Below, piece after piece: positions 1 through 64,000 of a stretch of DNA of 64,000 nucleotides (the stretch's first letter is position 1; every line of letters starts with the position of its first letter). The stretch spans positions 1 through 64,000 of the forward strand of contig JAGBCU010000004.1 in assembly GCA_017937865.1 (NCBI GenBank), in the 5' to 3' direction. The notes under the pieces were generated by a model, which was not told the DNA's origin, ran no database searches, and was given only the letters and a program-made list of their open reading frames with translations. The position numbers and the translations under genes are program-made. The stretch is from Clostridia bacterium. Lineage in GTDB: Bacteria; Bacillota; Clostridia; Oscillospirales; Acutalibacteraceae.

Positions 1-173
1 GCAAATATTCAGTTGTATTAGAATTCTCGTTAGAACTCAAGGTGATGCGATGACAGGTAGATGCCCGAAACCGCACGGTTAAAGGCTTTTTGGAAGATTG
101 ACTTCCGTTTGACGAAGAAGATTTCGAGTGCGGACCCTTCAGCCTCTTGGGTACATCTCCGTATTAAATTTGC
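1..173 (-). ncRNA. Structured RNA starting with a tRNA-Ser(CGA)-like 5' half; incomplete, identity open
   Basis: Read on the minus strand, bases 160 down to about 122 match a tRNA-Ser gene from base 1 through the anticodon loop: acceptor strand GGAGATG, linker TA, a D arm with CCC/GGG around AAGAGGCTGAA, anticodon-stem strand CCGCA and loop CTCGAAA (anticodon CGA). The expected partner TGCGG does not follow, and no T arm (TTCRA loop) is seen up to base 1. About 47 bases on lies GTGCGG, which pairs with CCGCAC, then GGG and CATCTACC, which could pair with CCC and GGAGATG through one bulge. A hairpin GAGTTCT-AACG-AGAATTC follows, and the first and last six bases (GCAAAT/ATTTGC) also pair. It may be a tRNA gene broken by an insertion or intron running off the window, a tRNA-mimic RNA, or a 6S-like rod. 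The -10/-35 upstream (180-208) supports transcription on this strand. Confidence 0.45.
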
Positions 174-179
174 TTTGTT

Positions 180-208
180 ATTTTATCAAAACACATTAAC
201 TATGTCAA
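180..208 (-). promoter_or_regulatory. Sigma-A type promoter for the minus-strand RNA at the left edge
   Basis: On the minus strand TTGACA (208-203) and TAAAAT (185-180) are separated by 17 bases. The predicted start near 173 lies about 13 bases before the tRNA-Ser-like 5' end, a normal leader length for a tRNA gene. Confidence 0.6.
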
Positions 209-305
209 GGCGTTTTCGTTTTGTTTTGATATTTTAAAGTTTATTAAGATTCTCTTAAAATTTTTTCATTTATATTACAATATAATTACAGTGTGTACAG
301 TTAAG

Positions 306-335
306 TTGACATTGATTGATATTATATGGTAAAAT
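306..335 (+). promoter_or_regulatory. Sigma-A type promoter for the HD-GYP gene
   Basis: TTGACA at 306-311 and TAAAAT at 330-335 with an 18-base spacer. The predicted start near 342 gives a leader of about 30 bases before the TTG at 372. The stretch 209-305 is AT-rich and holds no gene that I can see. Confidence 0.55.
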
Positions 336-371
336 TACAATGTTTTATTACGCGGTTTTGAGGTGAGGGTA

Positions 372-3300
372 TTGAAAAGCAGTAGTGTTATTTTATTTAC
401 AAATAACAAAGATAAAAACGGTGAGCTTATTAAGATGCTTTCTGTTCATTCAAATTTAAGTATTTGCTCATTTTCATCTGAATCATGGGCGGATATCGAT
501 TTTTATTCTAACAAAAACGTTGCTTTCATTCTTGACGAAATACCGCGCGAAAAAGATGCGATATGGATTATCTCAAAGCTTTCAGAGGATGGCTTGTTTT
601 CTGAAATTCCCGTTCTTTTCACAAGCTTTGATGCTATGTATACTTTTGAAACCTTAGGTTTTACTTCATTTGCTTTTGATATTCTTCCTACTCCGTTTAA
701 TTACGAAACTGCCTTAAGGCGTTTAGAGAATATTTCCGAAATACGTCAGTTAAAATTGCAGATTTTTAACCTTACCCAGATTCATACTAAACGTATTCTC
801 AATCAAGCTAATAAGCTTAAAGAACAAAGCGTTAAAATGCAGGCAATGAACTATGACCTTGTTGAACTTCTTGTTGCTGCTATTGAAAGTCGCGATATGG
901 GCTCAGGTCAACATATCAAGCGTATCCGCTATTTTACAAAAGCCTTAACTAATGCCGTTATGGAAATGTGTCCTGAATACGGCATTACACAAGAGCAAGC
1001 TGATTTTATATATTATGCATCGTCTGTTCACGATGTGGGTAAAATTGCAATTCCTGATGCTATTATGCTTAAGCCCGGAAGGTTAACCCCTGATGAGTTT
1101 GAGGTAATGAAGACTCATACAACAAAGGGTGCTGAGCTTCTTGGTATGTTAGATGGCATCAGCGAATCAAATATGTACTTTAAATATTGTCAGGATATTT
1201 GTCTTTATCACCATGAAAGGTGGGACGGAAAAGGCTATCCTTGCGGCTTTAAGGGTGATGAAACTCCAATATCTGCTCAGATTGTTTCTGTTGCTGATTG
1301 TTATGATGCCCTTACAAGCCACCGTTCATATAAGAAAGCATTATCACACGATGATGCGGTTGATTTGATTTTCAACGGTGCTTGTGGCTCGTTTTCGCCT
1401 AAGCTTCTCGAGTGCTTTTCATCAGTTTTACCTGAGTTTGCAAAAATTGAAAACGAATTAAAGAGTAAAGAAACTGATTTAGAAGAGCTTTTTAAGCAAC
1501 AAGAATCATTTATACAAACAAAAGATAATTCATCTGCTACCGAAACAAAGCATAGTAGAATCGACGAATGTGAAAGAAGCATTATCGACGCTTATGATAT
1601 TGTTTTTGAGGCTGATATCGTTGATGATTACTTTGTAGTAAAAAGCGGTGTTTGGGATAGAATTTTTTCTTATACACCGAAAAACTTTTCTGAATTTGTT
1701 TCTCAGTGTTACAAAATGTGTCACCCATCTGATGCTGCACGTTTCGCTTCGAAGGTTAATGTTGAAGCGTTTTCACAGCTTGCCCTTTTGGGAAGAAATA
1801 AAACCCGTGTTGAATTCAGGATTGTAAGAGATAACGTTGAGTATCTGGCTGTTGGTTTTATTATCTTTGTGGTTGATGAAAATAAGAAGATTTTAAAGCT
1901 TGACGGTGCTTTTAATATTTATAACGATGACGAGGTTTTAAACGATATTAAAAGAGGGTTTGGGGTTACCGATGGATTGACCGGTTTGCTCGTTCCTAAG
2001 CAATTTGAAAAAGATGTTGATAGCTATATTGCTTCTGACCCTAATTCTAATAATATTATGATTCATATCGATATTGACGATATGAGTATTTGTAACAGCT
2101 TATTTGGTTATGAATATGGTAATGCTTTGATTAAGGAATTTGCTTCAAAGCTTCGTAATATTGATAAAGATAAAATTATTTGTAAGGCCGCTTCTGATAA
2201 GTTTATGGTATTTGTGAAAAATATCAAATCTCATGCGGAAATGGTTTTACTTATTGAAAACATACATTCAATGTTGAAAAAGCCTTATCACACATCAAGT
2301 GAAAGTGGTTTCTTTACCGCTACGTTAGGTGTTGCGAGATACCCAAATGACGGTAAGAGCTTTAAAAACCTTTCTATTGCAGCTGAGTATGCAAGTAAAG
2401 CGGCTAAGGTTAACGGCAAGGGTGAATATGCTTTCTACAACAACGGAATGAATCACCTGGCAACTTACTCAACGGAATATAAGGATTCTGAGTCTCAAAA
2501 CAGTTATGAGCCTAAATTTGCACCTATTGTCAGTGCATATACCGGCGAGCTTGTTTGTTACGACTATATTCCTTTCTCTATGTTTGACGACGACGTTGCT
2601 GTTACAACAGAGGTTTATTATGAACTTAATAAATCTACTGCAACCAGAAAAAATCTCAGTATTTTGTCTATTAAAACTCTTATACATATGCTTGTTAATT
2701 TAAAAAAGAGTGGCAAGCTTGTGCCACCCGTTGCAGTGTATACGATGCTTTTACCTGATGATTTACCAAGCGTGATCCAAGAGCTTGAGAGCATTTGTGA
2801 AGAAAATGATTACTCAGGTTTAGATGTTTGTATTATTCTGCCCCAGGATTTTCTTGAAGATATTTCTGTAAGAAAATTAAAGACGTTCTCTGATTTTGTA
2901 AAAAAAATAGGTTTTTCTCTCGGATTATATCTTATTGGTACCAGATATATTCACAATAATTGTTATATTGAGGATATATTTGATAGATATGTAGTAACTT
3001 CTGAGTATATTGAAAACACAATTTCAAAAGGTGCAAATGATCAAAACCTCAGATACGCCGCTTCAACGCTCAATAATCTTGACCACTATGTTTCAAACAT
3101 AACTATACCTACTAAAGTGTCGGATTTCCAAATTGATATGATGAAAAGTGCAGGTTCTAATGACTTTTCCTGTGCTGAAAAACCTGTGTTTGGCGTTAAC
3201 TCTCTTCTTGTTGATTTTGCGTTGCGTACGCGTAAAGCAAAAGTGCCAAAGAAAGCACCGCAAACAGGTGCCTTTGAGTTAGACCCTAAGCAATTATATA

Positions 3301-3647
3301 TTGATATGAGTAAATCGAATTGCGCTTTTGTAACCTACGATTTACAAAGAGACCGTGTTTATTTCTCTCAAAACGCAAACGCTGTTTTTGGCTTCGATAT
3401 TTCCTCAACAATCAACCGTGGTGAAACTTATACAATCAACAGATTTATTCACCCTGATGACAAAGATTTGGTATATAACAATATTTCCAAAGCAAGCGTT
3501 TCCCTAACTGTTTCTGATTTTAAAGCCAGATTTTTAGGTAGTCCTGATGGAAGTGTATATAACGAGTTTCTTGTTACCGTCGTTTCTATTACAGACGAAA
3601 ACGGTACACCTATAAGGTTACAGATGTCAATGTTTAGGATATCATAA
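372..3647 (+). CDS. Multidomain HD-GYP signalling protein (probable c-di-GMP phosphodiesterase) with degenerate GGDEF/EAL-like regions and C-terminal PAS
   Basis: Likely hydrolyses cyclic di-GMP through its HD-GYP domain. Numbered from the alternative GTG at 363, residues 1-125 resemble a degenerate response-regulator receiver, followed by a helical linker. The HD-GYP domain spans about 165-360 and keeps HD (223-224), the HHExxDGxGYP element (283-293) and the ADxYDAL segment. A PAS-like region follows. Residues about 530-690 look like GGDEF, but the signature loop reads AASDKFM, so synthase activity is unlikely. Residues about 700-960 resemble an EAL fold without an EAL triplet. The C-terminal 110 residues look like a PAS-3 fold. 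I prefer the TTG at 372 because GAGGTGAG lies 5-6 bases before it, whereas nothing good precedes GTG 363. The gene converges on sigK and overlaps its end by 3-6 bases. The HD-GYP call is firm; the flanking folds are inferred by pattern. Confidence 0.85.
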   Translation: MKSSSVILFTNNKDKNGELIKMLSVHSNLSICSFSSESWADIDFYSNKNVAFILDEIPREKDAIWIISKLSEDGLFSEIPVLFTSFDAMYTFETLGFTSFAFDILPTPFNYETALRRLENISEIRQLKLQIFNLTQIHTKRILNQANKLKEQSVKMQAMNYDLVELLVAAIESRDMGSGQHIKRIRYFTKALTNAVMEMCPEYGITQEQADFIYYASSVHDVGKIAIPDAIMLKPGRLTPDEFEVMKTHTTKGAELLGMLDGISESNMYFKYCQDICLYHHERWDGKGYPCGFKGDETPISAQIVSVADCYDALTSHRSYKKALSHDDAVDLIFNGACGSFSPKLLECFSSVLPEFAKIENELKSKETDLEELFKQQESFIQTKDNSSATETKHSRIDECERSIIDAYDIVFEADIVDDYFVVKSGVWDRIFSYTPKNFSEFVSQCYKMCHPSDAARFASKVNVEAFSQLALLGRNKTRVEFRIVRDNVEYLAVGFIIFVVDENKKILKLDGAFNIYNDDEVLNDIKRGFGVTDGLTGLLVPKQFEKDVDSYIASDPNSNNIMIHIDIDDMSICNSLFGYEYGNALIKEFASKLRNIDKDKIICKAASDKFMVFVKNIKSHAEMVLLIENIHSMLKKPYHTSSESGFFTATLGVARYPNDGKSFKNLSIAAEYASKAAKVNGKGEYAFYNNGMNHLATYSTEYKDSESQNSYEPKFAPIVSAYTGELVCYDYIPFSMFDDDVAVTTEVYYELNKSTATRKNLSILSIKTLIHMLVNLKKSGKLVPPVAVYTMLLPDDLPSVIQELESICEENDYSGLDVCIILPQDFLEDISVRKLKTFSDFVKKIGFSLGLYLIGTRYIHNNCYIEDIFDRYVVTSEYIENTISKGANDQNLRYAASTLNNLDHYVSNITIPTKVSDFQIDMMKSAGSNDFSCAEKPVFGVNSLLVDFALRTRKAKVPKKAPQTGAFELDPKQLYIDMSKSNCAFVTYDLQRDRVYFSQNANAVFGFDISSTINRGETYTINRFIHPDDKDLVYNNISKASVSLTVSDFKARFLGSPDGSVYNEFLVTVVSITDENGTPIRLQMSMFRIS

Positions 3648-4313
3648 CGACTTTTTTATCTCGCTTAGTATCTTTTTTTCAATTCGTGATACGTAAGATC
3701 TTGAGATATTTAGATTATCAGCGATTTCACGTTGGGTTAAGGGTTTTGTGCCGTTAAGTCCGTATCTTTTGACAATTATTTCTTTTTCTCTGGGATTTTT
3801 GATGTTGTTGATAATCTCGCTGAGTTTAATTAATTTGTTTTTTGTGTCTATATCATCAACGATTGTGTCGTCTATATAGATAATATCCATTAAGGTTAGA
3901 GGGTTTCCTTCACTGTCTGTGTCAATAGGCTCGCTGAATGATGTTTCCTGAGAAAGCTTTTTATTGTTTCTGAAATACATAAGTATTTCGTTTTCGATGC
4001 ATCTTGCGCAGTAGGTTGCAAGCTTTGTTCCTTTTTCTGATTTAAAGCTGTTGATGCCTTTTATTAAACCTATTGTACCGATTGATATTAAATCTTCTTG
4101 CTCATCGGTTGCGGTATAGTATTTTTTAGAAATATGCACAACTAACCTTAAATTATGTTCTATCAGCTTTTTGCGCGCAGCTTCATCGCCGTTTTCGGCT
4201 TTCAAAATTAGTTCTTGTTCTGCTTTTTTTGATAGCGGTTTCGGGAATGATTCTGCATCTGTAACGTGTAGCAAAAGGTAAAGCATATTACTTAATACGT
4301 AGAATATATTCAT
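3642..4313 (-). CDS. sigK: RNA polymerase sporulation sigma factor, pro-sigma-K
   Basis: Sigma-70 family factor for late mother-cell gene expression during sporulation. Seen: a hydrophobic N-terminus (about residues 1-20) fitting the pro-sequence that is cleaved by SpoIVFB in Bacillus; region 2 with LIEHNLRLVVHI and the DLISIGTIGLIKGI core; RCIENEILMYFR; and region 4 with TQREIADNLNISRSYVSRIEKK as the helix-turn-helix. These are close to textbook SigK. The 223-residue length suits an intact gene, not the skin-split form of Bacillus subtilis. ATG 4313 is preceded by AGGTG. It is divergent from the sugar transferase and convergent with the HD-GYP gene. Upstream is a possible sigma-E type promoter (4341-4374). 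Very sure of family; SigE, its close relative, lacks the IEKK-type end and short pro-region seen here. Confidence 0.93.
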   Translation of the reverse strand: MNIFYVLSNMLYLLLHVTDAESFPKPLSKKAEQELILKAENGDEAARKKLIEHNLRLVVHISKKYYTATDEQEDLISIGTIGLIKGINSFKSEKGTKLATYCARCIENEILMYFRNNKKLSQETSFSEPIDTDSEGNPLTLMDIIYIDDTIVDDIDTKNKLIKLSEIINNIKNPREKEIIVKRYGLNGTKPLTQREIADNLNISRSYVSRIEKKILSEIKKSL

Positions 4314-4340
4314 ATTAACACCTCGTTAAAATATATTCGT

Positions 4341-4374
4341 TAGTATATGCTTTTTTGCAAGTCCTGTTATATCG
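4341..4374 (-). promoter_or_regulatory. Possible sigma-E type promoter of sigK
   Basis: On the minus strand CGATATAAC (4374-4366) and CATATACTA (4349-4341), about 16 bases apart, resemble the sigma-E boxes (ATATT-like and CATACAnT). In Bacillus and clostridia sigK is expressed under sigma-E. The match is loose. Confidence 0.3.
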
Positions 4375-4401
4375 GCAAATTTTAAATATATGTGAGGTAT
4401 T

Positions 4402-5745
4402 ATGAAAAAGATTGAACAATACAGAACAACTATCAGAATTGTTTCTGTAACAATTTTTAACCTGATTGCAACTGCTATCTATTTCTTCGTTTGGGATACT
4501 GTTTACAATCCCGATTTTGAACATCCGTATTTAGGGCGAGGAAGATTTTTTATAGCTCTTGTATATTTCGCAATACTCTTTTTTATTACCGTCGTTTTAG
4601 GCTCTTACAGAATAGATGAGCTTAGGCGAGGGGAGGTCGTATTTTATCAGGTAATCGCCTTGGTTTTTGTTAATGCGATTGCGTATACTCAGATTTGTTT
4701 AGTTGAGACAGTTTTATCTAACGTTATTGGTATTCTTTTTATTTTCCTCTTACAATTGTTGGAATTGTTGATTTGGCTTAAATTATCATACACTGTCGTA
4801 ACAAAGCTAAATCCTGCAGAAAAATTATTGATTATTTACGGTAGCCATCTTGCAACTGAAATTGTTCAGAATATGAGTCGTATGGAAGAACGTTACGTTA
4901 TAGCTGAGTCAGCAAGTGTTGATGAGGGTTACGACATTTTGGTTGATAAGATTGATAAATATGATAGCGTAATTATTTGCGACGTACCTGCAAGGTTGCG
5001 TAATGATATTTTAAAATATTGCTATCAGCAAAATAAAACAATCTATACAGTACCGAAGATTTCTGATGTTATTATTCGCGGTGCTAAAGAGATAACATAT
5101 TTTGATACACCTATTATAAAGTCTTCCTCAATGGGTCTTACTGTTGAACAGAGAGTTGTTAAACGTATTTTTGACGTTGTTCTTTCTTTACTTGCTTTGA
5201 TTGTATTGTCTCCGGTGTTTTTGGTTGTGGCTTTAGCAATAAAGCTTTATGACAGAGGTCCTGTTTTTTACAAACAAAAGCGTTGCACCCGCGACCTTGA
5301 AATGTTTGACATTTTAAAATTCAGAAGTATGGTTGTAGATGCTGAGAAAAACGGTCCTCAGCCTGCAGTGGATAATGACTCTCGTATCACTCCTGTCGGT
5401 AGGGTTATCAGAGCATTAAGAATTGACGAATTACCTCAGATTATTAATATTCTCGTCGGTCAGATGTCAATTGTCGGTCCCCGTCCTGAGCGTATTGAGC
5501 ATGTTGAAAAGTATTCCAAGGATATCCCTGAGTTTGTATGTAGATACAAAGTAAAGGGTGGACTTACAGGTTATGCTCAGGTTTACGGTAAATATAATAC
5601 TAATGCATATAATAAGCTTAAAATGGATTTAATATATATTCAGAATTATTCGTTGGCATTAGACCTTAAGCTTATACTTATGACAGTAAGAATTCTCTTT
5701 AAAAAGGAAAGTACAGAAGGCTTTTCAAAAAAAGAAAGAAAGTGA
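4402..5745 (+). CDS. Polyprenyl-phosphate sugar-1-phosphate transferase (initiating enzyme for a surface polysaccharide)
   Basis: Membrane enzyme of the WbaP/PglC-type phosphoglycosyl transferase family, which moves a sugar-1-phosphate from a UDP-sugar to undecaprenyl phosphate. The N-terminal 130 residues hold about four membrane segments, followed by a Rossmann-like CoA-binding-type middle (about 135-240). The catalytic C-terminal third begins with another hydrophobic segment at RIFDVVLSLLALIVLSP, then GPVFYKQKR, the FKFRSM-like LKFRSMV, RALRIDELPQ with the catalytic Asp-Glu pair, and SIVGPRPE. Length 447 is typical for the five-TM class. ATG 4402 has GAGGT before it. The next gene, a cytidylyltransferase, starts five bases after the stop, so the two are probably co-transcribed. 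The sugar cannot be read from sequence. No glycosyltransferases follow, so the rest of the pathway lies elsewhere. Confidence 0.88.
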   Translation: MKKIEQYRTTIRIVSVTIFNLIATAIYFFVWDTVYNPDFEHPYLGRGRFFIALVYFAILFFITVVLGSYRIDELRRGEVVFYQVIALVFVNAIAYTQICLVETVLSNVIGILFIFLLQLLELLIWLKLSYTVVTKLNPAEKLLIIYGSHLATEIVQNMSRMEERYVIAESASVDEGYDILVDKIDKYDSVIICDVPARLRNDILKYCYQQNKTIYTVPKISDVIIRGAKEITYFDTPIIKSSSMGLTVEQRVVKRIFDVVLSLLALIVLSPVFLVVALAIKLYDRGPVFYKQKRCTRDLEMFDILKFRSMVVDAEKNGPQPAVDNDSRITPVGRVIRALRIDELPQIINILVGQMSIVGPRPERIEHVEKYSKDIPEFVCRYKVKGGLTGYAQVYGKYNTNAYNKLKMDLIYIQNYSLALDLKLILMTVRILFKKESTEGFSKKERK

Positions 5746-5750
5746 AATAG

Positions 5751-6461
5751 TTGAATTTATTTTATATGATTCTTGCCGGTGGAGTAGGTTCAAGAATGAA
5801 ATCTCCCGAGCTCCCTAAACAGTTTCTGAAGGTCGGAAATGAGCCGATTTTAGTCAAAACAGTCAGAAATTTTACTGATTTTGGTAGCTTTCGTGCAGGC
5901 GTTATTTGTTGTCCGGTTGATTGGATTGAGTACACAAAGGCAATGCTTCTTGAGTACGGCTTTTCTCAGGATGAGATTTATGTTATACCCGGTGGTAAAA
6001 ACAGAAACTCTTCCGTTCAAAACGGTTGTAAATTTTTAATTGATAAATACAACGTAACGGATGATGATATTGTATTAACTCACGATGCAGTAAGACCTTT
6101 TATTAATTCAACTATTATTAAAGATAATATTTCTGCTACTAAAGAGTTTGGTGCTGCAAATACCGTGATGCCTGTTTACGATTCGGTAATAAGAACTTCA
6201 ACCGGTGATTTTTTAACTGAACATTTACCGCGTAAAGAGCTATACAGAGTTCAGACCCCTCAGACGTTCCATTTAAAAGAGCTTGAAAATGTAATTAATT
6301 CTCTTTCTGATTCCGAGCTTGAAACATATACAGATGTTGCCTCAGTTTTTAGCGACAGGGGATTCAGAGTAAGGCTTGTTGAGGGTAGCGATAACAATAT
6401 AAAGCTAACTACGCCTTTTGATATGGCGGTTGCTCAAACTATTGTTTCTAATCTGCCCTGA
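5751..6461 (+). CDS. IspD/TarI-family cytidylyltransferase
   Basis: Transfers CMP from CTP onto a polyol phosphate: either methylerythritol phosphate (IspD, isoprenoid path) or ribitol/glycerol phosphate (TarI, teichoic-acid-type polymers). Seen: the nucleotide loop MILAGGVGSRM, LPKQFL, the GGKNRNSSVQNG segment, THDAVRPF, and YRVQTPQTF near residue 165. The first residues and the LPKQFL motif are closer to TarI-type proteins as I recall them, and the tight link to a sugar-lipid transferase fits cell-wall polymer synthesis. However, no TarJ-type reductase is beside it, and this could be the only IspD of the genome. Start TTG 5751 leaves five residues before the beta-strand, as is usual in the family. 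The stop abuts the convergent stop of the next gene. Confidence 0.85.
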   Translation: MNLFYMILAGGVGSRMKSPELPKQFLKVGNEPILVKTVRNFTDFGSFRAGVICCPVDWIEYTKAMLLEYGFSQDEIYVIPGGKNRNSSVQNGCKFLIDKYNVTDDDIVLTHDAVRPFINSTIIKDNISATKEFGAANTVMPVYDSVIRTSTGDFLTEHLPRKELYRVQTPQTFHLKELENVINSLSDSELETYTDVASVFSDRGFRVRLVEGSDNNIKLTTPFDMAVAQTIVSNLP

Positions 6462-6773
6462 TCATCCTGTGTATTCTTCAATTATTTTTTGTAACTCGTT
6501 CTCGTCAGCTATATTTATACCTTCTTTTATTCTTGTTGAATCAATTTTCGGCAAGCTTTCAGTGTAAATATCAAATATTTCCAGCGGCAACTCTTTACCG
6601 TATTTGAATATTGCAATTCTACCCTTATAATCCTTTACCGTATATTCATAATTTGCGTTTTCAGTTATTTCTTTTGTTGCTGCTGATGTCTGTTTTATTT
6701 TGAAAATATTGTATAATACAGAAATTGTGCAAAGAATAATTATAATTGTAATTAATATAACGTGCTTTTTCAT
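6462..6773 (-). CDS. Small membrane-anchored protein, BofC C-terminal-domain-like
   Basis: A 103-residue protein with one N-terminal hydrophobic segment (about 5-24) after MKKH, so anchored or secreted, and a short outer domain with the pattern YTVKDYKGRIAIFKYGKE, then FDIYTESLP and a C-terminal LQKIIEEYTG. This pattern occurs in small clostridial proteins that I associate with the BofC C-terminal domain (a regulator of the SpoIVB protease in Bacillus forespores); that link is by memory of the pattern only. ATG 6773 is preceded by AAAGGT. It lies between a cytidylyltransferase, whose stop it abuts, and a divergent class A PBP gene. Function unknown. Confidence 0.6.
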   Translation of the reverse strand: MKKHVILITIIIILCTISVLYNIFKIKQTSAATKEITENANYEYTVKDYKGRIAIFKYGKELPLEIFDIYTESLPKIDSTRIKEGINIADENELQKIIEEYTG

Positions 6774-6916
6774 AATTAAATTTACCTTTTATTTTTATTG
6801 TTGGTAAAATATAAATGTTTATTCAGAAAAATCAAAAAAAGACTAAACATTTTTATAAATATATGTTAAAATACTATATCATTGATTTCCAATGGTTGAA
6901 AAGGAGGTTTTCCTTT

Positions 6917-9358
6917 ATGAATGAAAAAGAAAAGAATGTATCAAAACGTTCTGTAAGGAAAAACACAAAATCAACAAAACAAAATAAGAAACCAAGAAAA
7001 TTAGGCAATTTTTCAGCCGCAATTATTTCAATAATTGCTATTTGCTTAATATGTGCTACGGTTGCTTGCACTTATGTCTTGAAATTTGCGAATGATTACG
7101 TCAACGGTGAAAAGAAAATTGACCTTGACGAGTATAAAGCAAATCAGGCTCAGACAAGTATTATTTACGGATACGATGAAAATAAAGAGCTTGTTGAGTT
7201 ATTAAGACTTCACGGTGCTGAAAACCGTGTGTGGATTGACTATGAAGATATCCCGCAGGATATGATTGATGCTTTCAGAGACCTTGAAGACAAGCGTTTT
7301 GAAGAGCATCAGGGCGTTGACTGGACACGTACTGTTTTAGGTGTTGTCAAGTCTGGCTTTAAAGAGGGTGGCTCTACAATCACTCAGCAGCTTATTAAAA
7401 ACCTTACTAAGCAAAACGGCAGAACGGTTTCACGTAAGTTTTATGAGATTTTGAATGCTCTTAATCTCGAAAGATTTTATCATAAGAAAACAATTATGGA
7501 GTTCTATCTTAATACCGTTTATCTTGGTAATGGTTGTTACGGTATCAGAACTGCTGCCGAGAAATATTTCGGTAAAAACGTTGAGGATTTAAATGCAGCA
7601 GAATGTGCAGTAATTGCTTCAATTACAAAGGCACCTGCCGATTATGATCCTTTAACTCATCTTGATGATAATATTCCAAGACAGCAATATACGCTCGGAT
7701 GTATGCTTGAACGGGGTAGCATTACTCAAAAGGAATATGACGAGGCTATGGAATTCGAGCTAATATTCACTAATAGTGAAAATTATCAGGGTAGTCAGGT
7801 TACAAAAGACGAAGATGATGAAAAAGAGTATACTGAAGAAGATATAAAGTTTACAGATAAAACTGAATCTGATAAGTCGTCTTATTACGTAGAATATGTA
7901 ATTGATACTGTTATAGAAGATTTGCAGGAAGAATATGATTTAACCTATAACGAAGCGTGGAAAAAGGTGTTTTTCGGCGGTTTGAGAATTTATACCGCTA
8001 TTGATATTGAGGCACAGAAAGTACTCGAAGATGTTTATGTAAATAGGAAAACCTTCCCTGATGAAGAAAATACAAAAGACAACCCCGCCGTTCAATCTGC
8101 TATGACTATTATGGATTATAGTGGTCGTGTTATTGCTATGGTTGGCGGTGCAGGTCCAAAAGAAACTTTCCGTGGTCTTAACAGAGCAACTGATTCACCT
8201 CGTCAGCCGGGTTCAGCTATCAAACCTCTTTCTGTATATACTCCCGCTATTGAGGATAATATAGCTACATGGTCAACAAAAGTTCAGAACTACGGTATCA
8301 GGCTCGGCTCTTCACGTTGGCCCGTAAACTATGGCGGCTCTCACGGTAGTGCTGACAACTTTGTAACAGTTCAATCGGCTTTAGCTCAGTCACTTAATAC
8401 GGTTCCTGCTCAGTTAATGAGAAAAATCGGTCTTGGTACAGCCTTTGATTTTATGGTTGATGACCTTAAATTTACAACCTTTGTTACAGATGAGGATGAC
8501 CCCGACTACGACGGTAACTTCTCTTCAATGTGCGTTGGTGGTACAAGTGAGGGTGTTACAACTCTTGAAATGACCGCCGCATTCGCAATATACGGAAATA
8601 ACGGTTATTATTTCGAGCCATATTGCTATACAAAGGTTACTAATAATGACGGTAGCGAAACCCTTCTTAAAGCTGGTAACAGTAAGGGCGAGCAGGTTGT
8701 AAGTGAAAGCACTGCAGGTGTTATGCGTCACCTTCTTAGAACTGTTGTTACTTCGGGTACCGGTGGTGGCTACGGGGTCAAAAACTTTGAAACCTTTGCT
8801 AAAACAGGTACAACGTCTGATGATAAAGACCGTTGGTTTGTAGGCGGTACACCTTACTACGTTGCTGCTGTTTGGTACGGCTATGACGAACCGAAGCCTA
8901 TCAAAAATACTTCTGGCAACCCTGCAGGTAAAATATTCAGGGAAGTTATGAATGCTCTTCATGAGGATCTTGAGTCTATGTCATTCCCATCTGCAAGCGG
9001 TGTTGTTGCCCGTAAGTATTGTAAAATTTCCGGTGATATTGCTACAGAAACTTGTGCAGAAACAGGAACGGGTTATTATAAATCATCTAATATTCCTGCA
9101 AAATGCAGTAACTGTGCAATGATTCACGCTATCGGTTCAGAAATACCTGATGAGGTTACTGCACCTTCAGCTACAACAACTGAGCTTGTAAGCGAAACGG
9201 ATTCAGTAACAATTGTTGAAGGTAGCGATATACCGGCTACAACACCGGGTGAAACAACGGCAGTCACTCAACCGGCTGATACAACAAAACCCGTTGATGC
9301 AACCGTTCCACCGGAAACGACTGCGCCAGCACCCCCAAACGAGAATCCTGAGGAATAA
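6917..9358 (+). CDS. Class A penicillin-binding protein (PBP1A type): glycosyltransferase and transpeptidase
   Basis: Polymerises lipid II and cross-links the stem peptides outside the membrane. A basic cytosolic tail of about 30 residues is followed by one membrane segment. The GT51 domain has EDIPQDMIDAFRDLEDKRFEEHQG with the catalytic Glu, GGSTITQQLIKN and EFYLNTVYLG. The transpeptidase domain has the SxxK motif in QPGSAIKP, an SLNT box and the KTGT box. It ends in four cysteines (CKISGD...C...CSNC) and a Thr/Pro/Glu-rich tail of about 60 residues, probably extended in the wall. I chose ATG 6917 because AAGGAGG sits 9 bases before it; the frame is open further up to 6815 without a ribosome site. 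A strong terminator follows at 9366-9396. Length 813 is normal for the class. Confidence 0.94.
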   Translation: MNEKEKNVSKRSVRKNTKSTKQNKKPRKLGNFSAAIISIIAICLICATVACTYVLKFANDYVNGEKKIDLDEYKANQAQTSIIYGYDENKELVELLRLHGAENRVWIDYEDIPQDMIDAFRDLEDKRFEEHQGVDWTRTVLGVVKSGFKEGGSTITQQLIKNLTKQNGRTVSRKFYEILNALNLERFYHKKTIMEFYLNTVYLGNGCYGIRTAAEKYFGKNVEDLNAAECAVIASITKAPADYDPLTHLDDNIPRQQYTLGCMLERGSITQKEYDEAMEFELIFTNSENYQGSQVTKDEDDEKEYTEEDIKFTDKTESDKSSYYVEYVIDTVIEDLQEEYDLTYNEAWKKVFFGGLRIYTAIDIEAQKVLEDVYVNRKTFPDEENTKDNPAVQSAMTIMDYSGRVIAMVGGAGPKETFRGLNRATDSPRQPGSAIKPLSVYTPAIEDNIATWSTKVQNYGIRLGSSRWPVNYGGSHGSADNFVTVQSALAQSLNTVPAQLMRKIGLGTAFDFMVDDLKFTTFVTDEDDPDYDGNFSSMCVGGTSEGVTTLEMTAAFAIYGNNGYYFEPYCYTKVTNNDGSETLLKAGNSKGEQVVSESTAGVMRHLLRTVVTSGTGGGYGVKNFETFAKTGTTSDDKDRWFVGGTPYYVAAVWYGYDEPKPIKNTSGNPAGKIFREVMNALHEDLESMSFPSASGVVARKYCKISGDIATETCAETGTGYYKSSNIPAKCSNCAMIHAIGSEIPDEVTAPSATTTELVSETDSVTIVEGSDIPATTPGETTAVTQPADTTKPVDATVPPETTAPAPPNENPEE

Positions 9359-9365
9359 TAAATAA

Positions 9366-9396
9366 TGGCTGGTAGTTATTCTATCAGCCATTTTTT
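9366..9396 (+). terminator. Rho-independent terminator after the PBP gene
   Basis: A 10-bp stem TGGCTGGTAG / CTATCAGCCA with a TTATT loop and six T residues. It lies only 12 bases before ruvX, so ruvX depends on read-through or an unseen start signal. Confidence 0.9.
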
Positions 9397-9407
9397 GAGG
9401 TAAATAT

Positions 9408-9824
9408 ATGGTTATAATTTCTGTTGATTACGGTGATAAAAGAACGGGAATTGCTATTTGTGATAAGCTTGAAATGTTAGCATCACCCGTTTGCGTTATT
9501 ACTGAATGGAATCAAGAAGTATTAGCAAAGAAAATAGTTGAAATCGCGAATGAAAAAAAGGCTGAGCAAATTGTCGTTGGTCTTCCCAAAAATATGGATG
9601 GCTCAATGGGATTTCGTTCAGAAGCTTGTCAAGCTTTAGGTACGTTAATTCAAAGCCTTACTGAAATTCCTGTTGTTTATTGGGATGAGCGTCTTACAAC
9701 TGTTTCTGCTCACAGAATATTAAGCGAAAACAATGTACGTGGTAAAAAACGAAAAAACGTTGTTGATGCCGTTGCCGCTGATATTATTTTGCAGGATTAT
9801 ATTGATTCAAGAAAGAATAGATAA
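9408..9824 (+). CDS. ruvX: Putative Holliday junction resolvase / pre-16S rRNA nuclease RuvX (YqgF)
   Basis: RNase H-like fold nuclease; YqgF proteins process the 5' end of pre-16S rRNA and were also proposed as Holliday junction resolvases. Seen: the first catalytic Asp in SVDYGDKRTGIA, the central VGLPKNMDGSMG segment with its conserved GLP and DG, WDERLTT with the second acidic pair, and a final DAVAADIILQDYID with the third acidic residue. Length 138 is standard. ATG 9408 follows GAGG at 9397. It lies just after the PBP terminator; the order with the following ThrE-type genes looks incidental. Confidence 0.93.
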   Translation: MVIISVDYGDKRTGIAICDKLEMLASPVCVITEWNQEVLAKKIVEIANEKKAEQIVVGLPKNMDGSMGFRSEACQALGTLIQSLTEIPVVYWDERLTTVSAHRILSENNVRGKKRKNVVDAVAADIILQDYIDSRKNR

Positions 9825-9859
9825 TATAATACAGTTAATCTGATTATAGGAGAATTGTA

Positions 9860-10675
9860 GTGATTAAAGATAACAATAACCGTAGTGACGGTAAAGCGTT
9901 GGCTACCTCATCTTTATATACTCCTGATTACATTTTGGATAAAGCCCTTGATATAGGTGAAAGCATTCTGAAATGCGGAGGGGAATCACATAGAATTGAA
10001 GATACCGTTGTTCGTATTTGCTCAGCTTATGGTGCAGAGCAAACGGATGTTTTTGCTTTGCCATCACTTATTATTGCAGGTATAAGAATGCCTGACGGTA
10101 AAACCTCTTCTCACGTACGTCGAGTTTATAAAACAACAAACAATATGTATAAGCTTGATGAAATTAATGAGATTTCCCGTGAGATTTGTATGGGCAAAAT
10201 TAATCTTGAGGATATTGATAACAGATTAAAAGAGATTCAAACATCTGTTCCGTACTCTAAAATAATTTCTGTTATTGGCGGTATGGTCGCGGCAGGTGGT
10301 TTTGCAGTGTTTTTTGGCGGTAATATCTATGATGCTATTGCCGCCGCAATTGCAGGATTTTTTGTATCTTTGATGAATATACCTAAGCTTAATCTTGTAA
10401 ATAAAATGCTTTATACGATTGCTCAAGCTTTTGTAGGTGCTATGTGCGGTCTTATGCTTGTTCATTTCGGTTTAGGTACTAATATTGATATGATAATGAT
10501 TGGTACTATAATGCTTATGATACCCGGTCTTGCCTTTGGTAACGCCGTCAGAGATCTTTTATTCGGCGATACGGTTTCGGGTATTATGCAATTAGTTCAA
10601 GCTGTCTTAACTGCTGTTATGATTGCTTTCGGATATATCGTTGCAATTCTTTTCTTTGGAGGTGTAGTAAAATGA
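9860..10675 (+). CDS. Threonine/serine exporter family, large subunit (YjjP/ThrE N-terminal type)
   Basis: First half of a split ThrE-type exporter. ThrE family members export threonine/serine; the YjjP-YjjB pair of E. coli is reported to export succinate, so the substrate is open. Seen: a soluble N-terminal part with ALDIGESILKCGGESHRIEDTV, typical for the family, and RMPDG; then from about residue 128 on roughly five membrane segments rich in Gly/Ala/Ile. Starts at GTG 9860 after AGGAGA. The stop overlaps the start of the next gene by four bases (ATGA), which shows translational coupling to the small subunit. Confidence 0.88.
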   Translation: MIKDNNNRSDGKALATSSLYTPDYILDKALDIGESILKCGGESHRIEDTVVRICSAYGAEQTDVFALPSLIIAGIRMPDGKTSSHVRRVYKTTNNMYKLDEINEISREICMGKINLEDIDNRLKEIQTSVPYSKIISVIGGMVAAGGFAVFFGGNIYDAIAAAIAGFFVSLMNIPKLNLVNKMLYTIAQAFVGAMCGLMLVHFGLGTNIDMIMIGTIMLMIPGLAFGNAVRDLLFGDTVSGIMQLVQAVLTAVMIAFGYIVAILFFGGVVK

Positions 10676-11118
10676 CACCTGTTATTGTTAAAATTATTGC
10701 CGGTACTATTGCCACACTTGCTTTTGCAATTCTGTTTAAGGTTAAAGCAAAGCTTTTACCTTACGCTACCTTCGGCGGTTTTGTTGCCTGCGTTATTTAT
10801 TTTATCTTAACTGATACCGTAGGCGGTGCATTTATGCCAAATGTAGTTGCCGCATTTATTGTTGCTTTACTTTCCGAGGTTTTTGCAAGAGTAAAGAAAG
10901 CTCCTTCAACTGTATTTTTATTTCCGGGTTGTATAGCTCTTGTACCCGGAGGTACTCTTTATTACACAATGAATAGCTTGCTTTCCAAAAACTACAACGA
11001 AGCTTTTCATTTCTTTTTAACTACTCTTACTGTTGGTATTGCAATCGGCGGTGGAATTATAGCGGTTTCTCTTGTTATCTATCTAACAACAAAAATGTAT
11101 AACAGATTAAAAAAGTGA
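10672..11118 (+). CDS. Threonine/serine exporter family, small subunit (YjjB/ThrE C-terminal type)
   Basis: A 148-residue membrane protein with four to five hydrophobic segments, the partner of the preceding gene. The FPGCIALVPGGTLYYTM motif in the middle is typical of the ThrE_3/YjjB family. The ATG overlaps the previous stop by four bases. A strong bidirectional terminator (11133-11172) closes the unit. Substrate unknown. Confidence 0.88.
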   Translation: MTPVIVKIIAGTIATLAFAILFKVKAKLLPYATFGGFVACVIYFILTDTVGGAFMPNVVAAFIVALLSEVFARVKKAPSTVFLFPGCIALVPGGTLYYTMNSLLSKNYNEAFHFFLTTLTVGIAIGGGIIAVSLVIYLTTKMYNRLKK

Positions 11119-11132
11119 TTTTAATTTTAGTG

Positions 11133-11172
11133 AAAAAAACCTTGCTCTCTCTTAAGGAAAGCAAGGTTTTTT
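11133..11172. terminator. Bidirectional terminator between the exporter and the Fe-alcohol dehydrogenase
   Basis: AAAAAACCTTGCT pairs with AGCAAGGTTTTTT around a short loop. The A and T runs on both sides make it work for both converging genes. Confidence 0.88.
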
Positions 11173-11184
11173 ATTATGTTAAAT

Positions 11185-12390
11185 TTATTTTTGAAGCTTT
11201 TTGATGATTGCTTTACAATCTTCTAAATCCATAATCTTCGGAACAGGGTAGAGGGGGTTACCTTCCATTAAAGCACGTTCAGCAATTAACTGAATATCTT
11301 CATCTTTGATTTGGTCAAATTTGTCGGGAATACCCATCTTTGCATTCAAATCTCTTATAGCGGCAATAAAGTTTTTAGCTTTTTCTCTTTCGCCCTGAGC
11401 CTGACCTGAAACACCTGCAACGTCTGCAAGAATAGCAAGACGGGAGTAAGCAGATTCACCGAAATAATCAAGAACGTAGGGGAGAATAACGGCGTTTGCA
11501 AGACCGTGAGGAATGTTGTACATTCCACCGAGGTTATGAGCAATTGCGTGAACGTAACCAACGTAAGCACGGGTAAAAGCAAGACCTGCGTGGTAAGATG
11601 CAACAAGCATATTTTCACGTGCCTTAATGTTTTTACCGTCGTTATATGCATCTTCAATATTTTCAAATACAAGCTTTGTAGCGATTAAAGCATCATCTTC
11701 CGTCTGCTTTGTGTTGCTCTTACCGATAAATGCTTCAACTGCGTGTGTAAGGGCATCCATACCTGTTGTAGAGGTGATATGAGGAGGAAGTCCTACTGTA
11801 AGCTCAGGGTCAAGAACAGCGTATTTAGGACGAAGAACGGGGTCCATAATAGAGTTCTTTTCGTGTGTGTCGGGGTTAGATATAACCGCAGCGATTGTAC
11901 ATTCTGAGCCTGTACCTGCTGTTGTTGGAACTGCAAAGAAAGGAGGAAGCTTCTTTAAGATTTTGAGAACGCCTCTCATATCGGGTGCACTCTGGTTAGG
12001 CTTAACAACTCTTGCTCCTGTAACCTTTGCACAGTCCATAGGTGAGCCACCGCCAAAAGCGATAATACCTTGACAATTGTTTTCCTTATACATTTTAAGT
12101 GCATCTTCTACGTTGTAGATTGTGGGATTAGGCTGAACGCTATCAAATACAGAATACTTAACGCCTGCTTTTTCAAGACCCTCAAATAAAGAATCTAAAA
12201 GGTGGAGACCCATAAGACCTTTGTCGGTAACAACAAGAACGTTGTTAATGCCTTGGGATTTAACAAGCTCAGGTAATTCTTTAATTGCACCCGCTCCCTT
12301 TAAAAGCTTAGGGGGAGTCCAATCAAGAAAATTAACTGAAAATTTCATTACCTTTTGATAAGTTCTGTAATAAATGTGTTTTGCATTCAT
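11185..12390 (-). CDS. Iron-containing alcohol dehydrogenase
   Basis: Group III alcohol dehydrogenase, NAD(P)-dependent, usually acting on butanol, ethanol, lactaldehyde or glycerol-like substrates. Seen: the GGGSPMDCAK nucleotide motif, PTTAGTGSE, and the metal ligands in TGMDALTHAVEAF (Asp/His) and HAIAHNLGGMYNIPHG (His/His), the standard signature of the family. Length 401 fits. ATG 12390 follows GGAGG. It is the last gene of a likely minus-strand run HD protein - CmpB-like - ADH (gaps of -4 and 21 bases). The substrate cannot be told from sequence. Confidence 0.92.
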   Translation of the reverse strand: MNAKHIYYRTYQKVMKFSVNFLDWTPPKLLKGAGAIKELPELVKSQGINNVLVVTDKGLMGLHLLDSLFEGLEKAGVKYSVFDSVQPNPTIYNVEDALKMYKENNCQGIIAFGGGSPMDCAKVTGARVVKPNQSAPDMRGVLKILKKLPPFFAVPTTAGTGSECTIAAVISNPDTHEKNSIMDPVLRPKYAVLDPELTVGLPPHITSTTGMDALTHAVEAFIGKSNTKQTEDDALIATKLVFENIEDAYNDGKNIKARENMLVASYHAGLAFTRAYVGYVHAIAHNLGGMYNIPHGLANAVILPYVLDYFGESAYSRLAILADVAGVSGQAQGEREKAKNFIAAIRDLNAKMGIPDKFDQIKDEDIQLIAERALMEGNPLYPVPKIMDLEDCKAIIKKLQK

Positions 12391-12411
12391 ATTAAATTCC
12401 TCCGTTACGGA

Positions 12412-13245
12412 TTATTTTAAAATTGTATCTTTAATATCCTTTAAAAGCTCTTCAAATGCTTTTGCTTGATTTATAAACGTTTCCTTCATTCTTGGTGAAG
12501 CGTTAAATAAACGTTTTTTTGTTTTTGCTTTGCTTGAAGTAACGTCATTAATTAAAAAGTCATATTTTTCTTTTAATTCGTTGATTTTGTTTTCGATTTC
12601 TTCTCTGACAGTTATGTTTTCATCAACATTGTTATCAATACCTAAAGCGGTTGTAACTAAATCTGATAGCATACGAAGCTCATCTGTAATAGCTTTTAGC
12701 TTAATACCAAACTTTCTTATACCTAAAGCATTTATAACTGTGTCAAGTAAATCAAAAGCAAAAACGGTTAAGAAAATATAGGTTAATATGCTTCTTGATG
12801 TTTCGGAAACCTGACTGACGAGATAAATATCAATAATCGGATGAAGTACAAAAACGAAAAGACAAGAACAAGTACCCCAATAAAGAGTGTGGGTGAGACA
12901 AATTCTGCCTTGTATGTTAAACTTCTTGTCTGAGTAGTCCCACCAACGAGCGTTGAAAAGCTTTTCCATAATAAGACTTGTCATAAATTCAACTGCGTCG
13001 CAAAGAATCATACCCGCAACAAAAATTACCGCTTCGTTGATATATAAATTGTCTGTAAGGCTTCTTAAGGGAACTAAGGCAATAAGAATAACTAAAGCGC
13101 CGGTGCCGTAAATAGGACAAATAGGGCCTCTCATAAAGCCACGGTTGACCCATTTTTTAGGACGAAGCGAACAGTAACAGGATTCAAAAAACCAACCTAT
13201 AAAACTATAAAAGAAAAAGTAAAATATATAATCTAATATACTCAT
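12412..13245 (-). CDS. Putative membrane protein of the ABC-transporter type IV family (CmpB-like)
   Basis: The first 180 residues hold about five membrane segments with the hallmark opening FFFYSFIGWFFES and NRGFMRGPICPIYG..GA, known from the PF06541-type family. The last 90 residues are a charged, helical cytosolic tail. Function in this family is unproved; the ABC label is historical and no ATPase is nearby. The start overlaps the stop of the upstream HD gene by four bases (ATGA), so the two are coupled. Family assignment is good, function open. Confidence 0.8.
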   Translation of the reverse strand: MSILDYIFYFFFYSFIGWFFESCYCSLRPKKWVNRGFMRGPICPIYGTGALVILIALVPLRSLTDNLYINEAVIFVAGMILCDAVEFMTSLIMEKLFNARWWDYSDKKFNIQGRICLTHTLYWGTCSCLFVFVLHPIIDIYLVSQVSETSRSILTYIFLTVFAFDLLDTVINALGIRKFGIKLKAITDELRMLSDLVTTALGIDNNVDENITVREEIENKINELKEKYDFLINDVTSSKAKTKKRLFNASPRMKETFINQAKAFEELLKDIKDTILK

Positions 13246-13781
13246 TCTTCACCGCCAATCCCGGTCAGACGGTGAAACTTCTCTCTGTATTTGGGTGAAG
13301 CCGAATAAATCATTTCAATTGTTGCGCAGTATTTGTCCATCGAGGTTACAACAATGCTTTCAAGATATTTCGGCGGAATAACCGTAAGAGGCCACATATG
13401 CTTCTTTATAATGTCAACCTCTTTTTTATTGAGAGTTCCACAAAGGTAAAATGCATTTTTCAGTGCAGTTTTAGGATGTCTGTAGCCGTGTAGCTTATGG
13501 CTTAAATCGTCCTCACGCCAGTCATAATAAAACAAATCGTGCATTGTCGCAGCTCTTGCAGTGCTAACGTAATCAAGCTTTAACTTACGTGAAATTAAAA
13601 AACTTAAATAAGCTACGCTTCTGATATGCTGTAAGCGGTTTATTTTAAAATGCTGTTCAAATTGGCTTAGTTTCTGAAGTTGGGGAGTGTTATAAATCTC
13701 ACCTGCATATTTTAAATAGCAGTCCCAATCAGGCGTATCCATTCTATATGAGGACAAATAAGCTTTATATAATTTGCTCAT
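13242..13781 (-). CDS. HD-domain putative phosphohydrolase
   Basis: A 179-residue HD-fold protein. Metal-binding pattern: HIRSVAYLSFLIS with the first His, ARAATMHDLFYYDW with the HD pair, then HGYRHPKTAL and IIKKHMWPL with further His, and a late SMDKYCA Asp. Such proteins hydrolyse phosphate esters or nucleotides, but the substrate is not known. In clostridia it commonly stands next to CmpB-like genes as here, with a four-base overlap. ATG 13781 follows a weak ribosome site (GGTGAT). Confidence 0.8.
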   Translation of the reverse strand: MSKLYKAYLSSYRMDTPDWDCYLKYAGEIYNTPQLQKLSQFEQHFKINRLQHIRSVAYLSFLISRKLKLDYVSTARAATMHDLFYYDWREDDLSHKLHGYRHPKTALKNAFYLCGTLNKKEVDIIKKHMWPLTVIPPKYLESIVVTSMDKYCATIEMIYSASPKYREKFHRLTGIGGEE

Positions 13782-13847
13782 ATAATCACCAAAAAAATTA
13801 TATCATTAAAAATTAATATAATTCCGATTTTAAAAGATTTTTAATAA

Positions 13848-15071
13848 TTATTTAACTAATTTATGGAAAACTTTTTTACCTTTTTTGATAATTATATAAC
13901 CTTTTTCAAAGTCTGAAAGGGGAATGATGTAGTTGGGGTCGGTAACCTTAACGTCATCAACGCTGACACCGCCCTGCTGAATAAGACGTCTTGCTTCGCC
14001 TCTTGAGGGTACAAGACCTGCCTTGCTCATAGCATCAATAACGTTTATACCGTCAGCAGTTAAATCGCCATCCTCAAGGTTTGTAGAGGGCATATTTTCG
14101 GAGTTGCCTGCACCTGCAAAGATTGATTTTGCAGCTTCCTGAGCCTTGCTTGCCTCTTCTTCACCGTGAACGAGTGCTGTAAGCTCGTATGCAAGAATCT
14201 CTTTAGCCTTGTTAAGCTGACTGCCTTCCCATTTATCCATTTCATCAATCTGTTCAAGAGGAAGGAATGTAAGCATTCTGATACATTTAAGAACGTCACC
14301 GTCAGCAACGTTTCTCCAATATTGATAGAATTCGTAGGGAGAAGTTTTGTTAGCATCAAGCCATACTGCATTACCTGCAGTTTTACCCATCTTTTTACCC
14401 TGAGAGTCGGTAAGAAGGGTAATAGTCATAGCGTGAGCATCTTTACCTAATTTCTTTCTGATAAGCTCTGTACCGCCAAGCATATTGCTCCACTGGTCAT
14501 CGCCACCAAACTGCATATTACAGCCATAGTTCTTAAAGAGGTAATAGAAGTCATAGCTCTGCATAATCATATAGTTGAATTCAAGGAAGCTAAGACCCTT
14601 TTCCATTCTTTGCTTGTAGCATTCTGCACGAAGCATATTGTTAACAGAGAAGCAAGCACCAACCTCACGAAGAAGCTCAACGTAATTAAGGTTAAGAAGC
14701 CATTCTGCATTGTTAACCATCTGAGCCTTGCCTTCACCGAATTCAATGAAACGCTCCATCTGACGCTTAAAGCATTCAGCATTGTGGTCAATATCTTCCT
14801 TTGTAAGCATTTTTCTCATATCAGTTCTGCCTGAGGGGTCACCGATCATAGTAGTACCGCCACCGATAAGAGCAATAGGCTTATTACCAGCCATCTGAAG
14901 ACGCTTCATAAGAGTAAGAGCCATAAAGTGACCTGCAGTAAGGCTATCAGCAGTACAGTCGAAACCGATATAAAAATTAGCTTTACCGCTATTTATCATT
15001 TCACGGATTTCACTTTCGTTTGTTACCTGAGCAATAAGCCCACGAGCAACTAATTCTTCATAAATTCCCAT
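13848..15071 (-). CDS. tyrS: Tyrosyl-tRNA synthetase
   Basis: Class I aminoacyl-tRNA synthetase that charges tRNA-Tyr. Seen: the HIGH-like TAGHFMAL near residue 46, GGGTTMIGDPSGR, the tyrosine-binding QSYDFYYLF and GGDDQW, the KMSKS-like KKMGKT near residue 230, and a C-terminal S4 RNA-binding domain (LVPSRGEARRLIQQGGVSVDD). Length 407 is normal. ATG 15071 follows AGGAG. A sigma-A promoter sits at 15113-15141, leaving a leader of only about 35 bases, so there is no room for a T-box, which is the common control of tyrS in Firmicutes. Confidence 0.96.
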   Translation of the reverse strand: MGIYEELVARGLIAQVTNESEIREMINSGKANFYIGFDCTADSLTAGHFMALTLMKRLQMAGNKPIALIGGGTTMIGDPSGRTDMRKMLTKEDIDHNAECFKRQMERFIEFGEGKAQMVNNAEWLLNLNYVELLREVGACFSVNNMLRAECYKQRMEKGLSFLEFNYMIMQSYDFYYLFKNYGCNMQFGGDDQWSNMLGGTELIRKKLGKDAHAMTITLLTDSQGKKMGKTAGNAVWLDANKTSPYEFYQYWRNVADGDVLKCIRMLTFLPLEQIDEMDKWEGSQLNKAKEILAYELTALVHGEEEASKAQEAAKSIFAGAGNSENMPSTNLEDGDLTADGINVIDAMSKAGLVPSRGEARRLIQQGGVSVDDVKVTDPNYIIPLSDFEKGYIIIKKGKKVFHKLVK

Positions 15072-15112
15072 TATAAAAAACTCCTAAATGTAATTTTTTT
15101 CATATTTATAAA

Positions 15113-15141
15113 ATTATATTATAAAAGAAAAAGAAAGTCAA
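15113..15141 (-). promoter_or_regulatory. Sigma-A promoter of tyrS
   Basis: On the minus strand TTGACT (15141-15136), 17-base spacer, TATAAT (15118-15113). It is back to back with the ribU promoter. Confidence 0.65.
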
Positions 15142-15191
15142 TAAAAACGGTAATTATAATATAATATTAAAAGAAATTAAAGCTGTTCCTG

Positions 15192-15220
15192 TTGACAAAT
15201 CTGTGAAAAGTGATATTATA
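15192..15220 (+). promoter_or_regulatory. Sigma-A promoter of the FMN riboswitch-ribU unit
   Basis: TTGACA at 15192-15197 and TATTATA around 15214-15220 (16-17 base spacer), just before the aptamer. Confidence 0.65.
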
Positions 15221-15227
15221 TATTAGA

Positions 15228-15340
15228 ACGAAACTTCAGGGCGGGGTGTAAGTCCCCACCGGCAGTATAGTCTGCGAGCCTTTATGGTTGATTGGGTGAA
15301 ATTCCCAAACCGACGGTATAGTCCGGATGAAAGAAGATTT
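15228..15340 (+). promoter_or_regulatory. FMN riboswitch (RFN element)
   Basis: Conserved RFN parts in order: CTTCAGGGCGGGGTG, CCCCACCGGCAGT, AGTCTGCGAGC, GATTGGGTGAAATTCCC, CCGACGGTATAGTCCGGATG and GAAAGAAG closing on the first CTTC. It senses FMN and here controls ribU through the terminator at 15377-15410. Confidence 0.97.
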
Positions 15341-15376
15341 CTGTAATAAATATTTATTTATCTGAAACCTTTTATT

Positions 15377-15410
15377 ATTCGCCCTGAGTCTTTCGGGGCG
15401 AATATTTTTT
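15377..15410 (+). terminator. Riboswitch-controlled terminator before ribU
   Basis: ATTCGCCC pairs with GGGCGAAT, followed by ATATTTTTTT. It lies between the aptamer and the ribosome site (AAAGGTGA, 15413-15420), fitting transcription termination when FMN is bound. Confidence 0.85.
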
Positions 15411-15424
15411 TGAAAGGTGATTTT

Positions 15425-15994
15425 ATGAAAAAATCAAATTACACAAGCAAACAGAAGCTTCAAAGACTCACAACTGCAGCGGTTTTAACCGCTCTTTCAT
15501 TAGTGTTAATGGTAACTATACGTTTTCCGTTGTTTACGCCTTTTTACGAAATGGAATTTGCAGATTTACCTCTTTTAATCTGCTCCGCAGTTTTAGGTCC
15601 TGTTTATGCACTTGTTTCCCTCTTAGTTGTTTGTATAATACAAACTTTAACCGTTAGTGCTTCAAGCGGTATTATAGGCTTTTTTATGCACTTTTTATCT
15701 TCCGGTCTTCTTATAGTAACCCTTTACTTATTAAGAAAAGCAATTAAAGGCATAAAAGGTGTTGTTATTTCAGGTATCTGCGGTGCAATAGTTGTCGTTC
15801 TTGTTATGATTCCTATGAATATCTGGTTAACCTCAGAGTTTATGCAGCTTCCTTTTAACGAATTTATTTCGGGTTATCTTGGTGTTTGTATTGCTTTTAA
15901 TCTTGTAAAAGCAGGCTCAAATATTATTCTTTTCAGCCTTCTTTCACCAACTATCAAGAAGCAATATAACAAACTTTTTAAGATTCAAGAATAA
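15425..15994 (+). CDS. ribU: Riboflavin transporter, ECF substrate-binding subunit
   Basis: S component of an energy-coupling factor transporter; imports riboflavin using the shared EcfAA'T module. The 189 residues form about six membrane segments, with an N-terminal LTTAAVLTALSLVLM helix and the EFADLPLLICSAVLGP segment characteristic of RibU. The FMN riboswitch directly upstream makes the substrate nearly certain. I chose ATG 15425, since AAAGGTGA lies 4-5 bases before it; the in-frame TTG at 15410 lies inside the terminator tail. A long inverted repeat with a T run (16018-16155) follows and may end the transcript. Confidence 0.94.
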   Translation: MKKSNYTSKQKLQRLTTAAVLTALSLVLMVTIRFPLFTPFYEMEFADLPLLICSAVLGPVYALVSLLVVCIIQTLTVSASSGIIGFFMHFLSSGLLIVTLYLLRKAIKGIKGVVISGICGAIVVVLVMIPMNIWLTSEFMQLPFNEFISGYLGVCIAFNLVKAGSNIILFSLLSPTIKKQYNKLFKIQE

Positions 15995-16017
15995 TAACTA
16001 ACCAATAACATATAATC

Positions 16018-16149
16018 ATACAAACGAAAGTGAAATTATAAATTGTATCCTTGTTGTTTTCGAAATTGTATAGCTGTTGATTTTTCGAAAACTATTGACA
16101 AATCAAGGCAAACTTTATACAATTTATTAGTTACAAATTTCGTTTGTAT
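16018..16149. repeat. 132-bp imperfect inverted repeat between ribU and the ACP-like gene
   Basis: ATACAAACGAAA at 16018-16029 is repeated inverted as TTTCGTTTGTAT at 16138-16149. Inside, AAATTGTAT / ATACAATTT, CCTTG / CAAGG and TTTTCGAAA / TTTCGAAAA also pair, so both arms are complementary along most of their length with small bulges. The right arm runs into seven T residues (16149-16155), so the RNA could act as a large terminator for ribU. It could also be a MITE-like element; no clear target duplication is seen. The right arm holds the promoter of the next operon. Confidence 0.7.
16095..16123 (+). promoter_or_regulatory. Sigma-A promoter of the ACP-like/proS operon
   Basis: TTGACA (16095-16100), 17 bases, TACAAT (16118-16123), placed inside the right arm of the inverted repeat. 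Predicted start near 16130, leader about 46 bases. Confidence 0.65.
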
Positions 16150-16175
16150 TTTTTTACAAATAAGAGGTTTTTGGT

Positions 16176-16400
16176 ATGTTTGAAAAAGTAAGAGAAATGA
16201 TTTCAGAGTGTTTTGATATAGACCAGGATGAAATCACTTTATCAACTTCCTTTAAGTCTGATTTAGGCTTTGACGAGCTTGATATGGTTGATTTGGTTAT
16301 GGACGTTGAAGATGTTTTTGAAATCGAGCTTCCCGACGAAGATTTAGAGGATATTAAAACAGTCGGTGATTTAGTCAAATTTATTGAAGAAAATAATTAA
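16176..16400 (+). CDS. Acyl carrier protein-like protein lacking the phosphopantetheine serine
   Basis: A 74-residue, very acidic protein that aligns over its full length with acyl carrier proteins: the start MFEKVREMISECF, then ITLSTSFKSDLGF, and a C-terminal PDEDLEDIKTVGDLVKFIEEN. The invariant DSLD motif reads DELD (residues 33-36), so the serine that carries 4'-phosphopantetheine is Glu34. The codon GAG is unambiguous in the sequence. Ser28 is six residues upstream and does not replace it. The protein therefore cannot carry acyl groups in the usual way and may be a regulatory or binding variant. No fatty-acid genes are near; instead proS starts 15 bases after its stop and is surely co-transcribed. 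ATG follows AAGAGG. It could also be the genome's ACP with one point mutation, though that would be lethal if it were the only copy. Confidence 0.8.
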   Translation: MFEKVREMISECFDIDQDEITLSTSFKSDLGFDELDMVDLVMDVEDVFEIELPDEDLEDIKTVGDLVKFIEENN

Positions 16401-16415
16401 TAAAGAGGAAGAAAA

Positions 16416-17855
16416 ATGGCAGAACAGAAAAAAATGGTTGAAGCAATAACTTCTATGGAGGTTGATTTTGCTCAATGGTACACAGACGTTGTTAAAAAGG
16501 CAGACCTTGTTGACTATTCAAGCGTTAAGGGCTGTATGATTATCCGTCCTTACGGATATGCAATCTGGGAAAATATTCAGAGAATTCTTGATACAAGATT
16601 TAAAGAGCTTGGTCACGAAAACGTATATATGCCTATGTTTATCCCCGAAAGCCTTTTACAGAAGGAAAAGGACCACGTTGAAGGCTTTGCCCCCGAGGTT
16701 GCTTGGGTTACTCACGGCGGTAGTGATAAGTTAGAGGAGCGTCTTTGCGTTCGTCCTACTTCAGAAACTCTTTTCTGTGAGCATTACGCAAAGGTTGTTC
16801 AGTCCCATAGAGATTTACCTAAGCTCTACAACCAGTGGTGTAGTGTTGTAAGATGGGAAAAAACAACCCGTCCTTTCCTCAGAACAAGAGAATTTTTGTG
16901 GCAGGAGGGTCATACTGTTCATGCAACTGCTGAAGAGGCTATTGTCGAAACTGAGCAGATGCTCAATGTATACGCTGATTTCTGTGAAAAATCTCTCTGT
17001 ATGCCCGTTGTAAAGGGTAAAAAGACTGAGAGCGATAAGTTTGCAGGTGCCGTTGCTACATACGCTATTGAGGCTCTTATGCACGACGGTAAGGCTTTAC
17101 AGGCTGCAACCTCTCACTATTTCGGTGATGGCTTTGCAAAAGCATTCAATATGACTTATCAGGATAAAGAAAATAAGCTTTCTTACGTTCATCAGACCTC
17201 TTGGGGTTCAACTACAAGACTTATCGGTGCTATTATTATGTCACACGGTGACAACAACGGTCTTGTTCTTCCTCCCGATGTTGCTCCTATTCAGGTTATT
17301 ATCGTTCCTATTGCTCAGCATAAGGAAGGCGTTCTTGATAAAGCTTACGAGCTTCGTGACCGTCTTGCAAAGCAGTTCAGAGTTAAGGTTGACTCAAGCG
17401 ATAATTCTGCAGGCTGGAAGTTCGCTGAGTATGAAATGAAGGGCGTTCCGATTCGTCTTGAAATCGGTCCCAAGGATATCGAAAATAACCAGTGCGTTCT
17501 TGTAAGACGTGATAACAGAGAAAAAGTATTCGTTTCTCTTGATAACCTTGAAGAAGGTCTTACAACAACCTTGAATGCATATGCAGAGGCTATTTACAAT
17601 AAAGCTCTTGAAAACGTTAAAAACCGTTCATATGCTTGTACTTCAATTGATGAAATTAATGAAAAGCTTGCCGCAAACGGTGATGGCTTCGTTAAAGCTA
17701 TGTGGTGCGGTGAAGAAGAGTGCGAAGATAAGGTTAAAGAGCTTACAGGCGTTGGCTCTCGTTGTATTCCTTTCGAGCAAGAAAACCTTTCAGAAACATG
17801 TGTTTGTTGCGGTAAACCTGCAAAGCATATGGTTTATTGGGGTAAAGCTTATTAA
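16416..17855 (+). CDS. proS: Prolyl-tRNA synthetase, short (archaeal/eukaryotic-like) type
   Basis: Class II synthetase that charges tRNA-Pro. Seen: motif 2 in the [23 protein letters not shown] region, motif 3 in the [16 protein letters not shown] segment, and an anticodon-binding domain from IQVIIVPI onward. A C-terminal zinc-binding-type end contains CGEEECEDK, then CVCCGKP, and finishes KAY with the C-terminal Tyr typical of this group. At 479 residues it lacks the inserted YbaK-like editing domain of bacterial-type ProRS (about 570 residues), as in many clostridia. ATG follows GAGGAAG. It is the second gene after the ACP-like protein. Terminator at 17882-17916. Confidence 0.96.
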
Positions 17856-17881
17856 TTTAAAATATATATGAAACAAATAAA

Positions 17882-17916
17882 ACTCTCTTGTTACTATTCG
17901 TAGCAAGAGAGTTTTT
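17882..17916. terminator. Bidirectional terminator between proS and the inositol operon end
   Basis: ACTCTCTTGTTAC pairs with GTAGCAAGAGAGT around TATTC, then a T run; A residues precede it, so it also serves the minus-strand operon. Confidence 0.88.
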
Positions 17917-17930
17917 GTTCTGTTTTTTCT

Positions 17931-19133
17931 TTAATTAATAATTAAAGTTAAATTACTCATAGGATAAGAGCAACAAGGGTGAATTATACCAAAGCTTGAA
18001 TCAGCTAATCGCCTTGAATCGACGTCTTTCGGTATATAAACGTTACCGCTTGTAAGCTTTGAACGGCAAAATCCGCATTCGCCTGAACGGCATACCGATT
18101 GAACTGCAATACCTTCACGCTCAAGAGCAACGAGCAAGGTTTCTTCAGCTGAACAAGGTATTTTACCCAAGGTTTCACCGTCTTTAATTACTTTACATAA
18201 GAAAGTTTTTCCCACTGCATCCTTAGGGAAATCGGGGAGAGATGCAGGGTTTTTAATCTGACCGCTTAAGCCGTAACGAATATACTTCTGTTCAAGCTTT
18301 AATTCAGCAATCTGCGGTGTAACTCGGTTGTAAAGGGGCGTAGAGCCGTTAACAAAAACACTGTATCTTGTAGCGGATACGTATTTTTCAATTAAAGTCT
18401 TTGTTATAAAGCCTCGCTCACATTTATCTGCTCTTTCGTCACTTAAAACGTAAATTACTCTGAATTTGTTATTTGCCGAAGCAAGCTCGTTTAAACGGTC
18501 CATCATTATTGCTTCATTTTTCTTTCTTGCAGAATAAAAGAGTGTTAAATCAATATCTAAAGTACCGTCGTTTATGGCTTCAGCCATTGATAAAAAACTT
18601 GAAATACCGTATTCATCAGTTAAACCCACAATGTTTTTAGAATCTCTTAATGGCTGATAGAACAAATTACCAAACGGTGCAGCTGCTTTTACCTTTGTAC
18701 CCTTAACCCAAGTATTATGAATAAAGGGTGAAACAAAGCCGTTACTGTCTTTTTTTACAAGTATTACGTATTCATCATCCAATGAACGTAAAGGTGAAGA
18801 ACATAATGTATAAGGTCTTGTAACAACCGCGTGGCCTATTTCAAGAGTAACGCTTATAAACTGACCTGGACGGAAATATGCAAGCTTTGCAGTACCTAAT
18901 GAAGCATCAGGGCCGAGAATATATGCCTTAGTATCTCTTGAAATATCAACGACACTTTTTACAATCAAGTATTGAATTGAGGGATGCAAAAAGTTCGCTG
19001 TTGAATTCACCGCATAGTTTGCATTAATAGGTGAATTCGGTGCTTCTTCAATAACGCCTTTTCTTAAAGAGGGGATATTTATAAAGTTTTTTATATCCTT
19101 AAATGAAGAATTAACTACAACTTTATTTTTCAT
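17931..19133 (-). CDS. Ferredoxin-NAD(P)H reductase-like flavoprotein with C-terminal [2Fe-2S] domain
   Basis: Electron-transfer protein of the phthalate dioxygenase reductase/Hmp-like type. After about 60 unassigned residues, an FAD-binding beta-barrel contains FRPGQFISV and VTRPYTLCSSP (the RxYS-type flavin motif as RPYTL). A NAD-binding Rossmann half follows (LTLFYSARKKNE and VFVNGSTPLYNRV). The last 90 residues form a plant-type ferredoxin: CRSGECGFC (C-x4-C-x2-C) and a distal Cys in HPCC. The gene overlaps the upstream FAD oxidoreductase by 11 bases, so the two are coupled and probably pass electrons to each other. It is the last gene of the inositol operon. The real electron partner is inferred only. 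Confidence 0.82.
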   Translation of the reverse strand: MKNKVVVNSSFKDIKNFINIPSLRKGVIEEAPNSPINANYAVNSTANFLHPSIQYLIVKSVVDISRDTKAYILGPDASLGTAKLAYFRPGQFISVTLEIGHAVVTRPYTLCSSPLRSLDDEYVILVKKDSNGFVSPFIHNTWVKGTKVKAAAPFGNLFYQPLRDSKNIVGLTDEYGISSFLSMAEAINDGTLDIDLTLFYSARKKNEAIMMDRLNELASANNKFRVIYVLSDERADKCERGFITKTLIEKYVSATRYSVFVNGSTPLYNRVTPQIAELKLEQKYIRYGLSGQIKNPASLPDFPKDAVGKTFLCKVIKDGETLGKIPCSAEETLLVALEREGIAVQSVCRSGECGFCRSKLTSGNVYIPKDVDSRRLADSSFGIIHPCCSYPMSNLTLIIN

Positions 19134-20697
19134 CAGATAAATCCCCCTTATCTGTAGAAATTATGTCGTTAAGAGTTGCAAAAGCAACGTTACGACCTGA
19201 AGCGATCGCTGAGCTCATACCCGAAAGCTGAACGTCCCAACCACCGCAAAAACGAAGTCCTTTAGTATCACAATCTGCTTCTTCGGTCATAATTCGCGGT
19301 ATAATACCGTCCCAATCGTCACCATAATAGCCGTAAACTGTACCTTGAGGTGTAGCTGTATATCTTGCAAAAGTAACTGGAGTTGCAACCTCTAACTCTT
19401 CGATAGAATTATGAATTGTAATACCCGTTGCGCTTTCGTAATTTGCAATTAAACGTGCCGCAAGCATATCCTTTTCTGTGAAATACTGATCGGGCTCAAC
19501 GTTTGCCCAACAGTTATCCGTGTAAAGTGTAGTAAGGCAAAGTATAGTTGTGCCGTTAGGTGAGCAATCGGGGTTAGCTATATTTAAACAAACTGCCGCA
19601 AGAGCATTGTTTGTATCAATCGATTTCATTAAATTAAACTGCTTTTCAGTATCAACCGTATCAGTAATAAAAACAGAATAATCCTTTATACCTAATTCTT
19701 CAGGGCTTCTGTTAAGACCAAGGTAAACACAAGCACCTCTTGCACCAAAGGTGCGTGCATTAGTTCTTTTTATTGCTCTTTCGGGTAAATCCTTTGCTTT
19801 AATCATTTTACCGAATGCAGTTGTGGGCGAGCAGTTGCAAATAATGTGTTCGCACATTATCTTTTCACCGCTTTTTAAAATAACGCCTTTAGCTTGTCCG
19901 TCTTTAAAAATAATACGTGAAACGTGAGAATTATAGCGAATCTCGCCACCAAAATCCTCAACTACTCCTGCAAGAGCCATACTCATCGCGTGGCTACGCA
20001 ATTTAGGAACAACAGAGCCGTATTTAACGTAAGAATAAACCATTGAAATGTAGTGAATAAAGCTTAATCTTGAGCAATCAACTCCAAGGTACATCCAATA
20101 TGCGTTCAGTATATTCTGAGCTTCCTGAGGGATTTTAAGGGCGTTAAACACTTCGTTTACAGAGTAGGGGGCAGTTCTTACAAAATTGCCGTGCTCCTTT
20201 AAAATCTTACGTAATGATTTAAGCGTGATTTTGCTGTCAAAATCTGAAAAATACAGTGTAGAGGCTTCAATTTCTTCTGCTAATTTGAAAAGACGTGTCA
20301 CAGACGGTTTACTACCCGGTACGTAATTTTCTAAAGCGTTTATAAATTCGTCAATACCTGTAGGCATCGTAACGTCTACAGCTGAATCAAAGCTTCTTTT
20401 TGAAATTAAACGATAGCAATCGGGAATTTTAGTCCATTTAATTTTATCGCTTATATCAAGGTAATCAAATATTTTGCGTGTATCACCAAGCCCTGCAGTA
20501 TCGGTAAAACCGCAAAGCTGATGTAAAGAAACGTCAAATTCAAATCTGCCTCTTACAAAGCTTGAGGCGAAACCACCCGGGGCATTATGACGTTCTAATA
20601 TTAAAACCCTTTTACCTTCTTTTGCAATGCAAGCTGCGGCGGTAAGACCGCCGCAACCTGCACCGATAACTATTACATCATAGTTTTTATCTGACAT
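19123..20697 (-). CDS. FAD-dependent oxidoreductase of the phytoene desaturase (CrtI)-like family
   Basis: Flavoprotein with the N-terminal dinucleotide motif VIVIGAGCGGLTAAACIAKEG, LERHNAPGGFASSF and a C-terminal FAD-contact segment GLRFCGGWDVQLSGMSSAIASGR. CrtI-like proteins include desaturases, isomerases and retinol saturase-type enzymes; in anaerobes many have no known substrate. No carotenoid genes are present. Here it stands one base after the stop of iolG and overlaps the ferredoxin reductase-like gene, which suggests redox work tied to inositol breakdown. ATG 20697 follows GGAGAT. Function unknown beyond flavin-dependent oxidoreduction. Confidence 0.82.
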   Translation of the reverse strand: MSDKNYDVIVIGAGCGGLTAAACIAKEGKRVLILERHNAPGGFASSFVRGRFEFDVSLHQLCGFTDTAGLGDTRKIFDYLDISDKIKWTKIPDCYRLISKRSFDSAVDVTMPTGIDEFINALENYVPGSKPSVTRLFKLAEEIEASTLYFSDFDSKITLKSLRKILKEHGNFVRTAPYSVNEVFNALKIPQEAQNILNAYWMYLGVDCSRLSFIHYISMVYSYVKYGSVVPKLRSHAMSMALAGVVEDFGGEIRYNSHVSRIIFKDGQAKGVILKSGEKIMCEHIICNCSPTTAFGKMIKAKDLPERAIKRTNARTFGARGACVYLGLNRSPEELGIKDYSVFITDTVDTEKQFNLMKSIDTNNALAAVCLNIANPDCSPNGTTILCLTTLYTDNCWANVEPDQYFTEKDMLAARLIANYESATGITIHNSIEELEVATPVTFARYTATPQGTVYGYYGDDWDGIIPRIMTEEADCDTKGLRFCGGWDVQLSGMSSAIASGRNVAFATLNDIISTDKGDLSDEK

Positions 20698-20698
20698 T

Positions 20699-21706
20699 TT
20701 ATTTAATCTCCGAAAGTTTTACAGGTCTGCCTTCGTTAGCTGATTTTTCAGCAGCGAGAGCAATTTTAACAGACTGAAGACCTGCATGAATACCAACGGG
20801 CGTTTCTTTGTCGTTGATACAGCAATCAACAAACTGTCTTACTTCTTCTGAGAATGAGCCCATATATCTCTCGAGGAAGAAATAAAGTGGCTTTTCACCT
20901 GTAACACCGTTAGCATCTGAAATAACTGCAGTTGAAAGTGTATCGTTAGTAGTCGCAACCATACCCTTTGAGCCGAAAAGCTCTGCTCTCTGGTCGTAGC
21001 CGTACATAGCCTGACGGGAGTTGTCAATAACTGCAAGAGCACCGTTTTCCATCTTCATTGAAATAATAGCTGTATCAAAATCGCCGTATTCACGAATACC
21101 GGGGTTGATAAGAGCATCGGCATAAACGTAAAGCTCTTCAACGTCGCTGTTTGTAAGGAAGCAAGCCATATCAAAATCGTGAATTGTCATATCAAGGAAG
21201 ATGCTTGCTGCACAGTAACCAACGGGTGGTGCCTGAGGGTCACGGGAAGTGATTTTAAGAATCTGTGCATCACCGATTTTGCCTTCGTCATAAGCTTTTC
21301 TTACTGCGGCAAAGTTGTGGTCAAAACGACGGTTAAAGCCGACCTGGAATTTAACCTCCGGGTGAGCTTTGAGTGCATCAGCAATTTCAAGAATTTTATC
21401 AACTGTGTTTGCAAGAGGCTTTTCACAGAATACATGTTTACCTGCATTGATAGCTTCAATAGAAATAGGAGCGTGAGTATCTGTTGAAGAGCAAACAAGA
21501 ACTGCATCAATAGTTACGTCTTCAATAATCTTTTTATAATCTGTGTAGATTTTTTCAACACCGAAGCTCTCGCAGAATGCTTTTGTTTCGTCGTTCATAA
21601 AGGGATCTGCAATTGCAGTTACGGTAGCGTTTTTTACGTGATAAGAAATTGATTCGAGGTGAACCTTACCGATTCGGCCTGCACCGATAATACCAATATT
21701 AAGCAT
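20699..21706 (-). CDS. iolG: Inositol 2-dehydrogenase (Gfo/Idh/MocA family)
   Basis: Oxidises myo-inositol to 2-keto-myo-inositol (scyllo-inosose) with NAD+, the first step of the pathway. Seen: Rossmann motif IGIIGAGRIGKVHLES, CEKPLA with the catalytic-region Lys, and TIHDFDMACF holding the His/Asp of the family active site. The C-terminal half is the usual open-faced sheet. Start ATG 21706 has AAAGGA before it; an in-frame TTG at 21724 would put six residues ahead of the Rossmann strand. Among Gfo/Idh relatives, the substrate is set by the context of iolA, E, D, B, C and J. Confidence 0.93.
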   Translation of the reverse strand: MLNIGIIGAGRIGKVHLESISYHVKNATVTAIADPFMNDETKAFCESFGVEKIYTDYKKIIEDVTIDAVLVCSSTDTHAPISIEAINAGKHVFCEKPLANTVDKILEIADALKAHPEVKFQVGFNRRFDHNFAAVRKAYDEGKIGDAQILKITSRDPQAPPVGYCAASIFLDMTIHDFDMACFLTNSDVEELYVYADALINPGIREYGDFDTAIISMKMENGALAVIDNSRQAMYGYDQRAELFGSKGMVATTNDTLSTAVISDANGVTGEKPLYFFLERYMGSFSEEVRQFVDCCINDKETPVGIHAGLQSVKIALAAEKSANEGRPVKLSEIK

Positions 21707-21740
21707 ATTTATTATTCCTTTCAAAATTACTTTTATTCAA

Positions 21741-23252
21741 TCAGATAGTTCCGTCCCAAGTAGAAACCTCTTTTTTCTTCATCTCTTCTTCGTCAAACCA
21801 ACGTGTTGTTACGCATTTGCTTTCTGTAAAGAATCTGTAAGCATCTTTACCAAGACAGTGAAGGTCGCCGAAGAAAGAATCCTTATGACCTGCAAAGGGG
21901 AAGAAACCAACGGGAACAGGGATACCAACGTTAACACCAACCATACCGCCGTCTGTATGACGTGTAAATTCACGTGCATAGTGTCCGTTTTGTGTGAAAA
22001 TAACAGAACCGTTTGCATAGGGGTTAGCGTTCATAACCTTAAGACCCTCGTTAAAGTCTTTAACACGTTTTACACAAAGAACAGGACCAAATACCTCATC
22101 TCTGCCGATGGTCATTTCTTCAGTAACGTTATCAAAAATTGTAGGTCCAACGAAATATCCGCCCTTAAGCTCATCGGGAAGAACGGGATTTCTACCGTCA
22201 AGAACAAGTGTTGCTCCTTCTTTAACGCCTTTTTCGATGTCGGCAACAACCTCGTCGTAGTGCTTTTTGTATGTAATCGGGCCTAATTTAGAGGTTTTAT
22301 CAACAGAAGCGCCAAGCTTAATCTGAGAAGCCTGCTTCTTTAATTCAGCAACAAATTCGTCAGCAATAGATTCCTGAACAACGCAAGCCGAAAGAGCCAT
22401 ACATCTCTGACCTGCACAACCGTAAGCAGAGTTAATGATACCTGCAACCGTTCTTTCAATAGGTGCATCTTCAAGAACAAGAGCGTGGTTTTTAGCCTGG
22501 CAAAGAGCCTGGACACGCTTGCCTGCTTTAGCAGCTCTTTCGTAAATGATTTTACCAACGGGAGTTGAGCCAACGAATGTGATACCTTTGATATCGGGAT
22601 GGTCAAGAAGAGTGTTAATCTCGTTTCTTGAGCAAGTAATAACGTTTACAACACCGTCGGGCATACCTGCTTCCTTGTAAAGCTCTGCTATTCTTAAAGC
22701 AGTACGGGGTGTTAATGATGCAGCCTTAAGAACGATTGTGTTTCCGCAAGCAACGCAAGTAGGAGTCATCCATCCGAAAGGAATCATTGCAGGGAAGTTA
22801 ACGGGAACGATACCTGCAAAAACACCCATAGGCTCACGGTATTTAACTGTGTCAAAGCCTGTTGATGCATCCATCATACTTTCGCCCATCATAAGAGAGG
22901 GGACTTGAGTTGCAAGCTCTGTTCCTTCTTTAGCCTTAAGAACGTCGCCTTCAGCCTCGCTCCAAACCTTACCGTTCTCTTCAGCAACGATTCTTGTAAG
23001 CTCTTCCATATGCTCAATAAGGAGATTTCTTACGTTGTAAAGAATCTGGGCTCTTTTAACAGCAGGAGTTGCTCTCCAAGCGGGGTAAGCAGCTTTGGCA
23101 GCTTCAACAGCTTCAAGTACTTCCTCGTTTGTACAGCAGGGTGCATAGCCCGTTATTTCGCCTGTGCTCGGATTATGAAGGTCATACCAAACATCAGTTT
23201 TTGATTCAACGAATTTACCGTTGCAAAAATATTTAAGCTTTTCTACAGACAT
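21741..23252 (-). CDS. iolA: (Methyl)malonate-semialdehyde dehydrogenase, acylating
   Basis: Turns malonate semialdehyde into acetyl-CoA and CO2 with NAD+ and CoA, the last step of inositol breakdown; the same family handles methylmalonate semialdehyde. Aldehyde dehydrogenase fold with the MmsA-type signatures MGVFAGIVPVNFPAMIPFGW, FVGSTPVGKIIYERA, the catalytic Cys in GQRCMAL and a final FFTESKCVTTRW. Length 503 fits. ATG 23252 follows AAAGGTG. Its place between iolE and iolG supports iolA rather than a valine-pathway mmsA. Confidence 0.94.
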   Translation of the reverse strand: MSVEKLKYFCNGKFVESKTDVWYDLHNPSTGEITGYAPCCTNEEVLEAVEAAKAAYPAWRATPAVKRAQILYNVRNLLIEHMEELTRIVAEENGKVWSEAEGDVLKAKEGTELATQVPSLMMGESMMDASTGFDTVKYREPMGVFAGIVPVNFPAMIPFGWMTPTCVACGNTIVLKAASLTPRTALRIAELYKEAGMPDGVVNVITCSRNEINTLLDHPDIKGITFVGSTPVGKIIYERAAKAGKRVQALCQAKNHALVLEDAPIERTVAGIINSAYGCAGQRCMALSACVVQESIADEFVAELKKQASQIKLGASVDKTSKLGPITYKKHYDEVVADIEKGVKEGATLVLDGRNPVLPDELKGGYFVGPTIFDNVTEEMTIGRDEVFGPVLCVKRVKDFNEGLKVMNANPYANGSVIFTQNGHYAREFTRHTDGGMVGVNVGIPVPVGFFPFAGHKDSFFGDLHCLGKDAYRFFTESKCVTTRWFDEEEMKKKEVSTWDGTI

Positions 23253-23269
23253 TTTAATTCACCTTTCTA

Positions 23270-24163
23270 TTATAATCCTGCTTTTTCAGCAATATATTTT
23301 CTTGCTTTTACTGCATATTCAAAGGGATTAGCAATTGCAGGGTCTTGCTCTGCTTCAACAAGAACATAGCCCTCGTAGTTGTTTTCTGCAAGAACGTTGA
23401 AAATGGGTTCGAAATCAATTACACCGTCACCGGGAACTGTAAAAGTACCTTTTCTGACACCCTGAAGGAAGCTTTCACCCTTTGCTTTAACGTCAGCAAT
23501 AACGTCGGGGCGGATATCCTTAAGATGAACGTGCTTAATGCGGTTAACGTATTTTTTAAGAATATACATATAATCTTCACCGCAATATGCAAGGTGACCT
23601 GAGTCAAAGAGAAGATTGAAAAGCTCGGGGTCTGTGTTTTCCATAAGTCTGTCAATTTCAGCAGCAGTCTGAACTACTGTACCCATATGGTGATGGAAGG
23701 TAAGAGTAATACCCATATCCTTTGCAACCTTACCAAGCTTATTAACGCCTGTGCAAAGAAGCTCCCATTCTTCGTCGTTCATAACGTATTTATCATCGAA
23801 AATCGAAAGATCAGTTCCTTGAATTGAGTGACCCTGCTCTGAAATACCAACAACCTTTGCACCCATTTCCTTAAGGAAGGTAATGTGCTTGATAAATTCT
23901 TTTTCTGTCTCTTCATAAGGTTTAGTTGTTAAAAATGTTGAAAACCAAGCGTTACAAATCTGCATACCGCGGAGATCAAGTGCTTTTTTAAGTACCTTCG
24001 TATCCTTAGGGTATTTGTTACCAACCTCACAACCTGTAAAGCCTGCAAGTGCCATTTCAGAAATGCACTGCTCAAAAGTGTTTTCTGCTCCAAGGTCCGG
24101 CATATCGTCATTTGTCCATGCGATAGGAGCAATACCGAGTTTTACTTTGTTTTTGTCAAGCAT
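23270..24163 (-). CDS. iolE: Inosose dehydratase (2-keto-myo-inositol dehydratase)
   Basis: Removes water from 2-keto-myo-inositol to give 3D-trihydroxycyclohexane-1,2-dione. TIM-barrel of the xylose isomerase-like family. Seen: [16 protein letters not shown] near the N-terminus, typical of Iol[33 protein letters not shown] and [11 protein letters not shown] as metal-site segments. 297 residues is normal. Its ATG shares one base with the iolD stop (TAATG), so the two are translationally coupled. Confidence 0.95.
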
Positions 24164-26076
24164 TAGAACTTCCTCGCTTTTCTAAGATTTTCTTCTTTAT
24201 TTTTGTAAGCAGAGTTAACTGCTTCTTTTTCTGATGTTGAAGCAATACCTACGTGCCACCAAGCACCGTAACCGTCAGTCATAGATTTTGGTAATACTTT
24301 GATATCAATTAATGTAGAAACGTTTTGTTTCTTACTGTCAATAAGTGCTGTTTCAAGCTCTTCAAGTGTTTTTGCAGTGTATGTCTTTGCACCGTAAGCA
24401 GCAGCGTTCATAGCAAAATCGATGGGGATTAAATCGCCTAAGAGATTACCGTTTTCGTCACGCTTACGGAATTCTGTTGCAAGGTTACCGATACCGTTTG
24501 ACATCTGAAGGTTGTTAATACAACCGAAGCCTGCGTTATCAAATAAGAGAACGTTGATTTTCTTGTTTTCCTGAATTGAGGTTACAAGCTCGCTGTGAAG
24601 CATTAAATAGCTACCGTCACCGCAGAAAGCATAAACTTCCTTGTCGGGCTCTGCCATTTTAGAGCCGAGAGCACCTGCTATTTCATAACCCATACAAGAA
24701 TAGCCGTATTCCATATTGTATGAGTTAGGAGCATCTGTAGTCCACATTCTTTGCATACAACCGGGGAGTGAGCCGGCGGCAGCTACTGCAATCGCATCAT
24801 CATCAATAATTTTTCTGATTAATGCAAGTGCAGAAGTCTGTGTGATTACACCGCCGATTTTATCAACAAATTCGGGAATTGTATCCTCGTATCTCGCTTT
24901 GATAATCGGCTCGAAATCGTCTGAATACATATATTCAGAAAGCTTTGTCATTTCCTCTGACCAAGCTTTTTTGGCATCAGCAATTTCAGTAGTGTACTCG
25001 GTTTTGTATTCTTCAATCATTTCATCAAGTAATTCAATACCAAGCTTTGCATCGCAAACAGCTTTAATTGCTGAAAGCTTATATGCATCAAATCTGTCAG
25101 TATTGATAGTTGCAAATTTAGCATCTGACTTGAATAATGATTTTGAAGCAGTAGTAAAGTCAGAAAAACGTGTACCAACGCCTATAACAAGGTCGGCGTC
25201 CTTTGCAATTGTATTAGCAGAAAGGTTACCCGTAACGCCAACACCGCCTAAATTAAGCATGTGTGATGAAAGCACCGCAGATTTACCGTTCTGAGTTTCT
25301 GCAAAGGGGATATTATGCTTTTCGCAAAATGCCTCAAGAGTTCTTCCTGCTTCTGAATATCTGACACCGCCACCTGCGATTACAAGTGGCTTTTTAGCAT
25401 CGAGTAATGCAATTGCAATATCTTTGATTTCATCTTCCGCAGGGGCAATTCTTGTAATTTTATGTACTCTTTTTTCAAAGAAATAATCGGGGTAATCATA
25501 GCTTTCACCCTCAACGTCCTGACAAAGAGCGATACAAACTGCACCTGTGTTTGCAGTATCAGTTAAAACTCTCATTGCGTTCGTCATAGCTGACATAAGC
25601 TGTTCGGGTCTTACGATTCTGTCCCAATATCTGCATACGGGTTTATACGCATCGTTTGTTGTAACGCTTAATGAATAAGGTTGCTCAAATTGTTGTAAAA
25701 CAGGGTCTGGCTGACGGCAAGCAAAAGTGTCGGCAGGGAATAAAAGCAAGGGAACGTTGTTAACCGTTGCTGTTGCGGCTGCGGTTATCATATTAGCAGC
25801 ACCGGGACCTATAGAGGATGAGCATGCAATAATTTTTCTTCTGTTGTTTTGCTTTGCAAAGCTTGTGGCAACGTGTGCCATTCCTTGCTCGTTCTTACCC
25901 TGGTAAACTTTAAGTCCACCGGGGTTTTCATCAAGTGCCTGACCAAGTCCGCAAACTATTCCGTGACCGAAAACGGTAAAAATACCGTCAACGAATTTAG
26001 TTTCTTTTCCGTCAAAAGAAACGTATTGATTATCAAGGAATTTAACAAGAGCCTGGCCCATAGTCATAATTGCCAT
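24163..26076 (-). CDS. iolD: 3D-(3,5/4)-trihydroxycyclohexane-1,2-dione acylhydrolase
   Basis: Thiamine-diphosphate enzyme that opens the ring to 5-deoxy-glucuronate. Three-domain ThDP fold: an N-terminal Pyr domain with [13 protein letters not shown], the family Glu-containing region and [15 protein letters not shown]; a middle domain; and a C-terminal PP domain with the ThDP motif GDGSYLM...[11 protein letters not shown]. Length 637 fits. ATG 26076 follows AGGAGTG. Neighbouring iolB and iolE settle the identity against acetolactate synthase. Confidence 0.95.
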
Positions 26077-26108
26077 TTATAATCACTCCTTAGAGTTTAT
26101 TACTGAAT

Positions 26109-26876
26109 TTACTTTGTTAACCATTGATGCTCGTCTGAAACGAATCTTGTTGTTTTAAACCAAGGGTCGTTATCAATATGACGTATCATCCATATATAAC
26201 ACATTTCGTAACCCGGGGCTACAACTTGTTGATGGTCTTTACCATCGGGGATAAATACAGCACTACCCTGAACGCTCTTATAAACATCGTCACCGACGAA
26301 TGCAGCTCCAAAGCCCTGAGGCTTATCAAACTGATAATAGTAAACCTCCGGTTGAGGGTGGTGGTGCGGGGGATAGCTTGACCATCTGCCCGGTTGGTTA
26401 TAAACCTCACCTAAAACCATATTTGAGTAAGGTGCATTATCGTAATCAAAGACAGTAGAAACTATTCTGTAGCCCGTGCCTTCCCATTGGTCTTTGCCAA
26501 AGTGCTGATACAAAATCATATCAGGAGTATAGAATACGGGTGTGAACATAATATCGTTATCTGTTTGTTGAATAAGTATTTCACTTTCCTTATTCGCTTT
26601 AATTGAAACCTCTGTGCATTTCGGTACATGTAAGCAGTAAGCAGCTTTAACAAAAGGTGTTTCTCTCGTCATAGCTTTTGTTTCACCGTTCCAAGAAATT
26701 TCAACATCACCCTGAAGAATTAAGAAAGCAGTTTCACATTCTTCACTATAAAGAGCAAAAGCTTCATCAACGTCAAGCTTTTTAACCTTGATATTCATAT
26801 TCATATCAGAGTGCTTACCGCCGATTTCGCATAACACTCTTTCGTTGTTTTCGTTATAGTTTATTATTTCAAACAT
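26109..26876 (-). CDS. iolB: 5-deoxy-glucuronate isomerase
   Basis: Isomerises 5-deoxy-glucuronate to 5-dehydro-2-deoxy-gluconate. Double cupin of 255 residues; the metal-binding cupin has SSYPPHHHPQPEVYYY and, towards the end, GKDHQQVVAPGYEMCYIWM, both standard for IolB. ATG 26876 follows GGAGAT. Located between iolD and the SanA-like gene in the operon. Confidence 0.95.
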   Translation of the reverse strand: MFEIINYNENNERVLCEIGGKHSDMNMNIKVKKLDVDEAFALYSEECETAFLILQGDVEISWNGETKAMTRETPFVKAAYCLHVPKCTEVSIKANKESEILIQQTDNDIMFTPVFYTPDMILYQHFGKDQWEGTGYRIVSTVFDYDNAPYSNMVLGEVYNQPGRWSSYPPHHHPQPEVYYYQFDKPQGFGAAFVGDDVYKSVQGSAVFIPDGKDHQQVVAPGYEMCYIWMIRHIDNDPWFKTTRFVSDEHQWLTK

Positions 26877-26888
26877 CTGTAAATCTCC

Positions 26889-27569
26889 TTAGACTTTATC
26901 GTCGGTAAGCTCACCGCTTAAATATATCGGGATTTCTTCACCTAAATACGTGGGCTCAGGCTTGAATAAGCACCATACAAAATCCTTACATCTTGCAAGA
27001 GCTTCACGGGAGTTGTTATAAGTTCTTACAAAGATATCGTAATTATACTGACCGTCTGCCGGAACTCCGTAAGCATCAAGTCCTAATTTACGAGCGTTAT
27101 AAACGGCTCTGTAAAGATGGTATTTCTGGGTAACAATAATTACCTTTTTTACACCAAAAACGTCTCTTGCACGGTACATTGATTCGTAAGTTGAAAAGCC
27201 CGCGTGGTCCATAAAGACTGTATCAGCTTCAACCCCGCTATCAACGGCAAAGCCCTTCATAACGTTTACTTCGTCGTATTCATCTCTGCCGTGGTCACCG
27301 CTCATAAGAATTCTGTCGGTACAACCTGTATTGTAAACCTCAATACCTCTGTTTAGGCGTTCTTCAAGCATATGAGAAGGGGAGTTGCCCCAAACACCTG
27401 CACCTAACACAAGCACGCAATCATATTCTTCAAGTGAAGCCTCGTCAACACTAATAATATATCTGTTGGAAAACTCAAACATATATGCGTTGATAAGTAT
27501 AGGTATCTGCACGACTAAGAAACCGACTAAAAGACAGACGGAAATTATTCTTCTAAATTTAGCAGTCAT
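26889..27569 (-). CDS. SanA/YdcF-like DUF218-family membrane protein
   Basis: One N-terminal membrane segment (about 9-28), then an outer domain of the DUF218 fold: CVLVLGAGVWGNSPSHMLEERLNRGIE, LMSGDHGRDEYDEVNVMKGF, STYESMYRARD and TQKYHLYRAVYNARKLG. SanA of E. coli affects vancomycin entry, and other relatives are linked to envelope or cofactor biology; the biochemical function is unknown. The surprise is its position inside the inositol operon, four bases after iolC and 12 before iolB, so it is transcribed with the pathway. Confidence 0.85.
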   Translation of the reverse strand: MTAKFRRIISVCLLVGFLVVQIPILINAYMFEFSNRYIISVDEASLEEYDCVLVLGAGVWGNSPSHMLEERLNRGIEVYNTGCTDRILMSGDHGRDEYDEVNVMKGFAVDSGVEADTVFMDHAGFSTYESMYRARDVFGVKKVIIVTQKYHLYRAVYNARKLGLDAYGVPADGQYNYDIFVRTYNNSREALARCKDFVWCLFKPEPTYLGEEIPIYLSGELTDDKV

Positions 27570-27572
27570 ATT

Positions 27573-28589
27573 TTAACCTCTTGCAATCATCTCTCCGTAT
27601 TCTTCTTTTTCCTTTTTGATAAATTCTTTTACAGCTTCAACTGATGGCATATCTTGTGAACAAGCGTGACTTGCAACAAGCATAGCCGCAGATGCAGAGC
27701 CGAATTCAAGAGCATCAATAATTTCCCAACCCTCGAAAAGTCCGTATAAAAATGCAGATGCATAACCATCGCCGCCACCGAAGGATTTTAAGAGCTTAAC
27801 GGGGAATGGTTTGATATTGTAGCTTTCACCGTCGTTTGTGTATGCAGTTGAGCCTTCCTTACCGTGTTTGACAATAACAATTTTTGCACCCTGCTTATGC
27901 CAGTAATCAGCACTTGTTGTGTCTGTACCGTCAAGACCGATAAGCTTTTCTGTAAGGTCAAATTCTTCTCTCGAACCAAGAATTATATCAGTATACTTTG
28001 CAACCGTTGAGTAATAAATTGCAATTTCATCTGAATTCTTCCAGTTATATGCACGGTAGTCAATATCGAATATTACCGGTATATTATTTTTCTTTGCAAG
28101 AATTGTTGCCTTAAGAGCAGCTTCTCTTGATGGACTCTCGCAAAGAGCAGTACCTGATATAAGAAGCGCTTTTGATTTCTTTATGTAATCCTCATCAATA
28201 TCTTCAACAGAAACCTTTAAGTCGGCGGCATCGTTTCTATACATAAGGATTGAGCTTTCAGTTTCAGAAAGAATTTCTGTAAAAGTGAGACCTATTTTTT
28301 CACCGTTTGTGCAACGTGTGATATGTGAGCAATCGATACCCTCATTTTTAAAGAAATTCTCAACGAAGGTTCCTAATTCGTCATCAGAAACCTTTGCAAA
28401 GAAACCGCATTTTTTCCCTAGTCTTGAAAGACCAACTGCAATATTTGCAGGAGAGCCACCTAAATATTTTTTGAATGTTGTGCTTTGAGAAAGGGGACAG
28501 TAATAATCAGTAGGATTAAAGTCTACTGCGACACGACCTAAAAGGATTAAGTCAAATTCTTTGCTGTTGTCAAATTCAATATATTTCAT
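27573..28589 (-). CDS. iolC: 5-dehydro-2-deoxygluconokinase
   Basis: PfkB-family sugar kinase that phosphorylates 5-dehydro-2-deoxy-gluconate at C6. Seen: the FDLILLGRVAVDFNPT start that marks IolC, GGSPANIAVGLSRLGKK, the PfkB signature ending near SFGGGDGYASAFLYGL with the anion hole and catalytic Asp, and the nucleotide-site KHGKEGS. 338 residues is typical. ATG follows GGAGAG. Between iolJ and the SanA-like gene. Confidence 0.94.
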   Translation of the reverse strand: MKYIEFDNSKEFDLILLGRVAVDFNPTDYYCPLSQSTTFKKYLGGSPANIAVGLSRLGKKCGFFAKVSDDELGTFVENFFKNEGIDCSHITRCTNGEKIGLTFTEILSETESSILMYRNDAADLKVSVEDIDEDYIKKSKALLISGTALCESPSREAALKATILAKKNNIPVIFDIDYRAYNWKNSDEIAIYYSTVAKYTDIILGSREEFDLTEKLIGLDGTDTTSADYWHKQGAKIVIVKHGKEGSTAYTNDGESYNIKPFPVKLLKSFGGGDGYASAFLYGLFEGWEIIDALEFGSASAAMLVASHACSQDMPSVEAVKEFIKKEKEEYGEMIARG

Positions 28590-28604
28590 AGTTAACTCTC
28601 CAGT

Positions 28605-29444
28605 TCATATAGTTTCCATATTAAATATTTTTATATGTTTTTTAACGTTTTCGTATACTGCGTCCTGCATAGCCTGAGATAATTTAAAGTAGTTAACACC
28701 GTCTGCGTTACACATAGCTTTTGCGGCATTAGTTACTGCATCAAAGCTTGCGGTTGCAATATTTGTTTTTCTTATGCCGTTTCTTATACATTCCTGAAAA
28801 TCCTCGGGAGTGATACCGGTACCGCCGTGAAGAACAAGAGGGGTTTTGCAAGCGGCGTTAATAGCCTTAAGAACATCGAATCTTAATTTCGGTGCAACGG
28901 GATAGTTACCGTGAGCATTACCGATAGCGACCGCTAAAGCATCGATATTTGTTTCAAGGCAAAATTTTATAGCTGAAAGAGGGTCAGTACATTGAATTTC
29001 ATGAGTTTTACCGCCACCTTCGTTGCCACCGACAACACCTAATTCAGCTTCAACTGAAGCACCGTATTCGGATGCAAGCTCAACAACTTCTTGAGTTAGC
29101 TCGATGTTTTCTTCAATTGGAAGAAGAGAACCGTCGAGCATGACTGATGAAAAACCAAGGTCAAGGGCTTGCTCAACAGTTTCGTAATTTAAACCGTGGT
29201 CAAGATGTACGCATATATCTACTTCACTGTTTTCAGCTGCTGCAACCATCATAGGACCGATAATATCTAAAGGCGAGGTAGGTAATCTTACCTCGGCAAT
29301 TTGAAGGATGATCGGTGTATTAAGTTCTTCAGCAGCTCTTACAGCACCTAAAACCATTTCCATATTACCAACTGAAAAAGCACCAACGGAAACTTTTTTC
29401 TCGCTGGCAGAGGTCAGTAATTCTTTTAAAGTAACTATAGCCAT
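28605..29444 (-). CDS. iolJ: 6-phospho-5-dehydro-2-deoxy-D-gluconate aldolase
   Basis: Class II (zinc) aldolase that splits the IolC product into dihydroxyacetone phosphate and malonate semialdehyde. Seen: VHLDHGLNYETVEQAL with a zinc-ligand His, VEAELGVVGG, AIGNAHGNYP and LHGGTGI, the fructose-bisphosphate aldolase class II signature. FBP aldolase (Fba) is the nearest alternative, but the operon position supports IolJ. It is the first gene of the operon. ATG 29444 follows AGAGGT. Confidence 0.9.
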   Translation of the reverse strand: MAIVTLKELLTSASEKKVSVGAFSVGNMEMVLGAVRAAEELNTPIILQIAEVRLPTSPLDIIGPMMVAAAENSEVDICVHLDHGLNYETVEQALDLGFSSVMLDGSLLPIEENIELTQEVVELASEYGASVEAELGVVGGNEGGGKTHEIQCTDPLSAIKFCLETNIDALAVAIGNAHGNYPVAPKLRFDVLKAINAACKTPLVLHGGTGITPEDFQECIRNGIRKTNIATASFDAVTNAAKAMCNADGVNYFKLSQAMQDAVYENVKKHIKIFNMETI

Positions 29445-29601
29445 AAGTTTACCTCTGAATTCAAAAATATATATTAAATATTACAACAAATTGTTAGATA
29501 AATCAATATTAATGTAATTATTTATATTAAAAACATTATAAGCATTTTTTTGTTTAAAGTGCCAAAATTTCAATATTGGAAAAATGCAAAAAAATGTATA
29601 A
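29445..29601 (-). promoter_or_regulatory. Inositol operon leader with a candidate promoter (boxes at 29535-29565)
   Basis: On the minus strand TATAAT (29540-29535) lies 19 bases after TTGGCA (29565-29560), a modest sigma-A match that would give a leader of about 84 bases to iolJ. The rest is AT-rich without an open frame. No regulator gene is beside it. Confidence 0.35.
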
Positions 29602-29645
29602 AAACACAGACAACCGTTCAAATTCGTGAACGGTTGTCTGTGTTT
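29602..29645 (-). terminator. Perfect 19-bp inverted repeat upstream of the inositol operon; terminator-like on the minus strand
   Basis: AAACACAGACAACCGTTCA (29602-29620) and its exact complement (29627-29645) flank a 6-base loop. On the minus strand the stem ends in T residues and is followed by TTATACATTTTTTT, so it looks like a terminator or attenuator; on the plus strand no T run follows. A second repeat AAAGTTA / TAACTTT sits at 29650-29672. No minus-strand gene lies directly upstream, so it may instead be an operator or attenuator of the inositol operon. The rest of 29646-29777 holds no gene I can see. Confidence 0.6.
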
Positions 29646-29777
29646 GCGTAAAGTTATTGGCGTATTAACTTTAAACTAATATTATCACTCTTCAGCCTTA
29701 AAATCAAGTATAAATTTGTCGTTAAAATGCACAAATATCATGTGTTAAAATTATGCAATTCTATCTTTTTACTTTGA

Positions 29778-29806
29778 TTGAATTTTAAATTTCTATATGA
29801 TAAAAT
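29778..29806 (+). promoter_or_regulatory. Sigma-A promoter of the YhhN-like gene
   Basis: TTGAAT (29778-29783), 17 bases, TAAAAT (29801-29806); predicted start about 15 bases before the coding region. Confidence 0.5.
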
Positions 29807-29828
29807 TATTTTGAGGAGTGACTGTATA

Positions 29829-30536
29829 ATGTATATTATTTTTTTAACTATCGGTCTTGTTTTAACAACAGTTTTCACTATCAAACGTACCTATAAAAGT
29901 TCACCCTGTTTGGTAATGCTGAAGGCATTATCCAGTGCGTTTTTTATATTTACAGCAATTTCAGCTTTTGTATTCAATAATAACGTGCCTCTTTTGGTTG
30001 GTGTTCCGGCGGTTATTGGTGCAGTTTTCGGTCTTCTCGGTGATATTTCGTTAGATTTAAAATATGTTTATCCTCAAGACCATGGCGTTTATTTAAAAGG
30101 CGGTTTTACAGCTTTCTCAATCGGGCACTTGTTTTATATAGTTTCAATATTTTTTAGCTATGAGCTTTCTTTCGGTAATTTTGCTTATGCGTTATTCGGC
30201 TTAGTTGCTCTTATAATTTCTGTGCCCGTTACCGAGAAATTAATGAAGCTCGATTATAATAAATTTAAACTCATAACTATAATGTATTCCGCTATTTTAG
30301 GTTTCACCGATGCTCTGAGCTTCAGCGTTATATTTACAGAAGGAGTATCAGTACATACCGTTTTACATAGCGTTGGTTTAACGTTATTCCTCTTGTCTGA
30401 TGCCGTACTATCGGGGCTTTATTTCGCAAAGGATGAGAAAAAGAGGAAAAGCAGACCTTCTATTATCATAAACCACATTTTTTACTATTCAGCTCAGTAT
30501 ATTCTTGCCGTTTCGTTGGCTTTTTACAGAGGTTAA
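29829..30536 (+). CDS. YhhN-family membrane protein (lysoplasmalogenase-like)
   Basis: About eight membrane segments in 235 residues. Family marks seen: FGLLGDISLDL near residue 70, GGFTAFSIGHLFYI with the conserved Gly/His, and a late LFLLSDAVLSGLY. TMEM86/YhhN proteins of animals and some bacteria split the vinyl ether bond of lysoplasmalogens; many clostridia make plasmalogens, so a lipid role is plausible but unproved here. ATG 29829 follows GAGGAGTGA; the frame is open back to 29778 but that lies on the promoter. The next gene starts two bases after its stop. Confidence 0.75.
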   Translation: MYIIFLTIGLVLTTVFTIKRTYKSSPCLVMLKALSSAFFIFTAISAFVFNNNVPLLVGVPAVIGAVFGLLGDISLDLKYVYPQDHGVYLKGGFTAFSIGHLFYIVSIFFSYELSFGNFAYALFGLVALIISVPVTEKLMKLDYNKFKLITIMYSAILGFTDALSFSVIFTEGVSVHTVLHSVGLTLFLLSDAVLSGLYFAKDEKKRKSRPSIIINHIFYYSAQYILAVSLAFYRG

Positions 30537-30538
30537 AA

Positions 30539-31699
30539 ATGATAACAGAAAAATTATATTATAACAATTCTTATATAAATGAATTCAGTGCAGTTGTCCT
30601 ATCGTGTGATGCCTGCACTGACGGTTTTTTTGTAACACTTGATAAAACTGCCTTTTTCCCTGAAGGGGGCGGACAAAAAGCTGATAATGGCTATATAGGC
30701 GATGTATTCGTTAAGGATGTTCAAGAGGAAAGCGGTAAGATATTACATTTCGTTGATAAAGCGCTGTCTGTTGGTGGTGAATATCTTTGTAAATTAAATT
30801 GGCAACAACGTTTTAACAGAATGCAAAATCACAGTGGCGAGCATATTGTTTCGGGTATTGTTAATTCCTTATACGGTTATGATAACGTTGGCTTTCATAT
30901 GGAAGAGGATTACGTAACTATTGATTTTAACGGCGAATTAACCCGAGAACAGCTTGATGAAATTGAAGATAAAGTCAATTATGCGATATATAAGAATTAC
31001 AGTATTAATTGTTGGTTTCCCGATCAAACTGAGCTTTCAGGATTAGATTACAGAAGTAAACTTGAGTTAACCGAAAATGTAAGGCTTGTCAGCATTGAAA
31101 ATACTGATTTGTGTGCTTGTTGTGCACCTCACGTTAAAAGTACAGGTGAGGTAGGAATTGTTAAAATTCTCGATTTTATGCGCCACAGAGGCGGTATTAG
31201 GTTAGTAATGAAAGCGGGTTTTAAAGCTCTTTTAGATTACCGTGAAAAATACAGGAGTGTTTACGATATATCAAATCTTCTTTCTGCAAAACAGCCTGAA
31301 GTTTTTAACGCAGTTGAACGTGTTTATAACGAGGTTGATGACGTTAACAGAGAGCTGTATAATTTCAAGCATAAGGTTGCAGAATCAGATAAAAATAACT
31401 TAATTTATTCGGGTAACATTTCTTATTTTATATCTTCATTTTATGATACTGATATGATGAGAAATCTTGTGAATTACGGTATGGAAAAATCATCTCTTTC
31501 TTTAGCTTTTTCGGGTGAAGATGAAAATGGTTATTCTTATATTGCGGGTAGTAATTCTCTTGATATGAAAAATGTTGCAAGGTCAATAAACTCTAGCCTT
31601 AACGGCAGGGGTGGCGGAAGGGATACTATGATTCAAGGTAAGGTTTCTGCCACTAAAGAGCAAATAGTAAATTATCTCGAAAATAACGAGTGGAGATGA
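30539..31699 (+). CDS. AlaX-like alanyl-tRNA editing protein with DHHA1 domain
   Basis: Free-standing relative of the AlaRS editing half; removes Ser or Gly wrongly attached to tRNA-Ala. Seen: FFPEGGGQKADNG, the zinc/active-site motif NHSGEHI (HxxxH) and CACCAPHV with the Cys/His pair, then a coiled region (about 240-290) and a C-terminal DHHA1-type segment ending in RGGGRDTMIQG. 386 residues matches the long AlaX type. Starts at ATG 30539 two bases after the YhhN-like gene; the MBL-fold gene follows after four bases. Confidence 0.9.
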   Translation: MITEKLYYNNSYINEFSAVVLSCDACTDGFFVTLDKTAFFPEGGGQKADNGYIGDVFVKDVQEESGKILHFVDKALSVGGEYLCKLNWQQRFNRMQNHSGEHIVSGIVNSLYGYDNVGFHMEEDYVTIDFNGELTREQLDEIEDKVNYAIYKNYSINCWFPDQTELSGLDYRSKLELTENVRLVSIENTDLCACCAPHVKSTGEVGIVKILDFMRHRGGIRLVMKAGFKALLDYREKYRSVYDISNLLSAKQPEVFNAVERVYNEVDDVNRELYNFKHKVAESDKNNLIYSGNISYFISSFYDTDMMRNLVNYGMEKSSLSLAFSGEDENGYSYIAGSNSLDMKNVARSINSSLNGRGGGRDTMIQGKVSATKEQIVNYLENNEWR

Positions 31700-31703
31700 G
31701 CTT

Positions 31704-33011
31704 GTGAGCTTTGTTAATGATGTTATTAATTTTATAGATTTTGCCGATGCTTTAATATATGAATCGGCTACTGATTGTGACTTGGCACTATTTGAAAATT
31801 CAAGTAAATCTGATTATGAAGATAAATGCACTTTGATTGAAAACAACGGCTTCAATTTAATTAACGAAAACACTGTTTCTGATAATTATTTTAAATTCTA
31901 TAAAAATGATTCTTTGTTTATCGGTATCGGATTCTTTTCAAACGATTCAACAATTAGATTGTTTGTCGATAAAAAGTTAGAATTACCTATATTTAACCCT
32001 TGTGATAGCTTAAAAAATGTTTCTGTAACAACTCTTTGGCAGTTTGAGGTTGACCATAGGCTTATTGACTGTGGAATGTGCTACATTATAAGAACCTGCA
32101 CGGGTGCATTTTTTATAATTGACAGTGCTCATACATATTCAATTAATGACTGTGAAAGAATTCACGACTTTTTAAGAGAAAGAACACCTGACGGTGAAAA
32201 AATCCATATAGCAGGCTGGTTTATTTCCCACGGTCACGAGGATCATACAGCACAGTTTATGAATTACCTTAAATTCTTTATGAAAGATACGGTAATTGAT
32301 AAAATTTACTTTAATTTTGTTAGTATGGACCATCGTGACGGCGGTGAATGGATGCAATCACACAGAGGCTATGATAATATGATGTATAGCTTACTTGAAA
32401 AACATCCTGAAACACCGTGGGTAAGGCTTCATACAGGCGAAAGCTTTTATGTTGATAACCTTAAATTTGACGTTTTATGCTCTCATGAAGACGTTTTTCC
32501 GCGTGATAACAGTAATTATAATGATTCATCAGTTGTTCTTATGATGACTGCAGAAAATACAAAGGTTCTTTTCCCCGGTGATGCAGGACACGAAGAAAGC
32601 TATATTCTTGAAGCAAGATATCCTGAATATTTAAAGTCTGATATTGTTCAACAGGCTCACCACGGTCATTTTGGCACAACTGAAAATTTCTATAGATTAG
32701 TTGATGCAAGTATTGCTCTTTTTCCCGTAACACAAATTAAATTTGACGAGGAATTGCATAATTATAGGGCTAATGAGGTGTCAATTGAGATTGCAGATGC
32801 TTATTACATAGCTTCAAACGGTACTGTTGAAATACCTCTTCCTTATGTCAAAGGTAACATAAAGGTTTACCCGGATGAAACCTTTGAAAGCTTTAGCGGT
32901 GTTTATAATCTCTGGTCGTATGAATACACAAAAGAATATAAAGAAAAGCTTTATAAGGAGTATTTAGAAAGAGGCGGAAAACCTCTTGAAGAATACAAAA
33001 ATGGTTTTTAA
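31704..33011 (+). CDS. MBL-fold metallohydrolase of unknown substrate
   Basis: After about 100 residues of unassigned N-terminal domain, a metallo-beta-lactamase fold begins near GMCYIIRTCTGAFFIIDSAH. Metal-binding motif SHGHEDHT (HxHxDH), later FPGDAGHEES with the bridging Asp, and QQAHHGHFGT with the last His. It resembles ComEC-like/hydrolase MBL proteins without the membrane part and has no signal peptide, so it is cytosolic. GTG 31704 follows GGAG. Co-transcribed with the AlaX-like and YgjP-like genes. Function not known. Confidence 0.82.
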   Translation: MSFVNDVINFIDFADALIYESATDCDLALFENSSKSDYEDKCTLIENNGFNLINENTVSDNYFKFYKNDSLFIGIGFFSNDSTIRLFVDKKLELPIFNPCDSLKNVSVTTLWQFEVDHRLIDCGMCYIIRTCTGAFFIIDSAHTYSINDCERIHDFLRERTPDGEKIHIAGWFISHGHEDHTAQFMNYLKFFMKDTVIDKIYFNFVSMDHRDGGEWMQSHRGYDNMMYSLLEKHPETPWVRLHTGESFYVDNLKFDVLCSHEDVFPRDNSNYNDSSVVLMMTAENTKVLFPGDAGHEESYILEARYPEYLKSDIVQQAHHGHFGTTENFYRLVDASIALFPVTQIKFDEELHNYRANEVSIEIADAYYIASNGTVEIPLPYVKGNIKVYPDETFESFSGVYNLWSYEYTKEYKEKLYKEYLERGGKPLEEYKNGF

Positions 33012-33013
33012 AT

Positions 33014-33526
33014 ATGATTTTTGAGTATAAAATTATTCGTTCAAGCAGAAAAACTGTTTCGATTCAAGTTGATGCTGATTGTAATATTACTGTAAGAGCT
33101 CCTTATAAAATATCTGAAAGGGAGATAGAAGAATTCGTTTCAGATAAAAAGGAATGGCTTGAAAAGGCTGTTTTAAAGCAAATGAACTGTAACAGAAATA
33201 AAAAAGAATATACTGAAGACGAGATTAAGATATTGAGAGAAAAGGCGAAAACAGTTTTGCCGGAAAAGGTGAAATATTATTCTTCCATTATGGACGTTTA
33301 TCCGAAAAGTATTAAAATTAACTCAGCAAAAAAGCGTTACGGCTCTTGCTCGGGTGAAAACAATATAAATTTTTCGCTTTTTCTTATGGATACGGATGAA
33401 AGATTTATTGATTACGTTGTTGTTCACGAATTAGCCCACATCAAGCATCATAACCACAGCAAAGCTTTTTACGGGTTTATTGAAAGCTTTATGCCCGATT
33501 ATAAAGAAAGAAAAAAGCTGGGTTAA
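33014..33526 (+). CDS. YgjP-like (DUF45, SprT-type) zinc metalloprotein
   Basis: 170-residue protein with the gluzincin motif HELAHIKHHNHSKAF near the C-terminus and the family start YKIIRSSRKTVSIQVDAD, VRAPYKIS and KRYGSCS. YgjP-family members were annotated as metallopeptidases, and a UTP pyrophosphatase activity has been reported for E. coli YgjP; activity here is undecided. ATG two bases after the MBL gene stop. Confidence 0.85.
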   Translation: MIFEYKIIRSSRKTVSIQVDADCNITVRAPYKISEREIEEFVSDKKEWLEKAVLKQMNCNRNKKEYTEDEIKILREKAKTVLPEKVKYYSSIMDVYPKSIKINSAKKRYGSCSGENNINFSLFLMDTDERFIDYVVVHELAHIKHHNHSKAFYGFIESFMPDYKERKKLG

Positions 33527-33561
33527 GAATATAATTCAGCTTAATTGAAGGAGTGTAGGGG

Positions 33562-35016
33562 ATGGATACTTCTATTGTTTCTAAAGCATTGACAGGTTTT
33601 ATAAAATTACGTGGTAGAGCCTCTTTAAAGTCAAAGCCTGCAACAAAGCTAAGCGGTACCTTTGTTGATTTCGCAGAATCCGGCGGTAAGGACACTTATA
33701 CAGTGGGGTTCGGAAAGAAAATAATTTTACCTGACGATATAGAAAAGAAAAAATATTACATTGCGGGTTACGGTGAAAACAATCCTGCTAAAGGAGTAAT
33801 TGACCCTCAATACGCCCATGCAGTTTGGATGGACGATAATTCCGGAAGAGGCGGAGTTTTATTTATTTCTCTTGATATCGTGGGTCTTTTGAATAAGGAC
33901 GTCAATAAAATTCGCGAAATGCTTACCGATTTTAAAAAGGAAACGGGTTGCAGAAGCATTAACGTTTTTTCAACTCATAACCATGCGGGTATCGATACTA
34001 TGGGAATATGGGGACCGTTACCGTTCTCAGGTAAAAACGAAAAGTTTATGAAAGAGCTTTTTGACGCCGTACTTTTCAGTGCTTACGATGCCTATACAAG
34101 CAGAAAAAACGGTAAGCTTTATCTCGGTACAATTGAAGTTCCTGATATGCAAGAGGATATAAGAACACCGATTGTTTATTCAAAAACACTTACCCGTTTT
34201 AAATTTGTTCCCGATGATAACAGCAACGAAATATGGATACTTAATTTTGCATCTCATTCAGAGTCTTTGCAGGGCTGTAACCACCTTGTAAGTGCGGATT
34301 TTCCGTGTTATTTACGTGAAAGAATTAAAAAAACAACAGGCGCAGATGTACTTTACGGTGTAGGTGCCATCGGCGGTATGATTAGTATGGATATCCCTGA
34401 GGAGAATACCTTGAGAAAAGAGTTCAGGCTAATTGAATCTACCCGTGATATAGGATATAAGCTTGCCGATTATGCAATGCAAATCAATAATGATATAAAG
34501 CTTGAGGCGAATATCAATTTTGCAAAAAAAGATTTTTATGCCGACGTTGAAAATCCTGTTTTAACTATCGCTTGTGAAGTAGGTTTGTTGTATGCAGATA
34601 AATTCGCAAGAAAAGAATCGCCAAACTTTTGGTGTTTAAAATCAGAGATTACTTATTTCGAAATAGGTGGTAAGAAAATTCTTCTTTTACCTTGTGAATT
34701 ATTCCCCGAGCTTGCTTTTGGCGGTGCTTTAAGTGCCGAAGAATCGGGTACAGGAAAAGGTGCTGAAATTAATCCGGATTTACTTTGCGATATTGTTGGC
34801 GACAAAGAAATTTTAATTTTTGGACTTGCAAACGATGAGCTTGGGTATGTTTTACCGCCCAATGACTTCGTTTTAAATGAAAAAATGCCGTATCTTGATG
34901 ACGGCAGAGACCACCACAATCGCCGTCATTATGAAGAAACTAATTCTATGGGACCCAATACAGCAAAAGATATTGCTGATACTGTTAAGCAGATTATTAC
35001 AGCAATAAAAGGCTAA
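33562..35016 (+). CDS. Neutral ceramidase N-terminal-domain-like protein, cytosolic
   Basis: The segment STHNHAGIDTMG and, later, NFASHSESLQG match the zinc-His segments of neutral/alkaline ceramidases (known pattern THTHSGPGG and a second His). However, the ceramidase nucleophile motif (GDVSPN) is replaced by GAIGGMIS, no signal peptide is present, and at 484 residues the C-terminal domain is missing. It is thus likely a zinc hydrolase of the same fold with another substrate. ATG 33562 follows GGAG. Last gene of the plus-strand run starting at 29829; a terminator follows. Confidence 0.65.
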   Translation: MDTSIVSKALTGFIKLRGRASLKSKPATKLSGTFVDFAESGGKDTYTVGFGKKIILPDDIEKKKYYIAGYGENNPAKGVIDPQYAHAVWMDDNSGRGGVLFISLDIVGLLNKDVNKIREMLTDFKKETGCRSINVFSTHNHAGIDTMGIWGPLPFSGKNEKFMKELFDAVLFSAYDAYTSRKNGKLYLGTIEVPDMQEDIRTPIVYSKTLTRFKFVPDDNSNEIWILNFASHSESLQGCNHLVSADFPCYLRERIKKTTGADVLYGVGAIGGMISMDIPEENTLRKEFRLIESTRDIGYKLADYAMQINNDIKLEANINFAKKDFYADVENPVLTIACEVGLLYADKFARKESPNFWCLKSEITYFEIGGKKILLLPCELFPELAFGGALSAEESGTGKGAEINPDLLCDIVGDKEILIFGLANDELGYVLPPNDFVLNEKMPYLDDGRDHHNRRHYEETNSMGPNTAKDIADTVKQIITAIKG

Positions 35017-35040
35017 TTTATTATCAGCAAAAAAATAATT

Positions 35041-35077
35041 AAGGTTTACTGTCAAATTAATGACGGTAAACCTTTTA
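35041..35077. terminator. Terminator between the ceramidase-like gene and rnhA
   Basis: AAGGTTTACTGTCA pairs with TGACGGTAAACCTT (one mismatch or wobble) around AATTAA, with T residues following on plus and A/T-rich sequence on the other side. It separates converging genes. Confidence 0.75.
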
Positions 35078-35090
35078 CTTTTGCTAACTA

Positions 35091-35528
35091 TTATTTGTAT
35101 TTTTCACATTCTGCAACCGCTAATTTGTCGCATCTTTCGTTTTCAGGGTGCTCATTATGACCCTTAACCCAATTAAAAGTCACGTTATGAGTATCAAGTA
35201 AGCTGAGCAATTCACCCCATAAATCAGGGTTTAAAGCGGGTTTTTTGTCAGGCTTTCTCCAACCGTTTTCCTTCCATTTATAGACCCAACCCTTTGTTAT
35301 GGAATCGTAAACATACTTTGAATCAGTTGTAATTGTTACGTCGCAAGGAAATTTAAGAGCCTTTAAAGCTTCTATAACACCCGTTAGTTCCATTCTGTTA
35401 TTTGTTGTATCTTTTTCTCCGCCACTTATCTCTTTTTCTGTGCCGTTGTATCTTAAAATTGCGCCCCAACCGCCGGGACCGGGGTTGCCGCTACAGGCTC
35501 CGTCAGTAAATATTTCTACTTTTTTCAT
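35091..35528 (-). CDS. rnhA: Ribonuclease HI
   Basis: Cuts the RNA strand of RNA-DNA hybrids. Type 1 RNase [18 protein letters not shown] with the first catalytic Asp, [13 protein letters not shown] with the Glu, [10 protein letters not shown] with the second Asp, [18 protein letters not shown] with the active-site His and last Asp, and the basic-protrusion segment [14 protein letters not shown] present. 145 residues, standard. ATG follows AAAGGAT. Confidence 0.96.
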
Positions 35529-35664
35529 AAAACAAATCCTTTGTGTTAATGTATAATCATTTTATCACAAAGTATTTTTAATTAAAAGAGTTTATTTGCT
35601 TTTATTTAAATAAAAATTTTGTTAAATTTTATAAATCAGGCAATAATCAAATAGAGGTGTTTAA

Positions 35665-37635
35665 ATGCTTGTGTTTGTATTGTCTGTTGATGAGAGGTTC
35701 AGTGAAACAGAAAATTTAGGATATATTTCCTGCAATGATATCAGTATATTTGATAAAAGCTTGTCTTATTATCAGGAGGCTTGTCTTGAATGTGGCGATA
35801 GTTTTAAGAAATTTATTGTCAAAACTACTGATATTTTAACAATTAAAAAACATATTGAAAACTCTGAAGATAAATACTCTGTTTTTTATTATGAGAATTG
35901 TTTTTTTGATTTTTCAGTTACAAATATAGTTGAAAAGCTTAATAAAAATATCGGTTTAGCAGGGGAGCTTTATGAAAATGACAACAAGCTTGTTTTTTCT
36001 TTGATTGATAACGATATAATTAAAAAACGCCTGATAAATGAACACTCTTTTGAAAGTATTATTGATTTGTTGAAAAGCTGCTGTTTGGTGGTCAAACCTT
36101 TATTTTATCATAAGTTTTTGAATACTTATGCTTCTTATAAAAAGCTTCATTTTGATATTTTAAATGGTAAGACAAACGTGTATTTACCTAATATCGCAAA
36201 GGGGATATACACGTACGGTAAGCTACCTAAGGGGGATTACACAATAATTCCTCCTGTTTTTATTTCAGAAAATTCACAAATAGAAAGCGGGGCAATTGTT
36301 GGTCCGAATACTATTGTTTCAAGCAATACTCTTGTTGCCAAAAACAGCAGGGTTAGCAGTTGCGTTTTATGCGAAAATACTTATATTTCAGAAGATTGTG
36401 TTGTTGACAATTCAATATGCGGTAAAAACGCTTCTGTAAAAAGAGGTGCTGCAATTCTTAATAACTGTGTCTTGGGATATGATTCGTTAGTAGGTGACGG
36501 AATGTGTATAGAAAATCATGCAGTAATTTTACCACAAATACAAGCATACAGCTTTATAAACAAAGTTAATAATGATATAAAATTAGATTATGATGAAACA
36601 CGTTTTGATAACCTTGACGTTGTTTCAGCGTGTAAATTAGGTGCTTGTTTTGGGAACGTGTTTAATATCCCGTCTGTTTGCGTTGCATCTGATGATAATA
36701 ATTATTCAAAAACTGTAAAGCTCGCTTTTGTCTCGGGACTGTGCTCAAGCGGTTGTGATTGCTTTGATATCGGCTCGTCATTTTTATCTAAGCTATTCTA
36801 TACAGCTTTATTTTGTCAATTAGACTATTCCTTCTATTTTTCTTTCAGTAACAATAGCGTTTCTCTCGAAATTTTCAATGAGAAGTGCGAAAAATTAAAC
36901 GTTGTTAATCTTTATAACCTTTTGTTTATATATCGAAAGTACAAGCTTGAAAATATGACAGATAAAAAAATAAAAAAAGTCAAGCAAATCAAGGGCTTAA
37001 GTAAGGTTTATATAAGAGATTTAAAGAGCTTAATTTCATCAACAGATGCTTTAAAGAGATACAAGGTTTCCAGTAATAATCCGATAATAGAAAAATTGAT
37101 TAATCAGTTGTTGAAAGCTGATAAACCACCAAATAATTCTGAATTGAAATTTGATTTTTTTATTGGTAATTCCGGCGACAATCTTACTTTAATTACCAAC
37201 AATAAAAGCTTTTTTCACAATGATTTAGTAAATGCTGTTGAGATTTTAAAAATGCAGGAAAAAACCGATTGTTTAATATCAAATCTTTATAAAAAAGATG
37301 CTCTTGTTCTTTTTTTGATGATTGTTTCTTACATTGATGAAAGAGATGAAAATGCGAAAAAATTTATAAATACTCTTGAAAAAACGGCAATATTCGAAAG
37401 GGAGTATAGTTATATAGCCAGCACGGGAAAATTCCTTAATAATTTCTTGTTTAATAGCAAGCTTGAATATAATAACGGCAAGCTCAATATAATAAATAAA
37501 GCAGATAATTTGTCATTAAGTCTGAATCCGAGTACAAAAAAAATCAAGCTTATTACTGGTTTTTCAAATGTTGCAGCATCAGAAGAAATATTTAAAGATT
37601 TAGATGCAATAATCAATGATATTAATAAAATGTAA
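35665..37635 (+). CDS. Degenerate fusion: nucleotidyltransferase-like, hexapeptide beta-helix, phosphohexomutase-like
   Basis: The layout matches sugar-nucleotide synthase/phosphomannomutase fusions. Residues 1-165 take the place of a nucleotidyltransferase but lack the GGxGTRL loop. About 190-300 is a left-handed beta-helix with hexapeptide turns (IPPVFISENSQIESGAIVGP, then VGDGMCIENHAVI). About 310-650 follows phosphomannomutase order (ACKLGACFG, then a short parallel strand set), but the phosphoserine loop that should read like TASHNP is FSFSNNS, and later substrate loops are hard to find. Both enzyme parts look dead, yet the frame is intact over 656 codons. ATG 35665 follows GAGGTG. It stands between divergent rnhA and the RNase J operon. 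It may act as a scaffold or sugar-nucleotide sensor; function unknown. Confidence 0.6.
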   Translation: MLVFVLSVDERFSETENLGYISCNDISIFDKSLSYYQEACLECGDSFKKFIVKTTDILTIKKHIENSEDKYSVFYYENCFFDFSVTNIVEKLNKNIGLAGELYENDNKLVFSLIDNDIIKKRLINEHSFESIIDLLKSCCLVVKPLFYHKFLNTYASYKKLHFDILNGKTNVYLPNIAKGIYTYGKLPKGDYTIIPPVFISENSQIESGAIVGPNTIVSSNTLVAKNSRVSSCVLCENTYISEDCVVDNSICGKNASVKRGAAILNNCVLGYDSLVGDGMCIENHAVILPQIQAYSFINKVNNDIKLDYDETRFDNLDVVSACKLGACFGNVFNIPSVCVASDDNNYSKTVKLAFVSGLCSSGCDCFDIGSSFLSKLFYTALFCQLDYSFYFSFSNNSVSLEIFNEKCEKLNVVNLYNLLFIYRKYKLENMTDKKIKKVKQIKGLSKVYIRDLKSLISSTDALKRYKVSSNNPIIEKLINQLLKADKPPNNSELKFDFFIGNSGDNLTLITNNKSFFHNDLVNAVEILKMQEKTDCLISNLYKKDALVLFLMIVSYIDERDENAKKFINTLEKTAIFEREYSYIASTGKFLNNFLFNSKLEYNNGKLNIINKADNLSLSLNPSTKKIKLITGFSNVAASEEIFKDLDAIINDINKM

Positions 37636-37651
37636 AAAGGTGGTAATTCCC

Positions 37652-37680
37652 TTGACAATATTTATTAATAATAGTAAAAT
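37652..37680 (+). promoter_or_regulatory. Sigma-A promoter of the RNase J operon
   Basis: TTGACA (37652-37657), 17 bases, TAAAAT (37675-37680); predicted start near 37687. Confidence 0.65.
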
Positions 37681-37703
37681 ATTAATCTAAAATAGGACAT
37701 TAT

Positions 37704-37724
37704 ACCGTTTGTAGAGCAAACGGT
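37704..37724 (+). other. Leader hairpin of the RNase J mRNA
   Basis: ACCGTTTG and CAAACGGT form a perfect 8-bp stem with loop TAGAG, about 17 bases after the predicted start. No T run follows, so it is not a terminator; it may protect or tune the mRNA of this nuclease gene. Confidence 0.45.
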
Positions 37725-37759
37725 TCTACATATAAAAAAACTCGTTTTAGGAGTAAATT

Positions 37760-39693
37760 ATGGCAAAGAAAATAAGAAAAAAACTTCACAGGTTACTGAT
37801 AATACTAACATTCAGAAAAAGAACACAAAAGCTTCCAAAAAAACTGACAAAATTAATAATAAAACAAATCAGAAGCCTGTAACAAAATCTAAGCAAAAAA
37901 TAAACAACAAAAACAGCTCGCAATCCACAAAAAAAGCTAATAAGAAAGCTGCTGATTCCAAAGCTGTTAAAAGTGAAAATACAGCAAAGCAAACGAAAAA
38001 GCACGGTAAATATTCAAAGATTATCCCGCCACAGAGAATGGAGCCTATTAAAATATCCTTCCTTGGCGGTATAAACGAAGTGGGTAAAAATATGACCTGC
38101 TACGAATACTCAAAATCAATGCTTATCGTTGATTGTGGTCTTGCTTTCCCTGAGTCGGATCAGCTTGGTGTCGATTTTGTTATTCCTGATTTTACTTTTG
38201 TTGAAAGAAATCAGGATAGGCTCAAGGGTATTGTTATTACTCACGGTCATGAGGATCATATAGGAGCTCTTTGTTATCTTTTAAAGAAAGTTAAAATTCC
38301 TGTATACGCAACTCTTCTTACCGCAGGTCTTATTCGCGGTAAATTAAGCGAACACAAGCTTGACTACGAGGTTGATATTCATATCGTTAAAGCCGGAGAT
38401 ACCGTTTCGATTGGGGATTTTGACGTTGAGTTTATTCACGTTAATCACTCTATTCCCGGTGCTGTTGCATTAGCAATTAAGTGTGATTCCGGTACAATAG
38501 TTCAAACGGGTGACTTTAAGATTGATACAAGTCCCATTGACGGTGCAATTATAGATTTGTCACGTTTTGCTGAATTAGGCAATGAAGGTGTTATGTGTCT
38601 TCTTTCTGACTCTACTAATGCCGAACAGCCCGGCTTCAGCCAAAGTGAAAGTAAGGTTGGCGAAACCTTTAAAAACCTTTTTAACCAAGCAGGAGACAGA
38701 CGGATTATTATCGCAACCTTTGCTTCAAATATCCATAGAGTACAGCAAATAATCGATATTGCAGCTAATACGGGCAGAAAGGTTGCCCTTTCCGGCAGAA
38801 GCCTTGAAAACGTTGTTGCTATTGCTTCAGAGCTTGGCTACGTAAATATCCCGGACGGAACTTTAATAAGCATTGACGAAATTAAGAAATATTCTGATGA
38901 CAGGCTTGTTATAATTACAACCGGTAGTCAGGGTGAGCCTATGTCGGCTCTTTCGAGAATGGCTTCCGGCGGTCACAGAAAGGTTTCAGTAGGCTACAAT
39001 GATTGTGTTATTATTTCTGCAAGACCGATTCCGGGTAATGAAAAAACTGTTTACAGAGTAATTAATGACCTTTTAAAATTAGGTGCAAATGTTATTTACG
39101 AAAAAATGTATGATGTTCATGTTTCGGGTCATGCTTGTCAGGAAGAGCTTAAATTAATGCTTTCTCTCGTTAAGCCTAAATACTTTATTCCCGTTCACGG
39201 TGAACAAAAGCATTTACGTTATCACGCTAAGCTTGCTGAAAGCGTTGGTATTGATAAAAATAATATTCTTATCGCCGATAACGGATATGAAATTTCAGTC
39301 AGTGACAGAAACATTTCTGTTTCCGGAACTGTTGCAAGCGGTAAGGTTTATGTTGACGGTTACGGTGTTGGTGATGTCGGAGCCCGAGTTATGAAAGAGC
39401 GTCTTCATTTAGGTCAAGACGGTATTATTATCGTTGCTGCTACTATTGACGGTGCTTCAGGTGAGCTTTTAAGTGGTCCCGAGGTTGTTTCAAAAGGCTT
39501 TGTTTACGTAAAAGAAGCCGAATTTTTAATGAATGAAGCGGTAAGGATTTCAATGAAGGTTATTGATAGCTTTCCGCCTTATAGCTTTGATATAAATGCA
39601 ATGAACGTTAAAATCAGAGATGAGGTTTCGCGTTTGATGTATGAAAAAACAAAACGTAGCCCAATGATTTTACCGATTCTTTTGGAAGTATAA
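37760..39693 (+). CDS. rnj: Ribonuclease J with Lys-rich N-terminal extension; start and body are in different frames (-1)
   Basis: MBL/beta-CASP nuclease for mRNA decay and rRNA maturation. Core from 38038: LGGINEVGKNMTCYEY, HGHEDHIG metal site, SDSTNAEQPG, beta-CASP motifs and HVSGHA, ending in PMILPILLEV. Upstream of 38038 the same frame stays open for about 98 codons and encodes a Lys/Asn/Ser-rich tail like other clostridial RNase J proteins, but it has no ATG, GTG or TTG in this extension. The only start with a good ribosome site (TTAGGAG, ATG 37760) is one frame off and would stop at 37880 after 40 codons. The frames join at A7 (37777-37783), a canonical A-AAA-AAA heptamer in the ATG frame. 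One extra A or a -1 slip gives a 644-residue protein. Internal start 38038 has no ribosome site. Confidence 0.85.
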
Positions 39694-39715
39694 TTTTTTG
39701 TAAAGGAGGAGTATG

Positions 39716-41677
39716 ATGAAAGCACTTGCTCTTTTTTACCAAAATCCTGCAGGCTTCTTTGCAGCTGTTTTGTTGCTTGTTTTTTCGGTACTTGGGTTTA
39801 TATTCAATACTGAAATGGGCATAGTCTTTTTAAGTGCATTTCTGTTGATTCTTCTTATCGATGTGCTTTACGCTGTACTTTCTTTAAAAGCAACGAGAAA
39901 ATATGTTTCTCAGGTTAATAAATCGCTTTCCGGCAAAAAGGTGTCTGCTGTTGATACTTTTCCTTTACCATGCGTAATTTGTGATAATCACGGTAATCTT
40001 GTTTGGTATAATGCAAAATTTTCAGAGGATATAATACCAAGTGGCAGCAAAACCTTGAGAATCAATGATTTTATTCCCGATTACAAGTATTCAAAATATT
40101 CAGAGGAGTCTTTTACTTCCGCCGAATTCGAGAATAAAAAATATTCAGTATTTATCACGAAGATTAAAAGTGTGTCAAACCCTATGCTTTGCTTTTATTT
40201 CTTTGATGATACATACTACAAAGAAACAGAAGATGAATATAAATTATCAAGACCATTCGTAATGCATATTCTCGTTGATAACATCGAACAGCTTTCCCGT
40301 CAGTTGACTGACAGTAAATTTGCTCTTGTAACAAGCGGAATTGAAGCAAAAATTGAGAAATGGTTAAAGAATGAAAACGTTATAACTAAAATAACCGGTA
40401 ACGGTAGCTTTTTAGTTATCGGTGAAAAGCGTTGTCTTGATAAGCTTTGTGAGGACAAGTTCTCGGTTTTAAATGACATCAGAAGCTATAAGCAGGGTGC
40501 AACCGCAATAAATGCTACGCTTTCTATCGGTGTAGGTACGGGTGAGAATTTCAAAGACTGCGAAATATGGGCAAGAAAAGCTCTTGATATGTCGTTGGGC
40601 AGAGGCGGTGACCAAGCCGCAGTTTACACTGAAAACGGTTATATGTATTTCGGTGGTGTTTCAAATAGAGCGAATGATAATTCCCGTGTTTCGCCAAGGC
40701 AAACGGCAGCCAATATCGCTACTCTTATAAAGAAATTCGACAAGGTTTTAATTGTTGGTCATAAATATTCTGATTATGATGCTATCGGCTCAGCAATGGG
40801 CTTACAGTTTTTCTCCGAAGCCAATGGAATTCCTGCTTTTGTTGTTTGTGATGAATCAAAGACCTTGGCAGGCGGTTTGGTTTCTTTTGCACGAAATGAG
40901 GGCTTTGAAGAATTCACCGATATTAATACAGCTATTGAAATGTGTGATGATAAAACTCTTTTATTTGTTGTTGATGCTCACCGCAAGCCCTTACTCGAAT
41001 GCCCGGAGCTTTACGATAAAGCAGGGGCAAAGATTGTTGTAGACCACCATAGAAGAGCTGATGATTATATAGATGATTCTGATTTGTTTTATCATTCACC
41101 ATCATCATCTTCTGCTTGTGAAATGGTTGCTGAGCTTATTGAGTATTCAACCTTACAGGAGAAGGTTCCCTCAGTAATATCAACCGCTTTGTTATCAGGT
41201 ATCGTTCTTGATACAAAGGACTATGTTTTAAGAACATCTCAGCGTACCTTCTCGGCTGCAGCGTTCTTACGAGAGAATAATGCTGACACAATTGCTGTTA
41301 AAAAATTATTTGCAACCAATTCTGAAATGATTGCTCTTAAAAATGAAATAATCAGCTCTGCAGTCACATTAGGTGATTGCGTTATCTCTAAAACTGATAA
41401 AAGCGATGCTAATCTCAGGATTGTAACAGCAAAGGCAGCTGACGAAATGCTTAATATAAGCGGTGTAAAAGCTTCGTTTGTTCTTTCTTACATCGGTAAG
41501 GATGTTGTTCAGATTTCCGCAAGATCATTAGGCGAAGAAAACGTTCAGCTTATAATGGAGTTGATTGGTGGTGGCGGTCACAGCACGATGGCTGCAACTC
41601 AGTTAAATGATATTGATTTAGATGGTGCTTATAAGAAATTAATAAGCGCTATTGAAAAATACTACTCTTCAAAATAA
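39716..41677 (+). CDS. gdpP: Cyclic-di-AMP phosphodiesterase GdpP
   Basis: Membrane enzyme that hydrolyses c-di-AMP. Two N-terminal membrane segments (about 10-55), a PAS-like domain (about 80-165), a degenerate GGDEF domain (about 170-300, without the GGDEF loop), then a DHH domain with VGHKYSDYDAIGSAMG, VVDAHR and DHHRRADD, and a DHHA1 end with GGGGHSTMAA. This is the full GdpP order; length 653 is standard. ATG 39716 (or 39713) follows AAAGGAGGAG. The next genes are rplI and dnaB, the usual clostridial order. Confidence 0.95.
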   Translation: MKALALFYQNPAGFFAAVLLLVFSVLGFIFNTEMGIVFLSAFLLILLIDVLYAVLSLKATRKYVSQVNKSLSGKKVSAVDTFPLPCVICDNHGNLVWYNAKFSEDIIPSGSKTLRINDFIPDYKYSKYSEESFTSAEFENKKYSVFITKIKSVSNPMLCFYFFDDTYYKETEDEYKLSRPFVMHILVDNIEQLSRQLTDSKFALVTSGIEAKIEKWLKNENVITKITGNGSFLVIGEKRCLDKLCEDKFSVLNDIRSYKQGATAINATLSIGVGTGENFKDCEIWARKALDMSLGRGGDQAAVYTENGYMYFGGVSNRANDNSRVSPRQTAANIATLIKKFDKVLIVGHKYSDYDAIGSAMGLQFFSEANGIPAFVVCDESKTLAGGLVSFARNEGFEEFTDINTAIEMCDDKTLLFVVDAHRKPLLECPELYDKAGAKIVVDHHRRADDYIDDSDLFYHSPSSSSACEMVAELIEYSTLQEKVPSVISTALLSGIVLDTKDYVLRTSQRTFSAAAFLRENNADTIAVKKLFATNSEMIALKNEIISSAVTLGDCVISKTDKSDANLRIVTAKAADEMLNISGVKASFVLSYIGKDVVQISARSLGEENVQLIMELIGGGGHSTMAATQLNDIDLDGAYKKLISAIEKYYSSK

Positions 41678-41695
41678 ATTTCCGGAGGTATACAA

Positions 41696-42139
41696 ATGGA
41701 AGTAATTTTAAAAGCCGACGTTAAAGGTCTCGGCAAAAAAACTGAAAAAGTAACCGTATCTGACGGTTATGCAAGAAACTTTTTGTTTCCTCGCGGTCTT
41801 GCCGCAGAAGCAAATGCACAGTTAATTTCAGAAATGAAAAATAAACAGTCATCCGAACAGTTCAGAGCCGCTGAGGAATTAAAGGCTGCTCAGGAAAACG
41901 GAGAAAAAATTAAGGGTAAAACAATTGTAATGAAGGCAAAGGGCGGTACTAACGGCAGGCTTTTCGGCTCTGTTACCGCAAAAGAAATTGCAACTCTTGT
42001 TTCAAAGCAGTTTGCAATCTCTGTTGATAAAAGAAAAATTACAGTTGATGATATAAAAGCCTTCGGCACTTATAATGCTGAGGTAAAGCTTCATCCCAAG
42101 GTTACTGTTCCTTTTAAGGTTCAGGTAGTTGAAGAGTAA
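41696..42139 (+). CDS. rplI: Ribosomal protein L9
   Basis: Large-subunit protein binding 23S rRNA near the L1 stalk. Seen: the start [31 protein letters not shown] (the L9 signature region), a long connecting helix about 40-75, and the C-terminal domain with GRLFGSVT. 147 residues. ATG follows CGGAGGT, 18 bases after gdpP. Confidence 0.97.
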
Positions 42140-42163
42140 TTCTTAATTAAAGGGTTTTTAATT

Positions 42164-43528
42164 ATGGCTAAAAATGAAAATCTGTCTTTAGACAGTATTA
42201 CAATGCCTTACAGCCTTGAAACCGAACAAGCTGTAATAGGCTCAATTCTGATTAATCCCGAGTGCGTTACCGTTGTGCTTTCGCAGGTTAAGCCGGATTA
42301 TTTTTATATTCCTCAGCACCGTGAAATTATGGAAGCGGTAATGATTCTTGATACTTTAGGCTCAAGAATTGATGCTCTTACTATTCTTGATAAATTAAAT
42401 AGCTCAGGAAATTCCGATGCAGAAGCTAATAAGAATTATCTTTTCCAGATTGCTCAGTCCGTTCCTTCAGCCGCAAACGTTGAAAACTACTGTAAAATCG
42501 TTAGAGAAAAGTATTTCTTACGTTCTCTTATTACGATTTCTCGTGAAACTATAGATTCTGCTACCGAGGGAGGTGCAGATGCAGATAAGCTTCTCGATTC
42601 TGCAGAGCAAAAGATTTATGACATAAGAAAGGGTAAATCAACAGGCTCTTTACAGCGTCTTATTGACGTTATTTCTGCTGAGGTTTATCCTAATCTCGTT
42701 CAGATATCTTCTGAAAATGCTGAGGAATTCAAAGGTATTCCTACAGGATTTTCAAAGCTTGATGAAATTACATCGGGTCTTAACCGTTCTGACTTGATTC
42801 TTATTGGTGCCCGTCCTGCTATGGGTAAAACAAGCTTCGCTTTAAATATCGGCAGGAATGTTGGTATGACGGGAAAAAAGGTTGTTTTCTTCTCTCTTGA
42901 GATGTCAAACGAACAGCTTGCAGCCCGTGTGCTTTCAACTGAAGCACGTGTTGAAAGTAATAAATTACGTTCAGGCGAAATTTCACCTGACGAGTGGATG
43001 CGACTTGCAGAAGCAACCGATAGATTAACGAAGTGTAATTTATATTTTGATGATACATCAACCATTACTGTTCCCGAAATTAAGTCGAAAATAAAGAGAG
43101 CAAAAGATGTTGATTGTATTATTATCGACTATCTCGGTCTTATGGAATCTGCAAAAAAGAAAGAGAATAGGGTGCAGGAGGTTACTGAAATTACTCGTAG
43201 CCTTAAAATGCTCGCTAAAGATTTAAAGATTCCCGTTGTTGTTTGCTGTCAGTTGTCCCGTGGACCGGAAAAGAACGGTAAATCTTCAAACAGGCCTATG
43301 CTTTCTGACCTTCGTGACTCAGGTTCAATTGAGCAGGACGCTGATATTGTTATGATGCTTTACCGTGAGGGTTACTATAAAGGCAGTGCCCAAAATCCTG
43401 ATGAAATTGACTTGACTCAGGCAGACGTTGACGTTGCTAAAAACAGACACGGTCCGACTGAAAGGATTAAGCTCCATTGGGATGCTCAATATACACTTTT
43501 CTCGACCTTGGAGTATAGAGATGAGTAA
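42164..43528 (+). CDS. dnaB: Replicative DNA helicase
   Basis: Hexameric helicase at the replication fork. N-terminal domain from PYSLETEQAVIGSIL; RecA-like C-terminal domain with Walker A GARPAMGKTSFA, FFSLEMSNEQL, Walker B CIIIDYLGLM and SDLRDSGSIEQDAD. 454 residues, normal. Called dnaC in Bacillus. Its end overlaps the tilS start by 8 bases, so tilS is coupled to it. Confidence 0.97.
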   Translation: MAKNENLSLDSITMPYSLETEQAVIGSILINPECVTVVLSQVKPDYFYIPQHREIMEAVMILDTLGSRIDALTILDKLNSSGNSDAEANKNYLFQIAQSVPSAANVENYCKIVREKYFLRSLITISRETIDSATEGGADADKLLDSAEQKIYDIRKGKSTGSLQRLIDVISAEVYPNLVQISSENAEEFKGIPTGFSKLDEITSGLNRSDLILIGARPAMGKTSFALNIGRNVGMTGKKVVFFSLEMSNEQLAARVLSTEARVESNKLRSGEISPDEWMRLAEATDRLTKCNLYFDDTSTITVPEIKSKIKRAKDVDCIIIDYLGLMESAKKKENRVQEVTEITRSLKMLAKDLKIPVVVCCQLSRGPEKNGKSSNRPMLSDLRDSGSIEQDADIVMMLYREGYYKGSAQNPDEIDLTQADVDVAKNRHGPTERIKLHWDAQYTLFSTLEYRDE

Positions 43529-44885
43529 TTTTACAGAAATCGTTTCACGTAAATTTTATGAAACTGCTGTTTCACACTCTATGATTACAGACGTTGATAA
43601 AGTGATTGTAGGATTTTCGGGCGGTGCTGATTCGGTTTGTCTTTTGCATCTTTTACATAGATTTCAAAAAGAGTTTTCTTATTCTCTTACTGCCGTACAC
43701 GTAAATCACGGTATAAGAGGTGACGAAGCTAAAAGAGATGCCGACTTTGCTGAAAGCTTTTGTGAAGAAAACGGTATTCCTTTTAAGCTTGTTGAGATTG
43801 ACTGTGTTAAGCTTGCTGAAGAGAGTAAAATATCGCTTGAAGAAGCGGGGAGAAAAGCACGTTACGAAGCTTTTAACGGGCTTTGTACTGATAAATCTAA
43901 AATCGCTACAGCTCATAATCAAAATGATAATGCTGAAACCTTGATTTTTAACATAACGAGAGGTTCTTCGCTAAAAGGTGCTTGCGGTATTCCTTATGTC
44001 AGAAATAATATTATAAGACCTATTCTTGATTGCAGTAGAGAAGAGATTGAAGGCTACTGTAAAGAAAATAATTTATTCTTTGTAACCGATAGTACGAATC
44101 TTTCTGATGATTATTCTCGAAATAAAATCAGGCATAATGTTTTGCCTGCTTTAAATGAGTTAAACAGCGATTTTTTGAATAAAATTACTCAGTTTTGTAA
44201 TGATTGTGCCGATATTGAGAGCTTTTTAGATAATTACAGCGATATTCAACTAAATAAAGCGACTATATCCGAGAATTATTATGATGCAGTTTTTATTTCT
44301 TCTCTTGAAAAGCCGATTGCAACGAGAGTTTTGATATCTGCGTTCAATAAATTTACGACAGTAAGCCTTGAAAGACACCAGATTTTAGCTTTATTTGAGC
44401 TACTTTCAAACGGTGGCAGGTTGCAAATTAAAGGTGATATTTTTGCTGAGGTGAAACAAGGCAGGTTAAGGTTTTTTAATTCTGTTATCGATATCCGGAC
44501 AGATACTGTTAAAAATCTTTCAATACCGTTTGAGGTTACGTTTAACAAGCACACTGTTAAGTGTGAATTAACTGATTGTTCAAAGAAAATTAACCGTTTA
44601 TCTTTAGATGATTTGATAGATTTTGATAAAATAAGTGGTAATTTATTCCTTAGAAGCCGTGTAAGCGGTGATAAAATAACCTTAAGAAAACGAAACGTTA
44701 AAAAATCTTTAAAAAAGCTTTTCTGTGAGGAAAATGTTCCTATAGAATTACGTGACTGTATTCCTGTTTTGTGCGATGAAAACGGCATTGTATGGGTTTA
44801 TGGCTTTGGTGTTAATAAACGTTGTGAAGTTACATCAAATTCTATTAATATTATTTCTGTGAGAGGTAAATATAATGATAGGTAA
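43521..44885 (+). CDS. tilS: tRNA(Ile)-lysidine synthetase
   Basis: Adds lysine to C34 of tRNA-Ile(CAU), changing its codon reading to AUA. PP-loop ATPase: [49 protein letters not shown], and a C-terminal domain with GDKITLR, typical of TilS. ATG 43521 overlaps dnaB and follows GGAG; the frame is open further up only because of dnaB. 454 residues. Followed by hpt and ftsH, the standard Firmicutes order. Confidence 0.95.
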
Positions 44886-45429
44886 TGATATGAAAAATGA
44901 TATTAAAAAAGTGCTTATTACTGAAGAAGAGCTTGCAAATATCGTTAAATCACTCGGTGAACAAATAACAGAGGATTATAAAGGTAAGGACTTAATGATT
45001 GTCAGCATTTTAAAAGGTTCAATTCTTTTTATGGCTGACTTAATGAGAGCGATTGACACTCCTTGTACTATTGACTTTATGGCTGTTTCAAGCTACGGCT
45101 CAGGAACTAAAACCTCAGGTGTAGTTAAAATTATCAAAGACCTTGACGCTTCAATAGAAGGTAAAGATCTTTTGATTGTTGAAGATATTCTTGACAGTGG
45201 CAGAACTCTCAGCTACATTAAAGATATTCTTTTAGCCCGTAATCCTAAGAGTATTAAAATATGCACTCTTTTCGATAAACCCGAAAGAAGAGAGGCTGAT
45301 ATTTATGCTGATTATATTGGCTGTGATGTTCCTAATGAATTTATTGTAGGTTATGGTCTTGATTACGATGAACACTATAGAAATCTTCCTTATATCGGTG
45401 TTTTAAAAGAATCTGTATATAACGACTAA
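44875..45429 (+). CDS. hpt: Hypoxanthine (guanine) phosphoribosyltransferase
   Basis: Salvages hypoxanthine and guanine to IMP and GMP. Seen: [18 protein letters not shown], the PRPP-binding loop [14 protein letters not shown], and [26 protein letters not shown] at the end. 184 residues. ATG 44875 overlaps the tilS end by 11 bases and follows AGAGGT; a second ATG at 44890 is possible. Confidence 0.95.
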
Positions 45430-45468
45430 TTAATTGTTATACAAATATTTTGAAAGAGGTGAGCTGTT

Positions 45469-47484
45469 ATAAAAAACGGCGACAAAATTAAGGCGTTTTT
45501 GCCTTATATAATTATTCCACTTATTGTTGTGTTACTTATTTCATTTTCAACAAGCGATACTGCTAAAAACAGTAAACTTGAATATTATCAGGTTATTGAA
45601 TTGTTTGACAAAGGTGAGGTTGTTGAATATGAGTTAAATATTGGTTCGGGTAATCTCACTTTTAAGCTCAAAGACGGTACTTCGGGTAAATATTCAGTTC
45701 CCAACGTAAGTCTTTTTGTTGATGATATTCACGAAGCTGTTGTTGAGTACAACAGAGCAAACCCTAAAGCTCCAATTAAATACAATTATGTTTCAGGTAA
45801 TTCATATTCAATGTGGATATCTCTTCTACCTGCAATTCTTTGCGGTGCTATCGCAATTTTTGGCGGTATCTACTTTATAAAGAAGATGAATAACTCCATT
45901 TCAAGCGAAAATAATCGTGCAATGGGCTTTGGTAAAGCTCGTGTTAAATTCGGTAAGGACGAAAAAAGAAAAACTACCTTTAAAGAGGTTGCAGGTGCTG
46001 ACGAAGAAAAGGAAGAACTTCAGGAAATTGTTGAGTTCCTTCGTGATCCTCGTAAATTTACCGAGCTTGGTGCAAGGATTCCTAAAGGTGTGCTTCTTGT
46101 GGGCCCTCCCGGTACCGGCAAAACTCTCCTTGCAAGAGCTGTTGCAGGCGAAGCAGACGTTCCGTTTTTCTCAATTTCAGGTTCTGATTTCGTAGAAATG
46201 TATGTTGGTGTTGGTGCGTCACGTGTTCGTGACCTTTTCGACCAGGCTAAAAAGAGTGCACCCTCAATCATTTTCATTGATGAAATCGATGCTGTTGGCC
46301 GTCATAGAGGTGCCGGTATGGGTGGCGGTCACGATGAACGTGAGCAGACCCTTAACCAGTTACTTGTTGAGATGGACGGCTTCGGTAATAACGAAGGTAT
46401 CATAATCATTGCAGCAACAAACAGACCTGATATTCTTGACCCCGCACTTTTACGTCCCGGTCGTTTTGACAGACAGGTTACCGTTGGCAGACCCGATTTA
46501 AAGGGTAGAGAAGAGATTTTAAAGGTACACTCTAAAAATAAACCCCTTGCACCCGACGTTGATTTGAAAACAGTTGCTCACGGTACTATAGGTTTTGTTG
46601 GTGCTGACCTTGAAAACCTTATGAACGAAGCAGCACTTCTTGCAGCAAAACGTAATAAAAAAGCTATCACAATGACAGAAATCGACGAAGCTGTTGTAAA
46701 GGTTGAGGTTGGTACAGAAAAGAAATCTCATAAATACACTGAAAAAGATAAAAAGATGACTGCATATCACGAGGCGGGTCACGCTGTTGTTGCTTATTAT
46801 CTTGAAAACAGCGATCCCGTTTATGAAATTTCTATTATTCCTCGCGGTATGGCTGGTGGTTATACTCTTTACAGACCTGATGAGGATTCATCCTTTGCAA
46901 GTAAAACTGAAATGATTGAAAATATTATTTCGCTTATGGGTGGTAGAGTTGCCGAGAAAATTATAGGAAACGATATTTCGACGGGTCCCTCTTCTGACAT
47001 TTCAAGAGCATCAGATATTGCAAGGGGAATGGTTACCCGTTACGGTATGAGTGAAAAGCTTGGTCCGGTTGTTTACGGTAAAGATAATGATCAAGTATTT
47101 TTAGGTATGGATTATAACCATACAAAGAATTATTCCGAGGCTTATGCGACTCAAATAGATGATGAAATCAAAAGAATTGTTCTTGATTGCGAAAAGAAAT
47201 GCCGTGATATTCTTGAAGAGCATAACGATAAGCTTGTTCTTGTTGCTGAAACTCTTATTAAGAGAGAAAAAATCGACCGTGACCTTTTCTTAAAGCTTAT
47301 GGATGAAAACTATAATCCGGATGAAGATGTTGAAGAAACAGTTGATACCGAAGCTATTGAAACTCAAGATACTGTTATAGAAGAGGTTGCAGAGGTTATT
47401 GAGGAAGACGTTGTTGAAAATCAATCCGAAAGTGACGTTGCTTCAGAAATAATCACAGAAGAAAGTGACGAAACAACCGACTAA
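45469..47484 (+). CDS. ftsH: ATP-dependent zinc metalloprotease FtsH; apparent AUA start
   Basis: Membrane-bound AAA+ protease. One N-terminal membrane segment, outer domain, second membrane segment near [23 protein letters not shown] domain ([32 protein letters not shown]), protease zinc site HEAGH and a long acidic tail of about 60 residues. Upstream, AAGAGGTGA (45454-45462) points to codon 45469, which is ATA, giving K-N-G-D-K-I-K-A-F before the first membrane helix, as expected of FtsH. The first standard start is TTG 45499, at the helix itself and without a ribosome site, which would remove the positive residues. No ATG/GTG/TTG lies between 45463 and 45499 in frame. I annotate from the ATA; a sequence error of one base is the simple alternative. 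Confidence 0.9.
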
Positions 47485-47508
47485 ACATTGAATAATACTT
47501 CAATATAC

Positions 47509-47542
47509 AAAAAACTGACAGATGAAAATCTGTCAGTTTTTT
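47509..47542. terminator. Bidirectional terminator after ftsH
   Basis: AAAAAACTGACAGAT pairs with ATCTGTCAGTTTTTT around GAAA; serves ftsH and the converging HAD gene. Confidence 0.9.
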
Positions 47543-47571
47543 ATACTTTATACAACTATTTGTTATGTCTG

Positions 47572-48234
47572 TTAATCAAAATATTTGTAAATTTCAGAAT
47601 AGCTTTCAATATAGAAATTACAGAATGATTTGACTGTTTCTGGGTCAGCCTTTTCTGAAACGTCTTTAATACCTAAAATTTTATAACCTGCTTTATTTGC
47701 TGTTTCAATTGCGTAGAGAGCGTCTTCAAATATATATGTATTACTCTTATCTGTGCCTAAATATTCGAGAGCTTTATCGTAAATAACAGGGGAGTCCTTA
47801 CCTGCTCCAACGGAAGTACAGGTGAATATTTCATCAAAATAATCTCTGATTCCGTTCCTGATAAGAGCTCTCTCAACAAGATGCTTATCGGTTGCAGTAG
47901 CGACGCACATTCTAACGTTTCTTTGTTTTAAGAATTCTAAAAATTCTTTAACACCTTCTTTTAAAAGAACGTCGTTATAATAAAAGCCTTCAACTAACTT
48001 ATTAACAGCTTCAACAATACCTAAAACGGTTTCGGTAGGGTCAATGTTTTTTATATAATATTCAGCTGCCTGAGTCATACTCATTTTAACAAATTCGTCT
48101 TCAATTCCCGGCTCAGGCTCAACACCTTTTTCTTTTAAAAATCTTAAGCCTATGTCACTCCAAATATGCATAGAATCGAACACAGTACCGTCTAAATCGA
48201 ATATTGCACCTTTTATGTCATTCATATTATTCAT
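47572..48234 (-). CDS. HAD-superfamily phosphatase (phosphoglycolate phosphatase / beta-phosphoglucomutase-like)
   Basis: HAD fold: motif I AIFDLDGTVFDS with the nucleophile Asp, a helical cap (about 20-85), motif II VATATDK, motif III Lys in AGKDSPVIYDKAL, motif IV IFEDALYAIETANKAG. 220 residues from ATG 48234, which follows GGAGGT; the frame runs on upstream but that is inside thiN. Overlaps the thiN end by 8 bases. The substrate is not readable from sequence. Confidence 0.85.
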   Translation of the reverse strand: MNNMNDIKGAIFDLDGTVFDSMHIWSDIGLRFLKEKGVEPEPGIEDEFVKMSMTQAAEYYIKNIDPTETVLGIVEAVNKLVEGFYYNDVLLKEGVKEFLEFLKQRNVRMCVATATDKHLVERALIRNGIRDYFDEIFTCTSVGAGKDSPVIYDKALEYLGTDKSNTYIFEDALYAIETANKAGYKILGIKDVSEKADPETVKSFCNFYIESYSEIYKYFD

Positions 48235-48886
48235 AGTTACCTCCAAAATTGAAACTGCCTTTTTTATTATCCCAAATGATACATATTTTACCTTTTTCAA
48301 CGCTGATTGAAGAGCTTTTACCTAAGAACTCATTACTTACCCCTAAAGGAAAATCAGACGTTAAAACAGCATCTGAAAGCTCATAAAGCAACCCTTTTTC
48401 ATTAACCCCAACTGATTTGTCACAAATAGAAAAGACTGAAATATTTCCTTTACAATCCGATGAGAAATCTATTGAGTTGTTTTTTATGACTGTCAATGCA
48501 GTTTCGTTTTCAGTATCAAAAAATACTGCAACACCGTTATTTTCAGCAATAAAAGAAGCTGTTTGAATATTGGCTATCGTGTGGTCAAGCCGTCCGCCAA
48601 TGCAACCGTAAATTTCAAAAAACTTGTATCCCATATTTAATGCAGTTTTAATGCAAAGCATTGTATCAGTGTCATCTTTGATTTTAGGATGTTTAATTAT
48701 ATTATTACCATCAGGAATATAACCAAGCGAATCAAAATCACCGATAATATAATCGGGCTTGATATTAAATTCCTTTAAAGTTTCAAGACCTTTGTCTGCA
48801 GCGATTATAACGTCATTTTCGTTTATATTTATATCAAAGGCTTCGGTTTTAATCTTGAGAGCACCGAAAATAATACATTTTTTCAT
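48227..48886 (-). CDS. thiN: Thiamine pyrophosphokinase
   Basis: Makes thiamine diphosphate from thiamine and ATP. Seen: VIIAADKGLETL, PDYIIGDFDSLG with the conserved Asp, KDDTDTMLCIKTALNMG and GCIGGRLDHTIANIQ, all hallmarks of ThiN/TPK, then a beta-rich C-terminal domain. Start ATG 48886 follows AGAGGAT; six codons upstream are also open. About 219 residues. Coupled to the HAD gene. Confidence 0.93.
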   Translation of the reverse strand: MKKCIIFGALKIKTEAFDININENDVIIAADKGLETLKEFNIKPDYIIGDFDSLGYIPDGNNIIKHPKIKDDTDTMLCIKTALNMGYKFFEIYGCIGGRLDHTIANIQTASFIAENNGVAVFFDTENETALTVIKNNSIDFSSDCKGNISVFSICDKSVGVNEKGLLYELSDAVLTSDFPLGVSNEFLGKSSSISVEKGKICIIWDNKKGSFNFGGNYE

Positions 48887-48904
48887 AAAATCCTCTTTAT
48901 ACAT

Positions 48905-48936
48905 AAAGCCTTCCTACGTTTATTAGGAAGGCTTTT
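48905..48936 (-). terminator. Hairpin between the exporter-like gene and thiN
   Basis: AAAGCCTTCCTA pairs perfectly with TAGGAAGGCTTT (12 bp). T residues at the end are few on both strands, so it may be a weak terminator or a processing site between 48940 and thiN. Confidence 0.6.
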
Positions 48937-48939
48937 GAA

Positions 48940-49428
48940 TTAGAATATACCGTAAGTTATAAGTGACATAATTAAGCCGGCAATAAAAACGCCTAAAGTA
49001 ATAATGGGTAGGCACTTTTTAAATCTTAGGTCCAAAAGTGCCGCTATAAGAGCGCCTGTCCAGCCACCTGTGCCGGGGAGGGGGATTGCAACAAATAAAA
49101 GGAGTCCCCATTCCTTATATTTTTCTATTGTACCTTTTTTCTTTTCGGAACGTTCTTCCATTTTATCAACAATTTTTGCGAATGCTTTGAATTTTCTCAT
49201 CCAGGCAAAAATCTTTCTAATAAAAAGAAGGATGAAAGGAATTGGTATCATATTACCAATATAGCAAATGATAAAAGCTTGCAAGAAAGGAATTTCTAAA
49301 AGCCTTGCAGCAATCATACCGCCTCGTAACTCAAGCACAGGGCAAAGAGAAATAGCAAAAGCAACGAGCTGTGGCGGAATAGTATTCTGTAGGAACTCAA
49401 CTAAAGAAGTTACAATCGTTTCAACCAT
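48940..49428 (-). CDS. Small multidrug-export-like membrane protein (COG2426/PF06695 type)
   Basis: 162 residues with four to five hydrophobic segments. The family marks are CPVLELRGGMIAARLL, NMIPIPFILLF and PLPGTGGWTGALIAALL. The export label comes from distant similarity; the true role is unknown. The start overlaps the Nudix gene end by 8 bases. Confidence 0.82.
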   Translation of the reverse strand: MVETIVTSLVEFLQNTIPPQLVAFAISLCPVLELRGGMIAARLLEIPFLQAFIICYIGNMIPIPFILLFIRKIFAWMRKFKAFAKIVDKMEERSEKKKGTIEKYKEWGLLLFVAIPLPGTGGWTGALIAALLDLRFKKCLPIITLGVFIAGLIMSLITYGIF

Positions 49429-50170
49429 AATTTTCCTCGCTTATATAATTATTAGAAATAAGATACTCTTTAGCATCCTTTAATATCGTTTTATCGTTTT
49501 CAAACTTCAGATGTTTATATGCATTTTCAAAGGTGAGCCATATATAATCTTCAATTTCTTCAACTTGAATTTTGGTTTGGGTGTCGTTAGTGGATGCAAC
49601 GAAAATCTGAACTGTTTTTTGAATTTTGTTTTGAATAGTATATTCAGATTTGCATTTAAAGCCGGGAAGAATATTAATTCTCAAACCGGTTTCTTCAAAA
49701 ACCTCACGAATTGCCGTTTGTTCTAAGGTTTCACCTTTTTCAACGTGACCTTTAGGAAAGCTCCAATTTGAGCTTCTTCTGTTGCGGATTAAAAGATAAC
49801 GAATTTCGTTGTTAATTTTTCTGTAAACAACTGCACCGCAAGACCTTTCGTAATAACAATCAAGATTAAATTGGCGGTTTTGAGTGTAAAATTCAATTAA
49901 TTCTCTGATTTCGCAGTCAATATACTTTTTTGATTTTGGTGCTGCAATTAATTTCTGTTCACCGTTGTCTCTGAATTTAATTACGGCAATAATTCTGCCG
50001 TCAAAATGCCTTACGGGATTATCAATACCGAGAATAAAAACACCGCTGACTGTTGGTGCCGGTTGGAATTTACCGATAGGCTTGCCATGGTTCAATTTAT
50101 AAACCGAAGAAGAGGACAAAGGTGAACCAATAGGGTCTGTTATACTAACCCTAATCAATTTACCTAACAT
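49421..50170 (-). CDS. Nudix hydrolase fused to a degenerate soluble pyrophosphatase-like domain
   Basis: Residues 1-105 resemble small clostridial inorganic pyrophosphatases: LGKLIRVSITDPIGS at the start and ILGIDNPVRHFDGRIIAVIKF, but the catalytic acidic segment (known form EQDAYILG) reads TVSGVFILG, so the metal-binding Asp is lost. From about 108 a Nudix domain follows: SCGAVVYRKINNEIRYLLI, WSFPKGHVEKGETLEQTA and REVFEETGL, an intact Nudix box. The C-terminal part suits diadenosine polyphosphate or NTP-type hydrolases. ATG 50170 is weakly supported (GAGGTTACTTC lies upstream). The PPase-like domain may bind pyrophosphate or nucleotides without cutting. Confidence 0.8.
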   Translation of the reverse strand: MLGKLIRVSITDPIGSPLSSSSVYKLNHGKPIGKFQPAPTVSGVFILGIDNPVRHFDGRIIAVIKFRDNGEQKLIAAPKSKKYIDCEIRELIEFYTQNRQFNLDCYYERSCGAVVYRKINNEIRYLLIRNRRSSNWSFPKGHVEKGETLEQTAIREVFEETGLRINILPGFKCKSEYTIQNKIQKTVQIFVASTNDTQTKIQVEEIEDYIWLTFENAYKHLKFENDKTILKDAKEYLISNNYISEENYG

Positions 50171-50351
50171 GAAGTAACCTCACATAACATAGAAATATGT
50201 TTAATATTATATGACTTTTTTTCATCACTTTCAATATACAAACTATTTATAAATATAAGTTAGTTTTATTGCAATTTCATCAAAAATAACCCATAATGTA
50301 AAATTTTTTGCAAATTTAAAAGGATGGTATTGCTACCATCCTTGATAAATA
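50171..50351. other. Intergenic stretch between the Nudix and ThyX genes
   Basis: AT-rich, about 180 bases, with the ThyX terminator at its right end. The Nudix promoter should lie in the left part, but no box pair stands out. No open frame seen. Confidence 0.4.
50320..50343 (-). terminator. Terminator of the thyX gene
   Basis: AAGGATGGTA / TACCATCCTT, a perfect 10-bp stem with a 4-base loop, followed on the minus strand by TTTTAAATTT, nine bases after the thyX stop. Confidence 0.85.
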
Positions 50352-51737
50352 TTATTTTAAATTTTTAAAGAATTCGCAAACCTCTACTGCTTTACCGCAG
50401 GTCATAGGACCTTCTGTGCATTTATTAACAAAGCAACTTGGACCGTAGAACTTAAATACGGTCTCATCAGCATTTCTGAGCTGGGAAAGCATTTCAATAG
50501 CAAAATCACGGATTTCCCATTGAGCTCTGTTGCAAGAACGTAAACGCATAAATAAAAGCAATTCGCGGCCGTTAATTGTTGTAACGATATCAATTGCGTT
50601 ACCGCTAAGCTGAATGTAAGCAAGCAACTCTTCTGAAATACCGCAATCCTTTAATTCATTATAAAGCTCATTTGTTTTTATAAATGCATTACAATATCTC
50701 TCTTTGAGCTCAGGCTTTACTGCAACAGTCTCGGGAAGAATATGTCTTGTTCTGTCGGTAAGTGTAAGAGAAGGAATACCTATTGACTGAATTCTGTGTC
50801 TTGCAAAGTGAGTAAGACAGGATAATGAAACGTTATTAATTCTGAATGTAAATGTTGCAGCCTCTAAAGGTCTTTGACGTTTTGATTTGATTATTTTTTC
50901 AATAATTTTTGAACGCTCTTCGCTATCAGATATAATATCTTCAATTTGCTTTGTAGGTAGGTTGCAAGCTTCGATAAGTGCTGCTCTTGCAATTGCCTTT
51001 GATGCATCGGGAGTGTAGCTGATTAACTCAACGGGAGCTTCATTTTTAATAAGCTCTTTATCTGCAACGTATGAATATGTGGGAACATCTTGTAGATTAG
51101 GTCTTCTTGCTTCAAAATCGGTAAATATGCCGGGAGTCATAGCTCTTGCCTGCTCTAAAAGAGATTCTCCTAATGCCTTGAGCTCAGGGAAGGTTGAGCC
51201 TCTGCCGTAAATCATAGCATAAAGCATATTGATCAACTCTCTTGCATTTAACGTGCAATAGAAGTTGCTGTATAAAGAGTAGGGGAGAAGAAAACGAGCA
51301 TCTTCCTTAGGAATACCTGCATCAATAAAAGCCTGATACTCGTTATAAAGATAATCCATATGAGCGATATATTTATCGTGAACGGCTTTAGATTCAAAAT
51401 GAGGCACGTAATAACCTAATTTTGCAAAATCAACGTATCGTCTTGATTTAACAGTAAATGAAGCAAGACGGAATTCAATAACAAACTGCTCAACTAAAAC
51501 GGAAACGTTTTGGAAAGCAAGGTTGAATACAGTATGCTCCACTGTTGAAGTGTGACCCGAACGGGTAACCTTTGAAATTAAATTAGCATTTTTCGATGCA
51601 TCCTTTGAAAGCTCCAGGATTTCAAGAGCAGTACCGGGTTGGGTTGAAATTCTGCCGGAAGCAGCAGGAATTCTCTCACCGGTATCGGTCATGCCGATAA
51701 TAATAGCTTTTGAATTAGTGTTAAGTTCGGCGTTCAT
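50352..51737 (-). CDS. Double-length flavin-dependent thymidylate synthase-like protein (two ThyX halves)
   Basis: ThyX makes dTMP from dUMP with FAD and methylene-tetrahydrofolate; monomers are about 220 residues. This protein has 461 and shows two ThyX-like halves. Half 1 (about 10-215) has GHTSTVEHTVFNLAF, then EFRLASFTVKSRRYV at 89-102. Half 2 (about 235-455) has RPLEAATFTFRI, then FARHRIQSIGIPSL at 311-324, and LRSCNRAQWEIR. The ThyX motif RHRxxSxNExSxR is split: half 1 keeps R..S....S.R but lacks RH, half 2 keeps RHR..S....S, and the N-E pair is missing from both. Either the halves form a joint active site or it is a descendant with new work. No thyA is in the window. ATG 51737 follows GGAGGT; promoter at 51772-51800. 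Confidence 0.82.
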   Translation of the reverse strand: MNAELNTNSKAIIIGMTDTGERIPAASGRISTQPGTALEILELSKDASKNANLISKVTRSGHTSTVEHTVFNLAFQNVSVLVEQFVIEFRLASFTVKSRRYVDFAKLGYYVPHFESKAVHDKYIAHMDYLYNEYQAFIDAGIPKEDARFLLPYSLYSNFYCTLNARELINMLYAMIYGRGSTFPELKALGESLLEQARAMTPGIFTDFEARRPNLQDVPTYSYVADKELIKNEAPVELISYTPDASKAIARAALIEACNLPTKQIEDIISDSEERSKIIEKIIKSKRQRPLEAATFTFRINNVSLSCLTHFARHRIQSIGIPSLTLTDRTRHILPETVAVKPELKERYCNAFIKTNELYNELKDCGISEELLAYIQLSGNAIDIVTTINGRELLLFMRLRSCNRAQWEIRDFAIEMLSQLRNADETVFKFYGPSCFVNKCTEGPMTCGKAVEVCEFFKNLK

Positions 51738-51771
51738 AAACTACCTCCAATTTATTCCACATATTTCGTAC

Positions 51772-51800
51772 ATTATACCATTCACTGACAATAAATTCAA
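51772..51800 (-). promoter_or_regulatory. Sigma-A promoter of the double ThyX gene
   Basis: Minus strand: TTGAAT (51800-51795), 17 bases, TATAAT (51777-51772). Confidence 0.6.
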
Positions 51801-51846
51801 GAGCAATATTTTTTTGTTAATTAACTATAAATATATTGATTTCTTC

Positions 51847-51875
51847 TTGAAAAATCATACTATATATGGTATCAT
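51847..51875 (+). promoter_or_regulatory. Sigma-A promoter of the alpha/beta hydrolase-miaB-mutSL run
   Basis: TTGAAA (51847-51852), 17 bases, TATCAT (51870-51875); predicted start near 51882. Confidence 0.55.
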
Positions 51876-51926
51876 TATTTCAATTATGGGTGTATATTGC
51901 CTATTTACTGTTTTGGAGGTTTTTTT

Positions 51927-52859
51927 ATGGCTATTATCAAGAAAGAAGCTTACTTCAATTCCTCTACCGGAGTTAATAAAATACGCACTCTTATCTGGTC
52001 TGATTCTGATGTTCAGCCTGTTGCTGTTTTTCAGATAGCACACGGCGTTTCAGAGCATATTGACAGATACGATGATTTCGCAAGGTTTCTTGCAACAAAA
52101 GGCTTTATTGTCTGCGGTAACGATCATATCGGTCACGGTAAATCCGTAAACTCTGCCGAGGATTTAGGCTTTACTGCCGAAAAAGACGGTTACAGACGTT
52201 TTGTTGATGATATGCATATTTTATATTCAATTATTCACAAGCGTTTTCCTGACCTTCCTTATTTCCTTTTCGGTCACAGTATGGGCTCGCTTTGTGCCAG
52301 AGTATACGCAAGCACTTTTGCAACTGATCTTGCAGGTCTTATTATCTGCGGTACTGCTCAAGTTCCGTCCGGCCTTGATTTCGGTATCGATGCACTCGAT
52401 AAAATTGTTGAAAAATTCGGACCTCGTACGGTAAACAAGGTTGCTGCCGGTATGCTTAATAAATTCTCTTCTCTCGGTATTTCCGACAGAGAAACTGATT
52501 TGGATTGGTTAAGCGTTAATAAAGAAAACGTTCAGAATTATATTGACGACCCTCTTTGCGGTAACGAGCTTTCTCTTGCAGGTATTCGTGATTTAGCCGC
52601 TATTGGTATTCTTGCAAGTGATAAGTTATGGCCTGCGACTATTCCCGTTGACTTACCCATAATGATTATTTCAGGTGCTCTTGACCCTGTTGGCGGTAAC
52701 GGAAAAGGCCCGATTGCTTGCTGTGATGCTTTAACCGAAAGCGGTCATAATCCTACCGTAATTATCTATCCCGGTTGCCGTCACGAAATTCTTAACGAGG
52801 ATTGCAAAGAAAAGGTTTATACCGATATCCTCGGTTTTTTAAACTCTGTTCTTTTCTAA
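51927..52859 (+). CDS. Alpha/beta hydrolase, monoglyceride lipase/lysophospholipase-like
   Basis: Serine hydrolase of the Hydrolase_4 type. Seen: AHGVSEHIDRYDDFARFLATKG (oxyanion-hole HG near the start of the core), NDHIGHGKS, the nucleophile elbow FGHSMGS, the acid in SGALDPVGG and the His in PGCRHEIL. Cytosolic, 310 residues. Start ATG 51927 has GGAGG before it; ten codons upstream are open but without a ribosome site. It is the first gene of the long plus-strand run; the substrate is probably a mono-acyl lipid, inferred from the family. Confidence 0.87.
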   Translation: MAIIKKEAYFNSSTGVNKIRTLIWSDSDVQPVAVFQIAHGVSEHIDRYDDFARFLATKGFIVCGNDHIGHGKSVNSAEDLGFTAEKDGYRRFVDDMHILYSIIHKRFPDLPYFLFGHSMGSLCARVYASTFATDLAGLIICGTAQVPSGLDFGIDALDKIVEKFGPRTVNKVAAGMLNKFSSLGISDRETDLDWLSVNKENVQNYIDDPLCGNELSLAGIRDLAAIGILASDKLWPATIPVDLPIMIISGALDPVGGNGKGPIACCDALTESGHNPTVIIYPGCRHEILNEDCKEKVYTDILGFLNSVLF

Positions 52860-52882
52860 CTTTTTGACTCAAGGTGAAAAAT

Positions 52883-54115
52883 TTGCAAAACAAGAATATA
52901 TTCGTTTCTGAAAGTGAATTAGCAATTCAAAGAGATTATATCGATAAGGTTCGTACGGTTTTATCATCACGTATTAGCGATAGAACTCCTAAAGCCTTTG
53001 TTCATACCTACGGTTGTCAAGGCAATGTTTCCGATAGTGAGCAAATCAAGGGTATGCTTGTCGATATGGGCTATGAGCTTTGCGATGATACTGATAAGGC
53101 TGACCTTATCTTGTATAATACTTGTGCTATCCGCGAACACGCCGAGGACAGGGTTTTCGGTAACGTTGGTGCTTTAAAATCTCTTAAAAGAGAAAATCCC
53201 GATCTTATAATTGCTTTGTGCGGTTGTATGATGCAGCAGAAGCATATTGCCGATAAAATTAAAAACAGCTATCCTTTTGTGAATCTTGTTTTCGGTACTC
53301 ACGTTTTATATAAATTACCCGAGTTTTTATCAAAAGTTCTCTGTACTAAAAAAAGAGTCTTTTCAATTGATGAAAGCGACGGTGTAATTGCCGAGGGAAT
53401 TCCCCGTTCAAGAGATAGCGGTGAAAACGCTTGGTTACCTATAATGTACGGCTGTAATAACTTTTGTTCTTACTGTATCGTGCCTCACGTAAGAGGTCGC
53501 GAAAGAAGCCGAGATCCTGAGCTTGTTTTAAGCGAAGCAAAGGAGCTTATAAGCGAGGGCTACAAAACAATAACCTTGTTGGGTCAAAACGTTAACTCAT
53601 ACGGTAAAAATTGCGATCACGGTGTTAGCTTTGCTGAGCTCGTAAGACGTATTGATGCAATTGAGGGTGATTATAAGTTTGATTTTATGACCTCTCACCC
53701 GAGAGATTGCAGTTTCGAGTTATTGGACGTGCTTTCGGAATGTAAGCATTTTTGCGGTCATTTACATTTACCTGTTCAATCGGGTAACAATAGAATCCTA
53801 AAAGAAATGAACCGCCATTATACCCGCGAGCATTACCTTGATTTAATTAAATATGCCCGTGAGAAAATACCGAATGTTGACATTACAACGGATATTATCG
53901 TAGGCTTCCCCGGTGAAACCTATGAGGAGTTCCTTGATACAGTTTCGCTTGTTAAGGAAGTAAAATACGGCTCAATGTTTACATTTATTTATTCTGCGAG
54001 AAAGGGTACACCTGCCGCAGAGCTACCCGACCCCGTATCAAAAAAAGAGAAAACTGCTTGGTTTATGGAGCTTTTAAGGGTACAAGAGGAAATTTCGGGT
54101 AAAAAATTTAATTAA
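52883..54115 (+). CDS. miaB: tRNA-2-methylthio-N6-dimethylallyladenosine synthase, without TRAM domain
   Basis: Radical-SAM methylthiotransferase acting on i6A37 of tRNAs. N-terminal UPF0004 domain with the three cluster cysteines (THTYGCQGN-like HTYGCQGN, NTCAIREHAEDR, CGCMMQQ), radical-SAM motif YGCNNFCSYCIVP and TSHPRDCSFELLD. The chain ends ...QEEISGKKFN, just where the TRAM RNA-binding domain (about 60 residues) normally begins, and no coding remnant follows. Start is probably TTG 52883, 5-6 bases after AAGGTG; GTG 52874 overlaps that site. MiaA is encoded further on in the same run. Confidence 0.92.
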   Translation: MQNKNIFVSESELAIQRDYIDKVRTVLSSRISDRTPKAFVHTYGCQGNVSDSEQIKGMLVDMGYELCDDTDKADLILYNTCAIREHAEDRVFGNVGALKSLKRENPDLIIALCGCMMQQKHIADKIKNSYPFVNLVFGTHVLYKLPEFLSKVLCTKKRVFSIDESDGVIAEGIPRSRDSGENAWLPIMYGCNNFCSYCIVPHVRGRERSRDPELVLSEAKELISEGYKTITLLGQNVNSYGKNCDHGVSFAELVRRIDAIEGDYKFDFMTSHPRDCSFELLDVLSECKHFCGHLHLPVQSGNNRILKEMNRHYTREHYLDLIKYAREKIPNVDITTDIIVGFPGETYEEFLDTVSLVKEVKYGSMFTFIYSARKGTPAAELPDPVSKKEKTAWFMELLRVQEEISGKKFN

Positions 54116-54178
54116 TTTTAGTTTAAAAACAATTCAAAAATTGTTGAATAAAAATTTATTTTTAAGGAGCAAACAAAA

Positions 54179-54592
54179 ATGTCAGTAATTGAACTTACAA
54201 GACAGCTTGGTGCCGCTATTCAGCAGGACGAGCGCTACAAACAGTATGAAGAAGCAAGAAAGGCAAATGAAGCAGACGATGCTCTCAATGAGCTTATCGG
54301 CAAAATCAATCTTCTTCAGTTAAATTATCAGAACGAAGCTTCAAAGGGCGAGGATGCAAATGCTTCTAAAATGGAAACATATGCAAAAGAATTTGAAGAG
54401 CTTTACCGTGAAATTATGCTTAACGGCAATATGGTAAAATTCGAAGCTGCAAAAACTGCAGTTGATGATATGATGAACGAAATTATGGGTATCCTTGCTT
54501 GCTGTGTTGACGGTCAGGACCCTGCAACTTGCGATCCTCATCAGGAGCATCACTGCGACGGCTCTTGCAGCAGCTGCGGCGGTTGCCACTAA
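54179..54592 (+). CDS. YlbF/YmcA-family protein (RicA-like) with Cys/His-rich tail
   Basis: Helical protein of 137 residues, family YlbF/YmcA. In Bacillus, RicA (YmcA), RicF and RicT form a complex with iron-sulfur clusters that guides RNase Y and affects sporulation. Residues 1-105 are helices; the last 30 hold ACC, TCDPH, HHC, SCSSC and GGCH, a plausible metal or Fe-S site. Its place between miaB and mutS equals that of ymcA in Bacillus (miaB-ymcA-cotE-mutS), which supports the RicA call. cotE is absent. ATG follows AAGGAG. Confidence 0.82.
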   Translation: MSVIELTRQLGAAIQQDERYKQYEEARKANEADDALNELIGKINLLQLNYQNEASKGEDANASKMETYAKEFEELYREIMLNGNMVKFEAAKTAVDDMMNEIMGILACCVDGQDPATCDPHQEHHCDGSCSSCGGCH

Positions 54593-54626
54593 TTAAAAAA
54601 TTATTCTTAAAGTACTGAGGTATAAA

Positions 54627-57245
54627 ATGGCTAAGCTTTCTCCAATGATGGAACAATATTTCCAAATAAAAAAAGATTATGCGGATACTCTTTTATTCTT
54701 CCGTCTCGGTGATTTTTACGAGATGTTTTTTGAGGACGCTAAAATTGCATCAAAAGAGCTTGAACTTGTTCTGACGGGTAGAGATTGCGGTCAGGAGGAG
54801 CGTGCGCCTATGTGCGGCGTTCCTTTCCACAGTGCTGATTCTTACATAGCAAAGCTTGTCAGCCGCGGCTACAAGGTTGCGATTTGTGAGCAGGTTGAAG
54901 ACCCTGCAACAGCAAAAGGTATAGTTAAGCGTGACGTTGTCAGAATTGTTACACCGGGTACGGTTATTGAAAGCAATATGCTTGATGAAAGCAAAAACAA
55001 CTATCTCGCTTCCATCTTCTTAAATGATAAAAATTGCGGTATCGCTTTTGTTGACGTTTCAACGGGTGAGGTTCATCTTGATTCATTTACTGATGACGAT
55101 TCCACCGCAAGAATTATTAATCAGCTTGGTTGCTACAGACCAAGTGAAATTATAATAAATAAGTATGCAGCTTCCGTTAAATCTGTCATAACCTTTATTA
55201 AAGACAGATTGTCGGTTGATTATCAGCTTATTAACGAAGCTGATTACAATGAGGACGATTTAAAGTCTGTTATTTCTGCTCATATTCCTCAGGATGATGA
55301 AAAGCTATCAGAATTTTCTAAAAATCCTGCGCTTCTTTACGCTTTCGGTATTGCATTAATTTACTTAAAGGGCGTTCAGAAGAATGAGCTTGATAATATT
55401 AATGACGTTGATTTTTATAACGAAAATTCTTATTTGTCACTCGATATTTCTGCACGAAGAAACCTTGAGTTGACTGAAACTCAGCTTCGTCGTGAAAAGA
55501 AGGGTAGTCTTCTCTGGGTGCTTGACCATACTAAAACCGCTATGGGTAAACGACTGATTCGCAGTTGGGTTGAGCAACCGTTGATTAATTATAATGCCAT
55601 TATTCAAAGGCAAAATGCAGTTGAAGAATTAACTGCTGATACAATTCTTCTTGATTCTTTAATGAATTACCTTTCAGAGATGTTCGATATCGAAAGAATT
55701 ATGACAAGAATTGTTTATGGTACTGCAAACGCCAAGGAGTTAAGAACTCTCGGCAAAACTATTGAACAGTTATCAAATATTAAATCTTCAATAAGCGGTG
55801 TTAAATCTAAAATGCTTAATAGCATTTATGATGACATCGATTTGTTGGAAGACATTCTTTCATTGATTGAAAATGCTATAACTGATGATCCGCCTTTAAC
55901 CGTAAGAGAGGGCGGAATGATAAAAAAAGGGTATAACAGCGAGCTTGATACTCTTCACGATATCGTTGAAAACGGTAAGGGCTTTTTAGCTGATGTTGAA
56001 CAAGCCGAGCAAGAAAAAACAGGCATTAAAAAGCTTAAAATAGGTTATAACAGAGTTTTCGGCTACTATATCGAGGTTACGAACTCCTTTAAAGACCTTG
56101 TACCCGACCATTACATTAGAAAACAAACGCTATCTAATTGCGAAAGATATATAACTCAAGAGCTTAAAGAGCTTGAATCAAAGGTTCTTGGTGCTCAGGA
56201 AAGAATTGTTCGTATTGAATACGAAATCTTTTCTCAGATAAGAAACACGGTTGCTGACCAGCTTGAGAGAGTGAGAGTAACTGCCCGTGCAGTTGCAAGG
56301 CTCGACAGCCTTTGCTCGCTCGCTTACGTTGCTGTTAACAACAACTACACAAGACCGATTGTTGATACATCTGATGAGATAGTTATTAAAGACGGCAGAC
56401 ATCCCGTTGTAGAATTAATGTTAAACGGTTCTCCGTTTGTGCCTAACGATACTCATCTTGATTGCCGTGATAACAGAATTGCTATTATTACAGGTCCTAA
56501 TATGGCAGGTAAATCTACCTTTATGCGTCAGGTTGCTATAATTACCCTTATGGCTCAGATTGGTAGCTTTGTTCCGGCTTCAAGTGCAAAAATCGGTATT
56601 GTTGACAGAATATTTACCCGTGTAGGTGCTTCTGATGACCTTTCTGCAGGTCAGTCAACCTTTATGCTTGAAATGACTGAGGTTGCCGATATTCTTAAAT
56701 ACGCAACAAATAAGAGTCTTATTGTATTTGATGAAATCGGTAGAGGTACTTCTACATATGACGGTATGAGTATTGCAAGAGCAGTTCTCGAGTACACCGC
56801 AGATAAAAAGAAAATAGGTGCCAAAACCTTATTTGCAACCCACTATCACGAGTTAACAGAGCTTGAAAATACTGTTGACGGTGTTAAAAACTATAATACA
56901 TCAGTAAAAAAACGTGGTGACGATATTACTTTCTTACGTCGTATAGTAAAAGGTGCTGCCGACGGTAGCTACGGTGTTCAGGTTGCTCTTCTTGCAGGTG
57001 TGCCGAAGGCTGTTGTTGAAAATGCTAAAAAAATATTATCAACTCTTGAAAGTCAAGAGAAAATTACAGTTGCAAAGCCTGTTGAAAAGCTCGCTGAGGA
57101 AGAGGATGCGTTACAGCTTTCCTTTACAAGCAACGGCAAGGATGCAATTATTGAAAAGCTTAAAAATATTGATGTTAATACACTTACGCCTATTGAAGCT
57201 ATGACAGTTTTATTTGAGCTTCAAAAGGGTGCAGAAGAGCTTTAA
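54627..57245 (+). CDS. mutS: DNA mismatch repair protein MutS
   Basis: Finds mismatches and recruits MutL. Domain I with LFFRLGDFYEMFFEDA (Phe-x-Glu mismatch wedge), connector, lever/clamp, then the ABC-type ATPase with Walker A TGPNMAGKSTFMRQ, the DDLSAGQSTFMLEM signature, Walker B LIVFDEIGRGTSTYDG and ATHYHEL. 872 residues with a beta-clamp-like tail. ATG follows TGAGG. Confidence 0.97.
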   Translation: MAKLSPMMEQYFQIKKDYADTLLFFRLGDFYEMFFEDAKIASKELELVLTGRDCGQEERAPMCGVPFHSADSYIAKLVSRGYKVAICEQVEDPATAKGIVKRDVVRIVTPGTVIESNMLDESKNNYLASIFLNDKNCGIAFVDVSTGEVHLDSFTDDDSTARIINQLGCYRPSEIIINKYAASVKSVITFIKDRLSVDYQLINEADYNEDDLKSVISAHIPQDDEKLSEFSKNPALLYAFGIALIYLKGVQKNELDNINDVDFYNENSYLSLDISARRNLELTETQLRREKKGSLLWVLDHTKTAMGKRLIRSWVEQPLINYNAIIQRQNAVEELTADTILLDSLMNYLSEMFDIERIMTRIVYGTANAKELRTLGKTIEQLSNIKSSISGVKSKMLNSIYDDIDLLEDILSLIENAITDDPPLTVREGGMIKKGYNSELDTLHDIVENGKGFLADVEQAEQEKTGIKKLKIGYNRVFGYYIEVTNSFKDLVPDHYIRKQTLSNCERYITQELKELESKVLGAQERIVRIEYEIFSQIRNTVADQLERVRVTARAVARLDSLCSLAYVAVNNNYTRPIVDTSDEIVIKDGRHPVVELMLNGSPFVPNDTHLDCRDNRIAIITGPNMAGKSTFMRQVAIITLMAQIGSFVPASSAKIGIVDRIFTRVGASDDLSAGQSTFMLEMTEVADILKYATNKSLIVFDEIGRGTSTYDGMSIARAVLEYTADKKKIGAKTLFATHYHELTELENTVDGVKNYNTSVKKRGDDITFLRRIVKGAADGSYGVQVALLAGVPKAVVENAKKILSTLESQEKITVAKPVEKLAEEEDALQLSFTSNGKDAIIEKLKNIDVNTLTPIEAMTVLFELQKGAEEL

Positions 57246-57276
57246 AATAGATTAAGATAATGAAGGGAGGGTGTTT

Positions 57277-59343
57277 ATGCCTCGAATTAACGTATTACCG
57301 AAAAATATAGCGGATTTAATTGCTGCAGGTGAGGTTGTTGAACGCCCATCCTCAGTTATTAAAGAGTTTGTTGAAAACTCAATCGATGCAGGCTCAAAAA
57401 ATATTACCGTTGAAATACAGAATGGCGGTAAAACGTATATAAGGGTTACTGATAACGGTTGCGGTATTGAACGCGACGATGTCAGTAAGGCTTTTATCAG
57501 TCACGCGACGAGCAAAATAAAAGATATTGTTGATTTAGATGCTATTTCAACTCTTGGTTTCCGTGGTGAAGCTTTAGCTTCGGTTTGTGCGGTGTCAAGG
57601 GTAGAAATGCTTACTAAAACTGAAGATGCTGATGTTGGCACCAGATATGTTATCGAGGGCGGGGAAGAAATGCTTATTGATGACGCTGGTTGCCCCGTTG
57701 GTACAACCCTTGTTGTCAGAGATTTATTTTATAACATCCCTGCAAGATTGAAATTTTTGAAAAAAGACGTTCAGGAAGGCAATTATATTGCAAGTATAGT
57801 TGAAAAAATTGCTGTTTCCAACCCCTCTATTTCATTTAAGTTTATTCGTGAGGGTAAGCTTCAATTTTCGACCCCGGGTGACGGTAATTTGAAATCAGCG
57901 ATTTACGCAGTTTTCGGTAAGGATTTTACAGAGAATCTTTTACCCGTTGAAAACAGTCAGAACGGAATTACAGTTAAAGGCTTTACAACTAAGCCCACAA
58001 GCTGTAGAAGCAGTCGTTCAATGCAGATTTTCTATGTCAACAACCGTTACGTAAAGAGTGTTGTGTTTTTAAGTGCTTTAGAGGCGGCTTACAAAAACTC
58101 AATTATGGTAGGTAAGTACCCCGGTTGTGTTTTATTTATTGATTTACCCTTTGAAGCAGTTGACGTTAACGTTCACCCTGCGAAAACCGAAGTCCGTTTT
58201 TACGACGAAAAAAGAATATTTGATTGTATATATAACGGTGTTTTATCCGCTATAACTGATGATAAATCAAGATTACAAGCAACCTTCTCTACCGCAAAGG
58301 CTTTTATGAAGCCTGCTGAAAAGGGTGAGCAGTTAAAGTTTAACGATATACCCGTTGTAAAATCTGATGAGCCTGTTGCTGAGATTAAAACTGAAAAAAC
58401 AGTATTTGTTAAGGAATTTGGAAACATCTCAGGAAGTGACGGTGTAACTCTTAATTCACCTAAAAAGGATGAACCCGGACAGCTCGATTTTCTGAAAGAC
58501 AGTATTGAAAAACCGCTTGTTACTAAAATCAGTTTTAATGATTCTCAAGCTAAAGTCGATTCTGTAATTATTAAAGAAAACGTAATCGATAATAGTTTAA
58601 ATAAAGAAATATATATTCCTGATAACAAATCTTCAGCAGTAGATTTTGATAATAGCCTGGATAAAAATATTGATACCGGGGTTGAAATCAGGATTAAAGA
58701 AAAAACAGAAAATTTTGAAGAAATTAAAGCTACAGAAGTTAAGAAAACTACTGAAAATATTTCTGTTTCAAATACCCCGGAGTTTAAATTTATCGGCGAA
58801 GCCTTTAACACTTATCTTATAGCTGAGCTTGTGGGTAAGATGGTTATTATTGATAAGCATGCTGCCCACGAAAGATTTCTTTTTGAAAAATTCAAAAAAG
58901 AAGGTAGCGGTAATTCTCAGATTATGCTTCAACCGATTACCGTGAATTTATCTGCTGATGAATACAATGCTGTAATCGAGAATTCAGATTTACTTTATGA
59001 TGCAGGGTACGAGATTTCTGACTTTGGTGACAGATGTGTTAAAGTTAATGCTTGTCCGCCTGAGCTTACAGATTCAAATTTATATGATATTATTCTTGAA
59101 ATTGCAGGCTATCTTGCTAATAACGTTAAAACGTTGCTTCCGGAAAAACTAGATTGGATTTATCATTCGATGGCTTGCAGAGCAGCCGTAAAAGCAGGTA
59201 ATTTTACTTCAAAATACGAGGCTGAAATGTTTGTTAAGCATCTTTTATCCCGTGATGATATTCGTTACTGTCCTCACGGCAGACCCGTTATGATTGAAAT
59301 GACTCAACGAGAGCTTGAAAAGCAGTTTAAAAGGATAGTTTAA
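57277..59343 (+). CDS. mutL: DNA mismatch repair protein MutL (endonuclease type)
   Basis: GHKL ATPase: IAAGEVVERPSSVIKEFVEN, DNGCGI, ATSKI, TLGFRGEAL. After a linker of about 140 mostly polar residues comes the C-terminal domain with IIDKHAAHERFLFE, the endonuclease motif DQHAx2Ex4E with Lys for Gln, then ACRAAVKAG and YCPHGRP. So a nicking MutL as in species without MutH. ATG 57277 lies six bases after AAGGGAGG; GTG 57271 touches that site. 689 residues. Confidence 0.96.
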   Translation: MPRINVLPKNIADLIAAGEVVERPSSVIKEFVENSIDAGSKNITVEIQNGGKTYIRVTDNGCGIERDDVSKAFISHATSKIKDIVDLDAISTLGFRGEALASVCAVSRVEMLTKTEDADVGTRYVIEGGEEMLIDDAGCPVGTTLVVRDLFYNIPARLKFLKKDVQEGNYIASIVEKIAVSNPSISFKFIREGKLQFSTPGDGNLKSAIYAVFGKDFTENLLPVENSQNGITVKGFTTKPTSCRSSRSMQIFYVNNRYVKSVVFLSALEAAYKNSIMVGKYPGCVLFIDLPFEAVDVNVHPAKTEVRFYDEKRIFDCIYNGVLSAITDDKSRLQATFSTAKAFMKPAEKGEQLKFNDIPVVKSDEPVAEIKTEKTVFVKEFGNISGSDGVTLNSPKKDEPGQLDFLKDSIEKPLVTKISFNDSQAKVDSVIIKENVIDNSLNKEIYIPDNKSSAVDFDNSLDKNIDTGVEIRIKEKTENFEEIKATEVKKTTENISVSNTPEFKFIGEAFNTYLIAELVGKMVIIDKHAAHERFLFEKFKKEGSGNSQIMLQPITVNLSADEYNAVIENSDLLYDAGYEISDFGDRCVKVNACPPELTDSNLYDIILEIAGYLANNVKTLLPEKLDWIYHSMACRAAVKAGNFTSKYEAEMFVKHLLSRDDIRYCPHGRPVMIEMTQRELEKQFKRIV

Positions 59344-59364
59344 GAACTTAAACAAGGTGATTTA

Positions 59365-60303
59365 GTGAAAAAGAAGGCAATAGTGATTATAGGTGCTACT
59401 GCTTCGGGTAAAACCGGTTTAGGCGTTTACGTTGCCCGTAAATTTAACGGTGAAGTAATTTCTGCCGACTCAATGCAGATTTATAAGGGCATGAGTATCG
59501 CAACCGCTAAACCCACTATTGAAGAAATGCAGGGGGTACCCCATCATTTGATTGATTTTCTTCCTGTTACTGAAAAATATAGCGTTTCCGCTTACTGTAA
59601 TGATGCAAAAACAGTTTTTGACGATGTTATCAGTAGAGGAAAACTACCGGTTATTGTAGGCGGTACAGGCCTTTATATCGATTCCTTTCTTTCAAATACT
59701 CAGTTTTTAGACAATGCAGGCTCTGATACAGTAAGGGAAACCTTAAAGAAAGAGTTTGAAATCAAAGGCATTGAAAAGCTTTATGAAGAATTATGCGAGG
59801 TTGACCCTGAAGCTGCCCGTAATATTCACCCTAATAATACCGTAAGAGTATTAAGGGCGTTAGAGGTTTACAGAGCAACGGGTAAAACCCTGACTGAGCA
59901 GAATTTACTCTCTCACAACATTGAAAGCGATATTGAGCCCTTATATATTGCTATTGGTTATCGTGACAGAGAGATTCTTTACGATAGAATCAATAAAAGG
60001 GTAGATATAATGCTTGAAAACGGCTTATTGGATGAAGCAAAGGATTTTTTCAAAATGAATCCTTCAGTTACAGCATTTAAAGCAATAGGCTGCAAGGAAT
60101 TAAAGCCCTATATTGACGGTGTAGCAGATTTAGATATTTGCGTAGATAATTTAAAACGTGAAACAAGGCGTTATGCTAAAAGGCAATTAACCTGGTTTAA
60201 AAGAAATAATAAAATAAATTGGCTTTATGCCGATAATAAAGATAGAGATACAATCTATAATGAAGCAGAAGCTTTGATTAAAGAGTTTTTAGGTGGTGAT
60301 TGA
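59365..60303 (+). CDS. miaA: tRNA dimethylallyltransferase
   Basis: Adds the dimethylallyl group to A37 of tRNAs; its product is the substrate of MiaB. P-loop GATASGKTG, ISADSMQIYKGM, VPHHLIDFLP, VGGTGLYIDS and RRYAKRQLTWFKRN near the end. 312 residues. Starts at GTG 59365 after AAGGTGA. Confidence 0.96.
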   Translation: MKKKAIVIIGATASGKTGLGVYVARKFNGEVISADSMQIYKGMSIATAKPTIEEMQGVPHHLIDFLPVTEKYSVSAYCNDAKTVFDDVISRGKLPVIVGGTGLYIDSFLSNTQFLDNAGSDTVRETLKKEFEIKGIEKLYEELCEVDPEAARNIHPNNTVRVLRALEVYRATGKTLTEQNLLSHNIESDIEPLYIAIGYRDREILYDRINKRVDIMLENGLLDEAKDFFKMNPSVTAFKAIGCKELKPYIDGVADLDICVDNLKRETRRYAKRQLTWFKRNNKINWLYADNKDRDTIYNEAEALIKEFLGGD

Positions 60304-61530
60304 ATGAAGAATTTAAACTCAAAACGTGTAATTTCAATTGTTTTGATATTCTCTGTTATTGCGTTTTTCTCTTCGTATATCATTTACCAAATCGTTGCTT
60401 CAGGTAATGCTAAAATGGAAACTGAGTTTGCTTTGAAGGAAACTGTTTATGAAGCAATTGATACTCAGTGCTTTGTTGTAAGAGATGAAAAATTTATTAA
60501 TAATGATGCTAAAGGTACTACTGTTTCTTTTGTAACTAACGGCGAAAGAGTTGCGGCAGGCGATACGGTTTCGGTTGTTTTTGATTCGATTGAGGACGCG
60601 TCTTCTTTCTTACAGATACAAGAATTAAAGAAAGAAATTGAACACTATGAATACGTTTCGGGGCAGGCAAACGTTCAAACGCTGAATATTGACTCTCTTA
60701 CAAAAAAAATTAACAGTGAATTAACCGATTATCTGAAATCAGTTGATGGCGGTGATTATAAAAAAGCAATTGACAAGTCTGAGCTGTTTAGGGATTCAGT
60801 TATTGGTAAACAAATTGCAACCGGTACCCAGCTTGATTTTGATGATAAGCTTGAGTCATTAAAAAAAGATTTAGATGATTTACAGTCTGAAAATTATTCG
60901 TATACAGAAATAAAAGCTGGGGAGGCAGGCTATTTTATAAGCGGTTCTGACGGCTACGAAAATTTAATTAAATATTCTGATGTTGATAATCTTACCAATG
61001 CTGATGTTGAAAAGGCTTTAAAAGCAAAGCCCTCAGAAGTTTCTTCTTCAACTGTCGGCAGAACTGTTTCATCATTCAATTGGTATATAGTGTGTCTTGT
61101 TGATACTGATAAGACGGTTGATTTATCGAAGGATAAAGCTATTTTTGTCAACTTTCCGTCCGCCGGTATAGAAAAGCTTCCTGTTTCAATTCATAAAATA
61201 GGAAACAGAGATGCCGATAAAACTTTATTGATTCTTTCTTGTGATGAAATGAATGAGAGCCTTTCTGAATTCAGAATTGAAGATGTTCAGATTATTACCG
61301 AAGAGTATTCCGGTTTTAAGATATCTAATTCTTCTATCAGAACAGTTGATGGCGAAAAAGGTGTATATATAGTCAGGGGTAATTTGATGGGCTTTAGAAA
61401 AATTCATGTTCTCTATTCTACCGATACTTTTTCTATCGTAGATAACCCTGAAAATTCTTCTGATTATATAAGACTTTACGATAACGTTGTTACGGAAGGA
61501 GTTGATTTGTATGACAATAAACTCGTCTGA
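60304..61530 (+). CDS. HlyD-like membrane-anchored protein of the YlmE-SepF cluster
   Basis: One N-terminal membrane segment (about 10-32), then an outer domain with a biotinyl-lipoyl-like start (CFVVRDEKFI, VTNGERVAAGDTVSVVF), a coiled-coil stretch (about 100-205), the second half of the lipoyl-like fold (GEAGYFISGSDGYE) and beta-rich C-terminal parts. This is membrane-fusion-protein order, but no transporter gene is near, and in clostridia such genes stand before ylmE. It begins at the base after the miaA stop and overlaps ylmE by 20 bases. Role unknown; link to division inferred from position. Confidence 0.72.
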   Translation: MKNLNSKRVISIVLIFSVIAFFSSYIIYQIVASGNAKMETEFALKETVYEAIDTQCFVVRDEKFINNDAKGTTVSFVTNGERVAAGDTVSVVFDSIEDASSFLQIQELKKEIEHYEYVSGQANVQTLNIDSLTKKINSELTDYLKSVDGGDYKKAIDKSELFRDSVIGKQIATGTQLDFDDKLESLKKDLDDLQSENYSYTEIKAGEAGYFISGSDGYENLIKYSDVDNLTNADVEKALKAKPSEVSSSTVGRTVSSFNWYIVCLVDTDKTVDLSKDKAIFVNFPSAGIEKLPVSIHKIGNRDADKTLLILSCDEMNESLSEFRIEDVQIITEEYSGFKISNSSIRTVDGEKGVYIVRGNLMGFRKIHVLYSTDTFSIVDNPENSSDYIRLYDNVVTEGVDLYDNKLV

Positions 61531-62242
61531 AAACACACGCTTCATTTCCATTAGTGAAAACATAAAAATAATAAAAAATGAAATGAGCGAAGCCGCAATA
61601 AAGTCAGGCAGGAAGCCTGAGGATGTTAAGCTTATGGCTGTAACAAAAACCGTTGCACCGATTTTCATTAATTGGGCAATAGAAGAATGCGGCATTGATT
61701 TAATCGGTGAAAATAAGGTTCAGGAATTTCTTTCTAAAAAAGATGAGTTAAAGCTTTCCGGTGTTGAGAAACACCTGATCGGTCATTTACAAACCAATAA
61801 AGTCAGGAAGATAATTAATGAGGTTGATATGATTCAATCTGTTGACAGTGTCCGTCTTGCAAAAGCAATTTCAGATGCTGCTTCTAAAGACTCGTCGAAT
61901 ATTGATATACTTTTAGAAATCAATATAGGTGATGAAGAAAGTAAAACAGGCTTTGATAAAGAGGTTTTTAACGAATCACTTATGGAAATTTCTGAATTAC
62001 CGTTTTTGAACGTCAAAGGCTTAATGACAATACCACCCATCTGCGATGATAACTTATTGTTAGAAAAATACTTTGACAGTATGAATGAGTATTTTAATGA
62101 AATAAAAAACAAAAAGCTTTTTGGTGATGACTTCAACATTCTTTCTATGGGTATGTCTGGTGATTATAAAGAAGCGATTTTACACGGTTCTAATTTAGTA
62201 AGAGTTGGCTCCTTGATTTTCGGAGCTCGAATATATAAATAA
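61511..62242 (+). CDS. Pyridoxal-phosphate homeostasis protein YggS/YlmE
   Basis: Fold-type III PLP protein: LMAVTKTV with the PLP Lys, LIGENKVQEF, HLIGHLQTNKVR, IQSVDS, and SMGMSGDYKEAILHGSNLVRVGSLIFG with the phosphate-binding end. 243 residues from ATG 61511 (GGAAGGAG upstream). In Bacillus the gene (ylmE) lies directly before sepF, as here. Confidence 0.94.
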   Translation: MTINSSENTRFISISENIKIIKNEMSEAAIKSGRKPEDVKLMAVTKTVAPIFINWAIEECGIDLIGENKVQEFLSKKDELKLSGVEKHLIGHLQTNKVRKIINEVDMIQSVDSVRLAKAISDAASKDSSNIDILLEINIGDEESKTGFDKEVFNESLMEISELPFLNVKGLMTIPPICDDNLLLEKYFDSMNEYFNEIKNKKLFGDDFNILSMGMSGDYKEAILHGSNLVRVGSLIFGARIYK

Positions 62243-62256
62243 CGGAGGTAAAAACT

Positions 62257-62748
62257 ATGTCATTTATGGATTATTGGAAAAAATTTACAAACACAAATGA
62301 TGAAGAGGATTACGAAGAGAATCAGTTTGAAGCACAGGAGGAAAACTTCGATAATCGTTCCTTCTCAAACGTTTCTTCTTATGAGGATTACGAAAGGGAA
62401 TCACCGAGAACAGCTCAAAGAGCAAGAAGAACAACCAACGACCCCAGCAGAGTTGTTGATGTTCGTACAACTGCAATGCTTCAGGTTGTTCTTGTAAAGC
62501 CCGACAAATTTGAGGATGCAAGAGGTATTGCTGACCACCTCAACGAGAAAAGAACTGTTGTTCTTAACCTTGAGGCAGCAAGCCGTGACGTTTCAAGAAG
62601 ACTTATTGACTTACTTAACGGTGTAGCTTATGCTAACGGTGGTCAGTTAAAGAAGGTTTCAACTAACACATATATCATCACACCTTACAACGTTAACGTT
62701 TCCGGTGATCTTTTAGATGAATTAGAAAGCACGGGCGTTTTCTTTTAA
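62257..62748 (+). CDS. sepF: Cell division protein SepF
   Basis: Binds FtsZ and the membrane, bundling Z-ring filaments. N-terminal amphipathic helix (SFMDYWKKFTN), an acidic/polar linker, and the core from VVDVRTTAMLQVVLVKP through FEDARGIADHLNEKRTVVLNLEA to a final FLITP-type YIITPYNVNVSG. 163 residues. ATG follows CGGAGGT. Confidence 0.96.
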   Translation: MSFMDYWKKFTNTNDEEDYEENQFEAQEENFDNRSFSNVSSYEDYERESPRTAQRARRTTNDPSRVVDVRTTAMLQVVLVKPDKFEDARGIADHLNEKRTVVLNLEAASRDVSRRLIDLLNGVAYANGGQLKKVSTNTYIITPYNVNVSGDLLDELESTGVFF

Positions 62749-62835
62749 TTAATAATAATCAGTTTATAATCAATTGGGTGAAAAAATATATTCTGTAAAA
62801 GTTTATTCACTCTAAACGGAAGTGGGGATTTTATT

Positions 62836-64000
62836 ATGATGACACCTTCAGAGCTCAGAGAGTATGAATTTAAGGGTGCTGGCAGAAATGCTTACAAATC
62901 AGATGATGTTGACGAATTTTTTGCAACTGTATCAATCGCTTACGAAAAAATGTATCGCGAAAACGCAGAGCTTGTAAAACGTGTTAGCTTATTAGCTGAC
63001 AGACTTGAGCAATATAAACAGGATGAAACTGACATAAAGCAGGCTGTTTTAAGTGCTCAAAAAGCAGCGGATATCATTGTTAAAGAGGCTGAAATGTCTG
63101 TTGAGGATTCAAAATCGGAAGCTGATGCAATTCTTGCAGCAGCAAAAGGCGAAGCCGATATTATCAAAGCTGATGCAGAGAAGCAGGCTATTGCTGACTC
63201 TGACCTTCTTCTTTCGATTGCTCGCGATAAAGCAGAAGCAATTATCAATAAAGCAAAAGAAGAGGCTCACGGTATTCTTATTAAAGCAAACGATTCTGCA
63301 AGCGACACGGTTGGTGCTGCAAACAGAACTGTTACAAGTGAATCTTTACATTATGATATGCTTAAAAAAGAGGTTTCTGAATTCAGAGCATCTATACTTT
63401 CACAGTATAAAGCACATATTGAAATGATTTCAAAGCTTCCCGAGCTTGCAATTGAAAAAGCAAACGAAATCGAAGCACAGAAAAAAGAGGAAGAGGCTTC
63501 ACTTGTTGTCGATGTTGCAGATGAAGAGACAATCGACAACTCTACTGAAGAGATGGTAGATGAAGCTACATCTGAAGGTTTCGAAATCGTTACAGAAGGC
63601 TTAGAATTTGACTCTTTTGAAGAGGATGAAGATGATATTGCAGGTGAAGACGTTGTAAAAACAACTCTTCCTTACGATTTCTTTGAGGAAAGCTCCTCTC
63701 TTGAATTTGTTGAAGACGATTCTGCTGATGATACAGAAGCAGTTGAAGAGGCTGATAGCTTTGAATCCGGCTTTTCTGTTGAAGCTGATGCACTTGATTT
63801 TTCAAATGATTTTGCTGAAGAAGCTGATGATGCTGATGAGAGCGAAGAGAATGTTAAAGAATTAGCAGAAGATGTAGCGGAAAATGATGCTCCCGCTTCT
63901 TATGAAGCTGGAACCGATACTGAAATTGAAGAAAAAGAATACGAAGATATTCCGATTTCCAAGGGTTTTGCAGTTGATGCAGGTGAAATTGATTTTTCAA
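62836..64000 (+). CDS. divIVA: DivIVA-family protein, long acidic C-terminus, cut by the window edge
   Basis: Marks curved membrane at septa and poles. N-terminus MMTPSELREYEFKGAGR, then SDDVDEFFATVSIAYEKMYREN, matching the DivIVA membrane-binding domain (usual form LTPLDIHNKEF...Y..DEVDEFLD). A coiled coil with VGAANRT-type breaks follows (to about 220), then more than 170 residues rich in Asp/Glu/Ser with repeated aromatic spots (EGFEIV, LEFDSF, YDFFEE, LDFSNDF, EIDFS). The frame is open to the last base: at least 388 codons, far more than the about 164 of Bacillus subtilis. ATG 62836 follows a GTGGGGA site. Confidence 0.88.
   Translation, partial: MMTPSELREYEFKGAGRNAYKSDDVDEFFATVSIAYEKMYRENAELVKRVSLLADRLEQYKQDETDIKQAVLSAQKAADIIVKEAEMSVEDSKSEADAILAAAKGEADIIKADAEKQAIADSDLLLSIARDKAEAIINKAKEEAHGILIKANDSASDTVGAANRTVTSESLHYDMLKKEVSEFRASILSQYKAHIEMISKLPELAIEKANEIEAQKKEEEASLVVDVADEETIDNSTEEMVDEATSEGFEIVTEGLEFDSFEEDEDDIAGEDVVKTTLPYDFFEESSSLEFVEDDSADDTEAVEEADSFESGFSVEADALDFSNDFAEEADDADESEENVKELAEDVAENDAPASYEAGTDTEIEEKEYEDIPISKGFAVDAGEIDFS

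Follow-up and report, generated by a model that had tools for sequence, protein, structure and literature searches.

The window analyzed here, a stretch of 64,000 nucleotides from a Clostridia bacterium of the family Acutalibacteraceae, contains a gene whose product resembles the flavin-dependent thymidylate synthase ThyX twice over in one chain, with parts of the signature motif missing from each half. This raises the question of whether such a protein is a working thymidylate synthase and, if so, how its active sites would be put together. The first-pass annotation of this DNA had offered two readings, namely that the two halves each provide a portion of a site, leaving fewer active sites in a pseudo-tetramer, or that the protein has changed its reaction.

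Gene Organization and Domain Structure

The double thyX gene is a single open reading frame (50352-51737) with an ATG start and a TAA stop codon, encoding 461 amino acids (aa); it lies on the minus strand, as do all features described below, and is intact in related genes. A Shine-Dalgarno sequence, GGAGG (51744-51748), could be read 6 nt 5' of the ATG, and directly 3' of the stop codon there is a terminator-like hairpin with a 10-bp inverted repeat, AAGGATGGTA/TACCATCCTT (50320-50343), so that, with these signals flanking it, the double thyX looks like a normal gene. The nearest named relatives are ruminant-gut MAGs labelled Clostridia or Oscillospiraceae bacterium.

Regarding family assignment, the Pfam Thy1 profile (PF02511) matches the protein twice, with 256.8 bits in all, and the search of the genome with this profile returned two separate matches of 125 and 130 bits on the double thyX. 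The score against the NCBIfam equivalog model for thyX (TIGR02170), 184 bits at a cut-off of 87.9, places the protein in this family. The AlphaFold2 model of one chain, based on an alignment of 60 doubles, has a pLDDT of 93.4 and a pTM of 0.90, and as these values refer to the whole chain the two halves are probably well placed relative to each other within the modelled chain. Half 1 (residues 6-217; 51087-51722) matches T. maritima ThyX (1o26) with a VIA-align Z of about 16, and within half 2 (residues 233-461; 50355-51041) residues 233-438 and 234-461 match the ThyX of C. glutamicum (3fnn) and PBCV-1 (2cfa) with Z of 13.9 and 12.0, respectively. The two are joined by a linker (residues 218-232; 51042-51086) which varies in length and sequence in the alignments, the domain limits being taken from the structural matches. 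Both halves thus have the ThyX fold, on the evidence of a confident AlphaFold2 model and of matches to solved ThyX structures, and the chain consists of two unlike domains and not of the identical single-domain kind of subunit. The proposal of a tandem ThyX in one chain is borne out by the one 461-aa frame, the double match to PF02511 and the structural matches of both halves.

Division of Active-Site Residues between the Halves

Ordinary ThyX is a homotetramer with four identical sites, each of which uses residues of three subunits (PMC6514825). In the enzyme of M. tuberculosis (Mtb), subunit A contributes the RHR motif and Arg199, subunit B Ser71 and Arg190, and subunit C Ser105, Arg107 and Tyr108 (PMC6514825); in the numbering of T. 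maritima (Tm) these correspond to R174 (A), T55 and R165 (B), and S88, R90 and Y91 (C), correspondences that were assigned by motif in the present analysis. In the T. maritima enzyme, H53 is contributed by a third monomer (PMC11940539), R174 is the dUMP activator, and the reaction rate depends strongly on S88, R90 and Y91 (PMC8316439). The following counts refer to 68 double proteins and are given in Tm numbering.

In half 1 the signature motif reads EFRLASFTVKSRRY (residues 88-101; 51435-51476), in which R78-H79 has become E-F and the C-role residues S88, R90 and Y91 are kept, each in 68 of 68 doubles. In half 2 it reads RHRIQSIGIPSLTL, including the FAD-binding triad RHR (residues 313-315; 50793-50801), which has the A role and of which each residue is present in all 68. 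It had been noted earlier that half 1 lacks the RH and that half 2 keeps RHR without the last R, and this is correct. No domain carries the complete motif RHRxxSxxxSxRY that each subunit of an ordinary homotetramer would have, half 1 showing EFR...SRRY and half 2 RHR...SLTL, and the extended motif is complete only across the combined halves.

The division extends well beyond this motif. Half 1 keeps H53, S/T55, E58, H59, R80, S88, R90, Y91, E144, R147 and R165, each in all 68 doubles, and has in all of them lost R78 (replaced by E in 66 and Q in two), H79 (always F) and R174 (M, A or S). The H53 and T55 (Mtb S71) equivalents, with the B role (PMC6514825; PMC11940539), lie in the stretch GHTSTVEH (residues 61-68; 51534-51557), where the His and a Ser or Thr are found in 68/68, and the E144/R147 equivalents lie in KEDAR (residues 144-148; 51294-51308), whose R148 is likewise found in 68/68, half 2 having V, A, I, P, T or S instead. 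Half 2 keeps R78, H79, R80, N163, R165, R174, Q180 and W181 in every double; R400, the equivalent of R174, whose role was described for T. maritima (PMC8316439) and which is lost in half 1, is part of the A-role stretch LRSCNRAQWE (residues 399-408; 50514-50543), with R, Q and W present in 68/68. H53 has been replaced in half 2 by R or W and T55 by R, corresponding to RQR (residues 287-289; 50871-50879), in which R287 occurs in 66 of the 68 (W in the two doubles of family f50) and R289 in all; none of the second halves has R147, and R90 and Y91 are lost from nearly all of them, Ser at S88 still being present in 29 of 68.

R165 is kept in both halves and does not discriminate between them, and no discriminating position is lost from both: each tracked residue of the A, B and C subunits is present in at least one of the halves in all 68 doubles. 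Since the partition is invariant or nearly so across the 68 proteins, chance is excluded. The complementarity described in the first-pass annotation is thus real, and it is wider than stated there, as only half 1 keeps H53/T55 and R147 and only half 2 keeps R174 and AQW. The same annotation had counted N-E among the losses of both halves; N-E is indeed absent from both, but in all 20 single ThyX sampled from this GTDB family N85 is S and E86 is V or Q, and a loss particular to the double form is rejected on this ground.

Half 2 also has four invariant cysteines (C402, at 50532-50534, with C435, C440 and C447) that by their look could form a metal or disulfide site. The last three make up a C-terminal motif, C435-x4-C440-x6-C447 (50397-50435), found in 68/68 doubles. 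A metal site peculiar to the double ThyX was considered and rejected because clostridial single ThyX carry the same Cys motif.

Proposed Arrangement of the Active Sites

With the published subunit roles sorting onto the two halves in this way, the protein is very probably a flavin-dependent thymidylate synthase whose duplicated ThyX domains divide the active-site labour between them. Half 2 would serve solely as the A subunit, holding FAD and activating dUMP through RHR and Arg174, and half 1 would have only the B and C roles, providing the H53/T55 loop with R165 as well as the S88-x-R90-Y91 loop over dUMP. Two chains would form a D2 pseudo-tetramer in which the second halves lie diagonal to each other, each half 2 meeting the B face of one half 1 and the C face of the other, which would give two complete sites. 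In the remaining two sites the A role would fall to half 1 and the B and C roles to half 2, and these sites, being without the discriminating residues, would be dead.

This arrangement can be examined by enumeration. When the sites of the D2 tetramer are written as (A;B,C), the scheme is (1;2,3), (2;1,4), (3;4,1), (4;3,2). Placing two first halves (h1) and two second halves (h2) in it, second halves at positions 1 and 4 complete sites 1 and 4 and leave sites 2 and 3 incomplete, and neither of the other placements, with second halves at 1 and 2 and at 1 and 3, respectively, gives a complete site. As only one of the three placements completes any sites, and it completes two, the residue pattern predicts two working sites and a diagonal layout, which we infer from symmetry together with the published subunit roles. 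The earlier suggestion of sites made jointly by the two halves, and of fewer sites in a pseudo-tetramer, gains support from this.

Regarding the vacated sites, E88, which stands in for Arg78, may form salt bridges with R287 and R289, which stand in for His53 and Thr55, and so seal the empty FAD pocket. The two doubles that diverge most (family f50; L219 and L224) have Q for E88 and W for R287; this joint change, a single evolutionary event and as such weak evidence, fits a direct contact between the two positions. It is rather doubtful that the vacated sites have taken on a new role as structural or regulatory pseudo-sites, for example as a closed core held by salt bridges or as a nucleotide pocket for allosteric control.

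Distribution and Origin of the Double Form

Doubles were detected in many Oscillospiraceae-type MAGs, in Peptococcaceae UBA3937, a Clostridium MAG, Desulfoluna limicola and a Desulfobulbaceae MAG, in two further families of the window's phylum, Bacillota (f85 and f50), and in one further genome of Desulfobacterota, the phylum of Desulfoluna; one further family of the order probably has the double form as well, judging by an h1 match within a 418-aa frame. Outside the home family doubles are sparse: in the phylum sample they occur in 7 of 398 genomes, including the window's own, an eighth match (G451) being a single of 244 aa. The genes neighbouring the doubles in other lineages show no common context, and none of them is clearly related to folate or nucleotides.

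The Desulfobulbaceae MAG (G154) has a second, N-terminally extended ThyX-like frame (L221:1912-2868) with the motif RHRPCGFLQESQRYC, about 2 kb from its double. A double ThyX that is 54% identical to that of the window is also present on MT835736.1 (L225:7953-9362), an unverified human faecal scaffold named 'Bacteriophage sp.', which is possibly bacterial DNA or possibly a phage carrying the double form; the best 80 matches listed for viral contigs are all single-length ThyX.

In the phylogenetic tree h1 and h2 each form one clade with 100% bootstrap support, and h2 is nearer the singles. Since each is a single, fully supported clade, a common origin of the doubles, followed by passage between phyla, is probable. 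How the two domains first came together may be viewed in two ways, as tandem self-duplication or as fusion of two ThyX paralogues. A fusion is a tenable though less favoured origin: the halves are only 16-22% identical, and h1 and h2 are separate clades with h2 closer to the singles, but the order of branching is unreliable given the length of the branches (3.35 for h1), and self-duplication with asymmetric divergence gives the same picture. The choice concerns origin only, leaves the hybrid-site mechanism unchanged and is compatible with the division of labour between halves proposed above.

Thymidylate Synthesis in Genomes with a Double ThyX

Regarding thymidylate synthesis in the cell, the draft genome to which the window belongs (2.15 Mb, 95% complete) was searched for thyA and for another thyX, as had been recommended at the outset, and no thyA, second thyX, tdk or folA was detected in it. 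Among 150 genomes of the same GTDB family, ThyX was found in 108, of which 20 have doubles of about 460-514 aa. Matches to thyA were found in 26 of the 150 genomes and tdk in 19, neither of them in any of the 20 double carriers. The gene folA was present in 23 of the 26 thyA genomes, in five of the 88 genomes with other ThyX and in none of the 20 with doubles; ThyX chemistry yields no dihydrofolate, and the absence of folA fits with this. Loss of function in the window's double ThyX is therefore unlikely, given a genome without thyA, folA, tdk or other thyX.

In two of the double carriers of the family the double is accompanied by another gene of ThyX type, a normal single in G107 and a more distant form in G080 (L223:1902-2654; motif RHRMASFAQESTRYC). 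In another genome of the family, G132, the only PF02511 match is to a diverged single protein resembling ThyX, which is about 227 aa long and lacks RHR (L042; G132:C28:94548-95081), and no thyA is listed for this genome. Desulfoluna limicola has thyA besides its double ThyX, and its double need not be the sole synthase.

These observations bear on the possibility that the double protein is a ThyX relative with a changed reaction, or a non-catalytic one, and that dTMP is made otherwise. A complete ThyX site is present in neither half by itself, thyA stands alongside the double in D. limicola, and atypical, dispensable ThyX do exist, as in C. glutamicum NCHU 87078 (3fnn, 3ge9), an organism that depends on ThyA according to the titles of these entries. 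Against this, neither the window's genome nor the 19 other double carriers of the family have thyA or tdk, and all but two are without other thyX; the two halves together still have every tracked site residue; and the ratio dN/dS, which is 0.05-0.16 in both halves relative to near relatives with dS saturated, indicates purifying selection on both. The changed reaction that the first-pass annotation had allowed for is thus disfavoured by a genome without other thymidylate synthase, thymidine kinase or dihydrofolate reductase (DHFR), and we consider it improbable. It is less probable still that half 1 is structural or regulatory only and half 2 alone catalyses, with one complete-enough site per chain, since half 2, though closer to single ThyX (mean identity 34% versus 26% for half 1) and keeping RHR, R174 and AQWE, is without Y91, R90, H53 and R147, of which R90 and Y91 belong with S88 to the residues that are rate-critical in T. 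maritima (PMC8316439), and since the residues lost from half 2 are those invariant in half 1, which is the slower-evolving half. An active thymidylate synthase with hybrid sites is hence the most likely reading, its layout and activity being inferred.

Relation to Known ThyX Systems

Like single-domain ThyX (FDTS; T. maritima TM0449, M. tuberculosis ThyX), the window's protein has the common Thy1/ThyX fold, in this case in both halves, the tracked FAD, dUMP and folate-side residues are present across its two halves, and its genome shows the pattern of a ThyX user, with neither thyA nor folA. It differs from single-domain ThyX in being one chain of two diverged domains, with each residue class confined to one half, and in having a predicted two sites, not four, per tetramer equivalent. 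PolB, the ThyX-like UMP/dUMP methylase of Streptomyces cacaoi, has the same fold (Z 14.1-14.9 to half 1), but PolB is a single-domain protein, and the genomic pattern of the window's gene instead fits a housekeeping synthase.

The ThyX of Chlamydia trachomatis (CT632; Griffin et al. 2005) may be about twice the usual length, possibly with two Thy1 domains, and is reported to be an active FDTS.

The first-pass annotation knew of no described double ThyX. A ThyX with domain duplication was, however, pointed out in Chloroflexi in 2009 by Valas and Bourne, who call it uncharacterized, give it as the sole thymidylate synthase of most of the Chloroflexi they examined and add that a few other species have it (PMC3224940). 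Domain duplication is the feature in common with the protein studied here, the 2009 paper giving neither a residue analysis nor a mechanism. This was the only paper on a double ThyX found in literature outside subscription journals, and none was found there on a division of the site between halves. The double ThyX is accordingly a known enzyme in a new form with a clear mechanism and not a new kind of enzyme.

Implications

In the usual homotetramer, any mutation in ThyX affects all four sites at once. With one domain for the A role and the other for B and C, the residues for FAD binding and dUMP activation could be altered without touching those of the lid and the folate side. For such a protein the residue pattern sharply predicts two FAD per two chains in a diagonal layout. 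In many uncultured gut and anaerobic bacteria thymidylate synthesis would depend on this form of the enzyme, which is annotated as ordinary thyX.
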